From positions 310,001 through 374,000 of the forward strand of contig NZ_FMUH01000001.1 of NCBI RefSeq assembly GCF_900101025.1: DNA of 64,000 bases, read 5' to 3'. Made by a program: the position numbers and the translations under genes. The stretch is from Klenkia marina (GTDB lineage Bacteria; Actinomycetota; Actinomycetes; Mycobacteriales; Geodermatophilaceae). Below are positions 1-64,000 of this stretch, piece after piece; within the stretch, counting starts at the first letter, position 1; each line of letters begins with the position of its first letter. The notes beneath the pieces were generated by a model that saw only the letters and a list, made by a program, of their open reading frames with translations, was not told the origin of the DNA and did not search any database.

Positions 1-743
1 TGCTGAAGACCATCGCCATCGCCGTGGCGATCCTGCTCACCGTCTCCGACGTGAAGGCCCTCGTGGCGTCGTCGGGGTCGATGCCCCTGTCGGTCGTCGC
101 CGGCGTCTTCACCGACTCGGCGCTGATGATGATCCGGGTCGCCGCCCTCACCGGGCTGGTGCTCGCGGTCGCCGACTACGCCGTCGTGCGCTTCCAGCAG
201 ATGAAGAAGCTCAAGATGAGCCACTACGAGATCAAGCAGGAGCACAAGCAGCAGGAGGGTGACCCGCACGTGAAGGGCCACCGCCGCGCCGTCGCGCTCG
301 CCCAGGCGCGCAACCGCATGATGACCGACGTCACCACGGCCGACGTCCTGCTCACCAACCCCACCCACGTCGCCGTGGCGCTGAAGTACTCCCCCGCGTT
401 CGGGGCACCGAAGGTCGTGGCCAAGGGGTCGGGCGAGGTCGCCCGGCGACTGCGCGAGCTGGCCGCCGAGCACGGCGTCCCGCAGGTGCGCGACATCCCG
501 CTCGCCCGTGCGCTGCACGGCAGCTGCGACATCGGCCAGGAGATCCCCCCGCAGCTGTTCACCGCCGTGGCCCGGGTGCTCGCCTTCGTCATGCAGCTGG
601 GCCTCAAGGGCGTGAAGGGCGGGGTGCACCAGCCCGGCTTCACCCCGCCGGACACCGAGGGCCTGCCGGTCGCCGGCCGCCGGCGCGCGACACCGGTCGC
701 CGGCGGGGGCACCGGCGCCGTGGGCGGCGTCGCCGCGGCGTGA
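1..743 (+). CDS. flhB: Flagellar export gate protein FlhB (3' part)
   Basis: C-terminal part of FlhB, the membrane protein that switches the substrate specificity of the flagellar type III export apparatus. The frame is open from base 3, so the start lies upstream of the window. One or two membrane segments are visible (roughly bases 20-200), followed by the cytoplasmic domain. The autocleavage motif N-P-T-H is encoded at 357-368 and is intact, with the usual V-A-V-A-L-K-Y context after it. The family's conserved D-I-P-L-A-R-A-L stretch follows. The C-terminal tail of about 40 residues is Gly/Arg-rich and probably disordered. flhA follows after 64 bases on the same strand, the usual order. 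Identification is secure; only the N-terminal half is missing. Confidence 0.96.
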   Translation, partial: LKTIAIAVAILLTVSDVKALVASSGSMPLSVVAGVFTDSALMMIRVAALTGLVLAVADYAVVRFQQMKKLKMSHYEIKQEHKQQEGDPHVKGHRRAVALAQARNRMMTDVTTADVLLTNPTHVAVALKYSPAFGAPKVVAKGSGEVARRLRELAAEHGVPQVRDIPLARALHGSCDIGQEIPPQLFTAVARVLAFVMQLGLKGVKGGVHQPGFTPPDTEGLPVAGRRRATPVAGGGTGAVGGVAAA

Positions 744-807
744 TCTGCGCGGCCGGTCCGTGACGGGGCGGTCACGGCCACCGGGCCGCCTGCCGATGTA
801 GACCTGC

Positions 808-2841
808 GTGAAGTGGACGACGGCAGCCGTGCCCATCGGCGTGGTGGCGATCGTCCTCATGCTCGTGGTGCCGATGCCGGCGATGCTGCTGGACCTGCTC
901 ATCGGCATCAACATCGCGGCCTCGCTGCTGATCCTGCTGGTCGCGATGTCGATCAAGCGCCCGCTGGACTTCGCCGTCTTCCCCTCGGCCATCCTCATCG
1001 CCACCCTGCTGCGGTTGGCGCTCAACGTCTCCTCGACCCGGCTGGTGCTCTCCGACGGCTACGCCGGCGCCGTCATCGAGGCGTTCGGCCACTTCGTCAT
1101 CGGCGGCTCGCTGGTCGTCGGCCTGGTCGTCTTCCTGATCCTCGTGGTCATCCAGTTCGTGGTCATCACCAAGGGCGCCGAGCGCGTGGCCGAGGTCGGC
1201 GCCCGCTTCACCCTCGACGCGATGCCGGGCAAGCAGATGGCCATCGACGCCGACCTCAACGCCGGCCTCATCACCGAGGCCGAGGCCCGCAAGCGCCGGG
1301 CCGACGTCACCGCCGAGGCCGACTTCTACGGCTCGATGGACGGTGCCAGCAAGTTCGTCAAGGGCGACGCGATCGCCGCGATCATCATCGTGCTGGTCAA
1401 CCTCATCGGTGGGCTGATCATCGGCATGGTCCAGGGCGGGATGAGCGCCGGGGACGCCGTCAGCACCTACTCGCTGCTGGCCGTCGGCGACGGCCTGGTC
1501 TCGATGGTGCCGGCGCTGCTGCTGTCCACCGCCACCGGCATCGTCGTCACCCGCTCGGCCGCCGACGGCGAGCTGGGCCAGGACATGATCGCCCAGCTCG
1601 GCCGCAGGAAGCAGCCGCTGCGCATCGCCGGCGGCGCCCTGCTGGCCCTCGGGCTCATCCCCGGCCTGCCGAAGCTGCCCTTCCTGCTGACGGGCGCGAT
1701 CTTCCTGTTCCTGGCCTCCCGGGTGGACGAGAACCCCCCGGTCGAGGACGAGGCGCCGACCCCCGGTGCCGACGCCCCCTCCCCCGACTCGCCCGAGGCG
1801 ATCGCCGAGAAGATGCGGGTCGACCCGCTCGAGCTCGAGGTGGCCTTCGACCTGGTCGAGCTGGTCGACAGCGCCCGCGGCGGCGACCTGCTCGACCGCG
1901 TGAAGGCACTGCGCCGCAAGGTGGCGATGGACACCGGCCTGGTCATCCCGCTGGTGCGCACCCGCGACAACCTCGACCTGCCCGCCTCCCAGTACGTGGT
2001 GTGGCTCAACGGCGTCCCGGTCGCCAAGGGCACCTCGCCCGCCGGCACCGTGCTGGCCATCGGCGACTCGCTCGACGGCCTGCCCGGCAAGCCCACCCGC
2101 GAGCCGGTGTTCGGGCTGGCCGCCAAGTGGGTGCCCGCCGAGCTGCAGCGCCAGGCCGAGATGGCCGGGGCCACCGTCGTCGACCGCTCCTCGGTCATCA
2201 CCACCCACCTGGCCGAGGTCGTGCGGCAGAACGCCGCGCAGCTGCTGGGCCGCGAGGACGTCAAGCTGCTGCTGGAGATGGTCCGCCGCACGCACCCCGT
2301 CGTCGTCGAGGAGCTCACCGGCGGCGGGCTGTCCCTCGGGCAGGTGCAGCAGGTGCTGCAGGCGCTGCTCGAGGAGGGTGTCTCGATCCGCGACCTGGTG
2401 CGCATCTTCGAGGCGATGTCCCTGCGGGCCAAGACCGGCTCGGACCTCGACAGCCTGGTCGAGGCCGCCCGCGGCGCGCTGGGCCCGGCGATCAGCCACC
2501 CCTACGTCACCGCCGACGAGAAGCTCTACGTCATGACCCTGGACCCCGGCTTCGAGCAGCGCCTGCTCTCGGCGGTCCGGCAGGGCGAGCAGGGTGCCGT
2601 GCTGGCGCTGGACGCCGGCATGGTCGACGCCCTGGCCCGCGGCGCGAGCGACCTGCTCGACGACGCCGAGAAGCTGGGCATCACCGCCCTGCTCGTCTGC
2701 TCCCCCCAGGTGCGCCCCGCGCTGTCCCGGCTCATGCGCCAGGTCGTCGCCCGCTGCACCGTCATCTCGTACGCGGAGGTCTCGTGTACGGCCCAGATCG
2801 AGACGATCGGAGTGGTGAACGGTGCCGTCGCCCTCGCCTGA
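808..2841 (+). CDS. flhA: Flagellar export gate protein FlhA
   Basis: FlhA (677 aa, normal family length) is the inner-membrane component of the flagellar protein export gate. It carries the cytoplasmic ring that docks chaperone-substrate complexes and couples export to the proton gradient. The N-terminal half holds about eight membrane segments. The conserved cytoplasmic loop with D-G-A-S-K-F-V-K-G-D-A-I-A, which contains charged residues known to matter for export, is present. The soluble C-terminal domain starts after an acidic Pro-rich linker near residue 310. The start chosen is a GTG (GTG AAG TGG); the ribosome site in front is weak. The downstream FlhF-like gene starts inside the last 20 bases, indicating translational coupling. 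Confidence 0.97.
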   Translation: MKWTTAAVPIGVVAIVLMLVVPMPAMLLDLLIGINIAASLLILLVAMSIKRPLDFAVFPSAILIATLLRLALNVSSTRLVLSDGYAGAVIEAFGHFVIGGSLVVGLVVFLILVVIQFVVITKGAERVAEVGARFTLDAMPGKQMAIDADLNAGLITEAEARKRRADVTAEADFYGSMDGASKFVKGDAIAAIIIVLVNLIGGLIIGMVQGGMSAGDAVSTYSLLAVGDGLVSMVPALLLSTATGIVVTRSAADGELGQDMIAQLGRRKQPLRIAGGALLALGLIPGLPKLPFLLTGAIFLFLASRVDENPPVEDEAPTPGADAPSPDSPEAIAEKMRVDPLELEVAFDLVELVDSARGGDLLDRVKALRRKVAMDTGLVIPLVRTRDNLDLPASQYVVWLNGVPVAKGTSPAGTVLAIGDSLDGLPGKPTREPVFGLAAKWVPAELQRQAEMAGATVVDRSSVITTHLAEVVRQNAAQLLGREDVKLLLEMVRRTHPVVVEELTGGGLSLGQVQQVLQALLEEGVSIRDLVRIFEAMSLRAKTGSDLDSLVEAARGALGPAISHPYVTADEKLYVMTLDPGFEQRLLSAVRQGEQGAVLALDAGMVDALARGASDLLDDAEKLGITALLVCSPQVRPALSRLMRQVVARCTVISYAEVSCTAQIETIGVVNGAVALA

Positions 2842-5800
2842 GCCGCCCGCGGGCACCACCCGGGACGAGGCCATCGCCGCCGCCCGCGCCCAGTACGGGC
2901 CCGGCGTGCGCATCCGCGGCGTCCGTCGCATCCGCAGCGGCGGGGTCGCCGGGTTCTTCAGCCAGGAGCGGTACGTCGCCGACGTGGTGCTGCCGGCCGG
3001 GGACGACGACCCGCGTGCCGCCGCGCCCACCCCCCGCGGTGCGGCACCGACGTCCACCGGTCGGCCCGCCGTCGCCCCGGCCCGGGCCGCCACCCCCACG
3101 GTCGTCGCCGAGGTGCCGGCTGCGCGGCTGACCCAGGCCGAGACGATGTCGCAGTGGCCGTCCTCCGGTCTGTCCGTGGACGACCTGCTCGAGGTCGCCC
3201 TGCAGGTGCGCGACGCCCAGCGGGCCGCCGACGAGACGCCCACCGGCGTGCTGCCCGTGGTCGACCCGGTCGACGAGCTGGCCGACCTGCTGGGCGCCGG
3301 CGGCGTCGAGCAGGTGGCCACCTACTCCCCCGCCTCGCTGGCCCGGCCCGGCGCGCAGCGGCAGGAGGCCCCCCGCCCCGCCGATGCCCGCCGGCCCGCG
3401 GCCCGACCCACCGCGCCCCCGCGCGCCCCGATCGCCACCCGCCGCGAGCCCGAGCCGCCCGCGCCGGCCGCCCCTGCCTGGGAGCGCACCACCCGTGCGG
3501 CCGCCCCGGTCGACCTCCACGCCGAGGACCACCGCGCCGAGGACCACCGCGCCGAGGACCCCGCGACCGAGGCGACCCCGTCCGTGGACGACGCCGCCCC
3601 GGACGTCACCCCGCCCTCGCCCTTCGCCGCGGCCCTCATGCGCGTGGTGACCCAGGACGACGAGGTCCAGGCCGCCGTGGCCGACGTCGAGCAGCAGCAG
3701 GAGGAGCAGCGGGTGGCCGCGCAGCAGGACGAGCAGCCCACGACCGAGCGCCAGGACGCACCCCGGGGGCGGTCTGCCGCGGTGCGGGCCGCTGCGCTGC
3801 GCGCCGAGGCCGAGGCCGTCGCCACCGCCCGCGCCGGGATCGACCGGGCCGAGGCCGCCGTGGCCGCCGCCGTCGAGACGTCCGTCGCGGTGCTGCCGGC
3901 CGCCGTCGAGGCCGCCCCGGCCACCCGCACCGCCGAGGAGCGGCGGGCCGCGGCCCGGGCCCGCGCGGAGGCCCGTCGCGCCGCCCGCACCCCCCGTCCG
4001 GCCACCACCCGCACCCGGCCGGCGGCCCAGGCCGGGACGGTGTCCCCGGCGGGGACGGCAGCCCCGGCCGCGTCGGCGCCCGAGGCCGTGGCGGAGGCCG
4101 TGGTCGAGGCAGAGGCCGTGGTGGAGGCCGTGGTGGAGGCCGTGGTGGAGGCAGAGGTCGTGGTCGAGGCAGAGGTCGTCGCAGACGCCGTGCCCGCGAC
4201 CGGGCCGGTCCCGCCGGCCGTCGTCACCGTCGACGGCCAGCCCGTCTGGGACGCCACCAGCGTGATCGAGCTGGCCCCCCGCGCCGGGATGCCGGCGGCC
4301 GCCAAGCGTCCGCCCGCCCCTGCCCCGACCCGTCCGGCGAAGCCAACCCGGTCCCTCGCGCCCGCCTCCGCCACCGCGGCGGCGAGCCCGGCCCCGGCCG
4401 CGGCCGCCACCCCTTCCCCGGCCCCGACCCCGGCCCCGACCAAGGTCACCTCCGCCCGGGCCGGCGCTGCCGCGCTGCGGGAGGCCGCCATCCGGGCCGC
4501 TGGTGAGCTGGCGGAGAAGCACGTCACCGCCGGCCGCACCGCCCCGGACCTGCTCGACGAGTTCATCGACGCGGAGCTGGCCGGGGCTGCCGCAGCTCCG
4601 CGCGCCAGCTCGTCGCCTGCTGCCGCTGCGCCCACCGGGTCGACCGGGTCCACAGGTGTACCGCTCGCCGACCGGGCCGCCCGGCTGCGGTCGGTGCTGG
4701 CCGCAGCCACCCCGCTGGCGGAGCTGCCGGCAGGGTCCGGCGGTGCCGAGCGCCCGGTGCGTCGCCTGCTGCCCGCCGTGCCCCCCGCGACCGCGTCCGC
4801 CGACGCCGACCAGACGGCCACCGAGGCCGAGCGCACCGCCGCGCAGGCTGCGGCGGACGACGCCGCTCGGGTGCGGGCCGTGGCCGACGAGGCCGCCGCC
4901 GAGCAGGCCCGCGTCGAGGCCCAGCGCGCCGAGGCCGCCCGCGTCGAGGCCGAGCGCGTCGAGGCCGCCCGTGTCGAGGCCGCCCGCGTCGAGGCCCAGC
5001 GCGCCGAGGCCGCCCGGGTCGAGGCCCAGCGCGCCGAGGCCGCCCGGGTCGAGGCCCAGCGCGCCGAGGCCGCGCGGGTCGAGGCCGAGCGCGTCGAGGC
5101 CGCCCGGGCCGAGGCCGAGCGGGTCGAGGCCGCCCGGGTCGAGGCCGAGCGGGTCGCAGCGCTGCAGGCCGAAGCCCGTCGCGTGGCCGCCGCCGAGCAG
5201 GCAGCAGCCGAGCAGGCAGCAGCCGAGCGGGCAGCTGCCGAGGCGGCTCGGGTCGAGGCCCGGCGTGCCGAGGCCCAGCGGACCGAGGCCGCGCGGATCG
5301 AGGCCGCGCGGATCGACGCGGAGCGCCGGGCCGTGGAGCGTGCGGCGGCGGAGGAGGCCCGCATCGAGGCCGAGCGCGCCGAGGCCCGTCGGTTGGCCGC
5401 TGCCCGCAGCGCGGCGCTCGAGGCGGCTCGCGCCGAAGCGGCCCGCGTCGAGGCCGAGCGGCTCGAGGCCGCCCGCGTCGAGGCCGAGCGACTCGAGGTC
5501 GCCCGCATCGAGACCGAGCGTCTCGCCGAGCTGGCCGTGGCTGCACAGGTCGATGCCGAGCCGGTGCGCGAGCTGCGCGCGGTGGGTGCCGAGCCGGCCG
5601 AGGACGGCGGTCGTCGCCGCACCCGGGCCGAGCGCCGAGTGGCTGCCGAGGCCGCCCGCGACCGCTCCGCCGAGGTCACCGCGCTGCCGACGACCGCCCT
5701 CCCCGAGGACCGGCCCGCGACCCGCGTCCAGCGCACCGACGACGCCGTCGAGGTCGCCGCGGCCCGCGTCGCCGAGGTCACCGAGGCCCCGGCCGTCGAC

Positions 5801-7324
5801 CCCCTGTGGGGCACCCTGGTGGCTCGTCCCGTCGAGGCCGCCGACAGCGGTCGGCACCGCGGTGCTGCAGCGCACCGCCGGCTGGACACCGTCGAGTCGC
5901 CCGCGGTGACCGCCGATGAACAGCCGGCCGGGGCCGCCGCCGTCCACGCGGTCGCGACGACCCCGACGTCGCCGTCGCCGTCGACCGTCCCGGGTCCCAG
6001 CACGGCGCAGACGTACACGGCCGGGTCGCGCTACGACGAGATCCTCTTCGGCTCCCCGCGGACCACGGCCCGCCCGGCGGCGTCGGAGGCCCTCGAGGCC
6101 CTGCGGGCCGCAGCGCTCGCCGGCGGGGTGACCGGGCCGCGTCGCCGTCGCGCCGAGGACGCCGGGCGGCACCGCACGCTGCCGACCCAGGTCGACATGC
6201 CCGCGGTCGGCGCCGCGCGGCTCACCGCGCTCGACGACCCGTCCGAGGCCACCTCGGGCTTCATCGAGGTGCTGCAGGCCATCGCCGACAGCGACTTCGT
6301 GAGCGAGCCGGCGCCCGAGGCGCCGCTGTTGGCCGCCGAGGTGTCCGGCGTCCTGGTGCAGGAGATGGCGCACGAGATGGCGGCGGGCATGGCCGAGGAG
6401 CTGGCCCGCACCGCCAGCGACCCGGCACCCCTGCCGGCCGACGGCACCTCGGTGCTGCCTGCGCTCGAGGGTCTGGTCCCGTCGTCGTCGCCGCGCGTGC
6501 GGGGTCACCGCCCGCCGGTGCCGGTGTCCTCCACGCGGACGCGGTCGCTGCCGCCGCACCCGTCCACCCGCATGCGCGGCGTCCGGGGCACCGACGACAG
6601 CGACGGCTGGGCGACCATCACCCATCTCGTGCCGGTCGCCGACGACCCGGCCCCGGCCGAGGGCGCCGCGGGGCTCGCCGCCCTCGGCGTGCCCGCCTCG
6701 GTGCTGGGCGCCGACTTCGCCGCCGAGGCCGGGCGCCGCGGCACCTTCGCCGCGCTGGCGTCGGCGCTGGGCCGTGCCCTGCCCGCCGCTCCCGCGCTCC
6801 CCGCCGAGCCCGGCGACGTGCTGGTGGTCGTGGGCCCGGGCGCCGAGGCCCTGACCGCCGCCCGCGGTCTGGCCCTGGCCCTGCGGCTGGACCCCGCTCG
6901 CGTGCAGTGGTGCACGCGGGGGCCGCTGGCCGGGCTCGTGCCCGACGACGTCCAGGTGCCCGGTGCCGCTGCGGCAGCCGAGCGCCGCGCCGTCGCCGCG
7001 GCGGCCGACGTCCCGACCGTCGTGGCGGTCGACGTCCCCCTCGGTGACGCCGGTGGCGCCTGGGCTGCCCAGATGGTGCAGGCCTGGGCCGGCACGGCCG
7101 TGTGGGCGGTCCTGGACTCCACCCGCAAGCCCGGTGCCCTCCGCAGCTGGCTGGCCGACCTGCCGCGGGTGGACGCCGTCGTGGTCACCGACACCGACTC
7201 CGCGCCCGACCCGGCTGCGCTGCTGGACGGCCTGTCCGTGCCGGTCGCCGTCGTCGACGGCGCCCGGGCCACGCCGCACCGCTGGGCCGCGCTGCTCTGC
7301 GAGCGGTTGGCCGGTCGCCGATGA
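2822..7324 (+). CDS. FlhF-like protein with long Ala/Glu/Arg coiled-coil insert and degenerate GTPase domain
   Basis: A 1500-residue protein in the flhF position (right after flhA, overlapping it by 20 bases; GTG start). Residues about 12-60 resemble the N-terminal B domain of FlhF: D-E-A-I-A-A-A-R-A-Q-Y-G-P-G-V then R-R-I-R-S-G-G-V-A-G-F-F. Residues about 60-1240 are low complexity: Pro/Ala-rich stretches, a V-V-E-A repeat (about 420-455) and a long helical E-A-A-R-V-E-A-Q-R-A repeat (about 690-910) that should form a coiled coil. The last 230 residues have the layout of an SRP-type NG domain, but the P-loop position reads G-P-G-A-E-A-L-T-A with no GK[ST], and the D-T-A-G and TK-x-D motifs are replaced. 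FlhF normally directs flagellar placement; this one probably cannot hydrolyse GTP. The family link rests on position and partial motifs. Confidence 0.75.
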   Translation: MPSPSPEPPAGTTRDEAIAAARAQYGPGVRIRGVRRIRSGGVAGFFSQERYVADVVLPAGDDDPRAAAPTPRGAAPTSTGRPAVAPARAATPTVVAEVPAARLTQAETMSQWPSSGLSVDDLLEVALQVRDAQRAADETPTGVLPVVDPVDELADLLGAGGVEQVATYSPASLARPGAQRQEAPRPADARRPAARPTAPPRAPIATRREPEPPAPAAPAWERTTRAAAPVDLHAEDHRAEDHRAEDPATEATPSVDDAAPDVTPPSPFAAALMRVVTQDDEVQAAVADVEQQQEEQRVAAQQDEQPTTERQDAPRGRSAAVRAAALRAEAEAVATARAGIDRAEAAVAAAVETSVAVLPAAVEAAPATRTAEERRAAARARAEARRAARTPRPATTRTRPAAQAGTVSPAGTAAPAASAPEAVAEAVVEAEAVVEAVVEAVVEAEVVVEAEVVADAVPATGPVPPAVVTVDGQPVWDATSVIELAPRAGMPAAAKRPPAPAPTRPAKPTRSLAPASATAAASPAPAAAATPSPAPTPAPTKVTSARAGAAALREAAIRAAGELAEKHVTAGRTAPDLLDEFIDAELAGAAAAPRASSSPAAAAPTGSTGSTGVPLADRAARLRSVLAAATPLAELPAGSGGAERPVRRLLPAVPPATASADADQTATEAERTAAQAAADDAARVRAVADEAAAEQARVEAQRAEAARVEAERVEAARVEAARVEAQRAEAARVEAQRAEAARVEAQRAEAARVEAERVEAARAEAERVEAARVEAERVAALQAEARRVAAAEQAAAEQAAAERAAAEAARVEARRAEAQRTEAARIEAARIDAERRAVERAAAEEARIEAERAEARRLAAARSAALEAARAEAARVEAERLEAARVEAERLEVARIETERLAELAVAAQVDAEPVRELRAVGAEPAEDGGRRRTRAERRVAAEAARDRSAEVTALPTTALPEDRPATRVQRTDDAVEVAAARVAEVTEAPAVDPLWGTLVARPVEAADSGRHRGAAAHRRLDTVESPAVTADEQPAGAAAVHAVATTPTSPSPSTVPGPSTAQTYTAGSRYDEILFGSPRTTARPAASEALEALRAAALAGGVTGPRRRRAEDAGRHRTLPTQVDMPAVGAARLTALDDPSEATSGFIEVLQAIADSDFVSEPAPEAPLLAAEVSGVLVQEMAHEMAAGMAEELARTASDPAPLPADGTSVLPALEGLVPSSSPRVRGHRPPVPVSSTRTRSLPPHPSTRMRGVRGTDDSDGWATITHLVPVADDPAPAEGAAGLAALGVPASVLGADFAAEAGRRGTFAALASALGRALPAAPALPAEPGDVLVVVGPGAEALTAARGLALALRLDPARVQWCTRGPLAGLVPDDVQVPGAAAAAERRAVAAAADVPTVVAVDVPLGDAGGAWAAQMVQAWAGTAVWAVLDSTRKPGALRSWLADLPRVDAVVVTDTDSAPDPAALLDGLSVPVAVVDGARATPHRWAALLCERLAGRR
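4081..4180 (+). repeat. In-frame V-V-E-A repeat inside the FlhF-like gene
   Basis: Short degenerate tandem repeats built on gaggccgtggtg and gaggcagaggtcgtg, giving a run of V-V-E-A / A-V-V-E-A units. The reading frame is kept throughout, so the array can expand or contract without breaking the gene. Confidence 0.8.
4905..5160 (+). repeat. 30-base tandem repeats encoding a charged helical repeat
   Basis: A tandem array with a 30-base period, clearest at 4982-5071 where three near-identical units encode R-V-E-A-Q-R-A-E-A-A. Diverged units continue on both sides to about 5550. Period and composition favour a continuous charged alpha-helix or coiled coil of variable length. Confidence 0.85.
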
Positions 7325-7560
7325 GCCCGCTGCGCTGGGACGTCCTCGGCGCAGCGCTGCTCTTCGCCGTCCCCGTCCTGCTCCTGGGTGCGGTGGGCAC
7401 GCTGGACACCGACGACGTGCTCGACCGTCTGCCGTGGTGCCTGCTCGCCGGCTGGGTGGCCAGCTCGCTGCTGCGCGCCGTCCTCCCGGCGCCGAAGCCC
7501 GAGCCGCGGGCACACCGACCGCGTCCTCGGCCCGCCGTGGAGGCCGAGGCCGAGGCCTGA
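7321..7560 (+). CDS. Small two-helix membrane protein at the end of the flagellar operon
   Basis: A 79-residue protein whose ATG overlaps the stop of the FlhF-like gene (ATGA), so it is almost certainly translated by coupling. Two hydrophobic segments (about residues 8-25 and 38-55) are separated by a short D-rich loop. The tail is basic and Pro-rich and ends in E-A-E-A-E-A. I recognise no family. Its place as last gene of the flagellar operon suggests a role linked to flagellar assembly or to the FlhF-like protein, but this is inference. It could also be a general small membrane protein carried along by the operon. Confidence 0.7.
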   Translation: MSPLRWDVLGAALLFAVPVLLLGAVGTLDTDDVLDRLPWCLLAGWVASSLLRAVLPAPKPEPRAHRPRPRPAVEAEAEA

Positions 7561-7625
7561 CCCCTGGCCCACCGGGTGTCGTCGACGACGGCCAGGGGGT
7601 GCACGGACGCCCGTCCTGCACCCCC
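7561..7625. terminator. Overlapping hairpins between convergent operons
   Basis: Two hairpins fill the space between the flagellar operon and the convergent phoH gene. The first pairs cccctggcc (7561-7569) with ggccagggg (7590-7598) and has an inner gtcgtcgacgac palindrome. The second pairs gggggtgca (7595-7603) with tgcaccccc (7617-7625). They share bases 7595-7598, so they cannot form fully at the same time. Probably a bidirectional terminator; no U-run, as is common in this GC range. Confidence 0.6.
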
Positions 7626-7641
7626 GGCCGACGCGGCGGGG

Positions 7642-8937
7642 TCAGAGGGGGATGTCCTCCAGCATCTCGGTGACCAGCGCGGCGATCGGCGAGCGCTCCG
7701 AGCGGGTCAGCGTCACGTGCGCGAACAACGGGTGACCCTTGAGCGCCTCGATGACCGCGGTGACGCCGTCGTGCCGCCCTACCCGCAGGTTGTCCCGCTG
7801 CGCGACGTCGTGGGTCAGCACCACGCGGGAGTTGGTGCCCAGCCGCGACAGCACGGTGAGCAGCACCCCGCGCTCGAGCGACTGCGCCTCGTCGACGATC
7901 ACGAACGAGTCGTGCAGCGAGCGCCCGCGGATGTGGGTCAGCGGCAGCACCTCGATGAGGCCGCGGGCCAGAATCTCGGTGACCACCTCGCTGCTCACCA
8001 GCGCGCCGAGGGTGTCGAACACCGCCTGCGCCCAGGGCGCCATCTTCTCGCCCTCCGAACCGGGCAGGTAGCCCAGCTCCTGGCCGCCGACGGCGTAGAG
8101 CGGCCGGAAGATGACCACCTTCTTGTGCGCCCGGCGCTCCATCACCGACTCCAGGCCCGCGCAGAGCGCCAGCGCCGACTTGCCGGTGCCGGCCCGGCCG
8201 CCCATCGAGACGATGCCGACCTCGGGGTCCAGCAGCAGGTCCAGCGCGATGCGCTGCTCGGCCGAGCGCCCGTGCAGGCCGAACGCCTCGCGGTCACCCC
8301 GCACCAGCTTGACGTGCTTGTCGGCGGTGACCCGGCCCAGCGCCGAGCCGCGGGAGGACAGCAGCACCAGCCCGGTGTGCGTGGGCAGCTCGGCGGCGTC
8401 GGGCAGGAACAGGGTGCCGCCGTCGTACAGCGCCGAGATCTCCTCCTCGGACAGCGACAGCTCGGCCATCCCGGTCCAGCCCTGGTCGACCGCGCCCAGA
8501 CCGCGGTACTCGTCGGTCTCCAGGCCCACCGCGGCGGCCTTGACCCGCAGCGGGACGTCCTTGGTCACCAGGCAGACGTCACGGCCCTCGGCGCGCAGGT
8601 TGAGCGCGACCACCATGATCCGGCTGTCGTTGCTGTCGTTGCGGAACCCGGCCGGGAGCACCGAGGCGTCGGAGTGGTTGAGCTCCACGTGCAGGGTGCC
8701 GCCCTCGTCGCCGACCGGTACGGGCGCGTCGAGCCGGCCGTGCTGGACCCGCAGGTCGTCCAGGGTGCGCAGCGTCTGCCGGGCGAACCAGCCGAGCTCC
8801 GCGTGGTGCCGCTTCTCCTCCAGTTCCCCGATGACCACGAGGGGGACGACGACGTCGTGCGGACCGAAGCGGGCCAGGGCGCCCGGGTCGGAGAGCAGGA
8901 CGGAGGTGTCGAGGACGTACGTGCGGCGATCGCTCAC
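7642..8937 (-). CDS. phoH2: PhoH2-type PIN-domain ribonuclease / PhoH ATPase
   Basis: A 431-residue protein with an N-terminal PIN nuclease domain (about 5-140; starts [12 protein letters not shown] with the first catalytic Asp, and later D-S-N-D-S-R-I and T-K-D) and a C-terminal PhoH P-loop ATPase (Walker A G-R-A-G-T-G-K-S near residue 247; Walker B-like V-I-V-D-E-A-Q-S). This is the layout of M. tuberculosis PhoH2 (Rv1095), characterised as a sequence-specific RNA helicase and RNase and part of a toxin-antitoxin pair in mycobacteria. I see no small antitoxin ORF directly upstream here. GTG start at 8937. Cytoplasmic; the role in RNA turnover is inferred from the family. Confidence 0.93.
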
Positions 8938-9055
8938 GGTCGACTCCTGGGGAGGCGCAGGACGCGCCCCTCATCGAAGGTGGCCGGGCCCCGGCGCAGA
9001 GGCCGTGGACCGGCCCCCTGGCTCGACGACGTGCATCGGACCAACCGGGCCTCCC

Positions 9056-9084
9056 GTGTCCGGGGAGGCGGGCTCCCCTGACAC
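9056..9084 (-). terminator. Candidate terminator hairpin downstream of the ABC permease
   Basis: Inverted repeat gtgtc-c-ggggag (9056-9067) with ctcccc-t-gacac (9073-9084), loop five bases. It lies about 70 bases past the permease stop and before phoH. The rest of the 8938-9151 gap shows no other structure I can support and must hold the phoH promoter. Confidence 0.45.
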
Positions 9085-9151
9085 CGACGACGGTAGGCCC
9101 GCGACGTGTCGTGCGGGTGACAGGACACCCCGAGTCACCCGACGGAGTTGT

Positions 9152-9910
9152 TCAGCCCGATTCTTTACGGAACTGTGAGGTGCCGTACCAGGCGCCCAGG
9201 GCGGCGAGGACGGCGGTGAACAGCACGCCCCAGCCGACGTCGGGCGCGCCGAAGTCACCGGCGAACAGGGCCCGGGCGCCGTCGACGATGTGCTTGAACG
9301 GCACGACGTCGGACACGTTCTGCAGCCAGTTCGGCGCCAGCGTCATCGGCAGCAGGATCCCCGAGAGCAGCAGGATCGGGAACAGCACCACGTTGAGCAG
9401 CGGGGCGAACGCGTCCTCGCTCTTGAGCGTCAGCGCCAGGGCGTAGGAGACCGCTGCCAGGGACCCGCCGAGGACGGCGACCAGCGCGATCGTCAGCGCC
9501 ACCCCGCCGACCGAGGCGTCGAGCCCGAACGGGACGGCGACCAGCACCAGCACCACGCCCTGGACGGCGAGCACCAGCACGTCGCGCAGCACCCGGCCCA
9601 GCAGCAGGGCCGCCCGCGGTGCCGGGGAGACCCGCTGGCTCTCGATGACCCCGGCGCGGTACTCGGCGATGAGGCTGAACCCCACGAACGCGGTGCCGAA
9701 CAGGCCCAGCTGCACGAGGATGCCGGGCACGAACACCTGGTAGGCGTTGGCCCCGCCGAGCTGGCCGGCGATCGGCTCGAGCAAGGGGCCGAACAGCACG
9801 ATGTAGAGCACCGGCTGCATGAGGCTGATGACCAGCCAGGCCGGGTTGCGCAGCGAGGTGCGCATCGCGCGGACGAAGACGGTGCCGGTGTCGCGGACCA
9901 GCGTGCTCAT
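9152..9910 (-). CDS. ABC-2 type exporter permease (DrrB-like)
   Basis: A 252-residue integral membrane protein with about six hydrophobic segments and the ABC-2 family layout (N-terminal R-N-P-A-W-L-V-I-S-L-M-Q-P, typical of DrrB-type permeases). The ATG overlaps the stop of the upstream ATPase gene by four bases (ATGA), so the two subunits are made together. The likely function is export of a drug, lipid or polyketide-like compound energised by the partner ATPase. The substrate cannot be read from sequence. A second pair of the same type lies at 23180-24984 in the same window. Confidence 0.9.
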   Translation of the reverse strand: MSTLVRDTGTVFVRAMRTSLRNPAWLVISLMQPVLYIVLFGPLLEPIAGQLGGANAYQVFVPGILVQLGLFGTAFVGFSLIAEYRAGVIESQRVSPAPRAALLLGRVLRDVLVLAVQGVVLVLVAVPFGLDASVGGVALTIALVAVLGGSLAAVSYALALTLKSEDAFAPLLNVVLFPILLLSGILLPMTLAPNWLQNVSDVVPFKHIVDGARALFAGDFGAPDVGWGVLFTAVLAALGAWYGTSQFRKESG

Positions 9911-10908
9911 GCCTGCGCCCCCTCGGGCTCGGTGGTGGTCTGCTCGCCGTCGCGCAGCGAACGCCCGGTGACGGTGAGGAAGACGTCGTCCAGGCTGGGG
10001 CGGCGGCTCTCGACGCCGTCGACCTCGATGCCGGCGGCGTCCAGGTCGCGCAGCAGGGCGACCAGTGCGGCGCCGCCGGCCGGCACCCGGCAGCTGACAC
10101 GGTCGCCGTCGACGGTGGGCGCCTCGGCGCCGGGCAGGCCGGCCATGCGGCCGGCCACGTCGGCGGCCCGGGGCGAGGTCAGGGTCAACAGGTCGCCGCC
10201 CACCGAGCTCTTCAGCTCGTCGGGGGTGCCCGAGGCGACGATCGTGCCCTTGTCGATGACCAGCACCCGGTCGCAGAGCGCGTCGGCCTCGTCGAGGTAG
10301 TGGGTCGTGAGGAAGACCGTGGTGCCGCGCTCGCTGCGCAGGCCCTCGATGTGCTGCCACAGGTTGGCCCGCGCCTGCGGGTCCAGGCCCGTGGTGGGCT
10401 CGTCGAGGAACACCAGCCCGGGCACGTGCACCAGGCCCATGGCGATGTCCAGCCGGCGCCGCTGGCCGCCCGACATCGCCTTGGGCTGGCGCTCCCACAG
10501 GCCGTCGAGGTCGAGCTCGGCGAACAGCTGCTTGCCGCGGGCGGTGGCCTCGGCGGTGCTGACGCCGTAGAGCCGGGCGTGGCTGACCAGCTCCTCCCCC
10601 GCCCGGTTCTCCGGCGCGGTCGACCCGGCCTGCGAGACGTAGCCGATGCGCCGGCGCACGCCGACCGGGTCGGTGAGCAGGTCGCACCCGGCCACCGTGG
10701 CGGTGCCCGCCGTGGGCGCCAGCAGCGTGGTCAGCATGCGCATGGTGGTGGTCTTGCCGGCCCCGTTCGGACCCAGGAACCCGACGATCTCGCCGGCCTC
10801 GACGTCGAGGTCGACCCCGGCGACCGCGACCACCTCGGTGGTCTGCTTGCCGCGCTTCTTGCGGAAGGTGCGGGACAGCCCGCGGGCGTGGATCACGGTG
10901 CGCAGCAT
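9907..10908 (-). CDS. ABC exporter ATP-binding protein (DrrA-like)
   Basis: A 333-residue ATPase with Walker A G-P-N-G-A-G-K-T-T-T, signature motif M-S-G-G-Q-R-R-R-L, Walker B L-V-F-L-D-E-P-T-T-G-L-D-P and the switch His in T-T-H-Y-L-D-E-A-D. The C-terminal extension of about 80 residues matches the DrrA/NodI group (daunorubicin-resistance type). Coupled to the permease gene by ATGA. The ATG at 10908 is followed by L-R-T-V-I-H-A-R-G-L-S-R-T-F, a normal domain start. The substrate is unknown. Confidence 0.93.
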   Translation of the reverse strand: MLRTVIHARGLSRTFRKKRGKQTTEVVAVAGVDLDVEAGEIVGFLGPNGAGKTTTMRMLTTLLAPTAGTATVAGCDLLTDPVGVRRRIGYVSQAGSTAPENRAGEELVSHARLYGVSTAEATARGKQLFAELDLDGLWERQPKAMSGGQRRRLDIAMGLVHVPGLVFLDEPTTGLDPQARANLWQHIEGLRSERGTTVFLTTHYLDEADALCDRVLVIDKGTIVASGTPDELKSSVGGDLLTLTSPRAADVAGRMAGLPGAEAPTVDGDRVSCRVPAGGAALVALLRDLDAAGIEVDGVESRRPSLDDVFLTVTGRSLRDGEQTTTEPEGAQA

Positions 10909-10956
10909 GGCACCCGGGTCGGACGGTTCCCAGTGGTTCCGGGCTGGGCCGGTCCG

Positions 10957-11133
10957 CTACCGCGACGGACGACGCGGGCGCAGCGCCACCAGCGCCCAGA
11001 CCACGGGCACCAGCAGCACCGGCCACTGCAGCGCGATGTCGCCCACCCACAGCAGACCGACGACGAGGGCGACGAGCAGGCAGGTCGCCGTCCAGAGGCC
11101 CAGCACCCGCTTCTCCTGCGCGGTGTGCCTCAC
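10957..11133 (-). CDS. Small two-helix membrane protein coupled to the DUF885 gene
   Basis: A 58-residue protein starting with GTG that overlaps the stop of the DUF885 gene (GTGA at 11130-11133). Two adjacent hydrophobic segments (about residues 12-30 and 33-50) are followed by a basic tail R-P-R-R-P-S-R, which suggests a hairpin in the membrane with the tail in the cytoplasm. No family recognised. The overlap argues it is really translated. Confidence 0.65.
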   Translation of the reverse strand: MRHTAQEKRVLGLWTATCLLVALVVGLLWVGDIALQWPVLLVPVVWALVALRPRRPSR

Positions 11134-12344
11134 CCGGCGAGCTCGGCGGTGATGCGCCCGGGGGTGAGCGGCTCGTCGAGCAGCCGGAGGAACCGGTCGG
11201 CGACGGGCTGCTCGGCCGGACGGGCGTGCAACCACCGTGCGAGCAGGTCGTAGCCCTCGACGTAGGTGGTGATGTAGGCCCGCCACAGCGGGTGGGTGAG
11301 GAAGCGCAGCTGCTGCACCGCCCGGTCGTGGCTGACCAGCGACCAGCGCTGCAGGTGCGCGACGACGTCGTCCGCCGACGCGCCCTGGTCGTGCAGCATG
11401 ATCGCGGCGTCCTGGCGCACCCGGTTGAGCGGGGCGGCCGCGGCGGAGACCCGCTCGGCGAGGTCGCCGTCCAGCCGGAGCCCGAGGTCGGCGAGCACCT
11501 CGGCGGTCCACGGGCCCCACCCGGCCCCGACCGCGGCCTCCAGGCCGAGGTCGGCCAGCCCCTCGGCCATGAGGCACTCAGGGGTGTTGACCAGGAAGAC
11601 CGTGTGCTCGACGTGCCCGGCCCGCTCGACCAGGCCCATCTCCTTGCGGCAGTGCTCGGTGTGGTGCCCCGGGTAGGACTCGTGGGCGACCAGGTGCGGC
11701 AGCTGGCTGGTGCGGTGCGGCAGGTCGGCGTTGATCGCCACGCGCGAGCGGTAGTCGCCGGCGTAGTAGTTGAAGCCCGACCACGGCTTGTCGGTGACCA
11801 CCTCGTAGGCGACCGTCTCGGCCTCGGGCAGGCCGTAGGAGCTGCGCACCCGGTCGCGCAGCGCGCTGGACAGCGCGTGCACGGCCTTCTCCAGCGAGGC
11901 CGGCGGGCACTCCTCGCGACGGCGGTGCACCGCGTAGCGCTCGGCGAGCGTGCCCGAGCCCGGCAGCAGCTCCTCGAGCTCGGCGTGCGCCGCGGCGTAG
12001 GACGCCTCGTCGCCCAGGGCGACGTCGACCTGGAAGTAGGCCTGCACCTCGTCGCGGTAGCCCACCGGCTCGCCGGCCATCGTGCGGGCGGTGCACTCCA
12101 GCGCGGTCAGCTGGCCGCGCAGGTGCTGCACGCGGTCGGCCGGGAGGTCGCTGGATTCGAGCTCGCGCAGCAGCCCGCGGGCCTGGTCGCGCAGCCCCTG
12201 CGGGGTGGGTGCCGGCTCGTCGGCCACCTGCGCACGGATCCGCCGGTCACCGGTGTAGGCGTCGACGAAGCCCTCCTCGAGCCGGTCGAAGCGCAGACCC
12301 AGCCGCACGTACTCGAGGGGGACGTCGACCGGGCCGCTGACCAT
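11130..12344 (-). CDS. DUF885 family putative metallopeptidase
   Basis: A 404-residue protein of the DUF885 family. The metal-binding-like motif V-A-H-E-S-Y-P-G-H-H-T-E-H (about residue 215-228) and a downstream E-G-L-A-D-L-G glutamate match the zincin-like pattern of the family, which is predicted to be a peptidase; the activity is not established for most members. No signal peptide, so cytoplasmic. It sits between the isoprenyl transferase gene (25 bases upstream) and the small membrane gene it overlaps, probably one transcript. Confidence 0.85.
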   Translation of the reverse strand: MVSGPVDVPLEYVRLGLRFDRLEEGFVDAYTGDRRIRAQVADEPAPTPQGLRDQARGLLRELESSDLPADRVQHLRGQLTALECTARTMAGEPVGYRDEVQAYFQVDVALGDEASYAAAHAELEELLPGSGTLAERYAVHRRREECPPASLEKAVHALSSALRDRVRSSYGLPEAETVAYEVVTDKPWSGFNYYAGDYRSRVAINADLPHRTSQLPHLVAHESYPGHHTEHCRKEMGLVERAGHVEHTVFLVNTPECLMAEGLADLGLEAAVGAGWGPWTAEVLADLGLRLDGDLAERVSAAAAPLNRVRQDAAIMLHDQGASADDVVAHLQRWSLVSHDRAVQQLRFLTHPLWRAYITTYVEGYDLLARWLHARPAEQPVADRFLRLLDEPLTPGRITAELAG

Positions 12345-12369
12345 GGCGGCCAGTCTCCCAGCCGGCGCC

Positions 12370-13149
12370 TCAGCCGCCGAACCGGCGCTGCCGGGCCGCG
12401 TAGTCGCGCAGCGCCCGCAGGAAGTCCACCCGCCGGAACTCGGGCCAGTAGACGTCGGTGAAGTAGAACTCCGAGTGCGCGGTCTGCCAGAGCAGGAAAC
12501 CCGACAGCCGCTGCTCGCCGCTGGTGCGGATCACCAGGTCGGGGTCGGGCTGGCCGCGGGTGTAGAGGTGCTCGGCGATGTGCTCGACGTCGAGGGTCTC
12601 CACCAGCTCGGGCAGCGTGGTGCCGCGCTCGGCGTGCTCGGCCAGCAACGAGCGGACGGCGTCGGCGATCTCGCGCCGACCCCCGTAGCCGACGGCCAGG
12701 TTCACCGTGGCTCCCGCGCGCCCGACCGTGCCCTCGGCCGCGCGCTGCAGCACCGCCGCGGTCTCCGGCGGGAGCAGGCCCAGCGCACCCACCGCGTTGA
12801 GCTGCCAGCGGCGGTCGGGCCCGGACAGGTCGCAGGCCACGCCCTCGATGATCCGCAGCAACGGGGTCAGCTCGTGCTCGGGCCGGGCCAGGTTGTCGGT
12901 GGAGAGCAGGAAGAGGGTGACCACCTCGACGCCGGCCTCGTCGCACCAGCCCAGGAAGTCGGCGATCTTGTCCGCTCCGCGGCGGTGGCCGTGGACGACG
13001 TCGCCGTGCCCGGCGGCCCGCGCCCACCGGCGGTTGCCGTCGACGATGACGCCCACGTGCCGGGGCACCGCGGCCCGGTCGAGCCGGTCGGCCAGCCGCC
13101 GCTCGTAGAGCGCGGTCAGCGCCTCACGCACCTGCTGGCGGGCCCCCAC
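12370..13149 (-). CDS. uppS: Short-chain cis-prenyltransferase (UppS family, Rv1086-like Z-isoprenyl diphosphate synthase)
   Basis: A member of the cis-prenyltransferase family, making Z-isoprenyl diphosphates that feed the lipid carrier for cell-wall synthesis. The catalytic Asp lies in H-V-G-V-I-V-D-G-N-R-R-W-A-R, followed by the family motifs L-S-T-D-N-L-A-R-P, V-G-Y-G-G-R-R-E-I and D-L-V-I-R-T-S-G-E-Q-R-L-S-G-F-L-L-W-Q. The closest recalled match is M. tuberculosis Rv1086, which makes Z,E-farnesyl diphosphate. The frame is open up to 13257, but that start would overlap the divergent hemolysin III start, so I take GTG 13149 (259 aa); GTG 13131 is an alternative. Confidence 0.9.
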   Translation of the reverse strand: MGARQQVREALTALYERRLADRLDRAAVPRHVGVIVDGNRRWARAAGHGDVVHGHRRGADKIADFLGWCDEAGVEVVTLFLLSTDNLARPEHELTPLLRIIEGVACDLSGPDRRWQLNAVGALGLLPPETAAVLQRAAEGTVGRAGATVNLAVGYGGRREIADAVRSLLAEHAERGTTLPELVETLDVEHIAEHLYTRGQPDPDLVIRTSGEQRLSGFLLWQTAHSEFYFTDVYWPEFRRVDFLRALRDYAARQRRFGG

Positions 13150-13255
13150 GGGGAGCAACCCTAGGACGCCGGGGGCACCCCGGGAGCACCGGCCGTCGAC
13201 GCAGTTCACAGCTCCGCAGATGTCGTCGGCGGCCGCACGGTCGTAGCCTCGGCAC

Positions 13256-14092
13256 ATGAGCGCTCCACGCGACCCGGACGAGACGGTGCGCGTCGCCTCC
13301 GACGGCGCCGAGGTGGAAGCGCCGGCCGGTCAGGCGGTGACCGCGGTCCTCGAGGAGGGCGAGCAGGTCGCCGCGGTCGCGCGCGACGGCGAGTGGGCCG
13401 ACGCCGAGTACGGCGACGCCGACTTCGACCACCCCGACACCCGACCGCGGATGCGCGGCTGGCTGCACCTGTTCGCCGCCTTCGGGTCGGTCGTCGCCGG
13501 GGCCGTGCTCATCCCGCTGGCGTGGGTGCACGGCGGGGTGCGGGCCGGGCTGCCGGTGTCGATCTACTGCCTGACCATCCTCGGGCTGTTCGGCATCAGC
13601 GCCGCCTACCACCGCCGCCGCTGGTCACCGCGCGGCTGGAAGATCATGAAGCGGCTCGACCACTCCATGATCTTCTTGTTCATCGCCGGCACCTACACAC
13701 CGTTCGCCGCGCTGGCGGTGCCGTACCCGACGAACTGGTGGATCTTCGGCATCGTCTGGACCGGGGCACTGGCCGGGGTGGGGCTCAAGATGGCCTGGCC
13801 CACCGCGCCCCGGTGGCTGGGCGTGCCGATCTACCTGGCCCTGGGCTGGGTCGCGGTGTTCGTGCTCGTCGACATCCTCGACCTGGCCGGGGTCACGGCC
13901 ATGGTGCTGCTGGCCGCGGGCGGGCTGCTCTACAGCGTCGGCGCCGTGGCCTACGCGACCAAGAAGCCCAACCCGTGGCCCGGCGTCTTCGGCTACCACG
14001 AGGTGTTCCACGCGATGACGATCGTGGCCGCTGCCTGCCACTACATCGCGGTCTACTTCGCCATCTACAACTCACCCTTCCTGCAGCGCTAG
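13256..14092 (+). CDS. Hemolysin III family membrane protein (PAQR/YqfA-like)
   Basis: A 278-residue protein with seven membrane segments after an acidic N-terminus of about 60 residues. It shows the PAQR/hemolysin III zinc-site pattern: S-A-A-Y-H early, R-L-D-H-S-M-I-F-L-F-I-A-G-T-Y-T-P in the middle and Y-H-E-V-F-H-A-M-T-I-V-A-A-A-C-H-Y near the end. The family resembles ceramidase-type hydrolases; the bacterial function is unsettled and the hemolysin name is historical. It corresponds in position to Rv1085c next to Rv1086. The extended acidic N-terminus is longer than in most relatives. Confidence 0.92.
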   Translation: MSAPRDPDETVRVASDGAEVEAPAGQAVTAVLEEGEQVAAVARDGEWADAEYGDADFDHPDTRPRMRGWLHLFAAFGSVVAGAVLIPLAWVHGGVRAGLPVSIYCLTILGLFGISAAYHRRRWSPRGWKIMKRLDHSMIFLFIAGTYTPFAALAVPYPTNWWIFGIVWTGALAGVGLKMAWPTAPRWLGVPIYLALGWVAVFVLVDILDLAGVTAMVLLAAGGLLYSVGAVAYATKKPNPWPGVFGYHEVFHAMTIVAAACHYIAVYFAIYNSPFLQR

Positions 14093-15108
14093 GGCGCTGG
14101 CGCCTCGGTCGGGGCCGGCTCCGGGGTGGGCTCGACCGGCGGGGCCGACGACGACGGCGCGGCCGTGGTGGGCAGCGGGGACTCCGCCGTCTGCGGGGTG
14201 CCGTACTCGTCGTAGGTGACGACCTCCTGCCGCTGCGGGTAGGCGTTGTCGGGCTGGACCGGCACCCCCTGCTGCGGACGCACCTCGGTGCCGTCGTCGT
14301 CCCAGGTCGACAGGTTGTCGATCGGGCGACCGTCCTGGTCGTACAGCAGGACGCCGGCCAGCGGCTCGCCGTCGGGGCCGTAGGGGACGATGTTGGTGAT
14401 CGGCGTGCCGTCCTCGTGGACCAGCGTGGTCGGACCGGAGTCGTAGGAGACGGTGGTCGGGTCGTACCCGGCGTAGCTGAACCGGTCGGCCACCCCCACG
14501 ACGGCGATCACGGTGCAGACCGCCAGCGCCAGGTTGACCGCGGCCCACCCGTGGGTGAGACCGGCCCCGGCGGCCCGGGTGCGCAACCCGACGCGCACCG
14601 ACCACACGACCACCGCGAGCGTGATGGCCCAGCCGACCACCCCGAGCCCGAGGCTGGGCAGCGGCATCGTCACCTCGCCCTGCACGGCGTAGCCGAGCAC
14701 GGCCACCACGGCCCAGCCGCGCACGACCCACCAGGCCGGGCGCAGCTCGGGCAGGAACTCCCGCACGGCGACGACGACGCCGTGGTCGGCGTACCGGTCG
14801 CGGTACCGGGCCAGGTCCCAGCGCCAGCCGTCGGTCCGGTCGCCCGGCGCACCGTCGGGAGCCTCGGGCAGGCCGGCGGCCCGCCGCAGCTCGGCGGCGT
14901 AGGCGGCCGGTGAGCCGAGCCGGTCGTCCAGCGGGCCGGGGGTCTCCGAGGCCACCTCGACCAGGTGCTCCTCGAGGTCCTCCAGCAGCTCCTCCAGCCG
15001 CGCCGCGGAGACGTCGGCGAGGGCCTCGCGCACCTGGCGGGCGTAGGCCGCGACCTCCGGGTCGGCCGATGCCGCCGATGCCGCCGATGACGTCGTCGGA
15101 GCGCTCAT
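14089..15108 (-). CDS. DUF1700/HAAS-type membrane protein partnered with PadR regulator
   Basis: A 339-residue protein. The N-terminal 90 residues carry a helical HAAS/DUF1700-like segment (V-R-E-A-L-A-D-V-S then L-E-D-L-E-E-H-L-V-E-V-A), next come about four membrane segments (roughly 135-240), then an extracytoplasmic part with repeated D-G-x-P / Y-D-S-G-P-T-T units and a Pro/Glu/Ala-rich tail. HAAS-domain proteins are commonly paired with PadR regulators and thought to signal to them. ATG 15108 overlaps the padR stop (ATGA). Its TAG stop shares a CTAG with the convergent hemolysin III stop. Confidence 0.82.
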   Translation of the reverse strand: MSAPTTSSAASAASADPEVAAYARQVREALADVSAARLEELLEDLEEHLVEVASETPGPLDDRLGSPAAYAAELRRAAGLPEAPDGAPGDRTDGWRWDLARYRDRYADHGVVVAVREFLPELRPAWWVVRGWAVVAVLGYAVQGEVTMPLPSLGLGVVGWAITLAVVVWSVRVGLRTRAAGAGLTHGWAAVNLALAVCTVIAVVGVADRFSYAGYDPTTVSYDSGPTTLVHEDGTPITNIVPYGPDGEPLAGVLLYDQDGRPIDNLSTWDDDGTEVRPQQGVPVQPDNAYPQRQEVVTYDEYGTPQTAESPLPTTAAPSSSAPPVEPTPEPAPTEAPAP

Positions 15109-15437
15109 GCCGCCACCTTCTCCCCGGCGAGCAGCGCCGCCATCGTGTCCGCGAACCCCGCCCAGGTCTTGGTCGAGGTCTCCAGCTGGGCCCGGCCCGA
15201 GACGTTCAAGCCGTAGTACTTCCGGTGCGGCCCCTCCACCGAGGGCACCACGTAGGAGGTCAGGTGCCCGGCGGCGTAGAGCCGCCGGAGCGTGCCGTAG
15301 ACCGAGGCGTCGCCGACGTCCTCCAGCCCGGCGGCGCGCAATCGGCGCACGACGTCGTAGCCGTAGCCGTCCTCGCCGTCCAGGACAGCCAGGACGGCGA
15401 GGTCGAGCACCCCCTTGAGCAACTGCGTGGTGTCCAT
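15105..15437 (-). CDS. PadR family transcriptional regulator
   Basis: A 110-residue winged-helix repressor of the PadR family: [14 protein letters not shown] start, then [10 protein letters not shown] (recognition region) and [10 protein letters not shown] wing. A good ribosome site (ggagggg) lies seven bases before ATG 15437. It is the first gene of a two-gene unit with the DUF1700 membrane protein, which it probably co-regulates. A cggtaccg palindrome at 15468-15475 in the upstream gap is a candidate operator core, though too short to be sure. The remaining gap to 15603 holds both divergent promoters. Confidence 0.92.
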
Positions 15438-15603
15438 GCGCCCCTCCGGTTCGTTCCGTGGACGGCACGGTACCGCGTATCCCGCACTAGCCCGCATCCA
15501 CCTGTACCGGGCGTGTCGGAACGCGGCCGTCCCGTCGCGGGGCGGCGCGCCGATCCTGACGGTGCCCGAGGACCGGCATCGCTCGAGGAGAGAGCAACCC
15601 ACC

Positions 15604-15849
15604 GTGACCCAGTACGCCGAGTACGACGACGTCCTCGAGGGGAAGTGCCCGCTCGGCGGGAACACCCTCGGCGGCGCGCAGGTGCACCGGGCCACCCGGC
15701 ACGACCTGGTGTCCGGGTCGAACGCGCAGCTGCGGGCGGTCGCCGAGGTGCACGCCTCGGCCGACGGCCACGAGCGCTCCGTGCGCGACTTCGTGGCGGT
15801 CCGGGACGAGGTGATGATGGCCGACCGGTACGACGTCCGGGCCGGCTGA
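15604..15849 (+). CDS. Mini-protein resembling joined N- and C-terminal ends of catalase-peroxidase KatG (remnant)
   Basis: An 81-residue ORF (GTG start; gaggagagag purine run upstream, somewhat far). Residues about 34-78 read like the extreme C-terminus of Kat[19 protein letters not shown] then [19 protein letters not shown]. The short N-terminal piece [13 protein letters not shown] recalls the start of KatG (G-K-C-P near the N-terminus). No haem-binding or catalytic residues are present. The simplest reading is an in-frame internal deletion of a katG gene; a small retained peptide is possible. Family assignment is from remembered KatG motifs. Confidence 0.6.
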
Positions 15850-15870
15850 TCACCGGGCCTGCGCGCCGGT

Positions 15871-17115
15871 TCAGCCGGCGCGCAGGTCCGCCGCGGGGAA
15901 CGGGGGCCGCTGGTCCAGCCGGGTGCTGAGCCGGCCGGCGGCGCGCCACGCCCGCGCGGTGAGGTCGCGGTCCTCCTCGGTCACCAGGTTGCCCATCACC
16001 CGCAGCGCGACGGTCATGAGCGTGCGCGAGCGCATGCCGACCGGCCCCGCTGCCGGCAGCAGCCGGGGCAGGGTGAGCAGCCCGGCGAGGCGGCGGGCGA
16101 TGGAGAACGCCTCGCCGTAGTGCCGGCGCAGGGTGGCCGGCCACGCCGTCGTCCAGTCGTCCTCGTCGAGCAGGCCGGCCAGCGTGCGGCCGGTCTCCAT
16201 GCCGTAGTCGATGCCCTCGCCGTTGAGCGGGTTCACGCAGCCGGCGGCGTCGCCGACCAGCGCCCAGTTGCGCCCGGCGACCCCGGAGACCGCGCCGCCC
16301 ATGGGCAGCAGCGCCGAGGCCTTGGCCCGCACGTCACCGGTCAGCTGCCACTCGTCGCGCCGGCTGTCGGCGTAGAAGTCCAGCAGCGGCTTGAGCTGCA
16401 CGCCGGCCGGGCGCTTGGCGGTGGCCAGGGTGCCGACGCCGATGTTGACCTCTCCGTCGGACAGCGGGAACACCCAGCCGTAGCCGCTGAGCAGCTCGCC
16501 CTGGGTGCCGCGCAGCTCGAGGTGGCTGGAGATCCACGGGTCGTCGCTGCGCCCGCTGGTCACGTAGCCGCGGGCGGCCACCCCGTAGGCGGTCTCGCGG
16601 TGCCACTCACGGCCGAGCACCCGGCCCAACGGCGAGCGCACACCGTCGGCGACCACCAGCTTCCGGCACGCGATCGTGCGGCCGCCCTCGAACACGACGG
16701 CCGACACCCGGTCACCGTCGCGCTGCACGTCGACCGCGCGGGACCCCTCGACCGGCAGGGCGCCGTCGTCGAGGGCGACCTGCCGGATGCGGGCGTCGAG
16801 CTCGGTGCGCGGGACGGCGCTGCCGTGGTCGGGCAGCGACCCACCGGGCCAGGGCAGCAGCAGCTCCTGACCGAACCCGGCGGCCCGCAGGCCCCGGTTG
16901 GTGCCGTGGGAGCGCACCCACTCCCCCAGCCCGAGGTGGTCGAGCTCGGCCACCGCCCGCGGGGTCAGGCCGTCGCCGCAGGTCTTGTCGCGCGGGAACA
17001 CGGCGGCGTCGGCCAGGACGACGTCGTGGCCGGCGCGGGCGGCCCAGGCGGCGGCGGCGGAACCGGCCGGCCCGGCTCCGACCACCAGGACGTCGGTGCT
17101 CTCGGGGGTGGACAC
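15871..17115 (-). CDS. Geranylgeranyl reductase family FAD oxidoreductase (MenJ-like)
   Basis: A 414-residue flavoprotein. The N-terminal Rossmann motif is V-L-V-V-G-A-G-P-A-G-S-A-A-A; the family motif F-P-R-D-K-T-C-G-D-G-L-T-P-R-A and the second FAD site A-L-V-G-D-A-A-G-C-V-N-P-L-N-G-E-G-I are present. The closest recalled relative is M. tuberculosis MenJ (Rv0561c), which reduces one isoprene double bond of menaquinone. Other family members reduce geranylgeranyl groups of lipids or pigments. No menaquinone genes are adjacent, so the substrate is open. Probably membrane-associated but without a membrane segment. Confidence 0.88.
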   Translation of the reverse strand: MSTPESTDVLVVGAGPAGSAAAAWAARAGHDVVLADAAVFPRDKTCGDGLTPRAVAELDHLGLGEWVRSHGTNRGLRAAGFGQELLLPWPGGSLPDHGSAVPRTELDARIRQVALDDGALPVEGSRAVDVQRDGDRVSAVVFEGGRTIACRKLVVADGVRSPLGRVLGREWHRETAYGVAARGYVTSGRSDDPWISSHLELRGTQGELLSGYGWVFPLSDGEVNIGVGTLATAKRPAGVQLKPLLDFYADSRRDEWQLTGDVRAKASALLPMGGAVSGVAGRNWALVGDAAGCVNPLNGEGIDYGMETGRTLAGLLDEDDWTTAWPATLRRHYGEAFSIARRLAGLLTLPRLLPAAGPVGMRSRTLMTVALRVMGNLVTEEDRDLTARAWRAAGRLSTRLDQRPPFPAADLRAG

Positions 17116-17173
17116 CCCCTCATCCTCCCTGGTGGGGAGCCCGAAGGGGTGGCCACCTGGCGAGACGTCCGGC

Positions 17174-17887
17174 TCAGCCCAGCTTCGGACCCTGGGCGCG
17201 CACCTCCTCGACCGACTGCATGGCCGCGCGCAGCTGGGTCAGCCACTCGTCGGCGTGCTCGCCGACCAGCCGCACCGACCAGACCAGCGCGTCGGAGCGC
17301 GAGCGGGCCACGCCGGCGTCGACGAGGGTGTCGAGCACCAGCCGCTCGGACTGCCGCAGCCGGGTCATCACCGGCGCGGAGACCGTGGTGAACAGCTCGG
17401 TCACCTCGCCGCACCGGGCGCCCCACGAGACGGTCCGGCCGAACCGCTCCTGGGCGGCCTCGGCGATCTCGACCCGGCGGGCTCGGGTGTCCTCGCGGAA
17501 GCGGGCGATGCGGCCCGAGCGCGCGGCCTCGGCGGCGGCCGGCGTCTCGTCGGCCTCGGTGGGGGGTTCGGGGACGGTGACCACCACGATGATCTCGTCG
17601 CGGTCGACGGTCAGCCTGGGTGCGACCGCCGTCCAGTCGTCGGGCAGCCGGCCGGTGAACCAGCCGGCCACCTCGGCGCGGTCCAGCGGCGGCGGGGCGT
17701 CGGCCCCGCGGCCACGGCCACCGGGCCCGCCGGCGCCGCGACCGCGACCACCGCCACGACCGGGGAAGCCCCGACCGGCGCCGGCGAAGGCGGCCGCGAA
17801 CGGGCCACCGGGGAAGGGACCGCCGCCGTGCTCGCCGCGGTCGCGGCCGTGCCGGTGGGGGCCCTGAGGGGGGAAGGGGGGACGCAT
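17174..17887 (-). CDS. Gly/Arg-rich protein with C-terminal ribbon-helix-helix-like segment
   Basis: A 237-residue protein, recognised only as a conserved actinobacterial type. The first 65 residues are very rich in Gly, Arg and Pro with R-G-R-G / G-G-R-G-R units (RGG-like, probably disordered). The rest is compact. Near the C-terminus, L-V-L-D-T-L-V-D-A-G-V-A-R-S-R-S-D-A-L-V-W has the look of a ribbon-helix-helix DNA-binding helix pair. An AT-rich promoter with evenly spaced direct repeats lies just upstream, which suggests autoregulation. ATG 17887 has no strong ribosome site. Confidence 0.6.
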   Translation of the reverse strand: MRPPFPPQGPHRHGRDRGEHGGGPFPGGPFAAAFAGAGRGFPGRGGGRGRGAGGPGGRGRGADAPPPLDRAEVAGWFTGRLPDDWTAVAPRLTVDRDEIIVVVTVPEPPTEADETPAAAEAARSGRIARFREDTRARRVEIAEAAQERFGRTVSWGARCGEVTELFTTVSAPVMTRLRQSERLVLDTLVDAGVARSRSDALVWSVRLVGEHADEWLTQLRAAMQSVEEVRAQGPKLG

Positions 17888-17929
17888 GGCGCTCTCCTCG
17901 GATCGGAGGGCCCGCGGTTCGGGTCCTGC

Positions 17930-17970
17930 TGTGCATCACTGTAAGTGTGTAATCAAGTAATGCAAGCACG
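17930..17970 (-). promoter_or_regulatory. AT-rich promoter with three 8-base direct repeats
   Basis: The most AT-rich spot I saw in the window. On the + strand, GTAAGTGT (17941-17948), GTAATCAA (17949-17956) and GTAATGCA (17957-17964) are three consecutive 8-base units sharing GTAA. Read on the minus strand, TTGCAT and TACAGT are spaced 16 bases apart and could be -35 and -10 elements for the gene at 17174-17887. The spacing suits cooperative binding of small dimeric repressors. Confidence 0.55.
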
Positions 17971-18004
17971 TTCCGTTGTAGGCGGACCGCCGGACCCGAT
18001 GGGG

Positions 18005-18562
18005 TCAGGGGCGGTCGCTGGTCTCGGGGTCGGCCGGTGCGTTCTCGCCCTCGTCGGGCTCGCGCTCCTTGCGGCGCAGCAGCAGCGACGTCACGCCGAG
18101 CAGCAGGACCAGGACGCCGAGCACCCCGATCTCGATGATCCGGTCGGCGAACCCCGCGGTGCCGACCTTGCCGGCGGCCTCGACGCTGAGCACCACGATC
18201 TCCTTGATCGAGGCGATGATGCCCACGAGCAGGAACGGCTCGGCGATCAGCTCGCGCTTCTCGACGGTGGTGCGGACGGCGAACAGCAGCTCGACCACGA
18301 TGAAGACCAGCAGCAGGACGTCGAGCAGCTCGAGCACCGGGGTGGTCGACAGGTCGGTGACCAGACCCCAGCTGGTCTTGCCGGCCAGCACGAGCAGAAC
18401 CAGCGCAGTGACCAGCAAGAACAGCGCGATGCCCGCGTAGACGACGTTCTCGGCCAGCTCCAGCAGGCGGGTGCCCACCTTCCCGAACCCGGGCGGGTGC
18501 TCCGCGTCGTCGTGCTCGTCGTCCCTGCGTCGCTGGCCGGTCACGGCGCGATCATGCGGCAC
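18005..18562 (-). CDS. PsiE-like membrane protein
   Basis: A 185-residue protein with four membrane segments (about 38-62, 78-98, 112-130, 140-162) in the pattern of the phosphate-starvation-inducible PsiE family (conserved V-V-E-L-L-F-A-V-R and F-L-L-V-G-I-I-A-S-I-K-E-I-V). The cellular role of the family is unknown. Third gene of a minus-strand unit after mca and a small membrane protein, 16 bases after the latter. GTG start at 18562; a second GTG seven codons in is possible. A gaccc-gatg-gggtc stem at 17993-18006 covers its stop and may terminate the unit. Confidence 0.8.
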   Translation of the reverse strand: MPHDRAVTGQRRRDDEHDDAEHPPGFGKVGTRLLELAENVVYAGIALFLLVTALVLLVLAGKTSWGLVTDLSTTPVLELLDVLLLVFIVVELLFAVRTTVEKRELIAEPFLLVGIIASIKEIVVLSVEAAGKVGTAGFADRIIEIGVLGVLVLLLGVTSLLLRRKEREPDEGENAPADPETSDRP

Positions 18563-18578
18563 AGCTCACAGCCGCGCC

Positions 18579-18899
18579 TCAGGACGCGGCGGTGGGCCCC
18601 TCGTCGGGGTCGACGCGCCGGGGCGGCTCGATGGCCAGCGGCTGCCGGCGCAGCACGTCGAGCAGCTCCTCGCCCGGCCGCGGCTCGAACAGCTCGGAGG
18701 CGTCGTCGGGGACGTCGACCGGCGCGTCGGCCGGGTCGAAGCTGGGCGGCAGCCGCTTGAGGTGCTTGCCCATCGAACGCCCCAGGAGGAGGACGGCGAC
18801 CAGCAGCACGACGGTCAGCAGCAGCCCGAGCGGGCCGGACTTGCCGACGTCCTCGGGCAGCTGCTGGTCGGCCGCGAGGATCAGCAGACCGGCGTTCAT
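18579..18899 (-). CDS. Small membrane protein downstream of mca (Rv1083-like)
   Basis: A 106-residue protein with one clear membrane segment (about 24-42) and a C-terminal cytoplasmic tail rich in Asp/Pro and Arg. Its ATG overlaps the mca stop (ATGA at 18896-18899), so translation is coupled. A short membrane protein directly after mca is a conserved actinobacterial arrangement (Rv1083 after Rv1082 in M. tuberculosis). The function is unknown; a link to mycothiol conjugate handling at the membrane is suggested only by context. Confidence 0.78.
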   Translation of the reverse strand: MNAGLLILAADQQLPEDVGKSGPLGLLLTVVLLVAVLLLGRSMGKHLKRLPPSFDPADAPVDVPDDASELFEPRPGEELLDVLRRQPLAIEPPRRVDPDEGPTAAS

Positions 18900-19804
18900 C
18901 GGACCCCCACCTCTTCGTCGGCGCGGCTGCGGATGCCGGCGAACAGGTCGTCCTCGGGCGTGGTGCTGTCGACCAGCGAGCGGGCCAGCTCGAAGTCCTC
19001 GGTCGGCCAGACCCGCTGCTGCATGTCCATGGGCGTGGAGAACCAGCGGCCGGTCGGGTCGATCTGGGTGGCGTGCGCGATCAGCGCGCGGTCACGGATG
19101 CCGAACCACTCCCCGCACGGCACCCGGGTGGTGACCCGGTGGGAGATGTCCTTGGCCGGGTCCCACTTCTCCAGCATCTCGGTGTAGGGGGACTCGAGCC
19201 CGCCGGCCAGCATGGCCTCGTGGATCGCCTTCGTGCGGGGCAGGGTGAAGCTCATGTTGTAGTACAGCTTGCTGACCTGCCACGGCTCGCCGAGCTCGGG
19301 GTAGGCGTCGGGGTCGCCGGCCGCCTCGAAGGCGTGCACCGAGATCTCGTGCGTCTTGATGTGGTCGGGGTGCGGGTAGCCGCCTCGCTCGTCGTAGGTG
19401 GTCATCACCTGCGGGCGGAAGCGCCGGATGAGCGCGACCAGCGGGGCCGCGGCCTCCTCGGTGGGCACCAGGGCGAAGCAGCCCTCGGGCAGCGGGGGCA
19501 GCGGGTCGCCCTCGGGCAGGCCCGAGTCGACGAAGCCCAGCCACTCCTGGCCGACCCCGAGGATCTCGCGGGCCGCGGCCATCTCCTCGGAACGGATCTG
19601 CGGGAGGCGTTCCCACACCTCGGGCCGGTCCATCGCCGGGTTGAGCACCGAGCCGCGCTCACCACCGGTGCAGGTGGCGACGAGGACGTCGACGCCCTCG
19701 TGCACGTACTTGGCCATGGTGGCCGCACCCTTGCTGGACTCGTCGTCGGGGTGGGCGTGCACCGCGAGCAGGCGCAGCTGGTCCGGTTGGGTCACGGGGT
19801 CCAT
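18896..19804 (-). CDS. mca: Mycothiol S-conjugate amidase Mca
   Basis: A 302-residue zinc amidase that cleaves mycothiol S-conjugates to a mercapturic acid and GlcN-Ins, the actinobacterial route for detoxifying electrophiles and antibiotics. The zinc motif H-A-H-P-D-D-E-S-S-K-G is at residues about 17-27, with Y-P-H-P-D-H-I-K-T-H-E later, both typical of Mca. The length matches Mca, but the paralogue MshB (deacetylase) is close in sequence; the greA/small-membrane-protein neighbourhood favours Mca. ATG 19804 chosen because homologous sequence starts there; the frame is open further upstream without similarity. Confidence 0.93.
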   Translation of the reverse strand: MDPVTQPDQLRLLAVHAHPDDESSKGAATMAKYVHEGVDVLVATCTGGERGSVLNPAMDRPEVWERLPQIRSEEMAAAREILGVGQEWLGFVDSGLPEGDPLPPLPEGCFALVPTEEAAAPLVALIRRFRPQVMTTYDERGGYPHPDHIKTHEISVHAFEAAGDPDAYPELGEPWQVSKLYYNMSFTLPRTKAIHEAMLAGGLESPYTEMLEKWDPAKDISHRVTTRVPCGEWFGIRDRALIAHATQIDPTGRWFSTPMDMQQRVWPTEDFELARSLVDSTTPEDDLFAGIRSRADEEVGVR

Positions 19805-19921
19805 GGTCCCACCTGTGCGCGGACCACGACGTGCACCCCGGGCGGACCCGCACCGTCTCGGATCCGGGCGCGTGCGGTTGCGGTGACGCGCACCTCGGTG
19901 TTCACTCGGCGGTTCGACCGC

Positions 19922-19947
19922 AGCCGCTCCCCGACCGGGGGGCGGCT
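19922..19947 (+). promoter_or_regulatory. Hairpin in the greA leader
   Basis: agccgctcccc (19922-19932) pairs with ggggggcggct (19937-19947), ten of eleven positions, with a four-base loop, followed by ctt and then the greA ribosome site. It sits directly in the 5' leader and resembles a small terminator or translation-limiting stem. Confidence 0.5.
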
Positions 19948-19970
19948 CTTGAGTTGTAGGAGCCGTGATC

Positions 19971-20474
19971 GTGTCCACGACCGACGAGCAGGACCAGGGC
20001 GTCTGGCTGACCCAGGAGGCCCACGACCGGTTGAAGGGCGAGCTCGACGAGCTGATCGCCGGGCGGCCCGCCATGGCCGCGGAGATCAACGCCCGCCGCG
20101 AGGAGGGCGACCTCAAGGAGAACGGCGGTTACCACGCGGCCAAGGACGAGCAGGGCAAGCAGGAGGGCCGCATCCGCCAGCTCACCGACCTGCTGCGCAA
20201 GGCCCGGGTCGGCGAGCCGCCGAAGACCGCCACCGACGCCGCGCTGGGCACCGTCATCACCATCGCCTTCGACGGCGACGAGGACGACACCGAGAAGTTC
20301 CTGCTCGGCTCCCGCGAGATCGCCGGCACCACCGAGCTCTCGGTCTACTCCCCCGAGTCCGCCCTCGGCGCGGCGATCATGGGCGCGAAGCCGGGCAGCT
20401 CGGTCACCTACACCGCACCCAACGGCAAGGACATCACCGTGAAGGTGCTGGCCGTCGAGCCCTTCGTCCCCTGA
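19971..20474 (+). CDS. greA: Transcription elongation factor GreA
   Basis: A GreA factor of 167 aa that rescues backtracked RNA polymerase by stimulating transcript cleavage. N-terminal coiled coil (about 8-80) with the tip acidic residues in R-R-E-E-G-D-L-K-E-N-G-G-Y-H, and C-terminal FKBP-like domain with S-P-E-S-A-L-G-A-A-I-M-G. Two in-frame GTGs exist; taggag is two bases before the first (19965) and eight before the second (19971), so I choose the second. Divergent from mca, as in mycobacteria. Confidence 0.95.
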   Translation: MSTTDEQDQGVWLTQEAHDRLKGELDELIAGRPAMAAEINARREEGDLKENGGYHAAKDEQGKQEGRIRQLTDLLRKARVGEPPKTATDAALGTVITIAFDGDEDDTEKFLLGSREIAGTTELSVYSPESALGAAIMGAKPGSSVTYTAPNGKDITVKVLAVEPFVP

Positions 20475-20851
20475 GCACGACGCTGGACGAGCAGCCGGAC
20501 GAGACCGACGGGCCCGGGAGCTACGGCTCCCGGGCCCGTTCGCGCGCTCGCGAGAACACGACCTTCGCCTGCGTGCACTGCGCCCGCACCGTGCCGGCGA
20601 ACACCGACGGGCACTACCGCAACCACTGCCCGTACTGCCTGTGGTCCCTGCACGTGGACGTCAAGCCCGGCGACCGGGCGTCGGCCTGCCGGCGGGCGAT
20701 GGAGCCCGTCGGCCTGGTCGAGAAGTCGGGCAAGGGCTGGCAGGTGGTGCACCGCTGCACCGCCTGCGGGCACCGCCAGCCCAACCGCCTCGTGCGCGAC
20801 GGCGACTCCCCCGACGACCTCGACCTGGTGCTGTCGCTCCCCTGGCTGTGA
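20471..20851 (+). CDS. RNHCP domain zinc-ribbon protein, apparent CTG start
   Basis: A protein of about 126 aa with the RNHCP domain: F-A-C-V-H-C, the name motif Y-R-N-H-C-P-Y-C-L-W-S-L-H-V-D and a second Cys pair C-T-A-C-G-H-R-Q. The four Cys pairs suggest zinc binding, perhaps RNA-related; the function is unknown. No ATG, GTG or TTG precedes the first Cys pair for a long way; the only near candidate is CTG 20471, which overlaps the greA stop (CTGA). Translation by coupling with greA is likely. The N-terminal 35 residues before the domain are acidic then Arg/Ser-rich. Confidence 0.8.
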   Translation: MSTTLDEQPDETDGPGSYGSRARSRARENTTFACVHCARTVPANTDGHYRNHCPYCLWSLHVDVKPGDRASACRRAMEPVGLVEKSGKGWQVVHRCTACGHRQPNRLVRDGDSPDDLDLVLSLPWL

Positions 20852-20916
20852 CATGGCGATCCTGCGGATCGCACCGCGACCAGGTACCGGTGCCGGTTGC
20901 GACGAGCGGGTCCTGC

Positions 20917-20954
20917 GATGCCGGCGGGAGGACTTCGTCCCCCGCACCGGCATC
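20917..20954. terminator. Hairpin after the RNHCP gene
   Basis: gatgccgg (20917-20924) pairs with ccggcatc (20947-20954); inside it, cggg/gga and tcc/cccg continue the stem around a central ttc. It lies between the convergent RNHCP and dipeptidase genes and is the best terminator candidate there. Confidence 0.55.
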
Positions 20955-20998
20955 GCCCTGGGCTTCGCCCGGTTGCCTCCTCGTGGGCGGCGGTGCTG

Positions 20999-21032
20999 GG
21001 CTTCCTCGGGGACCCTGCGGGCCCCCTCGTCA
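20999..21032. repeat. Short GC-rich 3'-end element, copy A
   Basis: The + strand stretch starting cttcctcggggaccc and ending gggccccctcgtc overlaps the stop codon of the dipeptidase gene. A near-identical stretch ends the tatD gene at 61135-61164. It can fold (gggg-acc with ggg-cccc, and flanking ctgggct with agcccag), so it may serve as a terminator. Confidence 0.5.
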
Positions 21033-23120
21033 GCCCAGGCCGCGGCGGGCGAGCAGGGGGGCCGGGTCGGGGTCGTGGCCGACGACGTCGCGGAAGGCAC
21101 CCAGCGGGTCGACCGAGCCGCCGCGCGAGAGCAGCTTGTCGCGGAACGCGTCGCCGTTGGCCCGGGTGAGCCCTCCGTTGGCCTTGAACCACTCGACGGT
21201 GTCGGCGTCGAGCACCTCGGACCAGATGTAGGAGTAGTAGCCGGCTGCGTACCCGCCGGCGAACACGTGCTGGAAGTACGTGGTGCGGTACCGCGGCGGC
21301 ACCAGACCCGACGCCACGCCGGCGGCCTCGAGCGCGGCGGCCTCGAACGCCTGCGGGTCCTCGACCACCGTGTCCGGGGTGATCCGGTGCCACGCCTGGT
21401 CGAGCAGCGTCGCCGCCAGGTACTCGAGCGTGCCGTGGCCCTCGCCCCACAGCGCCGCCGCCTCGATGGCCGCCACGACCTCGCGGCCCAGCGGCTCGCC
21501 GGTCCCGGTGTGCCGGGCGTAGTGGTCGAGGACCTCGGGCCACAGCGCCCACATCTCGTTGACCTGGCTGGGGAACTCGACGAAGTCGCGCGGCACGCTG
21601 GTGCCCGAGAAGCGCGGGTAGGTGACCGCTGAGGACAACCCGTGCAGGGTGTGCCCGAACTCGTGGAAGAGGGTGTTCACCTCGTCGAGGGTCAGCAGCG
21701 TCGGCTGGCCGGCAGCGCCCCGGGTCACGTTCATGACGTTGAAGACCACCGGCCGGGTGCCCAGCAGCCGCGACTGGCTGACGAACGAGCTCATCCAGGC
21801 CCCGCCGCGCTTGCCGTCGCGGGCGTAGAAGTCGCCCAGGTACAGCCCCACCGGCTCGCCTGCTGCGTCGGCGACCTCCCAGACCCGCACGTCGGGGTGG
21901 TAGCCGGGCAGGTCCGGGCGCGGGGTGAACGTGTAGCCGTAGAGCAACCGGGCGGCGTGGAACACGCCGTCGACCAGCACCCGGTCGAGCTCGAAGAAGG
22001 GCCGCAGCGCGGTGGTGTCGACCGCGTACCGGTCGCGCCGGACCTGCTCGCTGTAGTACGCCCAGTCCCAGGCGGCGAGCTCGACCCCGTCGGCGGCGGC
22101 CAGCTCGGCCAGCACCTCGGCCTCGGCGCCGGCGTTGCGCACCGCGGGCGGCACCAGGGTGGCCAGCAGCTCGTCGACCGCGGCGGAGGTCTTCGCGGTC
22201 TGGTCGGCGGCCACGAGGTCGGCGTGGGTGGCGAACCCCAGCAGCCGAGCGCGCACGGCGCGCAGGTGGGCGATCTCGGCGGCCACGGGCCCGTTGTCGT
22301 GCTCACCGGCCGACGCGCGCGTCACCGACGCCTCGTGCAGCCGGCGGCGCAGGGCCCGGTCGCGGAGCTTGGCCATCGCCGGCTGCCCCGAGGGCAGCAC
22401 CAGGGTCAGCAGGTACCCCTCGCGGCCGCGCTCGGCGGCGGCCACGCCGGCGGCCTCGACCTCGGCGTCGCTGAGGCCGTCGAGCTCGGTGCGGTCGGTG
22501 ACCAGGACGGCGGCCGCCTCGGTGGCCACGACGAGGTTCTGCCCGAAGGTGGTGGACAGCCGGGACAGCTGCTGGTTCAGCTCACGCAGCTGCTCGCGGC
22601 CGGCGTCGTCGAGCCGGGCGCCGGAGAGCACGAAGTCGAGGTGGTACCGCTCGACCAGCCGCACGGCCTCGGCGTCGAGCCCGTGCCCGCCGGCCTGCAC
22701 CTGGGCGTGGACGGCGTCGATGCGGGCGAACAGTGCCGGGTCCAGCCGCAGGGCGTCGGAGTGGGCCGCCGCCAGCGGGGAGACCTCGCGCTCGATCTCG
22801 CGCAGCCGGTCGGAGGAGTTCGACGACGCCAGGGCGTAGAACACCGCCTGGGCACGCCGCAGCAGGGCCCCGGACCGCTCCAGGGCCACGACCGTGTTCT
22901 CGAAGGTCGCCGGCCCGGGGTCCGCGGTGATCGCGTCGACCTCGCCCCGCTGGGTGGCCATGCCCACCAGCAGCGCCTCGCGGCAGTGCTCGAGGGTCAG
23001 CCCGGTGAACGGCGGCAGCCCGAACGGCAGCTCCGAGGGGCGGGCCAGCGGGTTGTCGGCGGAGAGGTCGACGGGGGCGGGCGAGGTGCTGGGGGCGGAC
23101 GAGGCCGCGGGCGTGGTCAT
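21030..23120 (-). CDS. dcp: M3 family peptidyl-dipeptidase (Dcp)
   Basis: A 696-residue M3 zinc peptidase with the HEFGH motif (F-H-E-F-G-H-T-L-H-G, about residue 485) and the downstream glutamate region E-F-P-S-Q-V-N-E-M-W. The C-terminal G-Y-A-A-G-Y-Y-S-Y-I-W-S-E-V-L-D-A-D is typical of Dcp and oligopeptidase A. Members release dipeptides from, or cut, short peptides in the cytoplasm. No signal peptide. ATG 23120 is taken although the frame is open to 23369, because similarity to the family starts after a short Ser/Pro-rich lead. Separated by 59 bases from the downstream gene end at 23180. Confidence 0.93.
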   Translation of the reverse strand: MTTPAASSAPSTSPAPVDLSADNPLARPSELPFGLPPFTGLTLEHCREALLVGMATQRGEVDAITADPGPATFENTVVALERSGALLRRAQAVFYALASSNSSDRLREIEREVSPLAAAHSDALRLDPALFARIDAVHAQVQAGGHGLDAEAVRLVERYHLDFVLSGARLDDAGREQLRELNQQLSRLSTTFGQNLVVATEAAAVLVTDRTELDGLSDAEVEAAGVAAAERGREGYLLTLVLPSGQPAMAKLRDRALRRRLHEASVTRASAGEHDNGPVAAEIAHLRAVRARLLGFATHADLVAADQTAKTSAAVDELLATLVPPAVRNAGAEAEVLAELAAADGVELAAWDWAYYSEQVRRDRYAVDTTALRPFFELDRVLVDGVFHAARLLYGYTFTPRPDLPGYHPDVRVWEVADAAGEPVGLYLGDFYARDGKRGGAWMSSFVSQSRLLGTRPVVFNVMNVTRGAAGQPTLLTLDEVNTLFHEFGHTLHGLSSAVTYPRFSGTSVPRDFVEFPSQVNEMWALWPEVLDHYARHTGTGEPLGREVVAAIEAAALWGEGHGTLEYLAATLLDQAWHRITPDTVVEDPQAFEAAALEAAGVASGLVPPRYRTTYFQHVFAGGYAAGYYSYIWSEVLDADTVEWFKANGGLTRANGDAFRDKLLSRGGSVDPLGAFRDVVGHDPDPAPLLARRGLG

Positions 23121-23179
23121 CGCGGTCCAGTCTCCGCCCGGTGACCGGGTGCCCGCCCGGCGGGCGGTCACCCGGTCGA

Positions 23180-23986
23180 TCAGCGGGTGGCGGTGCGCAG
23201 GTAGGCCCGCACGGCCAGCGGTACGAACACGGCCAGGATGGCCACGGCCCAGATCGCGGTGTACAGCACCGGGTTCTGCAACGACCAGGCGTCGGCCACC
23301 GGCACGCTGTCGGGCTGGTTGCCGAACAGGTCGCGGGCGGCCTGCACCACGGTGGAGACCGGGTTCCACTCGGCGAAGGTGCGCAGCACCGACGGGAAGC
23401 TCTCCAGCGGCACGAAGGTGTTGGCCACGAACGTCAGCGGGAAGATGACGATGAAGCTGGCGTTGTTGACCACCTCGGGGGTGCGCACGAGCAGACCGAC
23501 CAGGGCCATCATCCAGCTGACCGCGAAGGCGAACACCAGCAGGATGAGGAACCCCCCGATCGCCTCGGGCACCGAGCTGTTGATCCGCCAGCCCACCAGC
23601 AAGCCTGTCAGCGCCATCACCAGGATCGAGATGGCGTTGAGCCCGAGGTCGGCGACGGTGCGGCCGATGAGCACCGCCGACCGGGACATGGGCAGTGACC
23701 GGAACCGGTCGATCAGCCCCTTCTGCAGGTCCTCGGCGATGCTGGCGCCCGTGGTGGTGGACCCGAACACGACGGTCTGGGCGAAGATGCCGGGCAGCAG
23801 GAACTCGGCGTAGGTGATGCCGTCGGGCAGGTTGATCGCGCCGCCGAACACGTAGCGGAACAGCAGCACGAACATGATCGGCGACAGCGTCGCGAACACG
23901 ATCAAGTCGGGCACCCGCTTGACCTTGATCAGGTTGCGCCGGGTGATCACCAGGCTGTCGGACAGGGTGTGGCTCAGGGCGCTCAT
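23180..23986 (-). CDS. ABC-2 type exporter permease (DrrB/daunorubicin-type)
   Basis: A 268-residue membrane protein with six hydrophobic segments and the ABC-2 signature: R-R-N-L-I-K-V-K-R-V-P-D-L at the start, F-L-L-P-G-I-F-A-Q-T-V-V-F-G in the middle, and D-R-F-R-S-L-P-M-S-R-S-A-V. This is the classic DrrB/multidrug subgroup, more canonical than the pair at 9152-10908. ATG overlaps the ATPase stop (ATGA). Likely exports a hydrophobic compound; the substrate is unknown. Confidence 0.92.
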   Translation of the reverse strand: MSALSHTLSDSLVITRRNLIKVKRVPDLIVFATLSPIMFVLLFRYVFGGAINLPDGITYAEFLLPGIFAQTVVFGSTTTGASIAEDLQKGLIDRFRSLPMSRSAVLIGRTVADLGLNAISILVMALTGLLVGWRINSSVPEAIGGFLILLVFAFAVSWMMALVGLLVRTPEVVNNASFIVIFPLTFVANTFVPLESFPSVLRTFAEWNPVSTVVQAARDLFGNQPDSVPVADAWSLQNPVLYTAIWAVAILAVFVPLAVRAYLRTATR

Positions 23987-24984
23987 CGGGTGCTCTCCGC
24001 GGGCTCGGCGTCGGCGGTGGTCCCGGCGGTGGCGTCGACGGCGGCGTCGGCGGAGTGGCCGGTCAGGGTCAGGAAGACGTCGTCGAGGTCGGGCCGGCGC
24101 AGGCCCACGTCGAGCAGCTCGACACCACTGCCCTCGAGGAGCTGCAGCGCCTGCGCGAGCGTGGCGGCGCCGCCGGTGACCGGGACGGTGAGCCGACGGG
24201 TCTGCTCGTCGCGCTGGGGCTCGTCGACCGCCAGCGGCCGGAGCAGCTCGGCGGCCCGCGCCAGGCCCTCGCCCGAGCCCACCGTGAGCTCGATGCGCTC
24301 GCCGCCCACCTGCGCCTTGAGCTCGTCGGCGGTGCCGCGGGCGATGACCGCGCCCCGGTCGATGACCACCATGCGGTCGGCGAGGCGGTCGGCCTCCTCG
24401 AGGTACTGCGTGGTGAGCAGGATCGTGGTGCCGTCGCTGACCAGGTCGGCGATGAACTCCCACATCCCCAGCCGGCTGCGCGGGTCGAGCCCCGTGGTGG
24501 GCTCGTCGAGGAAGAGCACCTGCGGGCGGGCGATGAGCGAGGCGGCGATGTCGAGCCGGCGGCGCATGCCGCCGGAGTAGGTCTTCGCCGGGCGGCGGGC
24601 CGCGTCGGTGAGGTCGAACCGTTCGAGCAGCTGGCCGGCCCGGGCGCGGGACTCCTTCTTGCCGAGCCGGTAGAGCCGGCCCACCATCTCGAGGTTCTCC
24701 TCACCGGTCAGGTACTCGTCGACCGCGGCGTACTGGCCGGTCAACCCGATCACCGCACGCACCTGGTCGGCCTGGGTGGCGACGTCGAGACCGGTGATCT
24801 CGGCCCGGCCGCCGTCTGCCCGCAGCAGTGTGGACAGGATGCGCACCACCGTCGTCTTCCCGGCCCCGTTCGGGCCGAGCAGGCCCAGCACCGTGCCCTG
24901 CGCGACGGTCAGGTCGACCCCCCGCAGCGCGGTGAAGTCACCGAACCTCTTGACCAGCCCCTCGACCACCACTGCGTCGCTCAT
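23983..24984 (-). CDS. ABC exporter ATP-binding protein (DrrA-type)
   Basis: An ATPase of 333 aa with Walker A G-P-N-G-A-G-K-T-T-V, signature Y-S-G-G-M-R-R-R-L-D-I-A, Walker B V-L-F-L-D-E-P-T-T-G-L-D-P-R-S and Q-Y-L-E-E-A-D. The S-G-G-M-R-R-R-L signature and the C-terminal DUF4162-like extension are typical of DrrA. ATG 24984 (M-S-D-A-V-V-V-E-G-L) is preferred; an in-frame GTG at 25008 would add eight residues. First gene of the pair; the 107-base gap upstream to ilvA holds its promoter, with no further structure seen. Confidence 0.94.
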   Translation of the reverse strand: MSDAVVVEGLVKRFGDFTALRGVDLTVAQGTVLGLLGPNGAGKTTVVRILSTLLRADGGRAEITGLDVATQADQVRAVIGLTGQYAAVDEYLTGEENLEMVGRLYRLGKKESRARAGQLLERFDLTDAARRPAKTYSGGMRRRLDIAASLIARPQVLFLDEPTTGLDPRSRLGMWEFIADLVSDGTTILLTTQYLEEADRLADRMVVIDRGAVIARGTADELKAQVGGERIELTVGSGEGLARAAELLRPLAVDEPQRDEQTRRLTVPVTGGAATLAQALQLLEGSGVELLDVGLRRPDLDDVFLTLTGHSADAAVDATAGTTADAEPAESTR

Positions 24985-25115
24985 GCCGGGCACCGTAGGT
25001 CCTGACACCGACAGAACTGCTGCACGTCCGCTCCTCCGCGTCCCGGCGCCCCGCGATCACGGGTCGTCCGGGGTGGGGACCGGTGCCGGCTGCAGAACTC
25101 ATCGGCACCCGTACC

Positions 25116-26339
25116 TCAGTCCGACGTCACCGCGTAGCCGACCCGGGTGAGCGCGGACTGCACCTCGCGGGCGTGGTCGGGGCCCCGGGTCTCCAGCACG
25201 ACGGCGATCTCCACCTCGCCGAGGTCCAGCTGCGCCGTCGTCCGCTCGTGCTCGACGGAGAGCACGTTGGCCGACACCGCGGCCAGCTCGCGCAGCAGGC
25301 CGGCCAGGGACCCCGGCCGGTCCGGGACGCGGACCCGCAGGGACAGGTAGCGACCAGCCGCGGCCATGCCGTGCTGCACGACCTTGAGCATCAGCACCGG
25401 GTCGATGTTGCCGCCGGACACCACGGCCACGACCGGCGCGCGGAAGGCGGCGGGGTCGGCCAGCACCGCGGCCACGGCGGCCACCCCGGCCGGTTCCACC
25501 ACGAGCTTGGCCCGCTCGAGGCAGAACAGCAGCGCGCGCGAGAGCTCGTCCTCGGTCACCGTGCGCACCTCGTCCACCAGCCCCGCGACGTGGGCGAGCG
25601 TGAGGTCGCCGGGTGAGGCGACGGCGATGCCGTCCGCCATCGTGGCCATGGTGGCCAGCGGCACCGGCACCCCCGCGGCCAGCGAGGCCGGGAACGCCGC
25701 GGCCATCGCGGCCTGGACGGCCACCACCCGTACGTCGGGACGCCGGGCCTTGACGGCGGCCGCGATGCCGGCCACCAGCCCCCCACCGCCGGTGCAGACC
25801 ACGACGGTCTGCACGTCGGGGCACTGCTCGAGGACCTCGAGGCCGACGGTGCCCTGCCCGGCGATGACGTCGGGGTGGTCGAAGGGGTGGATGAACACCG
25901 AGCCCGTGCGGTCGGCGTACTCCCGCGCCGCCAGGAGGGGCTCGGTGAGCGAGTCGCCCAGCTGGTGCACCGTCGCCCCGTACCCCCGGGTGGCCGCGAG
26001 CTTGGGCAGCGGGGCCGGCTCGGGCATGAACACCGTCGCCGCCGCGCCGAGCTCGCGGGCGGCCAGCGCGACGCCCTGCGCGTGGTTGCCGGCGCTGGCC
26101 GCCACCACACCGGTCGCACGCTCGGCGTCGGTGAGCCGGGCGATGCGGGTGTAGGCACCGCGGATCTTGAACGACCCGGTGCGCTGCAGGTTCTCGCACT
26201 TCAGCCAGACCGGCCCACCGACCCGTTCGGCGAGCGCCCGCGAGTGCTCCAGCGGGGTGCGGCGCACCACACCGGCCAGCAGCGCGGCGGCGGCCTCGAC
26301 CTCGAGCCCGGTGACGAGGGGGACGGCGGGTTCGCTCAC
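25116..26339 (-). CDS. ilvA: Threonine ammonia-lyase with C-terminal ACT domain
   Basis: A 407-residue PLP enzyme (EC 4.3.1.19) converting threonine to 2-oxobutanoate and ammonia, the first step of isoleucine synthesis. The PLP lysine is in T-G-S-F-K-I-R-G-A-Y (about residue 58), the phosphate-binding loop in C-T-G-G-G-G-L-V-A-G, and A-S-A-G-N-H-A-Q-G-V-A is conserved. A single ACT domain follows (about 330-405; R-V-R-V-P-D-R-P-G-S-L-A-G-L-L). This one-ACT layout is seen in catabolic/TdcB-like actinobacterial enzymes, so regulation may differ from the two-ACT IlvA. Starts 20 bases after the GPP34 gene on the same strand. Confidence 0.92.
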   Translation of the reverse strand: MSEPAVPLVTGLEVEAAAALLAGVVRRTPLEHSRALAERVGGPVWLKCENLQRTGSFKIRGAYTRIARLTDAERATGVVAASAGNHAQGVALAARELGAAATVFMPEPAPLPKLAATRGYGATVHQLGDSLTEPLLAAREYADRTGSVFIHPFDHPDVIAGQGTVGLEVLEQCPDVQTVVVCTGGGGLVAGIAAAVKARRPDVRVVAVQAAMAAAFPASLAAGVPVPLATMATMADGIAVASPGDLTLAHVAGLVDEVRTVTEDELSRALLFCLERAKLVVEPAGVAAVAAVLADPAAFRAPVVAVVSGGNIDPVLMLKVVQHGMAAAGRYLSLRVRVPDRPGSLAGLLRELAAVSANVLSVEHERTTAQLDLGEVEIAVVLETRGPDHAREVQSALTRVGYAVTSD

Positions 26340-26359
26340 CCCCCGATCCTGGCAGCCGG

Positions 26360-27055
26360 TCAGCTGCTGGTGGCCACGACCACCGGGACGAGGGTCGTCA
26401 CCATCACGACGGCCATGAGGTCCTCGAGTGCCTTGGCGACCGCGCCCCCGGCCCAGCCGGACTCCCGGACGGCGTCGGCCCGGGCCTGCACCGCCTTGCC
26501 GTCGTCGCCCGGGAAGACCTTGGGGGCCAGCTTCGTCACCGACAGCATGGAGACCAGCAGCGCCGTCCGTGGGTCGGGCTCGGCGCCGAGGACGAGCACG
26601 GCGCGCACCCGCTCGCGCACCTCGCGCTCCACCGCCGGGTCGGCCTCCGGCCACCGCTGCGTCGGGAACAGGCCGAGCACCTTGCCGCGCTCGTGGGTGA
26701 GGACGCCCTCGGCGACCAGCTCGGCGAGCAGCTGCTCCTGCAGCTTCGCCCCGCGGTCGGTGAAGGTCATCGTGGTCAGCGCCCCGACGGCGTCCCCGGG
26801 CTTCTTGCCGTGGCAGGTGTCGACCACCTCGGCCAGCAGCGGATCGCTCGGGCGGGCCACCCCGGTGCGCCGCAGCCGCCCGGCCTTCACCTCCCCGCCG
26901 TCGACCTCCTGCAGCGCGAGGGCACCGGCGGCCGCGAGCTCGGCCACGGCGGTGCCGGCGAGTGCCGCGTTCAGGGTCGAGCCGTCGACGAGCCCCTTCC
27001 CCGACTTCTCGTCCAGGGCCAGCAGCAGCAGCTCGGCAGCGACGCTCCTCGACAT
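26360..27055 (-). CDS. GPP34 (GOLPH3-like) family protein
   Basis: A 231-residue all-helical protein of the GPP34/GOLPH3 family: starts A-A-E-L-L-L-L-A-L-D-E-K-S-G-K, then a region equivalent to A-L-A-G-T-A-V-A-E-L-A-A-A-G, and ends in a hydrophobic V-V-M-V-T-T-L-V-P-V-V-V-A. In eukaryotes GOLPH3 binds PI4P on Golgi membranes; actinobacterial members are common and uncharacterised. No signal peptide. ATG 27055 is 70 bases from the divergent MoxR gene, so a shared control region is likely. Co-transcribed with ilvA by position. Confidence 0.88.
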   Translation of the reverse strand: MSRSVAAELLLLALDEKSGKGLVDGSTLNAALAGTAVAELAAAGALALQEVDGGEVKAGRLRRTGVARPSDPLLAEVVDTCHGKKPGDAVGALTTMTFTDRGAKLQEQLLAELVAEGVLTHERGKVLGLFPTQRWPEADPAVEREVRERVRAVLVLGAEPDPRTALLVSMLSVTKLAPKVFPGDDGKAVQARADAVRESGWAGGAVAKALEDLMAVVMVTTLVPVVVATSS

Positions 27056-27125
27056 GCCCCGACCCTGGCAGGGCCCCCACCTGCACGCATCCCGGGGAGG
27101 GCGCAGCCGTCGTACCGTGAGTGGG

Positions 27126-28562
27126 GTGACGGAGAGCCCCGCACCCACGACCCTCGGCGAGCTGCGCGACAGCGGTGCCACCCACGTCGGCGTCAAGGCC
27201 GAACTACGCGCGAACCTGCTGGCCCGCCTCGCGGCGGGTGAGCCCACCCTCCCCGGCATCGTCGGCTTCGAGGACACCGTCCTGCCCGAGGTCGAGCGCG
27301 CCCTCATCGCCGGCCACGACCTGGTGCTGCTGGGCGAGCGGGGGCAGGGCAAGACCCGGCTCATCCGCACCCTGGTCGGCCTGCTCGACGAGTGGACGCC
27401 GGTGCTGGTCGGCAGCGAGCTCAACGAGCACCCCCTCGCGCCGGTCAGCGTCTGGGCGCACCGGCAGATCGCCGAGCACGGCGACGCCACCCCCGTGGGC
27501 TGGCTGCACCGCAGCGACCGCTTCGGCGAGAAGCTGGCCACCCCCGACACCAGCGTCGGCGACCTCATCGGCGACGTCGACCCGATCAAGGTGGCCGAGG
27601 GCCGCACGCTGGGCGACCCCGAGACCGTGCACTACGGCCTCGTGCCGCGCACCAACCGCGGCATCTTCAGCATCAACGAGCTGCCCGACCTCGCCGAGCG
27701 CATCCAGGTCGCGCTGCTCAACGTGCTGGAGGAGCGCGACATCCAGATCCGCGGCTACCGGGTGCGGCTGCCGTTGGACCTGCTGCTGGTCGCCAGCGCC
27801 AACCCCGAGGACTACACCAACCGCGGGCGCATCATCACCCCGCTGAAGGACCGCTTCGGCGCCGAGGTGCGCACCCACTACCCCATCGAGCTGGCCGACG
27901 AGATCCGCCTGCTGCACCAGGAGGCGCAGACCTCGTGGGGCCTGGGCGACGGCGCCCTGGACAAGCCGCTCGTGCCCGAGCACCTGGTCGAGATCATGGC
28001 CCGCTTCACCCGGCTGGTGCGCGAGTCCAGCCAGGTCGACCAGCGGTCCGGGGTCAGCGCCCGGTTCGCCATCGCCGGGCTCGAGACCGTGGCCGCCTCC
28101 GCCGTCCGCCGCGCCGCCGTCGCCGGCGAGACCCGCCCGGTCGCCCGGGTGGTCGACCTGCCCTCGGTCGTGCCGGCCAGCCGCGGCAAGGTCGAGTTCG
28201 CCGACGCCGGGTCCGACGACGACGGCGAGCGCGAGCTCGAGGTCCTCGAGCACCTGCTGCGCCAGGCCACGGCGCAGACCTTCCGCGCCCGCTGCGGCGG
28301 GCTCGACCTGACCGGCCTGCAGGAGCACTTCACCTCCGGCGAGGTCGTCGAGTCCGGTGACCTGGTCAGCGCCCCCGCGCTCATGGGGCAGGTCGGCACC
28401 GTGCCCAACCTGGCCCAGCTCCTGGGCCGCCTGGGCGTGCCCGAGGGCGAGGAGTCGCCCGAGCAGGCGGCGGCCGCGGTCGAGTTCGCGCTCGAGGGGC
28501 TGTGGTTGACCCGCCGGTTGGCCAAGGACACCGACGGCGGCCGCACCGTGTACGGGAGCTGA
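27126..28562 (+). CDS. MoxR/magnesium-chelatase-like AAA+ ATPase
   Basis: A 478-residue AAA+ protein. Walker A is G-E-R-G-Q-G-K-T-R-L-I-R, the Walker B region reads G-I-F-S-I-N-E-L-P-D-L (Asn-Glu in place of the usual Asp-Glu), and sensor 1 is in L-L-V-A-S-A-N-P-E-D-Y-T-N-R-G-R-I-I-T-P-L-K-D-R-F-G. This is the ChlI-like group that works with a VWA protein; the partner gene starts three bases after its stop. Such pairs act as chaperones in assembling or activating other proteins. The start is GTG 27126; GTG 27117 is also in frame. Confidence 0.9.
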   Translation: MTESPAPTTLGELRDSGATHVGVKAELRANLLARLAAGEPTLPGIVGFEDTVLPEVERALIAGHDLVLLGERGQGKTRLIRTLVGLLDEWTPVLVGSELNEHPLAPVSVWAHRQIAEHGDATPVGWLHRSDRFGEKLATPDTSVGDLIGDVDPIKVAEGRTLGDPETVHYGLVPRTNRGIFSINELPDLAERIQVALLNVLEERDIQIRGYRVRLPLDLLLVASANPEDYTNRGRIITPLKDRFGAEVRTHYPIELADEIRLLHQEAQTSWGLGDGALDKPLVPEHLVEIMARFTRLVRESSQVDQRSGVSARFAIAGLETVAASAVRRAAVAGETRPVARVVDLPSVVPASRGKVEFADAGSDDDGERELEVLEHLLRQATAQTFRARCGGLDLTGLQEHFTSGEVVESGDLVSAPALMGQVGTVPNLAQLLGRLGVPEGEESPEQAAAAVEFALEGLWLTRRLAKDTDGGRTVYGS

Positions 28563-28564
28563 CC

Positions 28565-30550
28565 GTGCCCAGGGGCAACCGCGGGTACCGCTACGGGCGC
28601 TGGCGGGGCGGGGCCGACCCGCTGGCCCCGCCCTACGACCTCGGCGACGCCGTCGACGACATCGGCGACCAGGTGCTGGCCGGCAGCAGCGTGCGCGAGG
28701 CGCTGCGCGACCTGCTGCGTCGCGGCCTCGACGGCCGACGCGGTCTCGACGAGCTTCGCCGGTCGGTCCGTGACCGGCTGCGTGCGGCTCGCAAGGCCGG
28801 GAGCATGGACGGAACGCTGCAGGAGGTCCGCGAGCTGCTCGACCGCGCCCTGGAGGCCGAGCGGCGGGAGCTGTTCCCCGATCCCGACGACGCCGCCCGG
28901 CTCGCCGAGGCCGAGCTCGACGCGTTGCCGCAGGACACCGCGGGAGCGGTGCGGGCGCTGAAGGACAAGCAGTGGCGCTCGCCCGAGGCCGCCGAGGCCT
29001 ACCGGCAGATCCAGGACCTGCTGCAGAAGGAGGTGCTGGACAGCCAGTTCCAGCACATGAAGCAGGCCCTGCAGCAGATGAACGCCGACGGGCAGGACGG
29101 CAACCAGGCCGTCAAGGACATGGTGGCCGACCTGTCCGCGCTGCTCGACGCGCACAACCGCGGCGAGGACACCGACCAGCGGTTCGCCGACTTCATGGAC
29201 CGGCACGGGCAGTTCTTCCCCGACGACCCGCAGACGGTCGACGAGCTGGTCGACTCCCTGGCCCGTCGGGCCGCCGCGCAGGAGCGCATGATGGCCGGCC
29301 TGACCCCCGAGCAGCGCGCCGAGCTGGGCGAGCTGATGGGCCAGGCCATGCAGGACATGGGCCTGGCCAGCGAGATGGCGCACCTGGGCGACGCGCTGCG
29401 CCAGGCCCGCCCGGACCTGCCGTGGGGCCGGTCGGGCCAGGTCCCCGACGGCCCCGAGGGGCTGGGCATGGGCGATGCCACGACCGCGGTCGCCGAGCTG
29501 GCCGACCTCGAGGCGCTGTCCGACCAGCTCTCGCAGGGCTACGCCGGCGCCAGCCTGGCCGACATCGACGAGGAGCTGGTCGAGCGGGCGCTGGGGCGCT
29601 CCGGTGTCGACGACCTCGCCGCCCTGCGGCAGCTCGAGCGCGAGCTCGAACGACAGGGCCACCTCACCCGCACCGAGGGCAAGCTGGAGCTGTCGCCCAA
29701 GGCGGTCCGCCGGCTGGGCGCCACGGCGCTGCGGCGGGTGTTCGCCCAGCTGGACAGTGCCGGGCGCGGCGACCACGACGTCGCCGATGCCGGCGCCACC
29801 GGTGAGCTCACCGGTGCCAGCCGCGAGTGGCGGTTCGGCGACGAGCAGCCGCTGGACGTCGTCCGCACCGTGCGCAACGCGGTGCTGCGCACGGCCGGCT
29901 CCCCGCAGCCGGGGGCCGGTGTCCGCATCGCGGTCGAGGACTTCGAGGTCGTCGAGACCGAGCGCCGCACCGGCGCGGCGGTGGCGCTGCTGGTCGACCT
30001 GTCGTACTCGATGGCGCTGCGCGGGACGTGGGGTGCGGCGAAGTCCACCGCGATGGCCCTGCACTCCCTGGTCACGACCCGGTTCCCGCAGGACGCCATC
30101 GAGATCATCGGGTTCGCCTCCACCGCGCAGGTGCTGCGCCCCGAGACCCTCGCCGAGCTCAGCGTGGACACGCTGCAGGGCACGAACCTGCAGCACGGGC
30201 TGATGCTCGCCCGCCGGTTCCTGGCCCGGCACCACGACGCCGAGCCCGTCGTCCTGGTGGTCACCGACGGCGAGCCCACCGCGCACCTGGAGGACGACGG
30301 CTCGCCGTACTTCTGCTGGCCACCGATGCCGCAGACGATCGCCAGGACGGTGGCCGAGGTCGAGCGGGTGGCCCGGTCCGGGGCGACGATGAACGTGTTC
30401 GCCCTGGACCCCGAACCGGCGCTGGTGCACTTCGTGCAGGACATCACCCAGCGGGCCGGCGGCCGCGTCTTCCTCCCCGACGGCGACCGCCTCGGCGAGT
30501 ACGTCGTCGCCGATTACCTGCGCGCCCGCAGGGGGCGGCGTAGCCGTTAG
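28565..30550 (+). CDS. VWA domain protein paired with MoxR ATPase
   Basis: A 661-residue protein. A long N-terminal helical region (about 1-440) is rich in Ala, Leu, Asp and Gln, with M-N-A-D-G-Q-D-G-N and repeated E-L-x-x-L patterns. A C-terminal VWA domain (about 465-655) follows, with an intact MIDAS: D-L-S-Y-S-M (D-x-S-x-S, near 478), T-N-L-Q-H-G-L (the Thr) and V-T-D-G-E-P-T (the Asp). It should bind a divalent ion and client proteins and act with the MoxR ATPase. The last codons R-A-R-R-G-R-R-S-R lie in a tandem repeat that continues past the stop. Confidence 0.9.
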   Translation: MPRGNRGYRYGRWRGGADPLAPPYDLGDAVDDIGDQVLAGSSVREALRDLLRRGLDGRRGLDELRRSVRDRLRAARKAGSMDGTLQEVRELLDRALEAERRELFPDPDDAARLAEAELDALPQDTAGAVRALKDKQWRSPEAAEAYRQIQDLLQKEVLDSQFQHMKQALQQMNADGQDGNQAVKDMVADLSALLDAHNRGEDTDQRFADFMDRHGQFFPDDPQTVDELVDSLARRAAAQERMMAGLTPEQRAELGELMGQAMQDMGLASEMAHLGDALRQARPDLPWGRSGQVPDGPEGLGMGDATTAVAELADLEALSDQLSQGYAGASLADIDEELVERALGRSGVDDLAALRQLERELERQGHLTRTEGKLELSPKAVRRLGATALRRVFAQLDSAGRGDHDVADAGATGELTGASREWRFGDEQPLDVVRTVRNAVLRTAGSPQPGAGVRIAVEDFEVVETERRTGAAVALLVDLSYSMALRGTWGAAKSTAMALHSLVTTRFPQDAIEIIGFASTAQVLRPETLAELSVDTLQGTNLQHGLMLARRFLARHHDAEPVVLVVTDGEPTAHLEDDGSPYFCWPPMPQTIARTVAEVERVARSGATMNVFALDPEPALVHFVQDITQRAGGRVFLPDGDRLGEYVVADYLRARRGRRSR

Positions 30551-30721
30551 GCCCTGCGCAGGGTCCCGGCCCGCGCGCAGCGTGGGGCGGGGGGCGCCGG
30601 GTCCTTCTGCTGCGCGCCCGCAGGGGGCGGCGTAGCCGTTGGGCCCGGCGCAGGGTCCCGGCCCGCGCGCAGCGTGGGGCGGGGGGCGCCGGGTCCTTCT
30701 GCTGCGCGCCCGCAGGGGGCG
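30518..30721 (+). repeat. 92-base tandem repeat starting in the VWA gene end
   Basis: Unit 1 is 30518-30609, unit 2 is 30610-30701 and a partial third is 30702-30721. Each begins ctgcgcgcccgcagggggcg. Unit 1 includes the last ten codons and the TAG stop of the VWA gene; in unit 2 the stop context reads gttggg, so no stop remains in that copy. The unit also contains ggccctgcgcagggtccc-type hairpins that could terminate transcription. This repeat fills the gap to the GNAT gene. Confidence 0.9.
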
Positions 30722-30748
30722 TCGGGGGCGCTGAGGGACACTGGCCCG

Positions 30749-31195
30749 GTGAGCACGGTCAGGATCGAGCGGGTCCCGGTGGAGGACACCTACGAGCTGC
30801 GCGCCCGGGTGCTCCGCCAGGGCCGACCCGTGCAGATCACCGGCGACGACGCCCCCTCGGCCATCCACCTGGCCGCCCGCACCGACGACGGCCGGGTGGT
30901 CGGCGTCGTGCGGTTCCACCCCCAGGTCTGCCAGTGGCGGGAGTCCGAGTACGCCTGGCAGCTGCGCGGCATGGCCACCGACCCCGACGTCCGGGGGGTG
31001 GGCGCCGGCCGGGCGCTGGTCGCCGAGGGCCTGGTGCAGATCTCCCGGGCCGGCGCGGACCTCGTGTGGTGCGACGCCCGCGCCGCCGCGGTCGGGTTCT
31101 ACGAGCGCATCGGCTTCAGCACCGTCACCGAGCCCTACGACATGCCCCCGGTCGGACTGCACCTGGGCATGGTGCTGGACCTGCCGATCAGGTGA
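30749..31195 (+). CDS. GNAT family N-acetyltransferase
   Basis: A 148-residue acetyltransferase with the acetyl-CoA loop in M-A-T-D-P-D-V-R-G-V-G-A-G-R-A-L (motif A, R-x-x-G-x-G/A) and the later Y-E-R-I-G-F-S element. Strand-helix order fits a single GNAT domain. The substrate is unknown. GTG 30749 lies 28 bases after the tandem repeat. Its stop overlaps the convergent DUF2252 gene by eight bases. Confidence 0.87.
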   Translation: MSTVRIERVPVEDTYELRARVLRQGRPVQITGDDAPSAIHLAARTDDGRVVGVVRFHPQVCQWRESEYAWQLRGMATDPDVRGVGAGRALVAEGLVQISRAGADLVWCDARAAAVGFYERIGFSTVTEPYDMPPVGLHLGMVLDLPIR

Positions 31196-32549
31196 CCGGG
31201 TGCTCCCCGGCCGAGCTGATGCCGGGGATCTCGCCGGCCCGGAAGGCGTCGACGAACAGCCGGTGGTCGGCGCGCACCCGTGCGGCGTAGGAGTGCGCGA
31301 ACACCGTGAGGTCGGCCACCAGCTGCTCGCGGCGGTCGCCCACCAGCGCCAGCACGGCGTCCTCGACCTGGACGTCGACCGCCTCGTGCTCGGCGTCGGC
31401 GTCCCCGATGCAGTGGATCTTCGCGGTCGCGCGGCCCAGCTGGGCGACCACCTCGGCGATCTCGTCGGGCTCGGTGAGGTCGTCCCAGTCGAGGTCGTCC
31501 TCGTAGGGCGACAGCTCCGAGACCAGGAACCCCACCCCGCGGATGACCGTGTGGCCCAGGAACGGCGAGGCGTGCGACTGCATGGCCCGCTGCGCGGAGA
31601 CGGTGCGCTCGCCCTCGTGCTCGAACAGCGCCCGCACCTCGGGGTCGGTGACGATCCGCGAGGGCGCCGCCGTGCCCGCCTGCTTCAGCGACAGGACGAC
31701 GTCGTTCTCCAGCGCCTGGTCGTAGCCCTCGAGCAGCACCGTGTAGGCGGGCAGCCCGGCGCTGCCGATGCCGAACCCGCCGGTGCCCACGACGTCCTTC
31801 ACGTCGTAGGCGACCTCGCGACGGCGCACCCCGACCGGCACGGTCTCCCGGTAGGCCTCCACCGCGGCGAGCACCTCGGCGCGCTCGGCGTCGTCGAGCC
31901 GGCGGTGCCGCGGCACGTCGGCGAACCGGCGCTGGTGGTCCTCGACGACGGTCAGCCGCTCCAGCAGCGACACCCGGGTCTGCTCGGCGGTGGCGAGCAC
32001 CAGGTCGCGCACCGCACCGACGGTGTTGTGCCGGTCGAGGGCGAACTGACGGTCGGCGTCGGTGCCGGCGAACGCGGCCACCTGGTCGAGGTAGGACTCG
32101 AGGTACACGCGCAGCACCCCCGCGATGACGTCGTCGCTCAGTGCCTTGCGCCAGGCCAGCAGCGCGAAGCTGGCGCAGAACCGGCGCAGGTCCCACGACA
32201 GGTGGCCCAGGTAGGACTCGTCGTAGTCGTTCACGTCGAAGACGATGCGGCCGGTGCCGTCCATGTAGGTGCCGAAGTTCGCCGCGTGCAGGTCACCGTG
32301 GATCCACGTGCGCGACGTGCGCTCGTCGGCCCACTGGTCCTCGGTGTCCACCAGGTCGGCGTAGAACAGGCACGCCGAACCGCGGTAGAAGGCGAACGGG
32401 TCGGCCGCCATCTTGCGGAACTTCACCCGGAAGGCGTCGGCATCGGCGGCCATGAGATCGGAGAAGGCGTCCACCAGGACCTCGACGATGCGGCTCCGGC
32501 GGGCCCCCTCGTCCTCGGGCGACGGCAGGTGCAGCGGGTCCACGGGCAC
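31188..32549 (-). CDS. DUF2252 family protein (kinase-like fold)
   Basis: A 453-residue DUF2252 protein. It contains W-I-H-G-D-L-H-A-A-N-F-G (about residue 83-94) and V-F-D-V-N-D-Y-D-E, which match the catalytic loop (H-x-D) and metal-binding Asp of aminoglycoside-phosphotransferase-like kinases, so a phosphotransfer role is plausible but unproven. Also R-K-M-A-A-D-P-F-A-F-Y-R-G-S, the family's first conserved block. GTG 32549; 65 bases separate it from the divergent SGNH gene and must hold both promoters. Confidence 0.87.
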   Translation of the reverse strand: MPVDPLHLPSPEDEGARRSRIVEVLVDAFSDLMAADADAFRVKFRKMAADPFAFYRGSACLFYADLVDTEDQWADERTSRTWIHGDLHAANFGTYMDGTGRIVFDVNDYDESYLGHLSWDLRRFCASFALLAWRKALSDDVIAGVLRVYLESYLDQVAAFAGTDADRQFALDRHNTVGAVRDLVLATAEQTRVSLLERLTVVEDHQRRFADVPRHRRLDDAERAEVLAAVEAYRETVPVGVRRREVAYDVKDVVGTGGFGIGSAGLPAYTVLLEGYDQALENDVVLSLKQAGTAAPSRIVTDPEVRALFEHEGERTVSAQRAMQSHASPFLGHTVIRGVGFLVSELSPYEDDLDWDDLTEPDEIAEVVAQLGRATAKIHCIGDADAEHEAVDVQVEDAVLALVGDRREQLVADLTVFAHSYAARVRADHRLFVDAFRAGEIPGISSAGEHPVT

Positions 32550-32614
32550 GCGGACACCCTAGGGGCGTTAGCCTCGCCGGGCAGGGTGGACGACCGACCA
32601 GGGACGGTGACCGG

Positions 32615-33634
32615 GTGACACGGGCGAGCAGGGCACGGCGGCTCGCCACGGCGGCGGCCTACGGGGGCGGCGGGCTCGGGCTCGTAGGCGCCGGGCTGGC
32701 CACGCTGCTGCGCCAGGAGGCCCGGTTGGCCCGGCGCCGGGTCGAGTCCCGCACCGCCAAGGCCGACCCGCCCACCGGCGAGGGCCGGTACGGGCACCAC
32801 CGCGGCAAGCAGATCGTGCTCGCGGTGCTGGGCGACTCCAGCGCGGTCGGCCTCGGCGTCGACCGCGCCGAGCGGACCCCCGGCGTCCTGGTCGCCTCGG
32901 CGCTGGCCGAGGTGGCCGAGCGCCCCGTACGGCTGGTCAAGGTGGCCGTCTCGGGTGCACGATCGGCCGACCTCGCCGGGCAGGTCGAGCGCGTGCTCCC
33001 GCACCGGCCCGACGTCGCGATGATCATGATCGGCGCGAACGACGTGACCAGCCGGTCCAAGCCCGCACTCGCCGTCCGCGACCTGGCCGCCGCCGTGCGG
33101 TCCCTGCGCGAGACCGGGTGCGAGGTCGTCGTCGGCACCTGCCCCGACCTCGGCACCATCCGCCCGGTCCAGCAGCCGCTGCGCACCCTCGGACGGCGGT
33201 GGAGCCGCCAGCTGGCCGCCGCGCAGACCATGGCCGTCGTCGCCGAGGGCGGGCGCACCGTCTCGCTGGGCTCGCTGCTGGGCCCCCAGTTCGCCAGCGA
33301 CCGCACCATGTTCTCCAGCGACGAGTTCCACCCCTCGGCCGCCGGCTACGCCGCCGCGGCCGCCTGCCTGCTGCCGTCGGTGGCCGACGCCCTGGGCGTC
33401 TGGCCCGCCTCGGCCGACCGGGGTGCGCGTGGCCTGCGCCGGGACACCGTGCGGCCCATCGCCCGGGCGGCGGCCAGCGCCGCCGGTCGGCCCGGCACCG
33501 AGGTCCAGCCGGCGTCGGTCGACGGCTCGGACGCCGGCCCGCGGGGCCCCTGGGCGCTGCTGCGGCGGCGTCGTCCGCAGGAGCTGCCCGAGGCGACCCC
33601 CGCGACCGAGACCTCCGGAGCTACCGACCGGTAG
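32615..33634 (+). CDS. SGNH/GDSL family hydrolase
   Basis: A 339-residue protein. Block I is V-L-G-D-S-S-A-V-G (about 70-78, nucleophile Ser), block III is G-A-N-D-V-T, and block V is D-E-F-H-P-S-A-A-G-Y (about 235, catalytic Asp and His). The N-terminal Gly/Ala-rich segment (about 10-28) is hydrophobic and may anchor it to the membrane. The last 80 residues are Arg/Pro/Ala-rich and probably disordered. Esterase or lipase activity is expected; the substrate is unknown. GTG start. Confidence 0.88.
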   Translation: MTRASRARRLATAAAYGGGGLGLVGAGLATLLRQEARLARRRVESRTAKADPPTGEGRYGHHRGKQIVLAVLGDSSAVGLGVDRAERTPGVLVASALAEVAERPVRLVKVAVSGARSADLAGQVERVLPHRPDVAMIMIGANDVTSRSKPALAVRDLAAAVRSLRETGCEVVVGTCPDLGTIRPVQQPLRTLGRRWSRQLAAAQTMAVVAEGGRTVSLGSLLGPQFASDRTMFSSDEFHPSAAGYAAAAACLLPSVADALGVWPASADRGARGLRRDTVRPIARAAASAAGRPGTEVQPASVDGSDAGPRGPWALLRRRRPQELPEATPATETSGATDR

Positions 33635-33691
33635 CGTCGGGGGCACGTCCGCGCCCGCCACCACGGGTGCGCCTCACCGTGGAGGTCCTCC

Positions 33692-34912
33692 GTGCCCGAA
33701 GCCGTCATCGTCTCCGCCGCCCGCTCCCCCATCGGCCGCGCGTTCAAGGGGTCGCTCAAGGACCTGCGCCCCGACGACCTCACCGCGACCATCGTGCGCG
33801 CGGCGCTGGACCAGGTGCCCTCGCTCGACCCCCGCGACATCTCCGACCTGATGCTGGGCTGCGGCCTGCCGGGCGGGGAGCAGGGCTTCAACATGGGCCG
33901 CGTCGTGTCCGTGCTGCTGGGCATGGACCACCTGCCCGGCACCACGATCACCCGCTACTGCTCGTCGTCCCTGCAGACCACCCGCATGGCCCTGCACGCC
34001 ATCAAGGCCGGCGAGGGCGACGTCTTCATCTCGGCCGGGGTCGAGATGGTGTCCCGCTTCGCCAAGGGCAACTCCGACGGCCTGCCCGACACCGAGAACC
34101 CGGTGTTCGCCGACCGCAAGGCCGAGATCGCCGAGGTGGCCGAGACCGGCGCCGACTCGTGGACCGACCCGCGCGAGGACGGCGGGATCCCCGACGTCTA
34201 CATCGCGATGGGCCAGACCGCGGAGAACCTGGCGCTGCTCAAGGACGTCTCCCGCGCCGAGATGGACGAGTTCGCCGTCCGGTCGCAGAACCTGGCCGAG
34301 AAGGCCATCGCCGACGGCTTCTGGGACCGCGAGATCACCCCGGTCACCACCCCCGACGGCACGGTGGTCAGCAAGGACGACGGCCCCCGCGCCGGCACCA
34401 CGCTCGAGGGCATCTCGCAGCTCAAGCCGGTCTTCCGTCCCGACGGCCGCGTGACCGCGGGCAACGCCTGCCCGCTCAACGACGGCGCCGCGGCGCTGGT
34501 GATCATGAGCGACACCAAGGCCGCCGAGCTGGGCATCACCCCGCTTGCCCGCATCGTGTCGACCGGTGTCACCGGCCTGTCGCCGGAGATCATGGGCTAC
34601 GGGCCGGTCGAGGCCTCCAAGCAGGCGCTGGCCCGGGCGGGCATGACCATCGACGACATGGACCTCGTCGAGATCAACGAGGCCTTCGCCGCGCAGGTCA
34701 TCCCGAGCTACCGCGACCTGGGCATCGACATCGACAAGCTGAACGTGCACGGCGGGGCCATCGCCGTCGGCCACCCGTTCGGCATGACCGGCGCCCGCAT
34801 CACCGGCACGCTGCTCAACGGCCTGCGCTCGACCGACGGCACCTTCGGCCTGGAGACCATGTGCGTCGGCGGCGGCATGGGCATGGCGATGGTGCTCGAG
34901 CGCCTCAGCTGA
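33692..34912 (+). CDS. Acetyl-CoA acetyltransferase (thiolase)
   Basis: A 406-residue thiolase. The nucleophile is Cys90 in R-Y-C-S-S-S-L-Q-T; N-E-A-F-A-A-Q-V, G-H-P-F-G-M-T-G-A-R (His) and C-V-G-G-G-M-G-M-A (second Cys) complete the active site. It condenses or cleaves acyl-CoA, in fatty-acid oxidation or acetoacetyl-CoA formation; sequence does not decide between them. GTG 33692 has ggagg a few bases upstream. The minus strand across this gene is an open frame continuing from the DUF559 gene, discussed separately. Confidence 0.94.
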   Translation: MPEAVIVSAARSPIGRAFKGSLKDLRPDDLTATIVRAALDQVPSLDPRDISDLMLGCGLPGGEQGFNMGRVVSVLLGMDHLPGTTITRYCSSSLQTTRMALHAIKAGEGDVFISAGVEMVSRFAKGNSDGLPDTENPVFADRKAEIAEVAETGADSWTDPREDGGIPDVYIAMGQTAENLALLKDVSRAEMDEFAVRSQNLAEKAIADGFWDREITPVTTPDGTVVSKDDGPRAGTTLEGISQLKPVFRPDGRVTAGNACPLNDGAAALVIMSDTKAAELGITPLARIVSTGVTGLSPEIMGYGPVEASKQALARAGMTIDDMDLVEINEAFAAQVIPSYRDLGIDIDKLNVHGGAIAVGHPFGMTGARITGTLLNGLRSTDGTFGLETMCVGGGMGMAMVLERLS

Positions 34913-34959
34913 CCTGCGGGGGCGCCCCCCGCGCCCCGACCGGCCCACCCGACCCGGCC

Positions 34960-35023
34960 ACTGTGCAGTTGCGGTCGCCCGCACCGGCGCGCCACCGCGC
35001 GTCGACGACCGCAACTGCACAGT
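34960..35023. repeat. Palindromic repeat, copy 1 (downstream of DUF559 gene)
   Basis: actgtgcagttgcggtcg (34960-34977) and its perfect reverse complement (35006-35023), 18 base pairs with a 28-base GC-rich spacer. It lies directly after the last conserved residue of the DUF559 domain and just past the thiolase gene. A second copy is at 36046-36107. Confidence 0.92.
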
Positions 35024-35902
35024 CGCGCCTGCACACCACCGGGCGTCCCGGCTGCGCAGCGCAGAGCGCACCCGGTCCAGGACCACCTGCGGGCGCCCGA
35101 GGTGGACGTCGGCGAAGCGCAGCGTCAGCCATCCCTGGGCCGAGAAGAAGCTGTACCTCTCCACGTCGCGGCGGAACTGCTCCCGCTCGGCGTGCTGACG
35201 TCCCTCGTACTCGACCAGGATCCGCCACCGCTCGTAGCCCAGGTCACCGTGGGCGACCACGACGCCGGCCCGGTCGCGCACGGGCACCTGGACCTCGGGC
35301 GGCGGCAGGTCGCTGTCGAGCAGGTACCACCGGACGATGCTCTCGGGCCTCGACGCGGCGCCGGCGTGCAGCAGTGGGGCGACCCGTCTCGCGAGCACGA
35401 CACCGCGCGCGCCCGCTGCGCCGTCGAGCAGGGCTGCGAGGTCGTCGCGCGCCAGGTGGCCGGACCGGAGCAGCGCGTCGCCCACGGCCAGCAGCTCTGC
35501 GGGGGGCAGGTCGGCGGCCAGGTCGAGCCAGGTGCGCCCGGGCGAGGTCAGGCGGAGGCCGAGGTGGGTCCGCACGTCCTCGTCGTCCAGGGTCCGCTGC
35601 GACGACCGGAAGCCCTCGCGCCTCGGCCTGGCCACGCCGGGTGGGACGACCACCCGGACCGGCGGCCGATGGTCCAGAGGAGCGCCCCAGAGCACCGCCG
35701 CCGTCCGGTGGCCGAAGACGGCGTCCACCGGGAGGACCAATGCGGCAGCCCGGCAGAGCGCGAGCAGCGAGGGCGGCAGCGCCTCGGAGACGTAGGCGCC
35801 ACGCGTCGCCCGCCGGCCGTCCTGCCGCCGCTGCGCCCGGGTGAGGCCGGCGTCGTGCGCCTGCTGCCAGGTGTACACGGGTGCGAGCGCGCCGCCGGCC
35901 AT
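35024..35902 (-). pseudogene. AbiEi-like/DUF559 protein lacking its own stop codon
   Basis: About 293 residues. An N-terminal AbiEi-type helix-turn-helix region (Y-T-W-Q-Q-A-H-D-A-G-L-T-R-A-Q, then V-F-G-H-R-T-A-A-V-L-W-G-A-P) is followed by a DUF559 domain with H-G-D-L-G-Y-E-R-W-R-I-L-V-E-Y-E-G-R-Q-H, the PD-(D/E)XK-like core of Vsr-type nucleases. The conserved part ends near 35036. There is no stop: the frame runs through the palindromic repeat and on, antisense to the whole thiolase gene, to 33674. I give the supported domain only. ATG 35902 is taken; GTG 35950 is possible. Probably a 3'-truncated or read-through gene. Confidence 0.7.
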
Positions 35903-36045
35903 GCCCGCCACCGTCGCCCGCCCGCATCCCTGCGGGGCCCATCCGGCCACGTCTGTGGACGGGGCCCCGCCATGTGGACGGCGGGCAGCGCGCCCCCTCC
36001 CGACCTGCTACGCCCGCCCGGCCCCTGCGCCCGTCGCGCCCGTCG

Positions 36046-36107
36046 ACTGTGCAGTTGGGGTCGGCGACACGCAGGGGCTCGCCGGTTGCGACGACCGCAA
36101 CTGCACA
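36046..36107. repeat. Palindromic repeat, copy 2 (upstream of DUF559 gene)
   Basis: tgtgcagttggggtcg (36048-36063) faces cgaccgcaactgcaca (36092-36107), 15 of 16 positions paired, spacer 28 bases. The arms match copy 1 except one base in the left arm; the spacer sequence differs. Confidence 0.9.
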
Positions 36108-36148
36108 CTGGCGGGGCCGGCACGGGCACGCGCGGGGACCCCGAACGG

Positions 36149-36186
36149 ACCGAGGCCCGGCCCCCGTGCGGGGACCGGGCCTCGGT
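36149..36186 (-). terminator. Strong terminator hairpin after the Bax-inhibitor-like gene
   Basis: accgaggcccgg (36149-36160) pairs perfectly with ccgggcctcggt (36175-36186), extended inside by cccc/gggg. It lies 18 bases past the stop of the minus-strand gene at 36204. Confidence 0.8.
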
Positions 36187-36203
36187 GCGTGGTGCGGGTG
36201 CGG

Positions 36204-37013
36204 CTACTCGCGGAAGTAGCTGAGCAGACGCAGGATCTCCAGGTACAGCCAGACGACCGTGACCAGCAGGCCGAAGGCGATGTACCAGGCGGTCTTCGGC
36301 GGGGCACCGCGACGGATCGCCTCGTCGGCCATGTCGAAGTCGAGCAGCAGCGAGAACGCCGCGACACCGATGACGACGAGGCTGAACCCGATGGCCAGCG
36401 GGCCACCGTCGCGCAGGCCGGTGTTGAAGCCGAACAGCGACGCGACGAGGTTGACCAGCATCAGCGCCAGGACGCCGAACATGGCGCCGACGATCCAGCG
36501 GGTCAGCTTCGGGGTGACGCGGATGGCGCCGGTCTTGTAGACCACCAGCATCCCGAAGAACACGCCGAGCGTGCCGATGACGGCCTGCGCGACGATGCCC
36601 GGGTAGACCTGGTTGAAGGCCTCGCTGATCGCACCGAGGAACACACCCTGGATGGCCGCGTAGGCCAGGGTGGCGCCCGGGTTGGCGATCTGCTTGAAGG
36701 TGATCACCATGCCGAGCACGAAGCCGACCAGCACCAGCGGAAGGGCCAGGCCGAAGGCGACGTCCTGCGGGACCATGACCCACGTGACGGCGGCGGTGAG
36801 CACCGTGACGAGGAACGTCAGGCCGGTCTTGGTGACGACGTCGTCCATCGTCAGGTACTGGGCACCCGTGGCCGCGTACGGCGACTGCTGGGTGTAGGGA
36901 GCCGGGGAACCCCACTGCTGCTGCGACTGCTGGCCCCAGGCGGTGGCCTGGGCACCCTGGCCGTTCGCGGCACCGGGGAAGCCCCGGCTGAACGCCGGGT
37001 TGCTGCTGGGCAT
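36204..37013 (-). CDS. Bax inhibitor-1/YccA family membrane protein
   Basis: A 269-residue protein with seven membrane segments after a Gln/Gly/Pro-rich N-terminus of about 60 residues. It belongs to the actinobacterial Bax1-I group (F-K-Q-I-A-N-P-G-A-T-L-A-Y-A, Y-K-T-G-A-I-R-V-T-P-K-L-T-R). The family is linked to calcium leak and stress survival in other organisms; the bacterial role is unclear. gaggag touches an ATG at 37019 and lies six bases before a second ATG at 37013, so the second is the likelier start. The upstream gap to 37169 holds its promoter and a hairpin belonging to the next gene. Confidence 0.9.
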   Translation of the reverse strand: MPSSNPAFSRGFPGAANGQGAQATAWGQQSQQQWGSPAPYTQQSPYAATGAQYLTMDDVVTKTGLTFLVTVLTAAVTWVMVPQDVAFGLALPLVLVGFVLGMVITFKQIANPGATLAYAAIQGVFLGAISEAFNQVYPGIVAQAVIGTLGVFFGMLVVYKTGAIRVTPKLTRWIVGAMFGVLALMLVNLVASLFGFNTGLRDGGPLAIGFSLVVIGVAAFSLLLDFDMADEAIRRGAPPKTAWYIAFGLLVTVVWLYLEILRLLSYFRE

Positions 37014-37112
37014 CGTCATCTCCTCGAGGTGACTCGGTCGGGTGCGTGGGCCGGGTGGAGCTGACCCACTCGACCACCACAACGCACGTGTGCGCCGATC
37101 GGTTCCTGGGGG

Positions 37113-37163
37113 CCGGCTGGACGTGACCACACCGTGATCACCGAGGTGACCACGTCCAGCCGG
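37113..37163 (-). terminator. Terminator hairpin after the M28 peptidase gene
   Basis: ccggctggacgtg (37113-37125) pairs perfectly with cacgtccagccgg (37151-37163), 13 base pairs, with gtgaccac-type inner repeats. It starts a few bases after the peptidase stop. Confidence 0.75.
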
Positions 37164-37169
37164 AGGGGC

Positions 37170-38798
37170 TCAGGCCGTCGTCCCGCCGGGCCCGTGACCG
37201 TGCCCGGGGCCGCCGTGGCCGGGGCCACCGGGACCGCCGTGGCCGGGGCCACCCGGCCCCTGCCCGGGGCCGCTGCCCGCCTGGGCGGTCATCAGCACCG
37301 CGTAGGCCACGGCGTCGGAGTTCTGGTCCAGGGCGACCCGGCTGATGTTGGTGACGTCGTCGCAGGCCTGGTGGTAGCAGGGGTCGTAGGGCTGGCCCGC
37401 GGTGCCGCCGTACCTCACCGCCTGCTCCTCGGTCATGACCCCCTCGGCCCCGGAGAACAGCCCGCCCGACGGGATGCCCGCGTCGGCGAAGGCCTGGTAG
37501 TCGCTGCGGCCGTCGAACTCGGTGTCCTCGTAGGCGATGCCACGCGAGTCGTAGAAGTCCTCGAAGGTCTGCTCGATCGCGGCCGACGCGTCGCTGACGT
37601 ACCCGTCGGGGGCTTCGAACGTGTCGCCGTCGCTGTCGTACACGAAGTTGGCGAAGTTCGGCGAGCCGAGCATGTCGAAGTTCAGGTAGGCGCCGATGCG
37701 GGCGAGCTCGTCGGCCGGCAGCGAGTCGACGTAGGCCTGCGACCCGAGCAGCCCGAACTCCTCGGCACCCCAGAACGCGAAGCGCACCGGGTGGGCCAGC
37801 CGGGTGTTCGCGAGGTTCTGCGCGACCTCCAGGATCGTCGCCGACCCCGAGCCGTTGTCGTTGATGCCCGGGCCCTCGGGCACCGAGTCCAGGTGCCCGC
37901 CGACCACGACCACGCCGTCGGACGAGCGGCCGGGCAGCTCGGCGGTGAGGTTCTCGGTCTCGCGCACCTCGCTGATCGCGGTCACGGCGATCTGCACCGT
38001 GTCCCCGGCGAGGGAGGCACCCAGCGCGTACGTGGTGCCGACCACCGGGATGGTCACCCCGGGCTCGCCCAGCGTCGGGTTGAGCAGACCGTCCTCACCC
38101 GTCGTGCCGCGGTTCACGATGACGACGCCGACCGCACCCGCCGCCTCGGCGTTGGCCGCCTTCTCGCCGAAGGAGCAGGTACCGCGCTGGACGAGGGCCA
38201 CCTGCCCCGCGACGGCGTCGGTGAAGTCGCTCGCCTCGCACCCGCTCGTGCTGGTGTCGGAGGGGCTGAGGTCGGTGTCGACGGGGACCGCGGTGCCGGT
38301 CACGTCGGCGGACCCGGAGAAGCTGGCCACCGCGTAGTCGGTGCCGGCCGTGTAGGTCGCCGGTTCCGGGGCGACCTGCGCGAACACCGACGGGGCCGTC
38401 TCCTCGAAGTACGGGAACGCGAAGGACTGCCGGACGACGTCGTACCCGGCCGCGGTGAGCACGGCGTCGACGTGGTCGGCGGAGGCCGTGTACCCCGGCG
38501 ACCCGGACGCGCGGTTGCCGCCGTTGCCCTCGGCCACGTCCTGGAGGGCCTGCAGGTGCTCGGTGACGCCCTCGACGGTGACGCAGCGCAGCAGCTTCTC
38601 GACGTCGGCGTTCACCCGCCGCTCGCACCCGGCCGGGGCACCACCGGGGCCTCCCCCGGGACCACCGCCCGGGCCGCCGGGCGGTCCCGCCGCCGCCGGC
38701 GCCGCCGTCAGCAGACCGGCCGCGGTCAGCAGGGCGGCGCCGCCCAGCGCCGTCCACCTCGTCCGGCCCCTGCGCCCCTGGTGCTCGAGTGCGTCCAC
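37170..38798 (-). CDS. Secreted M28 family aminopeptidase with PA domain and Gly/His-rich tail
   Basis: A 542-residue exported zinc peptidase. Signal peptide at 1-38 (A-A-L-L-T-A-A-G-L-L-T-A-A-P-A-A-A), a Gly/Pro linker, a PA domain (about 130-265), then the M28 domain with metal ligands in V-G-G-H-L-D-S-V (about 302), G-I-N-D-N-G-S-G-S-A, W-G-A-E-E-F-G-L-L-G-S (catalytic and ligand Glu), N-F-D-M-L-G and Y-H-Q-A-C-D-D. This is the Streptomyces/Saccharomyces aminopeptidase Y-like layout. The last 30 residues are G-P-G-H-G repeats, perhaps metal-binding or cell-surface exposed. Likely frees amino acids from extracellular peptides. Confidence 0.93.
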   Translation of the reverse strand: MDALEHQGRRGRTRWTALGGAALLTAAGLLTAAPAAAGPPGGPGGGPGGGPGGAPAGCERRVNADVEKLLRCVTVEGVTEHLQALQDVAEGNGGNRASGSPGYTASADHVDAVLTAAGYDVVRQSFAFPYFEETAPSVFAQVAPEPATYTAGTDYAVASFSGSADVTGTAVPVDTDLSPSDTSTSGCEASDFTDAVAGQVALVQRGTCSFGEKAANAEAAGAVGVVIVNRGTTGEDGLLNPTLGEPGVTIPVVGTTYALGASLAGDTVQIAVTAISEVRETENLTAELPGRSSDGVVVVGGHLDSVPEGPGINDNGSGSATILEVAQNLANTRLAHPVRFAFWGAEEFGLLGSQAYVDSLPADELARIGAYLNFDMLGSPNFANFVYDSDGDTFEAPDGYVSDASAAIEQTFEDFYDSRGIAYEDTEFDGRSDYQAFADAGIPSGGLFSGAEGVMTEEQAVRYGGTAGQPYDPCYHQACDDVTNISRVALDQNSDAVAYAVLMTAQAGSGPGQGPGGPGHGGPGGPGHGGPGHGHGPGGTTA

Positions 38799-38919
38799 GT
38801 CGTCGCCCTCCCGCCCGACCCACCTGCTGTGGATCTCCTGTGCCCGACCGTGGTCGATGGGCGGCGGGAGAACAAGCCTTGACCTGGGCGCCGCGGGAGG
38901 TTAGTGAGCGGAAGGAACC

Positions 38920-38996
38920 TGGTGCCCTCGGTGGGGTTCGAACCCACACTGGGACCCTTTTAAGGGGCCTGCCTCTGCCGGTTGGGCTACGAGGGC
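38920..38996 (-). tRNA. tRNA with UAA anticodon and short variable loop (tRNA-Leu-like)
   Basis: Cloverleaf of 77 bases including an encoded CCA: acceptor GCCCTCG/CGAGGGC with discriminator A, D arm GCC-C-AACCGGCAGA-GGC, anticodon stem GGCCC/GGGTC with loop CTTAAAA (anticodon TAA), variable loop CCAGT, T arm GTGGG-TTCGAAC-CCCAC. UAA reads the leucine codon UUA, and the D loop and A73 look leucine-like, but the variable region has only five bases where bacterial tRNA-Leu normally has a long extra arm. I noticed no TTA codon in the genes I call in this window. Confidence 0.88.
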
Positions 38997-39003
38997 CGAG
39001 CCG

Positions 39004-39765
39004 TCATCCTGCCGCGAGCGCCACGGCGCGCTGCAGGACGGCGTCGAGCATCGGTTCGGTGAGCCGCCCGGTGAAGGTGTTCTGCTGGCTTACGTGGTAG
39101 CTGCCCAGCAGGGTCAACGGCCCGTCGGGGCCGACCAGCTCCACCTCCACCCCGTGCCCGAACCTCGGCCGGGGCCGAGGGAGCACGTACCCGGCGGCCG
39201 CCAGCACCGGCAGCAGCGCCGACCAGCCGAACCCGCCCAGCACCACGGCGACCCGCAACCGCGGCAGCAGCTGGAGCTCTCGGGCCAGCCACGGCGAGCA
39301 GGTGTCGCGCTCGGCCGGGGTGGGCGCGTTGTCCGGCGGGGCGCACCGCACGGCCGAGACGATGCGCACGTCGTGCACCTCGAGCCCGTCGTCCCGGCTC
39401 ACCGACGTCGGCTGGTTGGCCAGCCCGGCCCGCCAGAGGGCGGCGAAGATCCAGTCGCCGGACCGGTCGCCGGTGAAGATGCGGCCGGTGCGGTTGCCGC
39501 CGTGCGCGGCCGGGGCCAGCCCCACGACGGCGATGCGCGCGTCGGCCGGGCCCATGCCGGGGATCGGCCGGCCCCAGTAGACCTGGTCGCGGAAGGCGGC
39601 CCGCTTCACCTCGGCGACCTCCTCCCGCCAGGCCACGAGCCGGGGGCAGGCCCGGCAGCCGCACACCCGTTCGTCCACCGCGGCGAGGTCGCGGGCCGAC
39701 CGGGCGCCGCGCACCACCCCGGCCGGGGTGCGGGTGACGGGGTAGCCGTCGGCGTCGCGTGCCAT
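39004..39765 (-). CDS. Type-5 uracil-DNA glycosylase (UdgB family)
   Basis: A 253-residue DNA repair glycosylase removing uracil and other deaminated bases. The four iron-sulfur Cys are seen as C-G-C-R-A-C-P near residue 35 and in V-R-C-A-P-P-D-N and D-T-C-S-P-W-L. Motif A is [14 protein letters not shown] and the C-terminal motif is [14 protein letters not shown]. The Ala-Pro-Ala form of motif A and the longer chain mark family 5 rather than family 4. ATG 39765 is chosen since the upstream extension overlaps the divergent gene only slightly and lacks similarity. Confidence 0.92.
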
Positions 39766-39805
39766 CCACCCAGCAGAGCACAGGTGGGCGCGGCATGATC
39801 GGCCG

Positions 39806-40111
39806 GTGGCGAAGAAGCAGAAGGTCAAGACCCCGGCGCTCTACAAGCTGCTGGGCCCGGCGCTGGCCATCCCGACCGGCATCGTCGTGAAGAAGGTGGC
39901 CGACCAGGCCTGGATCGCCGTGCGGGGCACGCCGCCGCCGAAGAACCCCGACGTGCCGGGGATCAGCTGGGGCGACGCCATCGCCTGGGCCGCGGTCTCC
40001 GGGGTGCTGGTGGCCGTGGGCCGGCTGCTGGCCGCCCAGGGCGCCGCGAAGGCGTACACCGCGTTGACCGGGAAGTTCCCGGCCAACGCGAACGCCGACA
40101 GCGCCGCCTGA
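39806..40111 (+). CDS. DUF4235 small membrane protein
   Basis: A 101-residue protein with two membrane segments (about 14-30 and 58-76) and a basic N-terminus A-K-K-Q-K-V-K-T. The pattern [18 protein letters not shown] and [12 protein letters not shown] fits DUF4235, a family of unknown function common in actinobacteria. GTG start. Divergent from the glycosylase by about 40 bases and convergent with ppx. Confidence 0.85.
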
Positions 40112-40121
40112 CCAGGTAGCC

Positions 40122-41069
40122 CTAGCGCCCCAGGGCGAGGGCGATGCCGTCGAGGATGTCGTGCTCGCTGACCACGACCTCGTCGATGGCCAGGGCGTCC
40201 ATCACCACCCGCAGCACGAGCGCCCCGCCGCCGATGACGTCCACCCGACCCGGGTGCATCACCGGCAGTGCCGCACGACGGGCCCGGGTGGCGGTGAGCA
40301 GCCCGGCGGTCACCGACCGCACGGCGCCGACCGGGATGCGGGCGCCGTGGATCGTGTCGGCCCGGTACTCCGGCAGCCCGAGGGCGAGCGCGGCGACCGT
40401 GGTCACCGACCCCGCGAGGCCGACCAGGGTGGCGGCCTCGCCGACGGGCACGTGGGTCGCGACGTCGGCCAGCGCCGCCCGGATGTCGGACTCGGCCCGC
40501 TGGATCTCGTCGGCCGTCGGCGGGTCACCGTGCAGGTGCCGCTCGGTGAGCCGCACGCAGCCGATGTCCACCGAGCGGGCGGCCCGCACGCCGTCCGCGT
40601 CGCCCAGCACGAACTCGGTCGACCCGCCGCCGATGTCGACCACCAGGTAGGGCGCGGGGGGCGGGGTCGAGCCGTGCGCGGCCGCAGCGGCCGCCAGCGA
40701 CGCGGTCGCGCCCCGGAAGGACAGCTCGGCCTCCTCGAGGCCGGGGACGACGTCGGGCCGCTGGCCCAGGGTGGCGGCCACCATCTCCTCGAAGTCGGCC
40801 CGGTTGGCGGCGTCGCGGCTCGCGCTCGTGGCCACCATGCGGACGCGCTCGGCGCCCAGCTCGCGAGCCTGCTGCGCGTACTGCGCCAGGACGACGCGGG
40901 TGCGCTCGATGGCCTCGGGCGCCAGCCGGCCGGTGGCGTCGACGCCCTGGCCGAGCCGGACGACCTCCATGCGGCGCAGCACCTCGGTGTGCGTGCCGGC
41001 GCCGTCGACGTCGGCCACCAGCAGCCGGATCGAGTTGGTGCCGCAGTCGACGGCGGCGACGCGGGTCAC
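40122..41069 (-). CDS. ppx: Ppx/GppA family exopolyphosphatase
   Basis: A 315-residue member of the Ppx/GppA group (Rv1026/ppx2-like). ASKHA ATPase-fold motifs: A-V-D-C-G-T-N-S-I-R-L-L at the start, E-E-A-E-L-S-F-R-G-A, and V-V-D-I-G-G-G-S-T-E-F. Such short single-module enzymes hydrolyse polyphosphate or pppGpp and influence the stringent response; which substrate applies here is unknown. GTG start overlaps the DUF501 stop (GTGA), and the gene ends the minus-strand unit eno-divIC-DUF501-ppx, the same order as in M. tuberculosis. Confidence 0.93.
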   Translation of the reverse strand: MTRVAAVDCGTNSIRLLVADVDGAGTHTEVLRRMEVVRLGQGVDATGRLAPEAIERTRVVLAQYAQQARELGAERVRMVATSASRDAANRADFEEMVAATLGQRPDVVPGLEEAELSFRGATASLAAAAAAHGSTPPPAPYLVVDIGGGSTEFVLGDADGVRAARSVDIGCVRLTERHLHGDPPTADEIQRAESDIRAALADVATHVPVGEAATLVGLAGSVTTVAALALGLPEYRADTIHGARIPVGAVRSVTAGLLTATRARRAALPVMHPGRVDVIGGGALVLRVVMDALAIDEVVVSEHDILDGIALALGR

Positions 41070-41572
41070 GCGTCGGACCCGTCCTGCGCGGCGGCGCACG
41101 GCCCGGCCGTCCACCACTCGCCCATGCCCTCGAGCGCACGGTCGCCGACGGGGTTGACCCCCGGCCCGGCGGCCAGCGAGTGCGCGGCCAGGGCGTGCAG
41201 GCACTTGACGCGGTCGGGCATCCCGCCGGCGGAGGCCCGGGTGGGCAGGACGTCGACGGCGTCGCGGGTGGCGAGGAAGGCCTCGTGCGCTGCGGTGTAG
41301 GCCGCGGCCAGCTCGGGGTCGGTGGCCAGGTCGGCCTGCCACTGCTTCATGAGCCCGGCCGACTCCAGCCGGCTGGCGGCCGCGGACGCCCGCGGGCAGG
41401 TCAGGTAGTACACCGTCGGGAACGGGGTGCCGTCCTCCAGCCGGGGTGCGGTCTGCACGACGTCGGGCTGACCGCACGGGCAGCGGTGGGCCACGCCGAC
41501 CAGCGCCCGCGGGGGGCGGCCGAGCTGACGGGCGACGACCTCGCGGTCCTCCGGGCTGACTGCTTCGCTCAC
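41066..41572 (-). CDS. DUF501 domain protein
   Basis: A 168-residue DUF501 protein (Rv1025-like) of unknown function, conserved between divIC and ppx in actinobacteria. Visible conserved parts: L-G-R-P-P-R-A-L-V-G-V-A-H-R-C-P-C-G-Q-P, T-V-Y-Y-L-T-C-P-R and M-P-D-R-V-K-C-L-H. The C-P-C-G and later Cys could bind a metal. Cytoplasmic. Starts 22 bases after divIC and overlaps ppx. Confidence 0.9.
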   Translation of the reverse strand: MSEAVSPEDREVVARQLGRPPRALVGVAHRCPCGQPDVVQTAPRLEDGTPFPTVYYLTCPRASAAASRLESAGLMKQWQADLATDPELAAAYTAAHEAFLATRDAVDVLPTRASAGGMPDRVKCLHALAAHSLAAGPGVNPVGDRALEGMGEWWTAGPCAAAQDGSDA

Positions 41573-41594
41573 CCCGGAATCCTCTCAGGCTCGG

Positions 41595-42158
41595 CTACCC
41601 ACCTGAGCCATCAGCCGTCCCGACGGACTCCAGCAGGCCCTCGTACCAAGGCGGGCGGGGGGCGTCGTCGGTGGTGACACCGGGGGTCTGCGCCGGGGCC
41701 TCGCCCTCGACGACGGTGCCGTCGGCGACGACGACCAACCGGTCGCCGGGGAGCACGAAGTTGAGCCGCTCGCGGGCCTGCTGGGCGCGGTAGGCGGGGT
41801 CGGCCTGCCGGTCGAGCTCCTCCTGGAGCTGCTGCTGCTGCAGCGAGAGCGCCTGGTTCTGCGCGGCCAGCTCGGCCAGCTCCTGGCGACCGGCCACGAA
41901 GGACCGGATCGGGCCGGCGAGCGTGAGCGCCAGCAGGAGCACCAGGACACCGAGCAGGACGGCGCGACCGGTCACCAGCGGACGGTGCCCGGCGGTCGTC
42001 GTCGTCCGGGCCGGGCGACGGGTGCGGCGACGGCCCTGCCGCGCGTCGGCGGCCCCGCGCCCGCCCGGGGTGGCCGGGCGGGCGGTGGTGCGACGGCGTG
42101 CGGACGCACGACCGCTCCCGGCCGAGGACGAACCTCGGCGGGAGCGGTCGTCGCTCAT
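41595..42158 (-). CDS. Septum formation initiator, DivIC/FtsB family
   Basis: A 187-residue bitopic membrane protein: a long basic, Arg/Ser/Thr-rich cytoplasmic N-terminus (1-60), one membrane segment (about 63-84), then a coiled coil (E-L-A-E-L-A-A-Q-N-Q-A-L-S-L-Q-Q-Q-Q) and a short extracellular domain with A-R-E-R-L-N-F-V-L-P-G-D. It corresponds to Rv1024 next to eno and acts in the divisome. A very stable hairpin covers codons 3-17, so the ATG at 42158 is not certain; GTG 41975 would give a 126-residue protein starting just before the membrane segment. Confidence 0.88.
   Translation of the reverse strand: MSDDRSRRGSSSAGSGRASARRRTTARPATPGGRGAADARQGRRRTRRPARTTTTAGHRPLVTGRAVLLGVLVLLLALTLAGPIRSFVAGRQELAELAAQNQALSLQQQQLQEELDRQADPAYRAQQARERLNFVLPGDRLVVVADGTVVEGEAPAQTPGVTTDDAPRPPWYEGLLESVGTADGSGG
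42109..42150 (-). terminator. 18-base-pair hairpin between eno and the divIC coding start
   Basis: cgaccgctcccg (42109-42120) pairs perfectly with cgggagcggtcg (42139-42150), continued after a one-base bulge by ccgagg/cctcgg around an acgaa loop. It begins 22 bases past the eno stop and lies inside the first codons of divIC as called. Either an eno terminator/attenuator or a sign that divIC starts later. Confidence 0.65.
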
Positions 42159-42171
42159 CCGGTGACCGGCC

Positions 42172-44434
<2,263 letters not shown>

Positions 44435-44441
44435 CCGCCGC

Positions 44442-45335
44442 TCAGGCGCGTGCGGCTGCGTCCACGGAGGCGTCCACGGAGGCGGCGTAGCGGCGGACGG
44501 CGGTGCGCAGCGCGTCCTCGACGTCCCAGCCGCGCTCGCCGGCCGCGGCCACGACGCCCAGCAGGTGCTCGCCGAGCGCCGCCGGGTCGTCCGCCGCCAG
44601 CTCGGCCGGCGGCGGCACCGGCAGACCCGCGCGCCGGGCCCGGGACACCAGCGCCGCCGCCCAGGCGGCGGCCGACTGCGAGGTCGAGATCCCCTCGGTG
44701 GGTGAGCGGCGCTGCTTCTCGGCCCGCTTGATCTCCTCCCAGCTGGCCTCGACCTGGGCGGTGTCCCGGGGACCCACGTCGCCGAACACGTGCGGGTGCC
44801 GGCGCACCAGCTTGGCCACCAGCTCGCCGGCGACGTCGTCCACGTCGAACCCGTCGGGGCGCTCGGCGGCGACCCGGGCGTGGAAGGCGACCTGCAGCAG
44901 CACGTCGCCGAGCTCCTCGCGCATGGCGACCGGGTCCTCGTCGGTGATCGCGTCGTAGGCCTCGTGCGCCTCCTCGAGCAGGTAGCGGCGCAGCGAGGCG
45001 TGGGTCTGCTCGGCGTCCCACGGGCAGCCCCCGGGCGAGCGCAGCCGGTCCATGACGGCGACGACGTCGAGCAGGCGGGCCCCGGGCGGCTCGGGGGCGG
45101 CCGTCACGACCGGGGCATCCCCGGCGTCGGCGGCGGTCACCAGGACGACGTCGTCGGGCCCGGCACCCGTGGTGTCCGCGACGTCGGTCACGGTCCACCC
45201 GGCGGCCCGCAGGGCGTGGGCGGTCGCCGCCGCCCCGGGGAGCGCCAGCACGGCGGGGGCGGCGGTGAGCACGCGCCAGGCGTCGGGGCCCAGCAGGGCG
45301 GGCAGGCGGGGGCTGACGGCGAGGAGGACGGCCAC
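44442..45335 (-). CDS. mazG: Nucleoside triphosphate pyrophosphohydrolase MazG
   Basis: A 297-residue MazG protein that hydrolyses (d)NTPs to NMP and pyrophosphate, clearing oxidised or surplus nucleotides. The core C-P-W-D-A-E-Q-T-H-A-S-L-R-R-Y-L-L-E-E-A-H-E and the magnesium-binding E-E-L-G-D-V-L-L-Q-V are intact (about 105-170). An N-terminal segment of about 85 residues precedes it, as in mycobacterial MazG. The second MazG half is reduced (H-L-L-G-V-V-A-A-A-G-E-R-G-W-D-V-E-D-A-L). It starts four bases after the SurA-like gene. Confidence 0.93.
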   Translation of the reverse strand: MAVLLAVSPRLPALLGPDAWRVLTAAPAVLALPGAAATAHALRAAGWTVTDVADTTGAGPDDVVLVTAADAGDAPVVTAAPEPPGARLLDVVAVMDRLRSPGGCPWDAEQTHASLRRYLLEEAHEAYDAITDEDPVAMREELGDVLLQVAFHARVAAERPDGFDVDDVAGELVAKLVRRHPHVFGDVGPRDTAQVEASWEEIKRAEKQRRSPTEGISTSQSAAAWAAALVSRARRAGLPVPPPAELAADDPAALGEHLLGVVAAAGERGWDVEDALRTAVRRYAASVDASVDAAARA

Positions 45336-45339
45336 CCGG

Positions 45340-46341
45340 TCAGTCTCCGGCAGCGGCCCCGGTCGCGGCTGCGGCGGCCGCGGCGTCGTCCAGGATGCGC
45401 ACCACGCCGCCGTCGTCGGCCACCACCGAGCCGTCCTCCAGTGCGCCGTAGCGGGGGTTGAGCGTCACGTCCAACCCGTCCTCGACGTCCTGCACGAGCG
45501 GCTGCGCGGCCTGGGACGCCGCCTGCCGGACCTGCCGGTCGAGGTCGGCCCGGAGGTCCTCGAAGGCCGGGAACCGCACCTGGCCGACCACGACGCCACC
45601 GGTCTCGGCGACGGGGAGGCTGAAGACGCCCTCGGGCAGCACGGTCTGCACCGGCGCGGCCAGCACCTGGGGCAGTTCGTCGACCGTGGTCAGCCGGGGC
45701 GCCACGGTGTAGGTGCCGGCGTACTGCGCTGCGAGGGCGTCGTAGCTGGCGGGGTCGGCCCGCAGCTGGGCCACGACGGCGTCGGCGGTGGCCTGGTCGG
45801 GCACCGTGATGTAGCCGAAGTCGAACTGCCGGCCGGCCGACCTCGCCTGCTCGTAGGCGGCCTGCAGGCCGTCGTCGGACAGGTCGGCCAGGCCCTCGGC
45901 CTCGGCGACCTCCTCGCGCACGAGCAGCTGCCGGACGATCTCGCGGGCGTCGTCGGGCAGCAGACCCTGTTGCTGGGCCAGCTGGGCGAACACCTGGTCG
46001 GCGTCCTGGCCGTCGAACAGCTGCTCGAGGCGGTCCTCCACCTGCGCGGGGGTGACCTCGACGTCGTAGCGGGCCTCGACCGCGTCGTACACCCGCTCGC
46101 CGATGAGGAGGTCGAGCACCTGGCGGGTGTAGGCGCCGTCGTCGAGCCCGGCGGCGTACCCGGCGACGTCGGGGTCGGCCAAGCCGTCGTCGACGGCGTC
46201 GCGCACCTGCTCGACGGTGACCCGTTCCTCGCCGACGTAGACCGCCACGTCGGGTGACGTGCGGCAGCCGGCCAGGCCGGCCAGTCCTGCGACACCGGCC
46301 ATGCCGAGGGAGAGCAGGGACACGAGCGGACGTCGGCGCAC
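45340..46341 (-). CDS. SurA N-terminal domain lipoprotein
   Basis: A 333-residue secreted lipoprotein. The signal peptide ends in the lipobox L-A-G-C (Cys at about 26). Next comes a SurA/PrsA-type chaperone region of helices (V-G-E-E-R-V-T-V-E-Q-V, repeated E-R-V-Y-D-A-V-E-A-R-Y), and a central part Y-I-T-V-P-D-Q-A-T-A-D-A-V-V-A-Q-L that resembles the start of a PpiC isomerase domain without clear catalytic residues. It likely helps fold exported proteins. The mfd-permease-SurA-mazG order resembles Rv1020-1022, where lpqU is the lipoprotein. Confidence 0.82.
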   Translation of the reverse strand: MRRRPLVSLLSLGMAGVAGLAGLAGCRTSPDVAVYVGEERVTVEQVRDAVDDGLADPDVAGYAAGLDDGAYTRQVLDLLIGERVYDAVEARYDVEVTPAQVEDRLEQLFDGQDADQVFAQLAQQQGLLPDDAREIVRQLLVREEVAEAEGLADLSDDGLQAAYEQARSAGRQFDFGYITVPDQATADAVVAQLRADPASYDALAAQYAGTYTVAPRLTTVDELPQVLAAPVQTVLPEGVFSLPVAETGGVVVGQVRFPAFEDLRADLDRQVRQAASQAAQPLVQDVEDGLDVTLNPRYGALEDGSVVADDGGVVRILDDAAAAAAATGAAAGD

Positions 46342-46376
46342 GGGTGGACCCTCTCACGTCCGGCGTGACGCACGCC

Positions 46377-47180
46377 TCATCCGGTCCGCGCCGTCGACCC
46401 GTCCCGCCCGCTGCGCAGCAGCTGCACCGCGGCCAGCAGGGCGAGCGCGCACCCGGCCAGCGCCGCCGCCGTCCACCCCGGGCGCACGCGCTCGTCCAGC
46501 AGCCAGTGCCCGACCGCCGCCGGCAGCACCGTGCTCGTCACGTACATCAGGCCCAGCACCGGTACGGCGGGCGCGACGGCCAGCCCGCGGGTGAGGTGCA
46601 GCTGGCCGAGCAGCAGACCGCCCGCGGTGAGCAGCCCGGCGGCCCAGGTCCCGCCGGGCAGCTGCCAGAACAGCCACCACCGCTCGGGCAGCCCGGAGAC
46701 CAGGACGCGGGCCCCGACGGCGCCGACGCTGAACGCGACCCCGGACAGCACCCCCGACCGCCAGGACGCGCCGGGCAGCGCAACCCCCACCGCCGCCACC
46801 AGCAACCCGGCCGCCGACCAGACCAGCACCGCCGACCCGCGGACGGCGGCGGGCCCGGTCACCGTGGCCGCGGCGAGCAGGGCCAGCCCGGCCACCGTGC
46901 CGGCGATGGCGAGGGCCTCGCCGCTCCCCCACCGGCGGACCCCGCGCGCGCCCTGCAGCACCGCGGTGACCGCCAGCGCGGTCACGATGGCCGACTGCAC
47001 CACCAGCAGCGGCAGCTCACGCCTGGCCAGCAGGGCCAGGAAGAAGGCCCCGCCCTGCAGCGCTGTGCCGGTCCACCACGTGCGCGAGCGCAGCGCGGTG
47101 GCCGCGCCGGCGCTGAGCCGGTCGCCGGCGACGCCGTAGCAGAGGACGGCGCCGGCCAGCGCCGCGACGGCCACGATCAC
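46377..47180 (-). CDS. EamA/DMT-type permease-like membrane protein
   Basis: A 267-residue protein with about nine hydrophobic segments and two halves of similar layout, as in drug/metabolite transporters. The N-terminus (V-A-V-A-A-L-A-G-A-V-L-C-Y-G-V-A) and the loop Q-S-A-I-V-T-A-L-A-V are EamA-like. GTG 47180 overlaps the mfd stop (GTGA), so it is translated with mfd. The substrate is unknown. This gene is absent from the mycobacterial version of the cluster as I remember it. Confidence 0.75.
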   Translation of the reverse strand: MIVAVAALAGAVLCYGVAGDRLSAGAATALRSRTWWTGTALQGGAFFLALLARRELPLLVVQSAIVTALAVTAVLQGARGVRRWGSGEALAIAGTVAGLALLAAATVTGPAAVRGSAVLVWSAAGLLVAAVGVALPGASWRSGVLSGVAFSVGAVGARVLVSGLPERWWLFWQLPGGTWAAGLLTAGGLLLGQLHLTRGLAVAPAVPVLGLMYVTSTVLPAAVGHWLLDERVRPGWTAAALAGCALALLAAVQLLRSGRDGSTARTG

Positions 47181-50100
47181 GCGGCGACCGGCTGCTCCAG
47201 CACGGAGGTGAGCAGCGCGTGCAGCTTCTCCAGCAGGGCGACGTCCCGCAGCGGCGTGCGCCGGTCGGGTCCGACCGGGACCTTGAGCGACACCGTCTCG
47301 CCCATCGACTTGTAGGTCGCGCCGTCGGCCAGGCGGGCCAGCTTCATCTGCTGGGACTCCCGCAGCACCACCGGCGAGATGCGCACGTTGCGCCCGGCCA
47401 TCGAGACCTCGGTGACGCCGAGCCCGCGCATCGCGGCCCGGAAGCGGGCCACGGCCAGCAGGTTCAGCACCGGTGCCGGTGCGGGGCCGTAGCGGTCGGT
47501 GAGCTCGTCGAGCACCGCCTGGGCCTGGTCGTCGTCCTGCACCGACGCGACCTTGCGGTAGGCCTCCATGCGCAGCCGCTCGCCGGGCACGTAGTCGTGC
47601 GGCAGGTGGGCGTCGACGGGCAGGTCGACGCGCACCTCGGCGGGCTCGACCGCCGGGGCCTCCCCCGTCGCCTGGGCGCGGTAGTCGCTGACCGCCTCGC
47701 CGACCAGCCGCACGTACAGGTCGAAGCCGACGCCGGCGATGTGCCCGCTCTGCTCGCCGCCCAGCAGGTTGCCCGACCCGCGGATCTCCAGGTCCTTCAT
47801 CGCCACGGCCATGCCGGCCCCGAGGTCGGTGTTGTGCGCGATGGTGGTCAGCCGGTCGACCGAGGTCTCGGTGAGCGGCCGGTTCGGGTCGTAGGTGAAG
47901 TAGGCGTAGGCCCGCTCGCGGCCACGGCCGACGCGGCCGCGGATCTGGTGCAGCTGCGAGAGCCCGAACGTGTCGGCCCGGTCGACGATCAGGGTGTTGG
48001 CATTGGGGATGTCCAGGCCCGACTCCACGATGGTCGTGGCGATCAGGACGTCGTACTCCTTCTCCCAGAAGCCGACCATGATCTTCTCGAGCTCGTGCTC
48101 CTTCATCTGCCCGTGGCCCACGGCCACCCGGGCCTCGGGCACCAGCCGGCGGATGGTGGCGGCCGCCTTGTCGATCGACTGCACCCGGTTGTGGATGACG
48201 AAGACCTGGCCGTCGCGCAGCAGCTCGCGGCGGATGGCGGCGGCCATCTGCTTGTCCTCCCACGCGCCGACGTAGGTCAGCACCGGGTGCCGCTCCTCGG
48301 GCGGGGTGAGGATCGTCGACATCTCGCGGATGCCGGTCAGCGACATCTCGAGCGTCCGCGGGATCGGCGTCGCGGACATCGACAGCACGTCGACCGCCGT
48401 CCGCATGGTCTTCAGGTACTCCTTGTGCTCGACGCCGAAGCGCTGCTCCTCGTCGACGATCACCAGGCCGAGGTCCTTGAACCGGGTGGTCGGCTGCAGC
48501 AGCCGGTGCGTGCCGACCAGGACGTCGACCTCGCCGTCGGCCAGCTTGCGCAGCGTCTCGTCGCTCTCGGCCTTGCTCTGGAACCGCGAGAGCACGGCGA
48601 CGGTCACCGGGAACTGGGCGTAGCGCTCGGCGAAGGTCTTGTAGTGCTGGTTGGCCAGCAGCGTCGTCGGCACCAGGACGGCGACCTGCTTGCCGTCCTG
48701 CACCGCCTTGAACGCCGCCCGCACCGCGATCTCGGTCTTCCCGTAGCCGACGTCGCCGCAGATGATGCGGTCCATCGGGACCTCCTGCGCCATGTCGGCC
48801 TTGACCTCGTCGATCGCGGCCAGCTGGTCGGGGGTCTCCTGGAACGGGAAGGCGTCCTCCAGCTCGCGCTGCCAGACGGTGTCCGGGCCGAACGCGTGGC
48901 CCTTGGTCGCCATGCGCGCGGAGTACAGCCGGATGAGCTCGGCGGCGATCTGCTTGACCGCCTTGCGCGCCTGGCCCTTGGTCTTGGCCCAGTCGGCGCC
49001 GCCCAGCTTGGACAGCGCCGGGGCCTCGCCGCCGACGTAGCGGGTCAGCTGGTCGAGGGCGTCGGTGGGCACGAAGAGCCGGTCCGGCGGCTGGTTCCGC
49101 TTGCCCGGGGCGTACTCGACGATGAGGTAGTCGCGCTGCCCGCCGTGCACGGTGCGGCTGACCATCTCGAGGTAGCGGCCGATGCCGTGCTGCTCGTGGA
49201 CGACGAGGTCGCCGGGCTGCAGCTGCACGAGGTCGACGGCGTTGCGCCGGCGGGCGGGCATCTTCTGCGCGTCGCGCATCGACGTGCCGCGCTGGCCGGT
49301 GAGGTCGTGCTCGGTGACCAGGGCGAGCTTGACACCGGGCAGCGTGAACCCGGCCTCGAGGTTGCCCTGGGTGACGTAGGTCAGGCCGGCGTCCTGGGCG
49401 GCCGGGACGTCGGGCACCAGCCGGACGCCGAGCTCGGCCTCGGTCAGCTGGTCGGCGGCGCGCTGGGCCGGACCCGGGCCGGCGAAGGTGAGCACCACGC
49501 GCCAGTCGTCGCGCGACCACTCGCGCAGCCGCGCGGTGGCGGCGTCGGTGTCGCCGTGGAACCGCTCGACCCCGCTCGCGTCGAGGGCGACGTGGGTGTC
49601 GTCGTCCTCGACGGCGAGGGTGAAGGCGCCGGTGGTCCACCAGGGCAGGCCGCGCCCGCGGGCGTCGTCGACGACGTCCTCGAGGTCGCGGAAGGACGAG
49701 GCCCCGAGGTCGACCGGCGCCTGCCCGGCCTCGGCGGCGGTCTGCCACGAGGCGGCGAGGAACTCCTCGGCGGTGCGCACGAGGTCGGCCGCGCGGCTGC
49801 GCACCCGCTCGGGGTCGCAGACCAGCACGTGGGTGCCGGTGGGCACCAGGTCGGTGAGCAGCTCCATGCTCGCGGACCCGATGAGCGCCGGGATCAGCGC
49901 CTCCATGCCCTCGACCGCGATGCCCTCGGCCAGCTTGTCGGCCACCTCGGCCAGCTCGGGGTGCGCGACGGCCAGCGCCCGTGCCCGCTCGCGCACCTCG
50001 GGGGTGAGCAGCAGCTCGCGGCACGGCGGGGCCCACAACCGCTCGGGGCGCTCGTCGAGCGAGCGCTGGTCGGCCGCGGAGAAGTACCGCAGCTCGTCGA

Positions 50101-50734
50101 CCTCGTCGCCCCAGAACTCCACGCGCACCGGGTGCGGCTCGGTCGGGGGGAACACGTCGAGCAGGCCACCGCGGACGGCGAACTCACCGCGCTTCTCGAC
50201 CAGCTCGACCCGGGTGTAGGCGGCGTCGACCAGCCGCTGGCCCACGGCGTCGAGCTCGGCGGCGTCGCCGGCCCGCAGCTCGACCGGGGCGAGGTCGCCG
50301 AGACCGGGGGTGAGGGGCTGCAGCAGGCTGCGCACCGGGGCCACGAGGACGTCGATGCGCCCGGTGGCCGCCTCCGGGTGGGTGAGGTCGCGCAGCACGG
50401 CCAGCCGGCGTCCGACCGTGTCCGCCCGCGGGCTCAGCCGCTCGTGCGGCAGCGTCTCCCAGGCCGGGAACACCTCGACCCGGCGGTCGGGCACGAAGCA
50501 GCGCAGCAGGTCGGCGGTGGCGTCGGCGTCGCGCTCGCCGGCGGTCACCACCAGCACCGGGACGTCGGCCCCGGGTGCGGGCGCGGCCAGGGCCGCGGCC
50601 ACCAGGGGCTGCACCGTCGGCGGGGCGGTCACGGCCAGCTCGGCCGAGCCGGCCCGCTGGACCACCCGGGCGACGGCGGGGTCGGTCAGGACGACGTCGA
50701 GCACGCCGCGCAGGCTCACGAGGGGGCACTCCAT
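47177..50734 (-). CDS. mfd: Transcription-repair coupling factor Mfd
   Basis: A 1185-residue Mfd that removes RNA polymerase stalled at DNA lesions and recruits UvrA. UvrB-like N-terminal region (V-E-V-F-P-A-W-E-T-L-P-H-E-R, G-G-L-L-D-V-F-P-P), RNA polymerase interaction domain (D-L-V-V-H-E-Q-H-G-I-G-R-Y, about 520-590), RecG-like translocase with Walker A G-D-V-G-Y-G-K-T-E-I-A (about 660), Walker B V-I-V-D-E-E-Q-R-F-G, and Q-I-R-G-R-V-G-R-G. C-terminal TRCF domain present. ATG 50734 is preferred over an upstream GTG at 50749. Confidence 0.97.
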   Translation of the reverse strand: MECPLVSLRGVLDVVLTDPAVARVVQRAGSAELAVTAPPTVQPLVAAALAAPAPGADVPVLVVTAGERDADATADLLRCFVPDRRVEVFPAWETLPHERLSPRADTVGRRLAVLRDLTHPEAATGRIDVLVAPVRSLLQPLTPGLGDLAPVELRAGDAAELDAVGQRLVDAAYTRVELVEKRGEFAVRGGLLDVFPPTEPHPVRVEFWGDEVDELRYFSAADQRSLDERPERLWAPPCRELLLTPEVRERARALAVAHPELAEVADKLAEGIAVEGMEALIPALIGSASMELLTDLVPTGTHVLVCDPERVRSRAADLVRTAEEFLAASWQTAAEAGQAPVDLGASSFRDLEDVVDDARGRGLPWWTTGAFTLAVEDDDTHVALDASGVERFHGDTDAATARLREWSRDDWRVVLTFAGPGPAQRAADQLTEAELGVRLVPDVPAAQDAGLTYVTQGNLEAGFTLPGVKLALVTEHDLTGQRGTSMRDAQKMPARRRNAVDLVQLQPGDLVVHEQHGIGRYLEMVSRTVHGGQRDYLIVEYAPGKRNQPPDRLFVPTDALDQLTRYVGGEAPALSKLGGADWAKTKGQARKAVKQIAAELIRLYSARMATKGHAFGPDTVWQRELEDAFPFQETPDQLAAIDEVKADMAQEVPMDRIICGDVGYGKTEIAVRAAFKAVQDGKQVAVLVPTTLLANQHYKTFAERYAQFPVTVAVLSRFQSKAESDETLRKLADGEVDVLVGTHRLLQPTTRFKDLGLVIVDEEQRFGVEHKEYLKTMRTAVDVLSMSATPIPRTLEMSLTGIREMSTILTPPEERHPVLTYVGAWEDKQMAAAIRRELLRDGQVFVIHNRVQSIDKAAATIRRLVPEARVAVGHGQMKEHELEKIMVGFWEKEYDVLIATTIVESGLDIPNANTLIVDRADTFGLSQLHQIRGRVGRGRERAYAYFTYDPNRPLTETSVDRLTTIAHNTDLGAGMAVAMKDLEIRGSGNLLGGEQSGHIAGVGFDLYVRLVGEAVSDYRAQATGEAPAVEPAEVRVDLPVDAHLPHDYVPGERLRMEAYRKVASVQDDDQAQAVLDELTDRYGPAPAPVLNLLAVARFRAAMRGLGVTEVSMAGRNVRISPVVLRESQQMKLARLADGATYKSMGETVSLKVPVGPDRRTPLRDVALLEKLHALLTSVLEQPVAA

Positions 50735-50831
50735 CAGGTCCGGCCGCACCGCTCACGCTGCCCGCGCAGGTCGCACGGGCGCGCGGGGGGCCGTCGCCAA
50801 GATTAGCCCCGGACAGCCGGCAGGTGCCGGG

Positions 50832-52577
50832 TCAGTACGCCCCGGAGCCCGCGACCACCGCACGCGCCGTGCGCGCCAGGATCGACAGGTCCCGGCCCAC
50901 CGACCAGTTGTCCACGTACCGCACGTCCAGCTCCACGGTCTCGGCCCAGCTCAGGTCCGACCGGCCGCTCACCTGCCACAGCCCGGTGACCCCCGGCCGC
51001 ACGAGCAGGCGCCGCTGCATGTCCGGGCCGTAGGTGGCCACCTCGCCGGGCAGCGCCGGACGCGGGCCGACCAGCGACATGTCCCCGCGCAGCACGTTCA
51101 CCAGCTGCGGCAGCTCGTCGAGGGAGAACCGGCGCAGCACCCGGCCGACCCGGGTGACGCGGGGGTCGATGCGCATCTTGAACAGCACACCGTTGCCCTC
51201 GTCGTCCTCGGCCAGCCGCTCCACCTGGGCGTCGGCGCCGACGCCCATGCTGCGGAACTTCAGCACGTCGAAGGTGCGCCCGTACCGGCCCACCCGGGCC
51301 TGCCGGTAGAGCACGGGTCCGCCGTCCTCGCGGCGCACCAGGACGGCGATGACCAGCAGGACCGGTGCGAGCACGACCAACCCGGCCAGGGCGGCGCTGC
51401 GGTCCAGCACGGTCTTGGCCAGCCGCCGGAGCCCGCGGTAGGAGGGCTCCATGATCTGCACGACGGGGAAGCTGATGGTCGGTCGCACCTCCAGGCGGTC
51501 GACGGCGACCTCGACCAGGCCGGGGGCCAGCAGCACCTCGATGCCGGTGCCCTCCAGCCGCCACGCCAGCTGGCGCAGGTAGGACGCCGCGCCGTCGCTG
51601 GCGGAGGCGACCATCACGGCGTCCGCGCGGGCCTGGTCGAGCACGGCGGGCACGAAGTCCAGCCCGCCGAGCACCGGCACCCCGATGCGGGCCAGGCCAC
51701 CGGCGCCGGTGGGGTCGGGCACGCAGGCACCCACGACCGACCACCCGGAGGTCGCGTCGCGGCGCAGCCGCGTGGCGATGTCGACGAGGGCCGCCTCGCG
51801 GCCGACCAGGACCACCCGCTTGCTCATCAGCCCGCGTCGTCGTCCGGCGTGCAGCCGGGCGCGGGCCACCCGCCGGCCCAGCAGCGTCGCCCCGGTCGCG
51901 GCACCCACCGCCAGCACCGGGGCGACCGGCCCCTGGGTCGCGGCCAGGTCGAGCGCATCGGCCACGGCCACGGCCGCCGTGAGGCCGGTGGCGGCGATCA
52001 GCACACGCCGGTACTCCTCGGTGCCGGCGCCGAAGTGCGCCTCGCGGTACGCCCCGGCCAGGTGCAGCGCGAGCACCCAGAGGACGACGGCCCCCGCCAC
52101 GTGCCGCGCCCCGACGGAACCGTCGCCGGCGAGGTGGGCCCCGAGCACCGTCGCGCCCGCGGCGGACAGGGCATCGAGGACCAGCAGCCCTCCGAGGTGG
52201 GCCGACAGCCACTCCGGCACGCGCCGGCGACGGGCTGCGAGGGGGTCGTACATGGGCAGGTCGGCCAGGGAGCCGCGCCCGCTGTCGCCCGCCCGCCGCC
52301 GGGGCAGCTCGGCCGCGGCGTGCGCCGGCCCACCACCGGACAGGGCGCGGGGGACGCCGGGCAGGCCGACGACCGGCCGGACGCCGTCGGCGTCCAGGGC
52401 GCCGGGCGACCCGAGTCCGTGCGCGGCGGCCTCCGCGGCCGCCGCCGTCGCGCGGGCGCGCTCGGCGGCACGGGCCGCCCGGGCGTCGCGGACGACGCCG
52501 TCGGCCGGGTCGGACGGCGGTCCGTCGAGCGGGTCGCGGTCACGGCGGTGCGGTGGCAACGCCTCTGGTGCGGACAA
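50832..52577 (-). CDS. Polyprenyl glycosylphosphotransferase (exopolysaccharide initiating sugar transferase)
   Basis: A 581-residue WbaP/CpsE-like enzyme that transfers a sugar-1-phosphate to undecaprenyl phosphate, starting exopolysaccharide repeat synthesis. An N-terminal Ala-rich tail of about 115 residues, four membrane segments (about 125-245), a Rossmann-like middle (V-V-L-V-G-R-E-A-A-L-V-D-I-A), then a membrane helix and the catalytic domain: F-D-V-L-K-F-R-S-M, R-R-F-S-L-D-E-L-P-Q-L-V-N-V and D-M-S-L-V-G-P-R-P. TTG start supported by gggag eight bases before it. It breaks the otherwise conserved pth-mfd order. Confidence 0.93.
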   Translation of the reverse strand: MSAPEALPPHRRDRDPLDGPPSDPADGVVRDARAARAAERARATAAAAEAAAHGLGSPGALDADGVRPVVGLPGVPRALSGGGPAHAAAELPRRRAGDSGRGSLADLPMYDPLAARRRRVPEWLSAHLGGLLVLDALSAAGATVLGAHLAGDGSVGARHVAGAVVLWVLALHLAGAYREAHFGAGTEEYRRVLIAATGLTAAVAVADALDLAATQGPVAPVLAVGAATGATLLGRRVARARLHAGRRRGLMSKRVVLVGREAALVDIATRLRRDATSGWSVVGACVPDPTGAGGLARIGVPVLGGLDFVPAVLDQARADAVMVASASDGAASYLRQLAWRLEGTGIEVLLAPGLVEVAVDRLEVRPTISFPVVQIMEPSYRGLRRLAKTVLDRSAALAGLVVLAPVLLVIAVLVRREDGGPVLYRQARVGRYGRTFDVLKFRSMGVGADAQVERLAEDDEGNGVLFKMRIDPRVTRVGRVLRRFSLDELPQLVNVLRGDMSLVGPRPALPGEVATYGPDMQRRLLVRPGVTGLWQVSGRSDLSWAETVELDVRYVDNWSVGRDLSILARTARAVVAGSGAY

Positions 52578-52596
52578 CGATCAGCTCCCGGGTCGC

Positions 52597-52643
52597 GTGC
52601 ACTCGACGTGCACCTCCCTGCACCGTCGACCGCGCACGTGCAC
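52597..52643 (-). promoter_or_regulatory. Three GTGCAC boxes upstream of the sugar transferase
   Basis: gtgcac occurs at 52597-52602, 52608-52613 and 52638-52643, each self-complementary, within the 112-base gap before the sugar transferase start. The first two are 11 bases apart, about one helical turn. Candidate operator for the transferase gene. Confidence 0.35.
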
Positions 52644-52689
52644 GGGTCAACGCGGACCGGGCCGCGCCCACCCGGAAGGGGGACACCCG

Positions 52690-53277
52690 TCAGGTGCGCG
52701 GGTGGACGACGTTCTGCGCCGCCTCCAGGCCCTTCTCCAGCAGCAGCTCGACCGCGTCGGCGGCCTCGCCCACGAGCAGCTCGAGGGTCTTGCGCTCGGT
52801 GGCCGAGAAGTCCTTGAGCACGAAGTCGGCCGGGTCCTGGCGGCCGGGCGGGCGGCCGATGCCGACCCGCACGCGCAGGTAGTCCTTCGTGCCGGTCGAC
52901 CGCGAGATCGAGCGCAGACCGTTGTGGCCGCCCTCTCCCCCGCCGCGCTTGAGCCGCACCACGTCGAAGTCCAGGTCGAGCTCGTCGTGCACGACGACGA
53001 GGGCACCCGGGTCGATGGAGTGGTAGTCCAGCAGGCCCTTCACCGGGCCGCCGGACTCGTTCATGTACGTGGTCGGCTGAGCGAGCACCACGCGGCGCCC
53101 GGCCAGCCGGCCGTCACCGGACACCGACCGGGCCCGCGGGCCCTTGCCCGGCGACAGCTTGGTGCCGACCCGCGCCGCGAGCTCGGCCAGCACCATCGCG
53201 CCGACGTTGTGCCGGTTGCCGGCGTAGTCGGGACCGGGGTTGCCCAGGCCGACGACAAGGTAGGGCCCCTCGGGCAC
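52690..53277 (-). CDS. pth: Peptidyl-tRNA hydrolase
   Basis: Pth (about 195 aa, normal length) releases peptides from prematurely dropped peptidyl-tRNA. Motifs: [20 protein letters not shown] (catalytic His), [15 protein letters not shown] (catalytic Asp), [16 protein letters not shown] 53277 puts the conserved start a few residues in. A TTG at 53343 would add 22 residues but would place a 15-base-pair hairpin inside the coding region, so I reject it. Follows rplY as in mycobacteria. Confidence 0.95.
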
Positions 53278-53292
53278 CGGTGGCGGGGACGC

Positions 53293-53325
53293 CGCAGGGG
53301 CGCCGGCGGTGCCGGCGCCCCTGCG
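53293..53325 (-). promoter_or_regulatory. 15-base-pair hairpin between rplY and pth
   Basis: cgcaggggcgccggc (53293-53307) pairs perfectly with gccggcgcccctgcg (53311-53325) around a three-base loop. On the minus strand it lies between the rplY stop and the pth start. Probably an attenuator or terminator limiting pth transcription from the rplY promoter. Confidence 0.7.
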
Positions 53326-53351
53326 GGTCGTGCTCTCGGTCAACGGACCGC

Positions 53352-54047
53352 TCAGTCGTCCGCGGAGTTGCTGGCGGCGTCCATCGACTCGCCGCTGCCC
53401 TGGTCGGAGGGCTCGGGGACGACGTCGCCGTCGGTGTCGGACTCGTCGCGCTCGATGCCGGCCTCGGCCTCGGCCTCGGCGAGCTCGGCCTCGAGGGCCT
53501 CGGCGGTCGGGGCGGCGAGGAAGCCGATGACCTGGGCTTCGGCGTCGGTGAGCAGCGTGGCGCCCTCGGGCAGCTGCACGTCGGCGGCGGCGATGCCCTC
53601 GCCGGCGGCGCGACCCTGGACGTCGATCTCGATGTTCTCCGGGATCGAGGTGGCGGGCACCTCGATGGAGATCGTGTTGAGCTCGAAGTTGATGATCGTC
53701 TCGGGCGCGACGTCGCCGGTGACGACGACGGGGACGTCGACGGTGACCTTCTCGCCCTTGCGGACGATCAGCAGGTCGACGTGCTCGTGGACGCGGGTCA
53801 GCGGGTCGCGCTGGACGGCCTTGGTCAGCGCGAGCTGCTCCTTGCCGTCGAGGACGACGGTCAGCAGCACGTTGGTGCCGCCGTTGCGCAGGGCCGCGGC
53901 GAACTCGCGGGCCGGCAGCGAGAGGTGGACGACGTCCTGGCCGTGCCCGTACAGGACGGCGGGGACGCGACCGGCACGGCGGGTGCGGCGGGCGCTGCCC
54001 TTGCCGAACTCGGTGCGGGGCTCGGCGGTGAGGCGGAAATCAGCCAC
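53352..54047 (-). CDS. rplY: Ribosomal protein bL25 (L25/general stress protein Ctc form)
   Basis: A 231-residue Ctc-type bL25 that binds 5S rRNA in the large subunit. N-terminal L25 domain (about 5-92: [24 protein letters not shown], and R-V-H-E-H-V-D-L-L), then the TL5/Ctc C-terminal domain (about 100-185) and an acidic Glu/Ala/Asp tail. GTG start with aggag nine bases before it. Confidence 0.96.
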
Positions 54048-54237
54048 GGTGGTGTGCTCCTAGTCAGACAGGCTGCGGGACCGGCGGCGGACGCACGGAC
54101 GCACCTGGAGGCGCACACGCACGTCGATCACGGAGCGGCAGCTCCCTCGCCGGGCAACAGGCACAGACGATACCCGATGTCGTCCTCCGGACTCCGGCCG
54201 CGGCCACGAGCCGTCCCCGACCACGCTGAGCCGAACC

Positions 54238-54281
54238 CCGTCCGACCGTCGGGAGCCTCCGGCCCCGCGACGGCCGGACGG
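54238..54281 (-). terminator. Terminator hairpin downstream of prs
   Basis: ccgtccgaccgtcg (54238-54251) pairs with cgacggccggacgg (54268-54281), one mismatch in fourteen. It starts 14 bases after the prs stop. The rest of the gap to rplY (54048-54237) should hold the rplY promoter; gatacc/ggtatc at 54172-54177 is a possible -10. Confidence 0.7.
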
Positions 54282-54295
54282 CAAGCCAGGAGAAC

Positions 54296-55276
54296 CTAGC
54301 TCGCCCCGTCGAAGAGGCTCGTGACCGAGCCGTCCTCGAAGACCTCCTTGATGGCACGGGCCAGCAGGGGGGCGATCGACAGCACGGTCAGCTTGTCGAA
54401 CCGGCGCTCGGGCGGGATGGGCAGCGTGTTGGTGATGAGCACCTCGGAGGCCCGGCAGTTCTTCAGCCGGTCGACCGCGGGGCCGGAGAGCACGCCGTGG
54501 GTGGCGGCGATGACGACGTCGGCCGCGCCTTCGTTGAACAGCGTCTCGGCGGCCTTCACGATGGTGCCGCCGGTGTCGATCATGTCGTCGACCAGGACGC
54601 AGACGCGGCCCTTGACCTCGCCGACCACGCGGTTGGCGACGACCTCGTTGGGCCGGGTCATGTCGCGGGTCTTGTGGATGAAGGCCAGCGGGGTGCCGCC
54701 GAGCTTGTCCGACCAGCGCTCGGAGACGCGCACGCGACCGGAGTCGGGCGACACGACGGTGAGGTCGCGGTCGCCCCACTTGCGCTTGACCTCGTCGATG
54801 AGCAGGTCCATCGCGAAGAGGTGGTCGACCGGGCCGTCGAAGAAGCCCTGCACCTGCGCGGTGTGCAGGTCGACCGACATGAGCCGGTCGGCCCCGGCGG
54901 TCTTGAACAGGTCGGCGACCAGGCGGGCGGAGATGGGCTCGCGGCCGCGGTGCTTCTTGTCCTGGCGGGCATAGGGGAAGAACGGGGCGACGACCGTGAT
55001 GCGCTTGGCCGAGGCGCGCTTGGCGGCGTCGACCATGAGCAGCGACTCCATCAACCACGTGTTGATCGGCGAGGTGTGGCTCTGCACGATGAACGCGTCC
55101 GAGCCGCGCACCGACTCCTCGAAGCGCACGTAGAGCTCGCCGTTGGCGAACTCGTAGCTCGAGGTCGGGGTCGGGGTGATGCCCAGGTGGCCGCCGATCT
55201 CGTCGGCGAGCTCCGGGTAGGCGCGACCGCTGAACAGCATCAGGCTCTTGGTCGGGGTCTGGGTGATCGCGCTCAT
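54296..55276 (-). CDS. prs: Ribose-phosphate pyrophosphokinase
   Basis: A 326-residue PRPP synthetase (EC 2.7.6.1) making PRPP from ribose-5-phosphate and ATP for nucleotides, His, Trp, NAD and, in actinobacteria, arabinan precursors. Motifs: F-S-G-R-A-Y-P-E-L-A, F-A-N-G-E-L-Y-V-R-F, P-F-F-P-Y-A-R-Q-D-K-K-H-R-G-R-E-P and the PRPP loop V-D-D-M-I-D-T-G-G-T-I. ATG 55276 overlaps the glmU stop (ATGA), the same coupling as in mycobacterial glmU-prsA. Confidence 0.98.
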   Translation of the reverse strand: MSAITQTPTKSLMLFSGRAYPELADEIGGHLGITPTPTSSYEFANGELYVRFEESVRGSDAFIVQSHTSPINTWLMESLLMVDAAKRASAKRITVVAPFFPYARQDKKHRGREPISARLVADLFKTAGADRLMSVDLHTAQVQGFFDGPVDHLFAMDLLIDEVKRKWGDRDLTVVSPDSGRVRVSERWSDKLGGTPLAFIHKTRDMTRPNEVVANRVVGEVKGRVCVLVDDMIDTGGTIVKAAETLFNEGAADVVIAATHGVLSGPAVDRLKNCRASEVLITNTLPIPPERRFDKLTVLSIAPLLARAIKEVFEDGSVTSLFDGAS

Positions 55277-56736
55277 GACCGGGCTCCCTGGGCGTCGTCG
55301 GTGTGGGGCGCTGTGGCGGCCTCGGCGGCTGCTGCTGCAGCAGTCCCGGGCCGGCGGCGGCGGACCCACCCTGCCACATTGCGTTGCGCGGCACGGGCCA
55401 CGCCCATGGCCCCCGGCGGGACGTCGGTGGTGATCACCGAACCGGCCGCCGTGTAGGCCCCGTCCCCCACGGTGACCGGCGCCACGAACATGTTGTCGGC
55501 ACCGGTGCGGGCGTGCGAGCCGATGGTGGTGTGGTGCTTGGCCACCCCGTCGTAGTTGACGAAGACGGTGGCCGCGCCGATGTTGGTGCCCTCGCCGATC
55601 GTCGCGTCGCCGACGTAGGACAGGTGCGGGATCTTCGAACCCTCGCCGACCGTGGCGTTCTTGGTCTCCACGAAGGTGCCGACCTTGGCGCCCCGCGCCA
55701 GCCGGGTGCCCGGCCGCAGGTACGCGAATGGTCCGACCTGGACGTCGGGGCCCACGACGGCCAGCTCGGCGTGGGTGCGCACGACACGGGCGCCGTCGCC
55801 GACCTCGGTGTCGGTGAGCGTGGTGTCGGGCCCGACGACCGCGTCGGAGCCGACCACGGTGGCGCCCAGCAGCTGGGTGCCGGGGTGCAGCACGGTGTCG
55901 GCGCCGACCTCGACGGTGACGTCGACCCAGGTGGTGGCCAGGTCGACGACGGTCACCCCGCTGCGCATGAGCTCGTCGAGCACCCGGTCGTTCAGCGTGC
56001 GCCGGCGGGCGGCCAGCTCACGGCGGTCGTTGCAGCCCAGGGTGTCGTCGGGGTCCTCGGCCGGGTGCCCGCCCACCGGTGCGCCGTCGCCGACGAGCAG
56101 GCCGAGGACGTCGGTGAGGTACTGCTCGCCCTGGTCGTTGGCCGCGCCGACCCGGGCCAGCGCGGCGCGGACAGCGGCGCCGTCCCCGACGTACACCCCG
56201 GCGTTGACCTCGGTGATCGCCCGCTGCTCGGCCGTGGCGTCGCGCTCCTCGACGATGGCGGTCACCCGGCCCCCCGCGTCGCGCACGATGCGGCCCAGCC
56301 CGGTCGGGTCGGCCACGACCGCGGTGAGCACGGTGAGCACGTCGCCGGCCGCCCGGTGCGCCTGCACCAGGGCCTCGACGGTCGCCGCGCGGAGCAGGGG
56401 CGCGTCCCCGTTCACGATCAGCACCGGGCCCTCGAGGTCGGTGATCGTCGCCAGGGCCACCGCGGCCGCGTGGCCCGAGCCGTTCTGCTGCTCCTGGACG
56501 ACCGACCGTGCCTGCGGCGCGATCTCGGCGAGGTGGGCCTCGACCTGGTCGCGGCCCGAGCCCACGACCACCACGGTCGCGGCCGCCCCGAGCGGTCCCG
56601 CGGCGGCGAGCACGTGGCCGAGCATGCTGCGACCGCCCACGGCGTGCAGCACCTTGGGGGTGCGGGAGCGCATGCGCGTGCCCTGCCCGGCGGCGAGGAC
56701 GACGACGGCGCTGACGGACGGACCGGTTGCTGGCAC
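55273..56736 (-). CDS. glmU: Bifunctional GlmU (glucosamine-1-P acetyltransferase / GlcNAc-1-P uridylyltransferase)
   Basis: A 487-residue bifunctional enzyme giving UDP-GlcNAc for peptidoglycan and, in this group, mycothiol. The N-terminal pyrophosphorylase starts V-V-L-A-A-G-Q-G-T-R-M-R-S-R-T-P-K-V-L-H (about 10-30). The C-terminal left-handed beta-helix acetyltransferase has G-P-F-A-Y-L-R-P-G-T and F-V-E-T-K-N-A-T-V-G. GTG 56736 has ggag eight bases upstream; the frame is open further up but would run into tRNA-Gln. Confidence 0.97.
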   Translation of the reverse strand: MPATGPSVSAVVVLAAGQGTRMRSRTPKVLHAVGGRSMLGHVLAAAGPLGAAATVVVVGSGRDQVEAHLAEIAPQARSVVQEQQNGSGHAAAVALATITDLEGPVLIVNGDAPLLRAATVEALVQAHRAAGDVLTVLTAVVADPTGLGRIVRDAGGRVTAIVEERDATAEQRAITEVNAGVYVGDGAAVRAALARVGAANDQGEQYLTDVLGLLVGDGAPVGGHPAEDPDDTLGCNDRRELAARRRTLNDRVLDELMRSGVTVVDLATTWVDVTVEVGADTVLHPGTQLLGATVVGSDAVVGPDTTLTDTEVGDGARVVRTHAELAVVGPDVQVGPFAYLRPGTRLARGAKVGTFVETKNATVGEGSKIPHLSYVGDATIGEGTNIGAATVFVNYDGVAKHHTTIGSHARTGADNMFVAPVTVGDGAYTAAGSVITTDVPPGAMGVARAAQRNVAGWVRRRRPGTAAAAAAEAATAPHTDDAQGARS

Positions 56737-56789
56737 GGCTTCTCCCTGGCGATGGCGGCGCGGCACGGCACGGCCGGCGTCGGACTCAG

Positions 56790-56862
56790 CTGGGGGACTC
56801 GGACTCGAACCGAGACTGCACGGCTCCAAAGGCCGGCGGGCTGCCGATTACCCCATCCCCCA
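56790..56862 (-). tRNA. tRNA-Gln (anticodon TTG)
   Basis: Full cloverleaf of 73 bases: acceptor TGGGGGA/TCCCCCA with G73, anticodon stem CCGGC/GCCGT with loop CTTTGGA (anticodon TTG), short variable loop GCAGT, T arm CTCGG-TTCGAGT-CCGAG. CCA is not encoded. It lies between ispE and glmU. Confidence 0.95.
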
Positions 56863-56934
56863 CCACCCCCGGGCCTGCGAGGTGCGTCCGCGAGCCTAGG
56901 GCGCGCGCCCGGCCGGGGCGACCACGGGGAGCCC

Positions 56935-57888
56935 TCAGCCGGCCAGCCGGGCGCCCGGGACCGGGCCGTGCACCGCCTGCACGCCGCGGAAGGCCCCGCC
57001 GCGCTCCAGCGCCGCGGCCGTGGTGCCGGCGGCCTCGGCGTCGGCGACGAGCGCGGCGACCGTGGGACCCGATCCGCTCACGAGCGCACCGAGCGCACCG
57101 GCGCCGGTCATGGCGCGCAGTCCACGGTCGAGCTCGGGGCGCAGCGCCAGCGCGGGGGCCTGCAGGTCGTTGGCCAGGTGCCCGGCCACCTCGTCGGCGG
57201 GAGCGCTGCGCAGCGCGGTGAGGACGTCGTCCGCGGGGCCGGCGGTGGACCCGGCCGGCAGCACCCCGGCCGCACGCAGCCGGTCCAGCTCGCGGTAGAC
57301 GGCCGGCGTGGACAGCCCTGCGTCGGCGATGCCGAGCACCCAGTCGGTGCGCCGGCGGGTCAGCACGGGGGTGAGCTGCTCGCCGCGCCCGGTGCCCAGC
57401 GCCATCCCGCCGACCAGGCTGAACGGGACGTCGCTGCCCAGCTGGGCGGCCAGCCCGGCCAGGTCGCCGCGGGTGCAGTGGGTGCCCCACAGGGCGTCGA
57501 GGGCGACCAGCGCGGCGGCGGCGTCGGCCGAGCCCCCGGCCAGCCCGGCCGCGGCCGGGATCGCCTTGTCGATGTGGAGGGCGGCGTCGGCCCGCACGCC
57601 GGCGTGCCGGGCGAGCAGCTCGGCGGCCTTCCACACCAGGTTGCGCGCATCGGTGGGGACGGCGCCGTCGGCGCCCTCGCCGGTCACGGTGACCGACAGG
57701 CCGTCCTCCGGCCAGACGGTGACGGTGTCCAGCAGCGAGACCGCCAGGAAGACGGTCGTGAGCTCGTGGAAACCGTCCTCGCGCAGCGGGTGGACGGCGA
57801 GGTGGACGTTGATCTTCGCCGGGGCGTGCGCGGTCACCGAGCCGTCGCCGGCGATGCGGCCCGGCCCGCCGGAGGTCGCGTGCGGCAC
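56935..57888 (-). CDS. ispE: 4-diphosphocytidyl-2-C-methyl-D-erythritol kinase
   Basis: A 317-residue GHMP kinase (EC 2.7.1.148), fourth step of the MEP pathway to isoprenoid precursors. Motifs: A-P-A-K-I-N-V-H-L at the start, the ATP loop P-A-A-A-G-L-A-G-G-S-A-D-A-A-A (about 107-121), D-V-P-F-S-L-V-G-G-M-A-L-G and the C-terminal V-S-G-S-G-P-T-V-A-A-L. GTG start four bases after ksgA. Supplies isoprenoids that the UppS-like enzyme elsewhere in the window uses. Confidence 0.96.
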   Translation of the reverse strand: MPHATSGGPGRIAGDGSVTAHAPAKINVHLAVHPLREDGFHELTTVFLAVSLLDTVTVWPEDGLSVTVTGEGADGAVPTDARNLVWKAAELLARHAGVRADAALHIDKAIPAAAGLAGGSADAAAALVALDALWGTHCTRGDLAGLAAQLGSDVPFSLVGGMALGTGRGEQLTPVLTRRRTDWVLGIADAGLSTPAVYRELDRLRAAGVLPAGSTAGPADDVLTALRSAPADEVAGHLANDLQAPALALRPELDRGLRAMTGAGALGALVSGSGPTVAALVADAEAAGTTAAALERGGAFRGVQAVHGPVPGARLAG

Positions 57889-57892
57889 CGCG

Positions 57893-58762
57893 TCAGCCTG
57901 CCTGCACGGGGTCGGTGGCCGCCAGCCGCGCGAAGTCGGTGACCGACAGCCGCTCGCCGCGCCACGTCGGGTCGATGCCCGCCTCCCGCAGCCGCGCCTC
58001 GGCGGCTGCCGGGCTGCCCGCCCAGCCGCCGAGCGCGGCCCGCAGCCCCTTGCGGCGGGTGGCGAAGGCGGCGTCGACGGCGGCGAACGTGGCTGCCCGG
58101 TCGCCGGCGGGGGGCTGGCGTCGGGTCAGGCGCACCAGGCCGGAGTCGACGTTGGGCACCGGCCAGAACACCGGCCGGCCGACCGCGCCGGCCCGCCGCA
58201 CGTCGGCGTACCAGGCCGCCTTGACGCTGGGCACCCCGTAGGCGTCGCTGCCGGGGGCGGCCGCCAGGCGCTCGGCCACCTCGAGCTGCACCAGCACCAG
58301 CGCGGTGCGGATGCTCGGGAACCGCTCGAGCCAGTGCAGCAGCACCGGTACCGAGATGTTGTAGGGCAGGTTGGCGACCAGGGCCGTGGGCGCGGCGCCC
58401 GGCAGCTCGGTCACGCGCATCGCGTCGGCGGTCACGACCGTCAGCCGGTCGGCGCAGGCGGGGCTGCGCTCGGCGACGGTGCGCGGGAGCTGCTCGGCCA
58501 GGCGGGGGTCGACCTCGACCGCGGTGACCGCGGCGGCCGCCGGCAGCAGGCCGAGGGTCAGCGACCCCAGCCCCGGGCCGATCTCGACGACCACGTCGTC
58601 GGGCCGCAGCTCGGCGGTGCGCACGATGCGCCGGATCGTGTTGGCGTCGTGCAGGAAGTTCTGCCCGAGCTGCTTGGTGGGACGCAGGTCGAGCTGCTGG
58701 GCCAGGCTGCGGATGGCAGCCGGGCCCAGCAGCCCGTCGGACGCGTCGGCGGGAGCGCTCAG
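57893..58762 (-). CDS. ksgA: 16S rRNA dimethyladenosine transferase KsgA, apparent CTG start
   Basis: About 289 aa; dimethylates two adjacent adenosines near the 3' end of 16S rRNA. Motifs: [15 protein letters not shown] loop [17 protein letters not shown] and the catalytic N-L-P-Y-N-I-S-V-P. No ATG, GTG or TTG lies between the rpfB stop and the conserved start, so I take CTG 58762, seven bases after the rpfB stop. GTG 58807, inside rpfB, is the alternative. Confidence 0.93.
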
Positions 58763-58769
58763 CGCCGGA

Positions 58770-59963
<1,194 letters not shown>

Positions 59964-60018
59964 TCACGACACGATAACGAACACGGAGCACGAATCGGCG
60001 GTTCGAGCGACATCGAAA

Positions 60019-60030
60019 CAGGTCGACCTG
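60019..60030. promoter_or_regulatory. Palindrome in the rpfB upstream region
   Basis: caggtcgacctg is a perfect 12-base palindrome about 120 bases before rpfB, overlapping a second gtcgac. Candidate operator. The rest of the 60-60134 gap has cgataac-type weak -10 matches only. Confidence 0.35.
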
Positions 60031-60134
60031 TCGACACGCTGTAGCCACGCCGACACCACTCGTCACGAAAGCCCTGTTCCGTCGCGCCGGACGGGTGATC
60101 GGGTGACGTGACCAGCGTCACGGTGTGAGCTGGG

Positions 60135-60977
60135 TCAGCGCGCGAGGGCCGGCTCCGCGCGGCGCACCGGCCGCAACCACGTCACCAGGAACACGGCGAC
60201 CGCCAGGCCCGCCGTGATCGCCGAGAAGCCACCGGCCACCAGCGCCACCGGCACCAGGTCGACGCCGTCGGTCACCCGGTCCCCGAGGTCGATCCCCGCC
60301 ACCAGCAACAGCGCCCCCAGCGGCACGAGCGCCAGCACGCTCGCCGCCCCGCACACCAGGTGCGCACCCCACGTGCGCAGCGCCTCGTCGACCGGCACGT
60401 CCGACCCGTCGGCAGCCAGCGGCCGCACCAGCAGCCGCAGCAGCGCCACCTCGGCCAGCACCCAGCCCACCGCCGGTGCCACCAGCGCGACCAGCGCCAC
60501 CTCGTCGGGCAGCGAGTCCGAACGCCACAGGACGGCGGCGGCCACCAGCTCGCCCACCACGGCACCCCGGGTCGACCACAGCAACCACGGCGAGATCTGC
60601 TCGGAACGGCGCGGGCGGCGCGAGCCCGGCGCCCAGCGCGGACGCGGACGGGTGGCCTCGGCCAGCAGCACCCCGGTCAGCAGCCCGACGACCAGTGCCG
60701 GCAGCCATAGGAACACCGACGCCTCGGCGAACACCACGACGCTCGCCCCGATCAGCACCAGCCCGAGCACGAAGCCGACCCACCGCAGCCGACGACCGTG
60801 CCGCGACTGCCGGGCCAGCACCGCCGCGCCCTCGTCCGAGGGCGGGACCAGCTCCACCGCTCCGCCGGCCACCGCCCGCCGGTCGGCGGCGCGGGACCAC
60901 GCCCGGGCCAGCAGACCCGACGGCACCATCACGGCGATGAACAGCACGACGGCGATGAGGCGACCCACCCTGTTCAT
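60135..60977 (-). CDS. Membrane protein of unknown function upstream of rpfB
   Basis: A 280-residue protein with six or seven hydrophobic segments (about 5-25, 68-90, 92-110, 135-155, 160-190, 205-232, 240-265). The loops between contain R-P-R-P-R-W-A-P-G-S-R-R-P-R-R and a short acidic A-A-D-G-S-D-V-P-V-D-E-A. I do not recognise the family. It is inserted between tatD and rpfB, which are adjacent in mycobacteria. ATG 60977 with no strong ribosome site. Confidence 0.7.
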   Translation of the reverse strand: MNRVGRLIAVVLFIAVMVPSGLLARAWSRAADRRAVAGGAVELVPPSDEGAAVLARQSRHGRRLRWVGFVLGLVLIGASVVVFAEASVFLWLPALVVGLLTGVLLAEATRPRPRWAPGSRRPRRSEQISPWLLWSTRGAVVGELVAAAVLWRSDSLPDEVALVALVAPAVGWVLAEVALLRLLVRPLAADGSDVPVDEALRTWGAHLVCGAASVLALVPLGALLLVAGIDLGDRVTDGVDLVPVALVAGGFSAITAGLAVAVFLVTWLRPVRRAEPALAR

Positions 60978-61041
60978 TGTCGTCCTTCGGACTCCACCGC
61001 GCTCAGGTGCCGTTCCCCTGCTGCGATGAGCCCTGCGAGCA

Positions 61042-61164
61042 CTCGTCGGGAAGCCCTCCGGGCCCCCGCTCCTCGTGCGGGCAACGCGGCGTCCGGGTGA
61101 GCCGTCCCCGGCTGCCGTCGCCGTCTGCGAGCGGCTTCTCGGGGACCCTCCGGGCCCCCTCGTC
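61042..61164. repeat. Two GC-rich 3'-end elements after tatD (copies B and C)
   Basis: Copy B (61135-61164), cttctcggggaccc then tccgggccccctcgtc, differs from copy A at 21001-21031 by a few bases. A more diverged, related stretch, copy C, is at 61042-61077 (ctcgtcgggaagccctccgg then gcccccgctcctcgtg). Both lie between tatD and the next gene and can form stems. Confidence 0.45.
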
Positions 61165-61169
61165 CCCGC

Positions 61170-62042
61170 TCAGTCCTGCCAGGGGCCGAAGACTCGTTCT
61201 GCCGTTGCGGTCAGGGAGCGGCAGAGGCTCTCCAGCTCGATGCCCGTCACCTCGGACAGGGCGCGGACGGTGTGGGTCACGAGCCTGGAGGCGTTCGGCC
61301 TGCCGCGGTGCGGGACCGGGGTGAGGAAGGGGCTGTCGGTCTCGACGAGGAGCTGGTCGACCGGGGCGATCGCGGCGGCCTCGCGCAGGTAGCCGGCGTT
61401 GCCGAAGGTCAGGGTGCCGGCGAACGACAGCACCGCACCGCGGTCCAGGCACTGCCGGGCGAACGCGGCGTCGCCGGAGAAGCAGTGGAAGACCGTGTGC
61501 TCGGGCAGGCCCTCGTCGTCGAGCACCCGCAGGATCTCGGCGTGCGCGTCGCGGTCGTGGATCACCAGCGCGATCCGGTGCCGCTTGGCGATCGCGATGT
61601 GCGCCCGGAACGACGCCTCCTGGGCGTCCCAGCCCTCGGGCCCGGTGCGGAACCGGTCCAGCCCGGTCTCCCCCACCGCGCGCACCCGCGGCAGCCCCGC
61701 GAGCCGGTCGATCTCGGCCAGCGCCTCCGGTGTCGCCCCGCCCGCACCGGCGTCGTTCGGGTGCAGCGCGACCGCGGCCAGCACCGACGGGTGCCGCGCA
61801 GCCAGCGCGGCCGACCACTGCGAACTGGGGACGTCGACGCCCACCTGCACCAGCCGGGTCACCCCGACGGCGGCCGCAGCGGCGATCTCGGTGTCCACCT
61901 CGGCGTCGGTGGGCAGCCGGTCCTCACCGCCGACGGCGATGTCGAGGTGGGTGTGGCTGTCCAGCGCGGGGGCCGGCAACGGCTCCGGGGACGGCGGCGG
62001 CTCGCCCCGCTTGTTCGCCCGCGAGGACGCCGACCGGCTCAC
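61170..62042 (-). CDS. tatD: TatD family DNase
   Basis: A 290-residue metal-dependent hydrolase of the TatD group with 3'-5' exonuclease or AP endonuclease activity in studied members. Metal ligands: D-S-H-T-H-L-D near residue 30, G-E-T-G-L-D (Glu), I-H-D-R-D-A-H, F-H-C-F-S-G-D and [12 protein letters not shown] overlaps the metG stop (GTGA), the same pairing as in mycobacteria. Confidence 0.95.
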
Positions 62043-63835
62043 GGTGTGCCCTCGGTGAACCGGGCCAGCTCCTCCTCCACGATCGACTCGTCGAGCTTGG
62101 TGAACACCGGCTTCGGGGCGGCCAGCGGCGTCCCGGGGGTGATCGGGACCGACGCCCAGACCGCCTGCCCCGTCTCGTAGTCACCGGTGATCACCGGGTA
62201 GGGGCGGCCGTCGTCGAGGTCGGTGACCTCCTCGATGCGCGGCGCGACCGACCAGGTGCCCTCGCCACCGAGGAGCTCGTGCACCTGCTGGGCGGCGTGC
62301 GGCAGGAACGGCGACAGCAGACCGTTGCAGTCCTTGATCGCCTGCAGCGCGGTGAACAGCACCGAGTCCCGGCGGGCCGGGTCCTCCTTCAGCTTCCACG
62401 GCGCCTGGTCCGAGAGGTACTTGTTCGCCTCGCCGACCACGCGCATGGCCTCGTTGATGGCCGCCTTCTGCCGGTTGCGGCCCAGCAGGTCCCCGACGGT
62501 GCCGAAGGCCCCGGACGTCGTCGCCAGCAGGTCGCGGTCGGCGTCGGCGAGGTCGCCGGGCTGCGGCACCGCGCCGACGTTCTTGGCGGCCATCGAGATC
62601 GACCGGTTGACCAGGTTGCCCCAGCCGGCGACGAGCTCGTCGTTGTTGCGGCGGCGGAACTCGGCCCAGGTGAAGTCGGTGTCCTGGTTCTCCGGCCCGG
62701 CGACCGCGATGAAGTAGCGCAGCGCGTCGGCGTCGTAGCGCTCCAGGAAGTCGCGGACGTAGATGACCACGCGGCGCGAGGAGGAGAACTTCTTGCCCTC
62801 CATGGTCAGGAACTCGCTGGAGACCACCTCGGTGGGCAGGTTCAGCGCCCCGTAGGAGCCCGGCGTGCCGCCCTTGTCGCCCGCGCCGTTGTAGCCCAGC
62901 AGCTGCGCGGGCCAGATCTCGGCGTGGAAGACGATGTTGTCCTTGCCCATGAAGTAGTAGGCGTCGGCGTCCGGGCTCTGCCACCACTGCCGCCACGCCT
63001 CGGGGTCACCCGACCGGCGGGCCCACTCGATGGACGCCGACAGGTAGCCCACCACGGCGTCGAACCAGACGTAGATGCGCTTGTCGTCGCGCTCGCGCCA
63101 GTCGGGCAGCGGGATGCGGATGCCCCAGTCGATGTCGCGGGTGTAGCTGCGCGGCTTGAGGTCCTCGAGCAGGTTGACGCTGAAGTTCAGGACGTTGGGC
63201 CGCCAGCTCCTCCGCGTGCCCAGCCAGTCGCCCAGCGCCTTCGCGAAGGCGGGCAGGTCGAGGAACCAGTGCTCGCTCTCCACGAACTTCGGGGTCTCAC
63301 CGTTGATCTTGCTGACCGGGTTGACCAGGTCGACCGGGTCGAGCTGGTTTCCGCAGTTGTCGCACTGGTCGCCCCGGGCGCCGTCGTACCCGCAGATCGG
63401 GCAGGTGCCCTCGATGTAGCGGTCGGGCAGCGTGCGCCCGGTCGAGGGGCTGATCGCGCCGAGGGTGGTCTGCGGGAAGACGTAGCCGTTCTTCAGCAGG
63501 CCCAGGAAGATCTCCTGGCTCACCGCGGCGTGGTTGGCCGTCGTGGTGCGGGTGAACAGGTCGTAGCTCAGCCCCAGGCCGGTCAGGTCACCGACGATGA
63601 TCCGGTTGTTCCGGTCGGCGATCTGCTGCGGCGAGACACCCTCGGCGTCGGCGGCCACGGTGATCGGGGTGCCGTGCTCGTCGGTGCCGCTCACCATGAG
63701 CACCTTGTTGCCGGCCATGCGCTGGTACCGGCTGAAGACGTCGGACGGGACACCGAAGCCCGAGACGTGGCCGATGTGCCGGGGGCCGTTGGCGTAGGGC
63801 CAGGCGACCGCGGTCAGGATGTGCCGATCACTCAC
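62039..63835 (-). CDS. metG: Methionyl-tRNA synthetase
   Basis: A 598-residue class I synthetase charging tRNA-Met. HIGH motif as [11 protein letters not shown]; zinc knuckle C-P-I-C then C-D-N-C (about 145-165); KMSKS equivalent as [10 protein letters not shown], where Arg follows the motif in place of the usual Gly. The C-terminal anticodon domain is present with no EMAP/Trbp111 extension. First gene of the metG-tatD unit; the start is near the window's right edge. Confidence 0.97.
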
Positions 63836-63844
63836 GGCACGAGA

Positions 63845-64000
63845 CTAGTGAGCGCTGTCGACCACGCTCGCGGGTGCGGTGCTGCCCGGCGCCGGGTGCC
63901 CGGTCACCGCGACGGTGGTGAGCACCGCCGCGATGACCGCGAGGGTGACCGCCCGGGCGCGGCGGTGGGCCTGCGGCGGGCGCGGGGCGCGTACCGGGCG
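63845..64000 (-). CDS. C-terminal end of a membrane-segment-containing protein (partial)
   Basis: The minus strand is open from the right edge to a TAG at 63845-63847, giving 51 residues: an Arg/Pro-rich stretch, one hydrophobic segment (V-T-L-A-V-I-A-A-V-L-T-T-V-A-V) and a short hydrophilic end. It could be the end of a membrane protein or a chance frame in GC-rich DNA. No family recognised. Confidence 0.35.
   Translation of the reverse strand, partial: RPVRAPRPPQAHRRARAVTLAVIAAVLTTVAVTGHPAPGSTAPASVVDSAH

Follow-up and report, generated by a model that had tools for sequence, protein, structure and literature searches.

DUF559 Genes Bracketed by Matched Palindromes in Klenkia marina and Related Actinomycetota

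The Locus and Its Protein

The window, a stretch of 64,000 nucleotides of the Klenkia marina genome, contains a unit (34956..36113, no strand assigned) composed of a DUF559 gene between two palindromes; relatives lack this unit in the corresponding intergenic gap. The gene lies on the minus strand (35036..35902), comprises 289 codons from an ATG to the end point of close relatives, and matches Pfam DUF559 with 24.8 bits (cut-off 20.6). Both neighbors are outside the unit: on the left a thiolase (33692..34912, plus strand; Pfam Thiolase_N and Thiolase_C), which marks the insertion site, and on the right a Bax-inhibitor-1-like protein (36204..37130, minus strand; Pfam BaxI_1). A terminator-like hairpin past the Bax-inhibitor gene (36145..36190, no strand assigned) is also outside the unit and occurs in relatives that do not have it.

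The left palindrome, downstream of the gene (34956..35027, minus strand), has 16-nt arms TGTGCAGTTGCGGTCG and a 28-nt spacer and scores 85.7 bits with a covariance model (K. marina genome position G000:C7:344956-345027); its arms extend over 34957-34977 and 35006-35026, with 28 nt between. The right one, upstream of the gene (36042..36113, plus strand; 78.5 bits), has one arm mismatch, its arms (36048-36063 and 36092-36107) being again separated by 28 nt. An earlier note on this DNA had described two such palindromes at either end of the gene, with arms of 16-18 nt and a 28-nt spacer, and in both respects it was correct. With one element reversed, the two agree at 58 of 72 positions. The window contains five arm matches at up to three mismatches (1.11 expected; at least five in 0 of 100 shuffles). 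Since the chance that any two of 16 random positions fall within 1.2 kb of each other is 0.066, the window alone is weak evidence, and the case rests on recurrence in other genomes. The best Rfam match over a window element reaches 21.5 bits, under the gathering score of 44, and thus assigns it to no curated family. This sub-threshold match (34965-35039, minus strand, E 0.52) is to the mycobacterial sRNA Ms_IGR-8, a family that might itself be such a palindrome.

The modeled protein consists of two halves. Residues 1-179 (35366..35902, minus strand) form AbiEi-like DNA-binding and middle domains, the N-terminal half adopting an AbiEi-type fold, while residues 180-289 (35036..35365, minus strand) form a nuclease domain with an EDxHD/Vsr-like catalytic fold, closest to the homing endonuclease I-Bth0305I (Foldseek E only 0.078) and to Vsr. 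The earlier note had ascribed a Vsr-like fold to DUF559. Residues E187, D220, E231, and H237 are invariant among 38 homologs, for which the start positions first used were guesses, and D246 is found in at least 90%; from their order, E187, D220, H237, and D246 would be the residues of the EDxHD motif. PF18741 was matched in three of seven homologs scanned, each time under its cut-off. A DUF559 gene is placed in the EDxHD family by PMC9403480. No AbiEii toxin gene adjoins the window gene, whose neighbors are the thiolase and the Bax inhibitor, the unit itself being one-gene. The window frame lacks a stop at the relatives' end point (35018-35060) and continues into the left palindrome, so that this copy may be decaying or inactive, or the assembly may be wrong there.

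The Window Palindrome Family in Its Own Genome

Across the 14 contigs (4.22 Mb) of the whole genome, 29 sites match the 16-nt arm at up to two mismatches, compared with four for a reversed control. Twenty-two of these form 11 pairs spaced by exactly 44 nt, and five further elements have a partner arm past the mismatch limit, giving 16 elements in all. The arm-to-arm distance is 44 nt in 15 of the 16 and the element span is 72 nt in 15, with 71 nt in one. A covariance model built from the 16 elements recovers every one of them in this genome at 62 bits or more; it was applied to the best 150 of 25,668 initial candidates, and weaker copies may escape. When each element is first turned to its better-fitting orientation, a weak spacer consensus emerges (positions 18, 21, 23, 29, 31, 33, 35, and 37, at least 1.66 bits). 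The proposal that arms are conserved and spacers are not thus survives for the arms only, as the spacers have near-constant length and this common consensus.

Pairing between the arms of the 16 elements (88.8% of cells) equals that of shuffles. Arm substitutions are therefore uncompensated, and nothing within this genome favors an RNA stem; an RNA-structure reading of the family was discarded on these grounds and for want of any Rfam match above its gathering score. Together, the decayed, uncompensated arms and the missing stop suggest that the window copy may be inactive. Fourteen of the 16 elements lie away from any DUF559 gene.

The genome encodes six DUF559-type genes, four identified by Pfam search and two more by protein search. 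Five of them have matched palindromes, with sequences that differ from gene to gene: besides the window gene, those at C13:149809, C8:506528, C8:858070, and C7:378221 have their own. At C5:69380 a palindrome is found downstream only (gene starts were assumed for this gene and for C7:378221). Searching for the window arm near these genes finds it at the window gene only, an outcome which, taken alone, corresponds to the chance association that the earlier note had named as its refutation. Nevertheless, because other lineages have their own, different palindromes, we set the verdict of chance aside.

Several arrangements in this genome merit description. The C7:378221 gene (L088) lies just outside the window, at what would be position 68221, with GGGGTATCGGAAGC-type palindromes on both sides. 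The stretch L151 8724-10940 (C13:149723-151940) has a second palindrome-DUF559-palindrome unit, of another palindrome family, together with a third palindrome 1 kb past the unit, beyond two further frames which we take to be Hsp20-like and MerR-like. At L325, two palindromes of this second family about 1 kb apart enclose other frames, with no DUF559 match.

Bracketing of DUF559 Genes across Genomes

The census covered 41 genomes and 75 named loci. At least 24 of the 41 genomes have a match to the window model at E ≤0.01, and in several genera element pairs occur 1.02-1.04 kb apart. All eight such pairs examined (L078-L085) enclose a DUF559 homolog 55-66% identical to that of the window. From the protein side, 93 matches were reduced to 91 loci in 28 genomes by merging two fragments of one gene and dropping a 3' fragment in G028. 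A palindrome of score 12 or more is found upstream at 68 of the 91 loci, downstream at 59, and on both sides at 48, compared with 0/273 and 1/273 for shuffled flanks (mononucleotide shuffles, the positional control below being the better one). The two flanks resemble each other (score ≥16) at 74 of the 91 loci, against 12 of 546 cross-locus pairs, and at 46 loci both flanks are palindromic and matching. When the analysis is restricted to the 83 loci whose gene span is clean, matched palindromes bracket 43 genes, in contrast to none of 112 same-size intervals shifted by 1.7 kb.

Conversely, at 43 of the 91 loci at least one side falls short of a score-12 palindrome. Some of the hairpins counted are foreign to the unit; for example, the upstream match of the window gene is the Bax-gene hairpin, its own palindrome scoring 13. 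Of the named loci, mostly from Blastococcus, Modestobacter, Geodermatophilus, and Klenkia with four from Microbacteriaceae, 74 of 75 were usable: 50 have two palindromic flanks, 60 have matching flanks, and 46 satisfy all three measures. Their cross-locus control is inflated (65/444), as many share palindrome families, and the named and unnamed sets share genomes and so are not independent. Two of the four Microbacteriaceae loci are bracketed. Element length is 57-80 nt in 104 of 117 cases, and across all families GA(G/T) occurs within the first 12 nt of the arm in 162 of 204 palindromes, compared with 421 of 1650 random stretches.

In two loci, L247 and L253, the best upstream and downstream hairpins seem to belong to different families; these are perhaps recombinant units. 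Near position 3385 of L185 an N run and a poly-C stretch fall within a palindrome adjoining DUF559, which suggests that assemblies break at these palindromes, whose number may be underestimated.

Palindrome Families Follow the Protein

Palindrome similarity rises with protein identity. In a comparison that drew on 108 loci whose flanks match, reduced to 93 once repeats were removed, palindromes are alike (score ≥16) in none of 3063 protein pairs below 40% identity and in 2 of 459 at 40-50%, and the counts increase to 41/540 at 50-60%, 75/185 at 60-80%, and 13/15 above 80%. The correlation with palindrome similarity is lowest for the N-terminal 48 residues (rho 0.11) and reaches 0.37 for the middle domain. 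These correlations, which phylogeny confounds, do not favor the N-terminal HTH as the part that reads the sequence.

A similar picture emerges within the bacterial family. All nine genomes with a window-type DUF559 contain window-type elements at E ≤5.1e-15, and the other 16 contain no strong element (best E 1.2e-10; kinship uncorrected). Window-type here means a gene on the same side of a 99/99 branch as that of the window. That side also takes in two outgroup rows and, with the tree rooted, does not form a strict clade; of the other 16 genomes, eight have genes on the other side of the tree and eight have a best match of at most 51% identity or none. Other genes have palindromes of their own. 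That of the second G010 gene has 20 arms in G010, of which 16 form pairs at 49 nt, against 0-4 per genome in the other 24. That of a G031 gene has 21 arms in G031, among them six pairs spaced 43 nt and a further pair spaced 46 nt, compared with 0-2 in three further genomes. That of a Microbacterium gene has 12 arms (≤3 mismatches; control 2), including two pairs at 39 nt. In the second family of the K. marina genome (C13:149809), 45 sites match the arm at up to three mismatches (control 0); 28 of them form 14 pairs 47 nt apart and the rest are background-like.

This second family is also present in G001-G003, with no cognate gene established there. Likewise, eight of the nine window-genus genomes contain TGATCATGGGGTTGTTGCC; among them are G000, G005, G006, and G007, where no cognate gene is established. 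Weak window-type matches occur in G016 and G021. Thus, the cognate pairing is not strict. Tandem palindromes, resembling clustered REP elements, are seen 249 nt apart in G010 (L324 2539-2853) and 93 nt apart in G031 (L330 2246-2398).

Gain, Loss, and Change of Place

The comparison of filled with empty orthologous gaps, which the earlier note had proposed, shows the window gap without the unit in nearly all relatives. A Bax-inhibitor match was found in 36 relatives; 22 loci were covered, seven order-level loci were left out, and seven matches had no locus. In 20 of the 22, including all seven same-genus genomes with a Bax match, the thiolase adjoins the Bax inhibitor with no DUF559 gene and no element between. 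In the remaining two, L134 has no thiolase and L141 has it about 1 kb off, neither with DUF559. The sequence of 17 gaps was read. In five genomes of other genera the gap contains unrelated long palindromes: G009 (L126), G016 (L132), G021 (L136), G010 (L137), and G011 (L138), so that it seems to have received palindromes repeatedly. Such palindromes are what one would point to if the elements were mobile repeats or terminators in their own right, and DUF559 genes simply sat where these gather or are tolerated. However, palindrome sequence pairs with protein identity, both ends of a unit are similar in anatomy, and the shifted positions yielded no matched palindromes at all, which leaves this explanation highly improbable.

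A second site, next to a class-V aminotransferase, has the palindrome-DUF559-palindrome arrangement in many relatives, while the K. marina genome has a single window-type palindrome there (L042). Among the matches listed, and by site clustering, the window site is distinct from this common one. Six same-genus units at the aminotransferase site fall into two far-apart groups with different palindromes, and a single clade for the six is rejected (AU p 1.5e-29). Replacement of one lineage by another explains this most simply; an early double occupancy followed by losses is a possible alternative. In G011 (C18), the two halves of the neighborhood of the aminotransferase site lie 27 kb apart (L084, L085), each with a DUF559 gene and in opposite orientation, the layout that would result if two units had recombined to give an inversion.

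Units also occur in both orientations at one site. The congeners G013 and G023 have oppositely oriented units between flanks 92-93% identical, the units themselves sharing about 70% nucleotide identity; the switch falls at the palindromes, where one assembly has an N run. Inverted same-site pairs in which both flanks match were found in three site clusters. About 600 nt past the common palindrome, G023 contains some 780 nt (L314 3163-3942) missing in G013 (L318), which look like an added gene. Gap alignments revealed no target-site duplication and no exact boundary, intergenic divergence being too high for boundaries to be placed.

Four solo palindromes were compared with relatives, and all lie closely behind a stop codon. 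The solo at C5:131738 is absent in G005, and at the sites of C5:77444 and C5:285458 relatives have different or diverged hairpins. These observations bear on a regulatory explanation, according to which the AbiEi-like half acts as a repressor, with the palindromes as its operators, the solos as its regulon, and the nuclease fold as a relic. AbiEi and Rv2827c each bind their own promoter at inverted repeats (PMC7319586). The N-terminal half here is AbiEi-like, most of the genes that share at least 48% identity with that of the window have a palindrome 65-148 nt ahead of the aligned start, and the solo L035 is shortly ahead of the likely start of the next gene. However, autoregulation is hard to reconcile with palindromes on the downstream side as well, with the position of the four solos behind stop codons, with nuclease residues kept invariant in 38 homologs, and with units that are gained or lost and inverted; we regard it as quite improbable.

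Movement of the gene would nonetheless be infrequent. The 91 units fall into 40 site clusters, one of them with 15 loci, and the presence of many units at one site across genera indicates that the gene moves rarely. Such stability agrees with a REPtron-like domestication, in which the protein copies palindromes at a low rate as hairpins or cruciforms without homing, and the gene stays, with cognate elements inserted beside it as with RAYT and REPIN. The small number of genes and many solos per palindrome family, the hairpin-capable elements, and the tandem palindromes of G010 and G031 fit this scenario too, and TnpAREP genes are mostly single-copy beside cognate REPs according to PMC8266576. 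In contrast, the unit here seems to have been moved or replaced, judging by the empty gap of relatives, the genome's own solo at the old site, and the two lineages at one site; moreover, the K. marina genome has no HuH/Y1 enzyme and the window family no GTAG tag. We therefore consider domestication unlikely, though the most credible of the three alternatives.

A Proposed Mechanism

The window thus appears as one member of a broad system, in which a gene lies between two copies of its own palindrome of about 60-70 bp and solo palindromes occur elsewhere. We put forward that the AbiEi-EDxHD/DUF559 protein is probably an endonuclease acting on its cognate palindromes, in a homing-like or REPtron-like manner. 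The earlier suggestion of a nuclease acting on or spreading its own palindromes finds partial support in bracketing and cognate pairing; binding, cleavage, and movement by repair-driven copying are what we infer from these patterns.

A protein dimer would sit on the duplex palindrome with one monomer per conserved arm, which would keep the arm spacing. Conserved arms, near-constant spacing, and the lack of pair compensation are explained more readily by a dimer on duplex DNA than by a folded strand. PMC3943268 describes I-Bth0305I as dimerizing on a target nearly 60 bp long, a length near that of the palindromes here, and we count this in favor of the proposal. The enzyme would cut inside the palindrome or beside it. 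A broken gene-less palindrome might then be repaired from a palindrome-gene-palindrome copy, with the palindromes serving as homology, so that the unit could enter either way round. A solo would be left where repair failed or where the two flanking palindromes recombined with each other. Since the palindromes flanking the nuclease gene are themselves intact, some restraint on cutting in cis is required. The proposal applies to sites that already have a palindrome.

DUF559 is still of unknown function in Pfam. If its AbiEi-fused branch does act on cognate palindromes, those genes gain a function, and many unexplained intergenic palindromes of Actinomycetota a likely maker. The same loci (91 in 40 site clusters) would then provide natural nuclease/site pairs, with the presumed site readable wherever palindromes are detectable, as well as a non-homologous comparison for the origin and persistence of REPtron-like systems. 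Overall, the data suggest a little-noticed kind of mobile DNA.

Comparison with Known Systems

The earlier note had likened the palindromes to REP/REPIN elements mobilized by RAYT transposases. That assignment was rejected: PF01797, the HuH/Y1 transposase domain (Y1_Tnp), was not found in the K. marina genome by a search that was positive in 5 of 14 known genomes, and GTAG, the usual form of the conserved tetranucleotide that precedes REP palindromes, is absent from the consensus of the 16 window-family elements. The absence of a Y1 transposase from this genome equally separates the unit from IS200/IS605 elements, which also have palindromic ends around a small gene (PMC8266576).

The resemblance to REPtrons lies in organization. 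In both, a nuclease gene adjoins its cognate palindromic repeats, which are dispersed in the genome, co-vary with the enzyme lineage, and persist for long. Unlike the HuH/Y1 enzyme of REPtrons, that of the present system is an AbiEi-EDxHD fusion, its elements are mostly 57-80 nt long with near-constant arm spacing per family, and those of the window family have no GTAG. Furthermore, two whole palindromes enclose the gene, which seems to change its place or orientation or to be replaced, whereas PMC8266576 states that tnpAREP mobility has no evidence behind it.

With EDxHD homing endonucleases such as I-Bth0305I the unit shares the fold, to judge from the modeled protein. However, the DNA-binding half is AbiEi-like, and the gene is bracketed by whole copies of its presumed site instead of interrupting one. 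Compared with the AbiE type IV antitoxins AbiEi and Rv2827c, a nuclease domain has been added, and the window's unit has no toxin gene. Vsr and the restriction-type nucleases represented by MTES_1575 have the same nuclease fold, but the gene here is flanked by cognate palindromes.

DUF559 genes bracketed by palindromes are undescribed in the titles and abstract openings of the matching open-licence literature, and no known kind in the literature searched combines these parts. On a stricter reading, the system could be a variant among REPtron-like systems. We see about an even chance that it constitutes a separate class of selfish element, an AbiEi-EDxHD endonuclease homing into its own palindrome, where the target forms both ends, orientation is free, the palindrome is private to the lineage, and solos are footprints; it would then be a second, independently evolved REPtron-like system.
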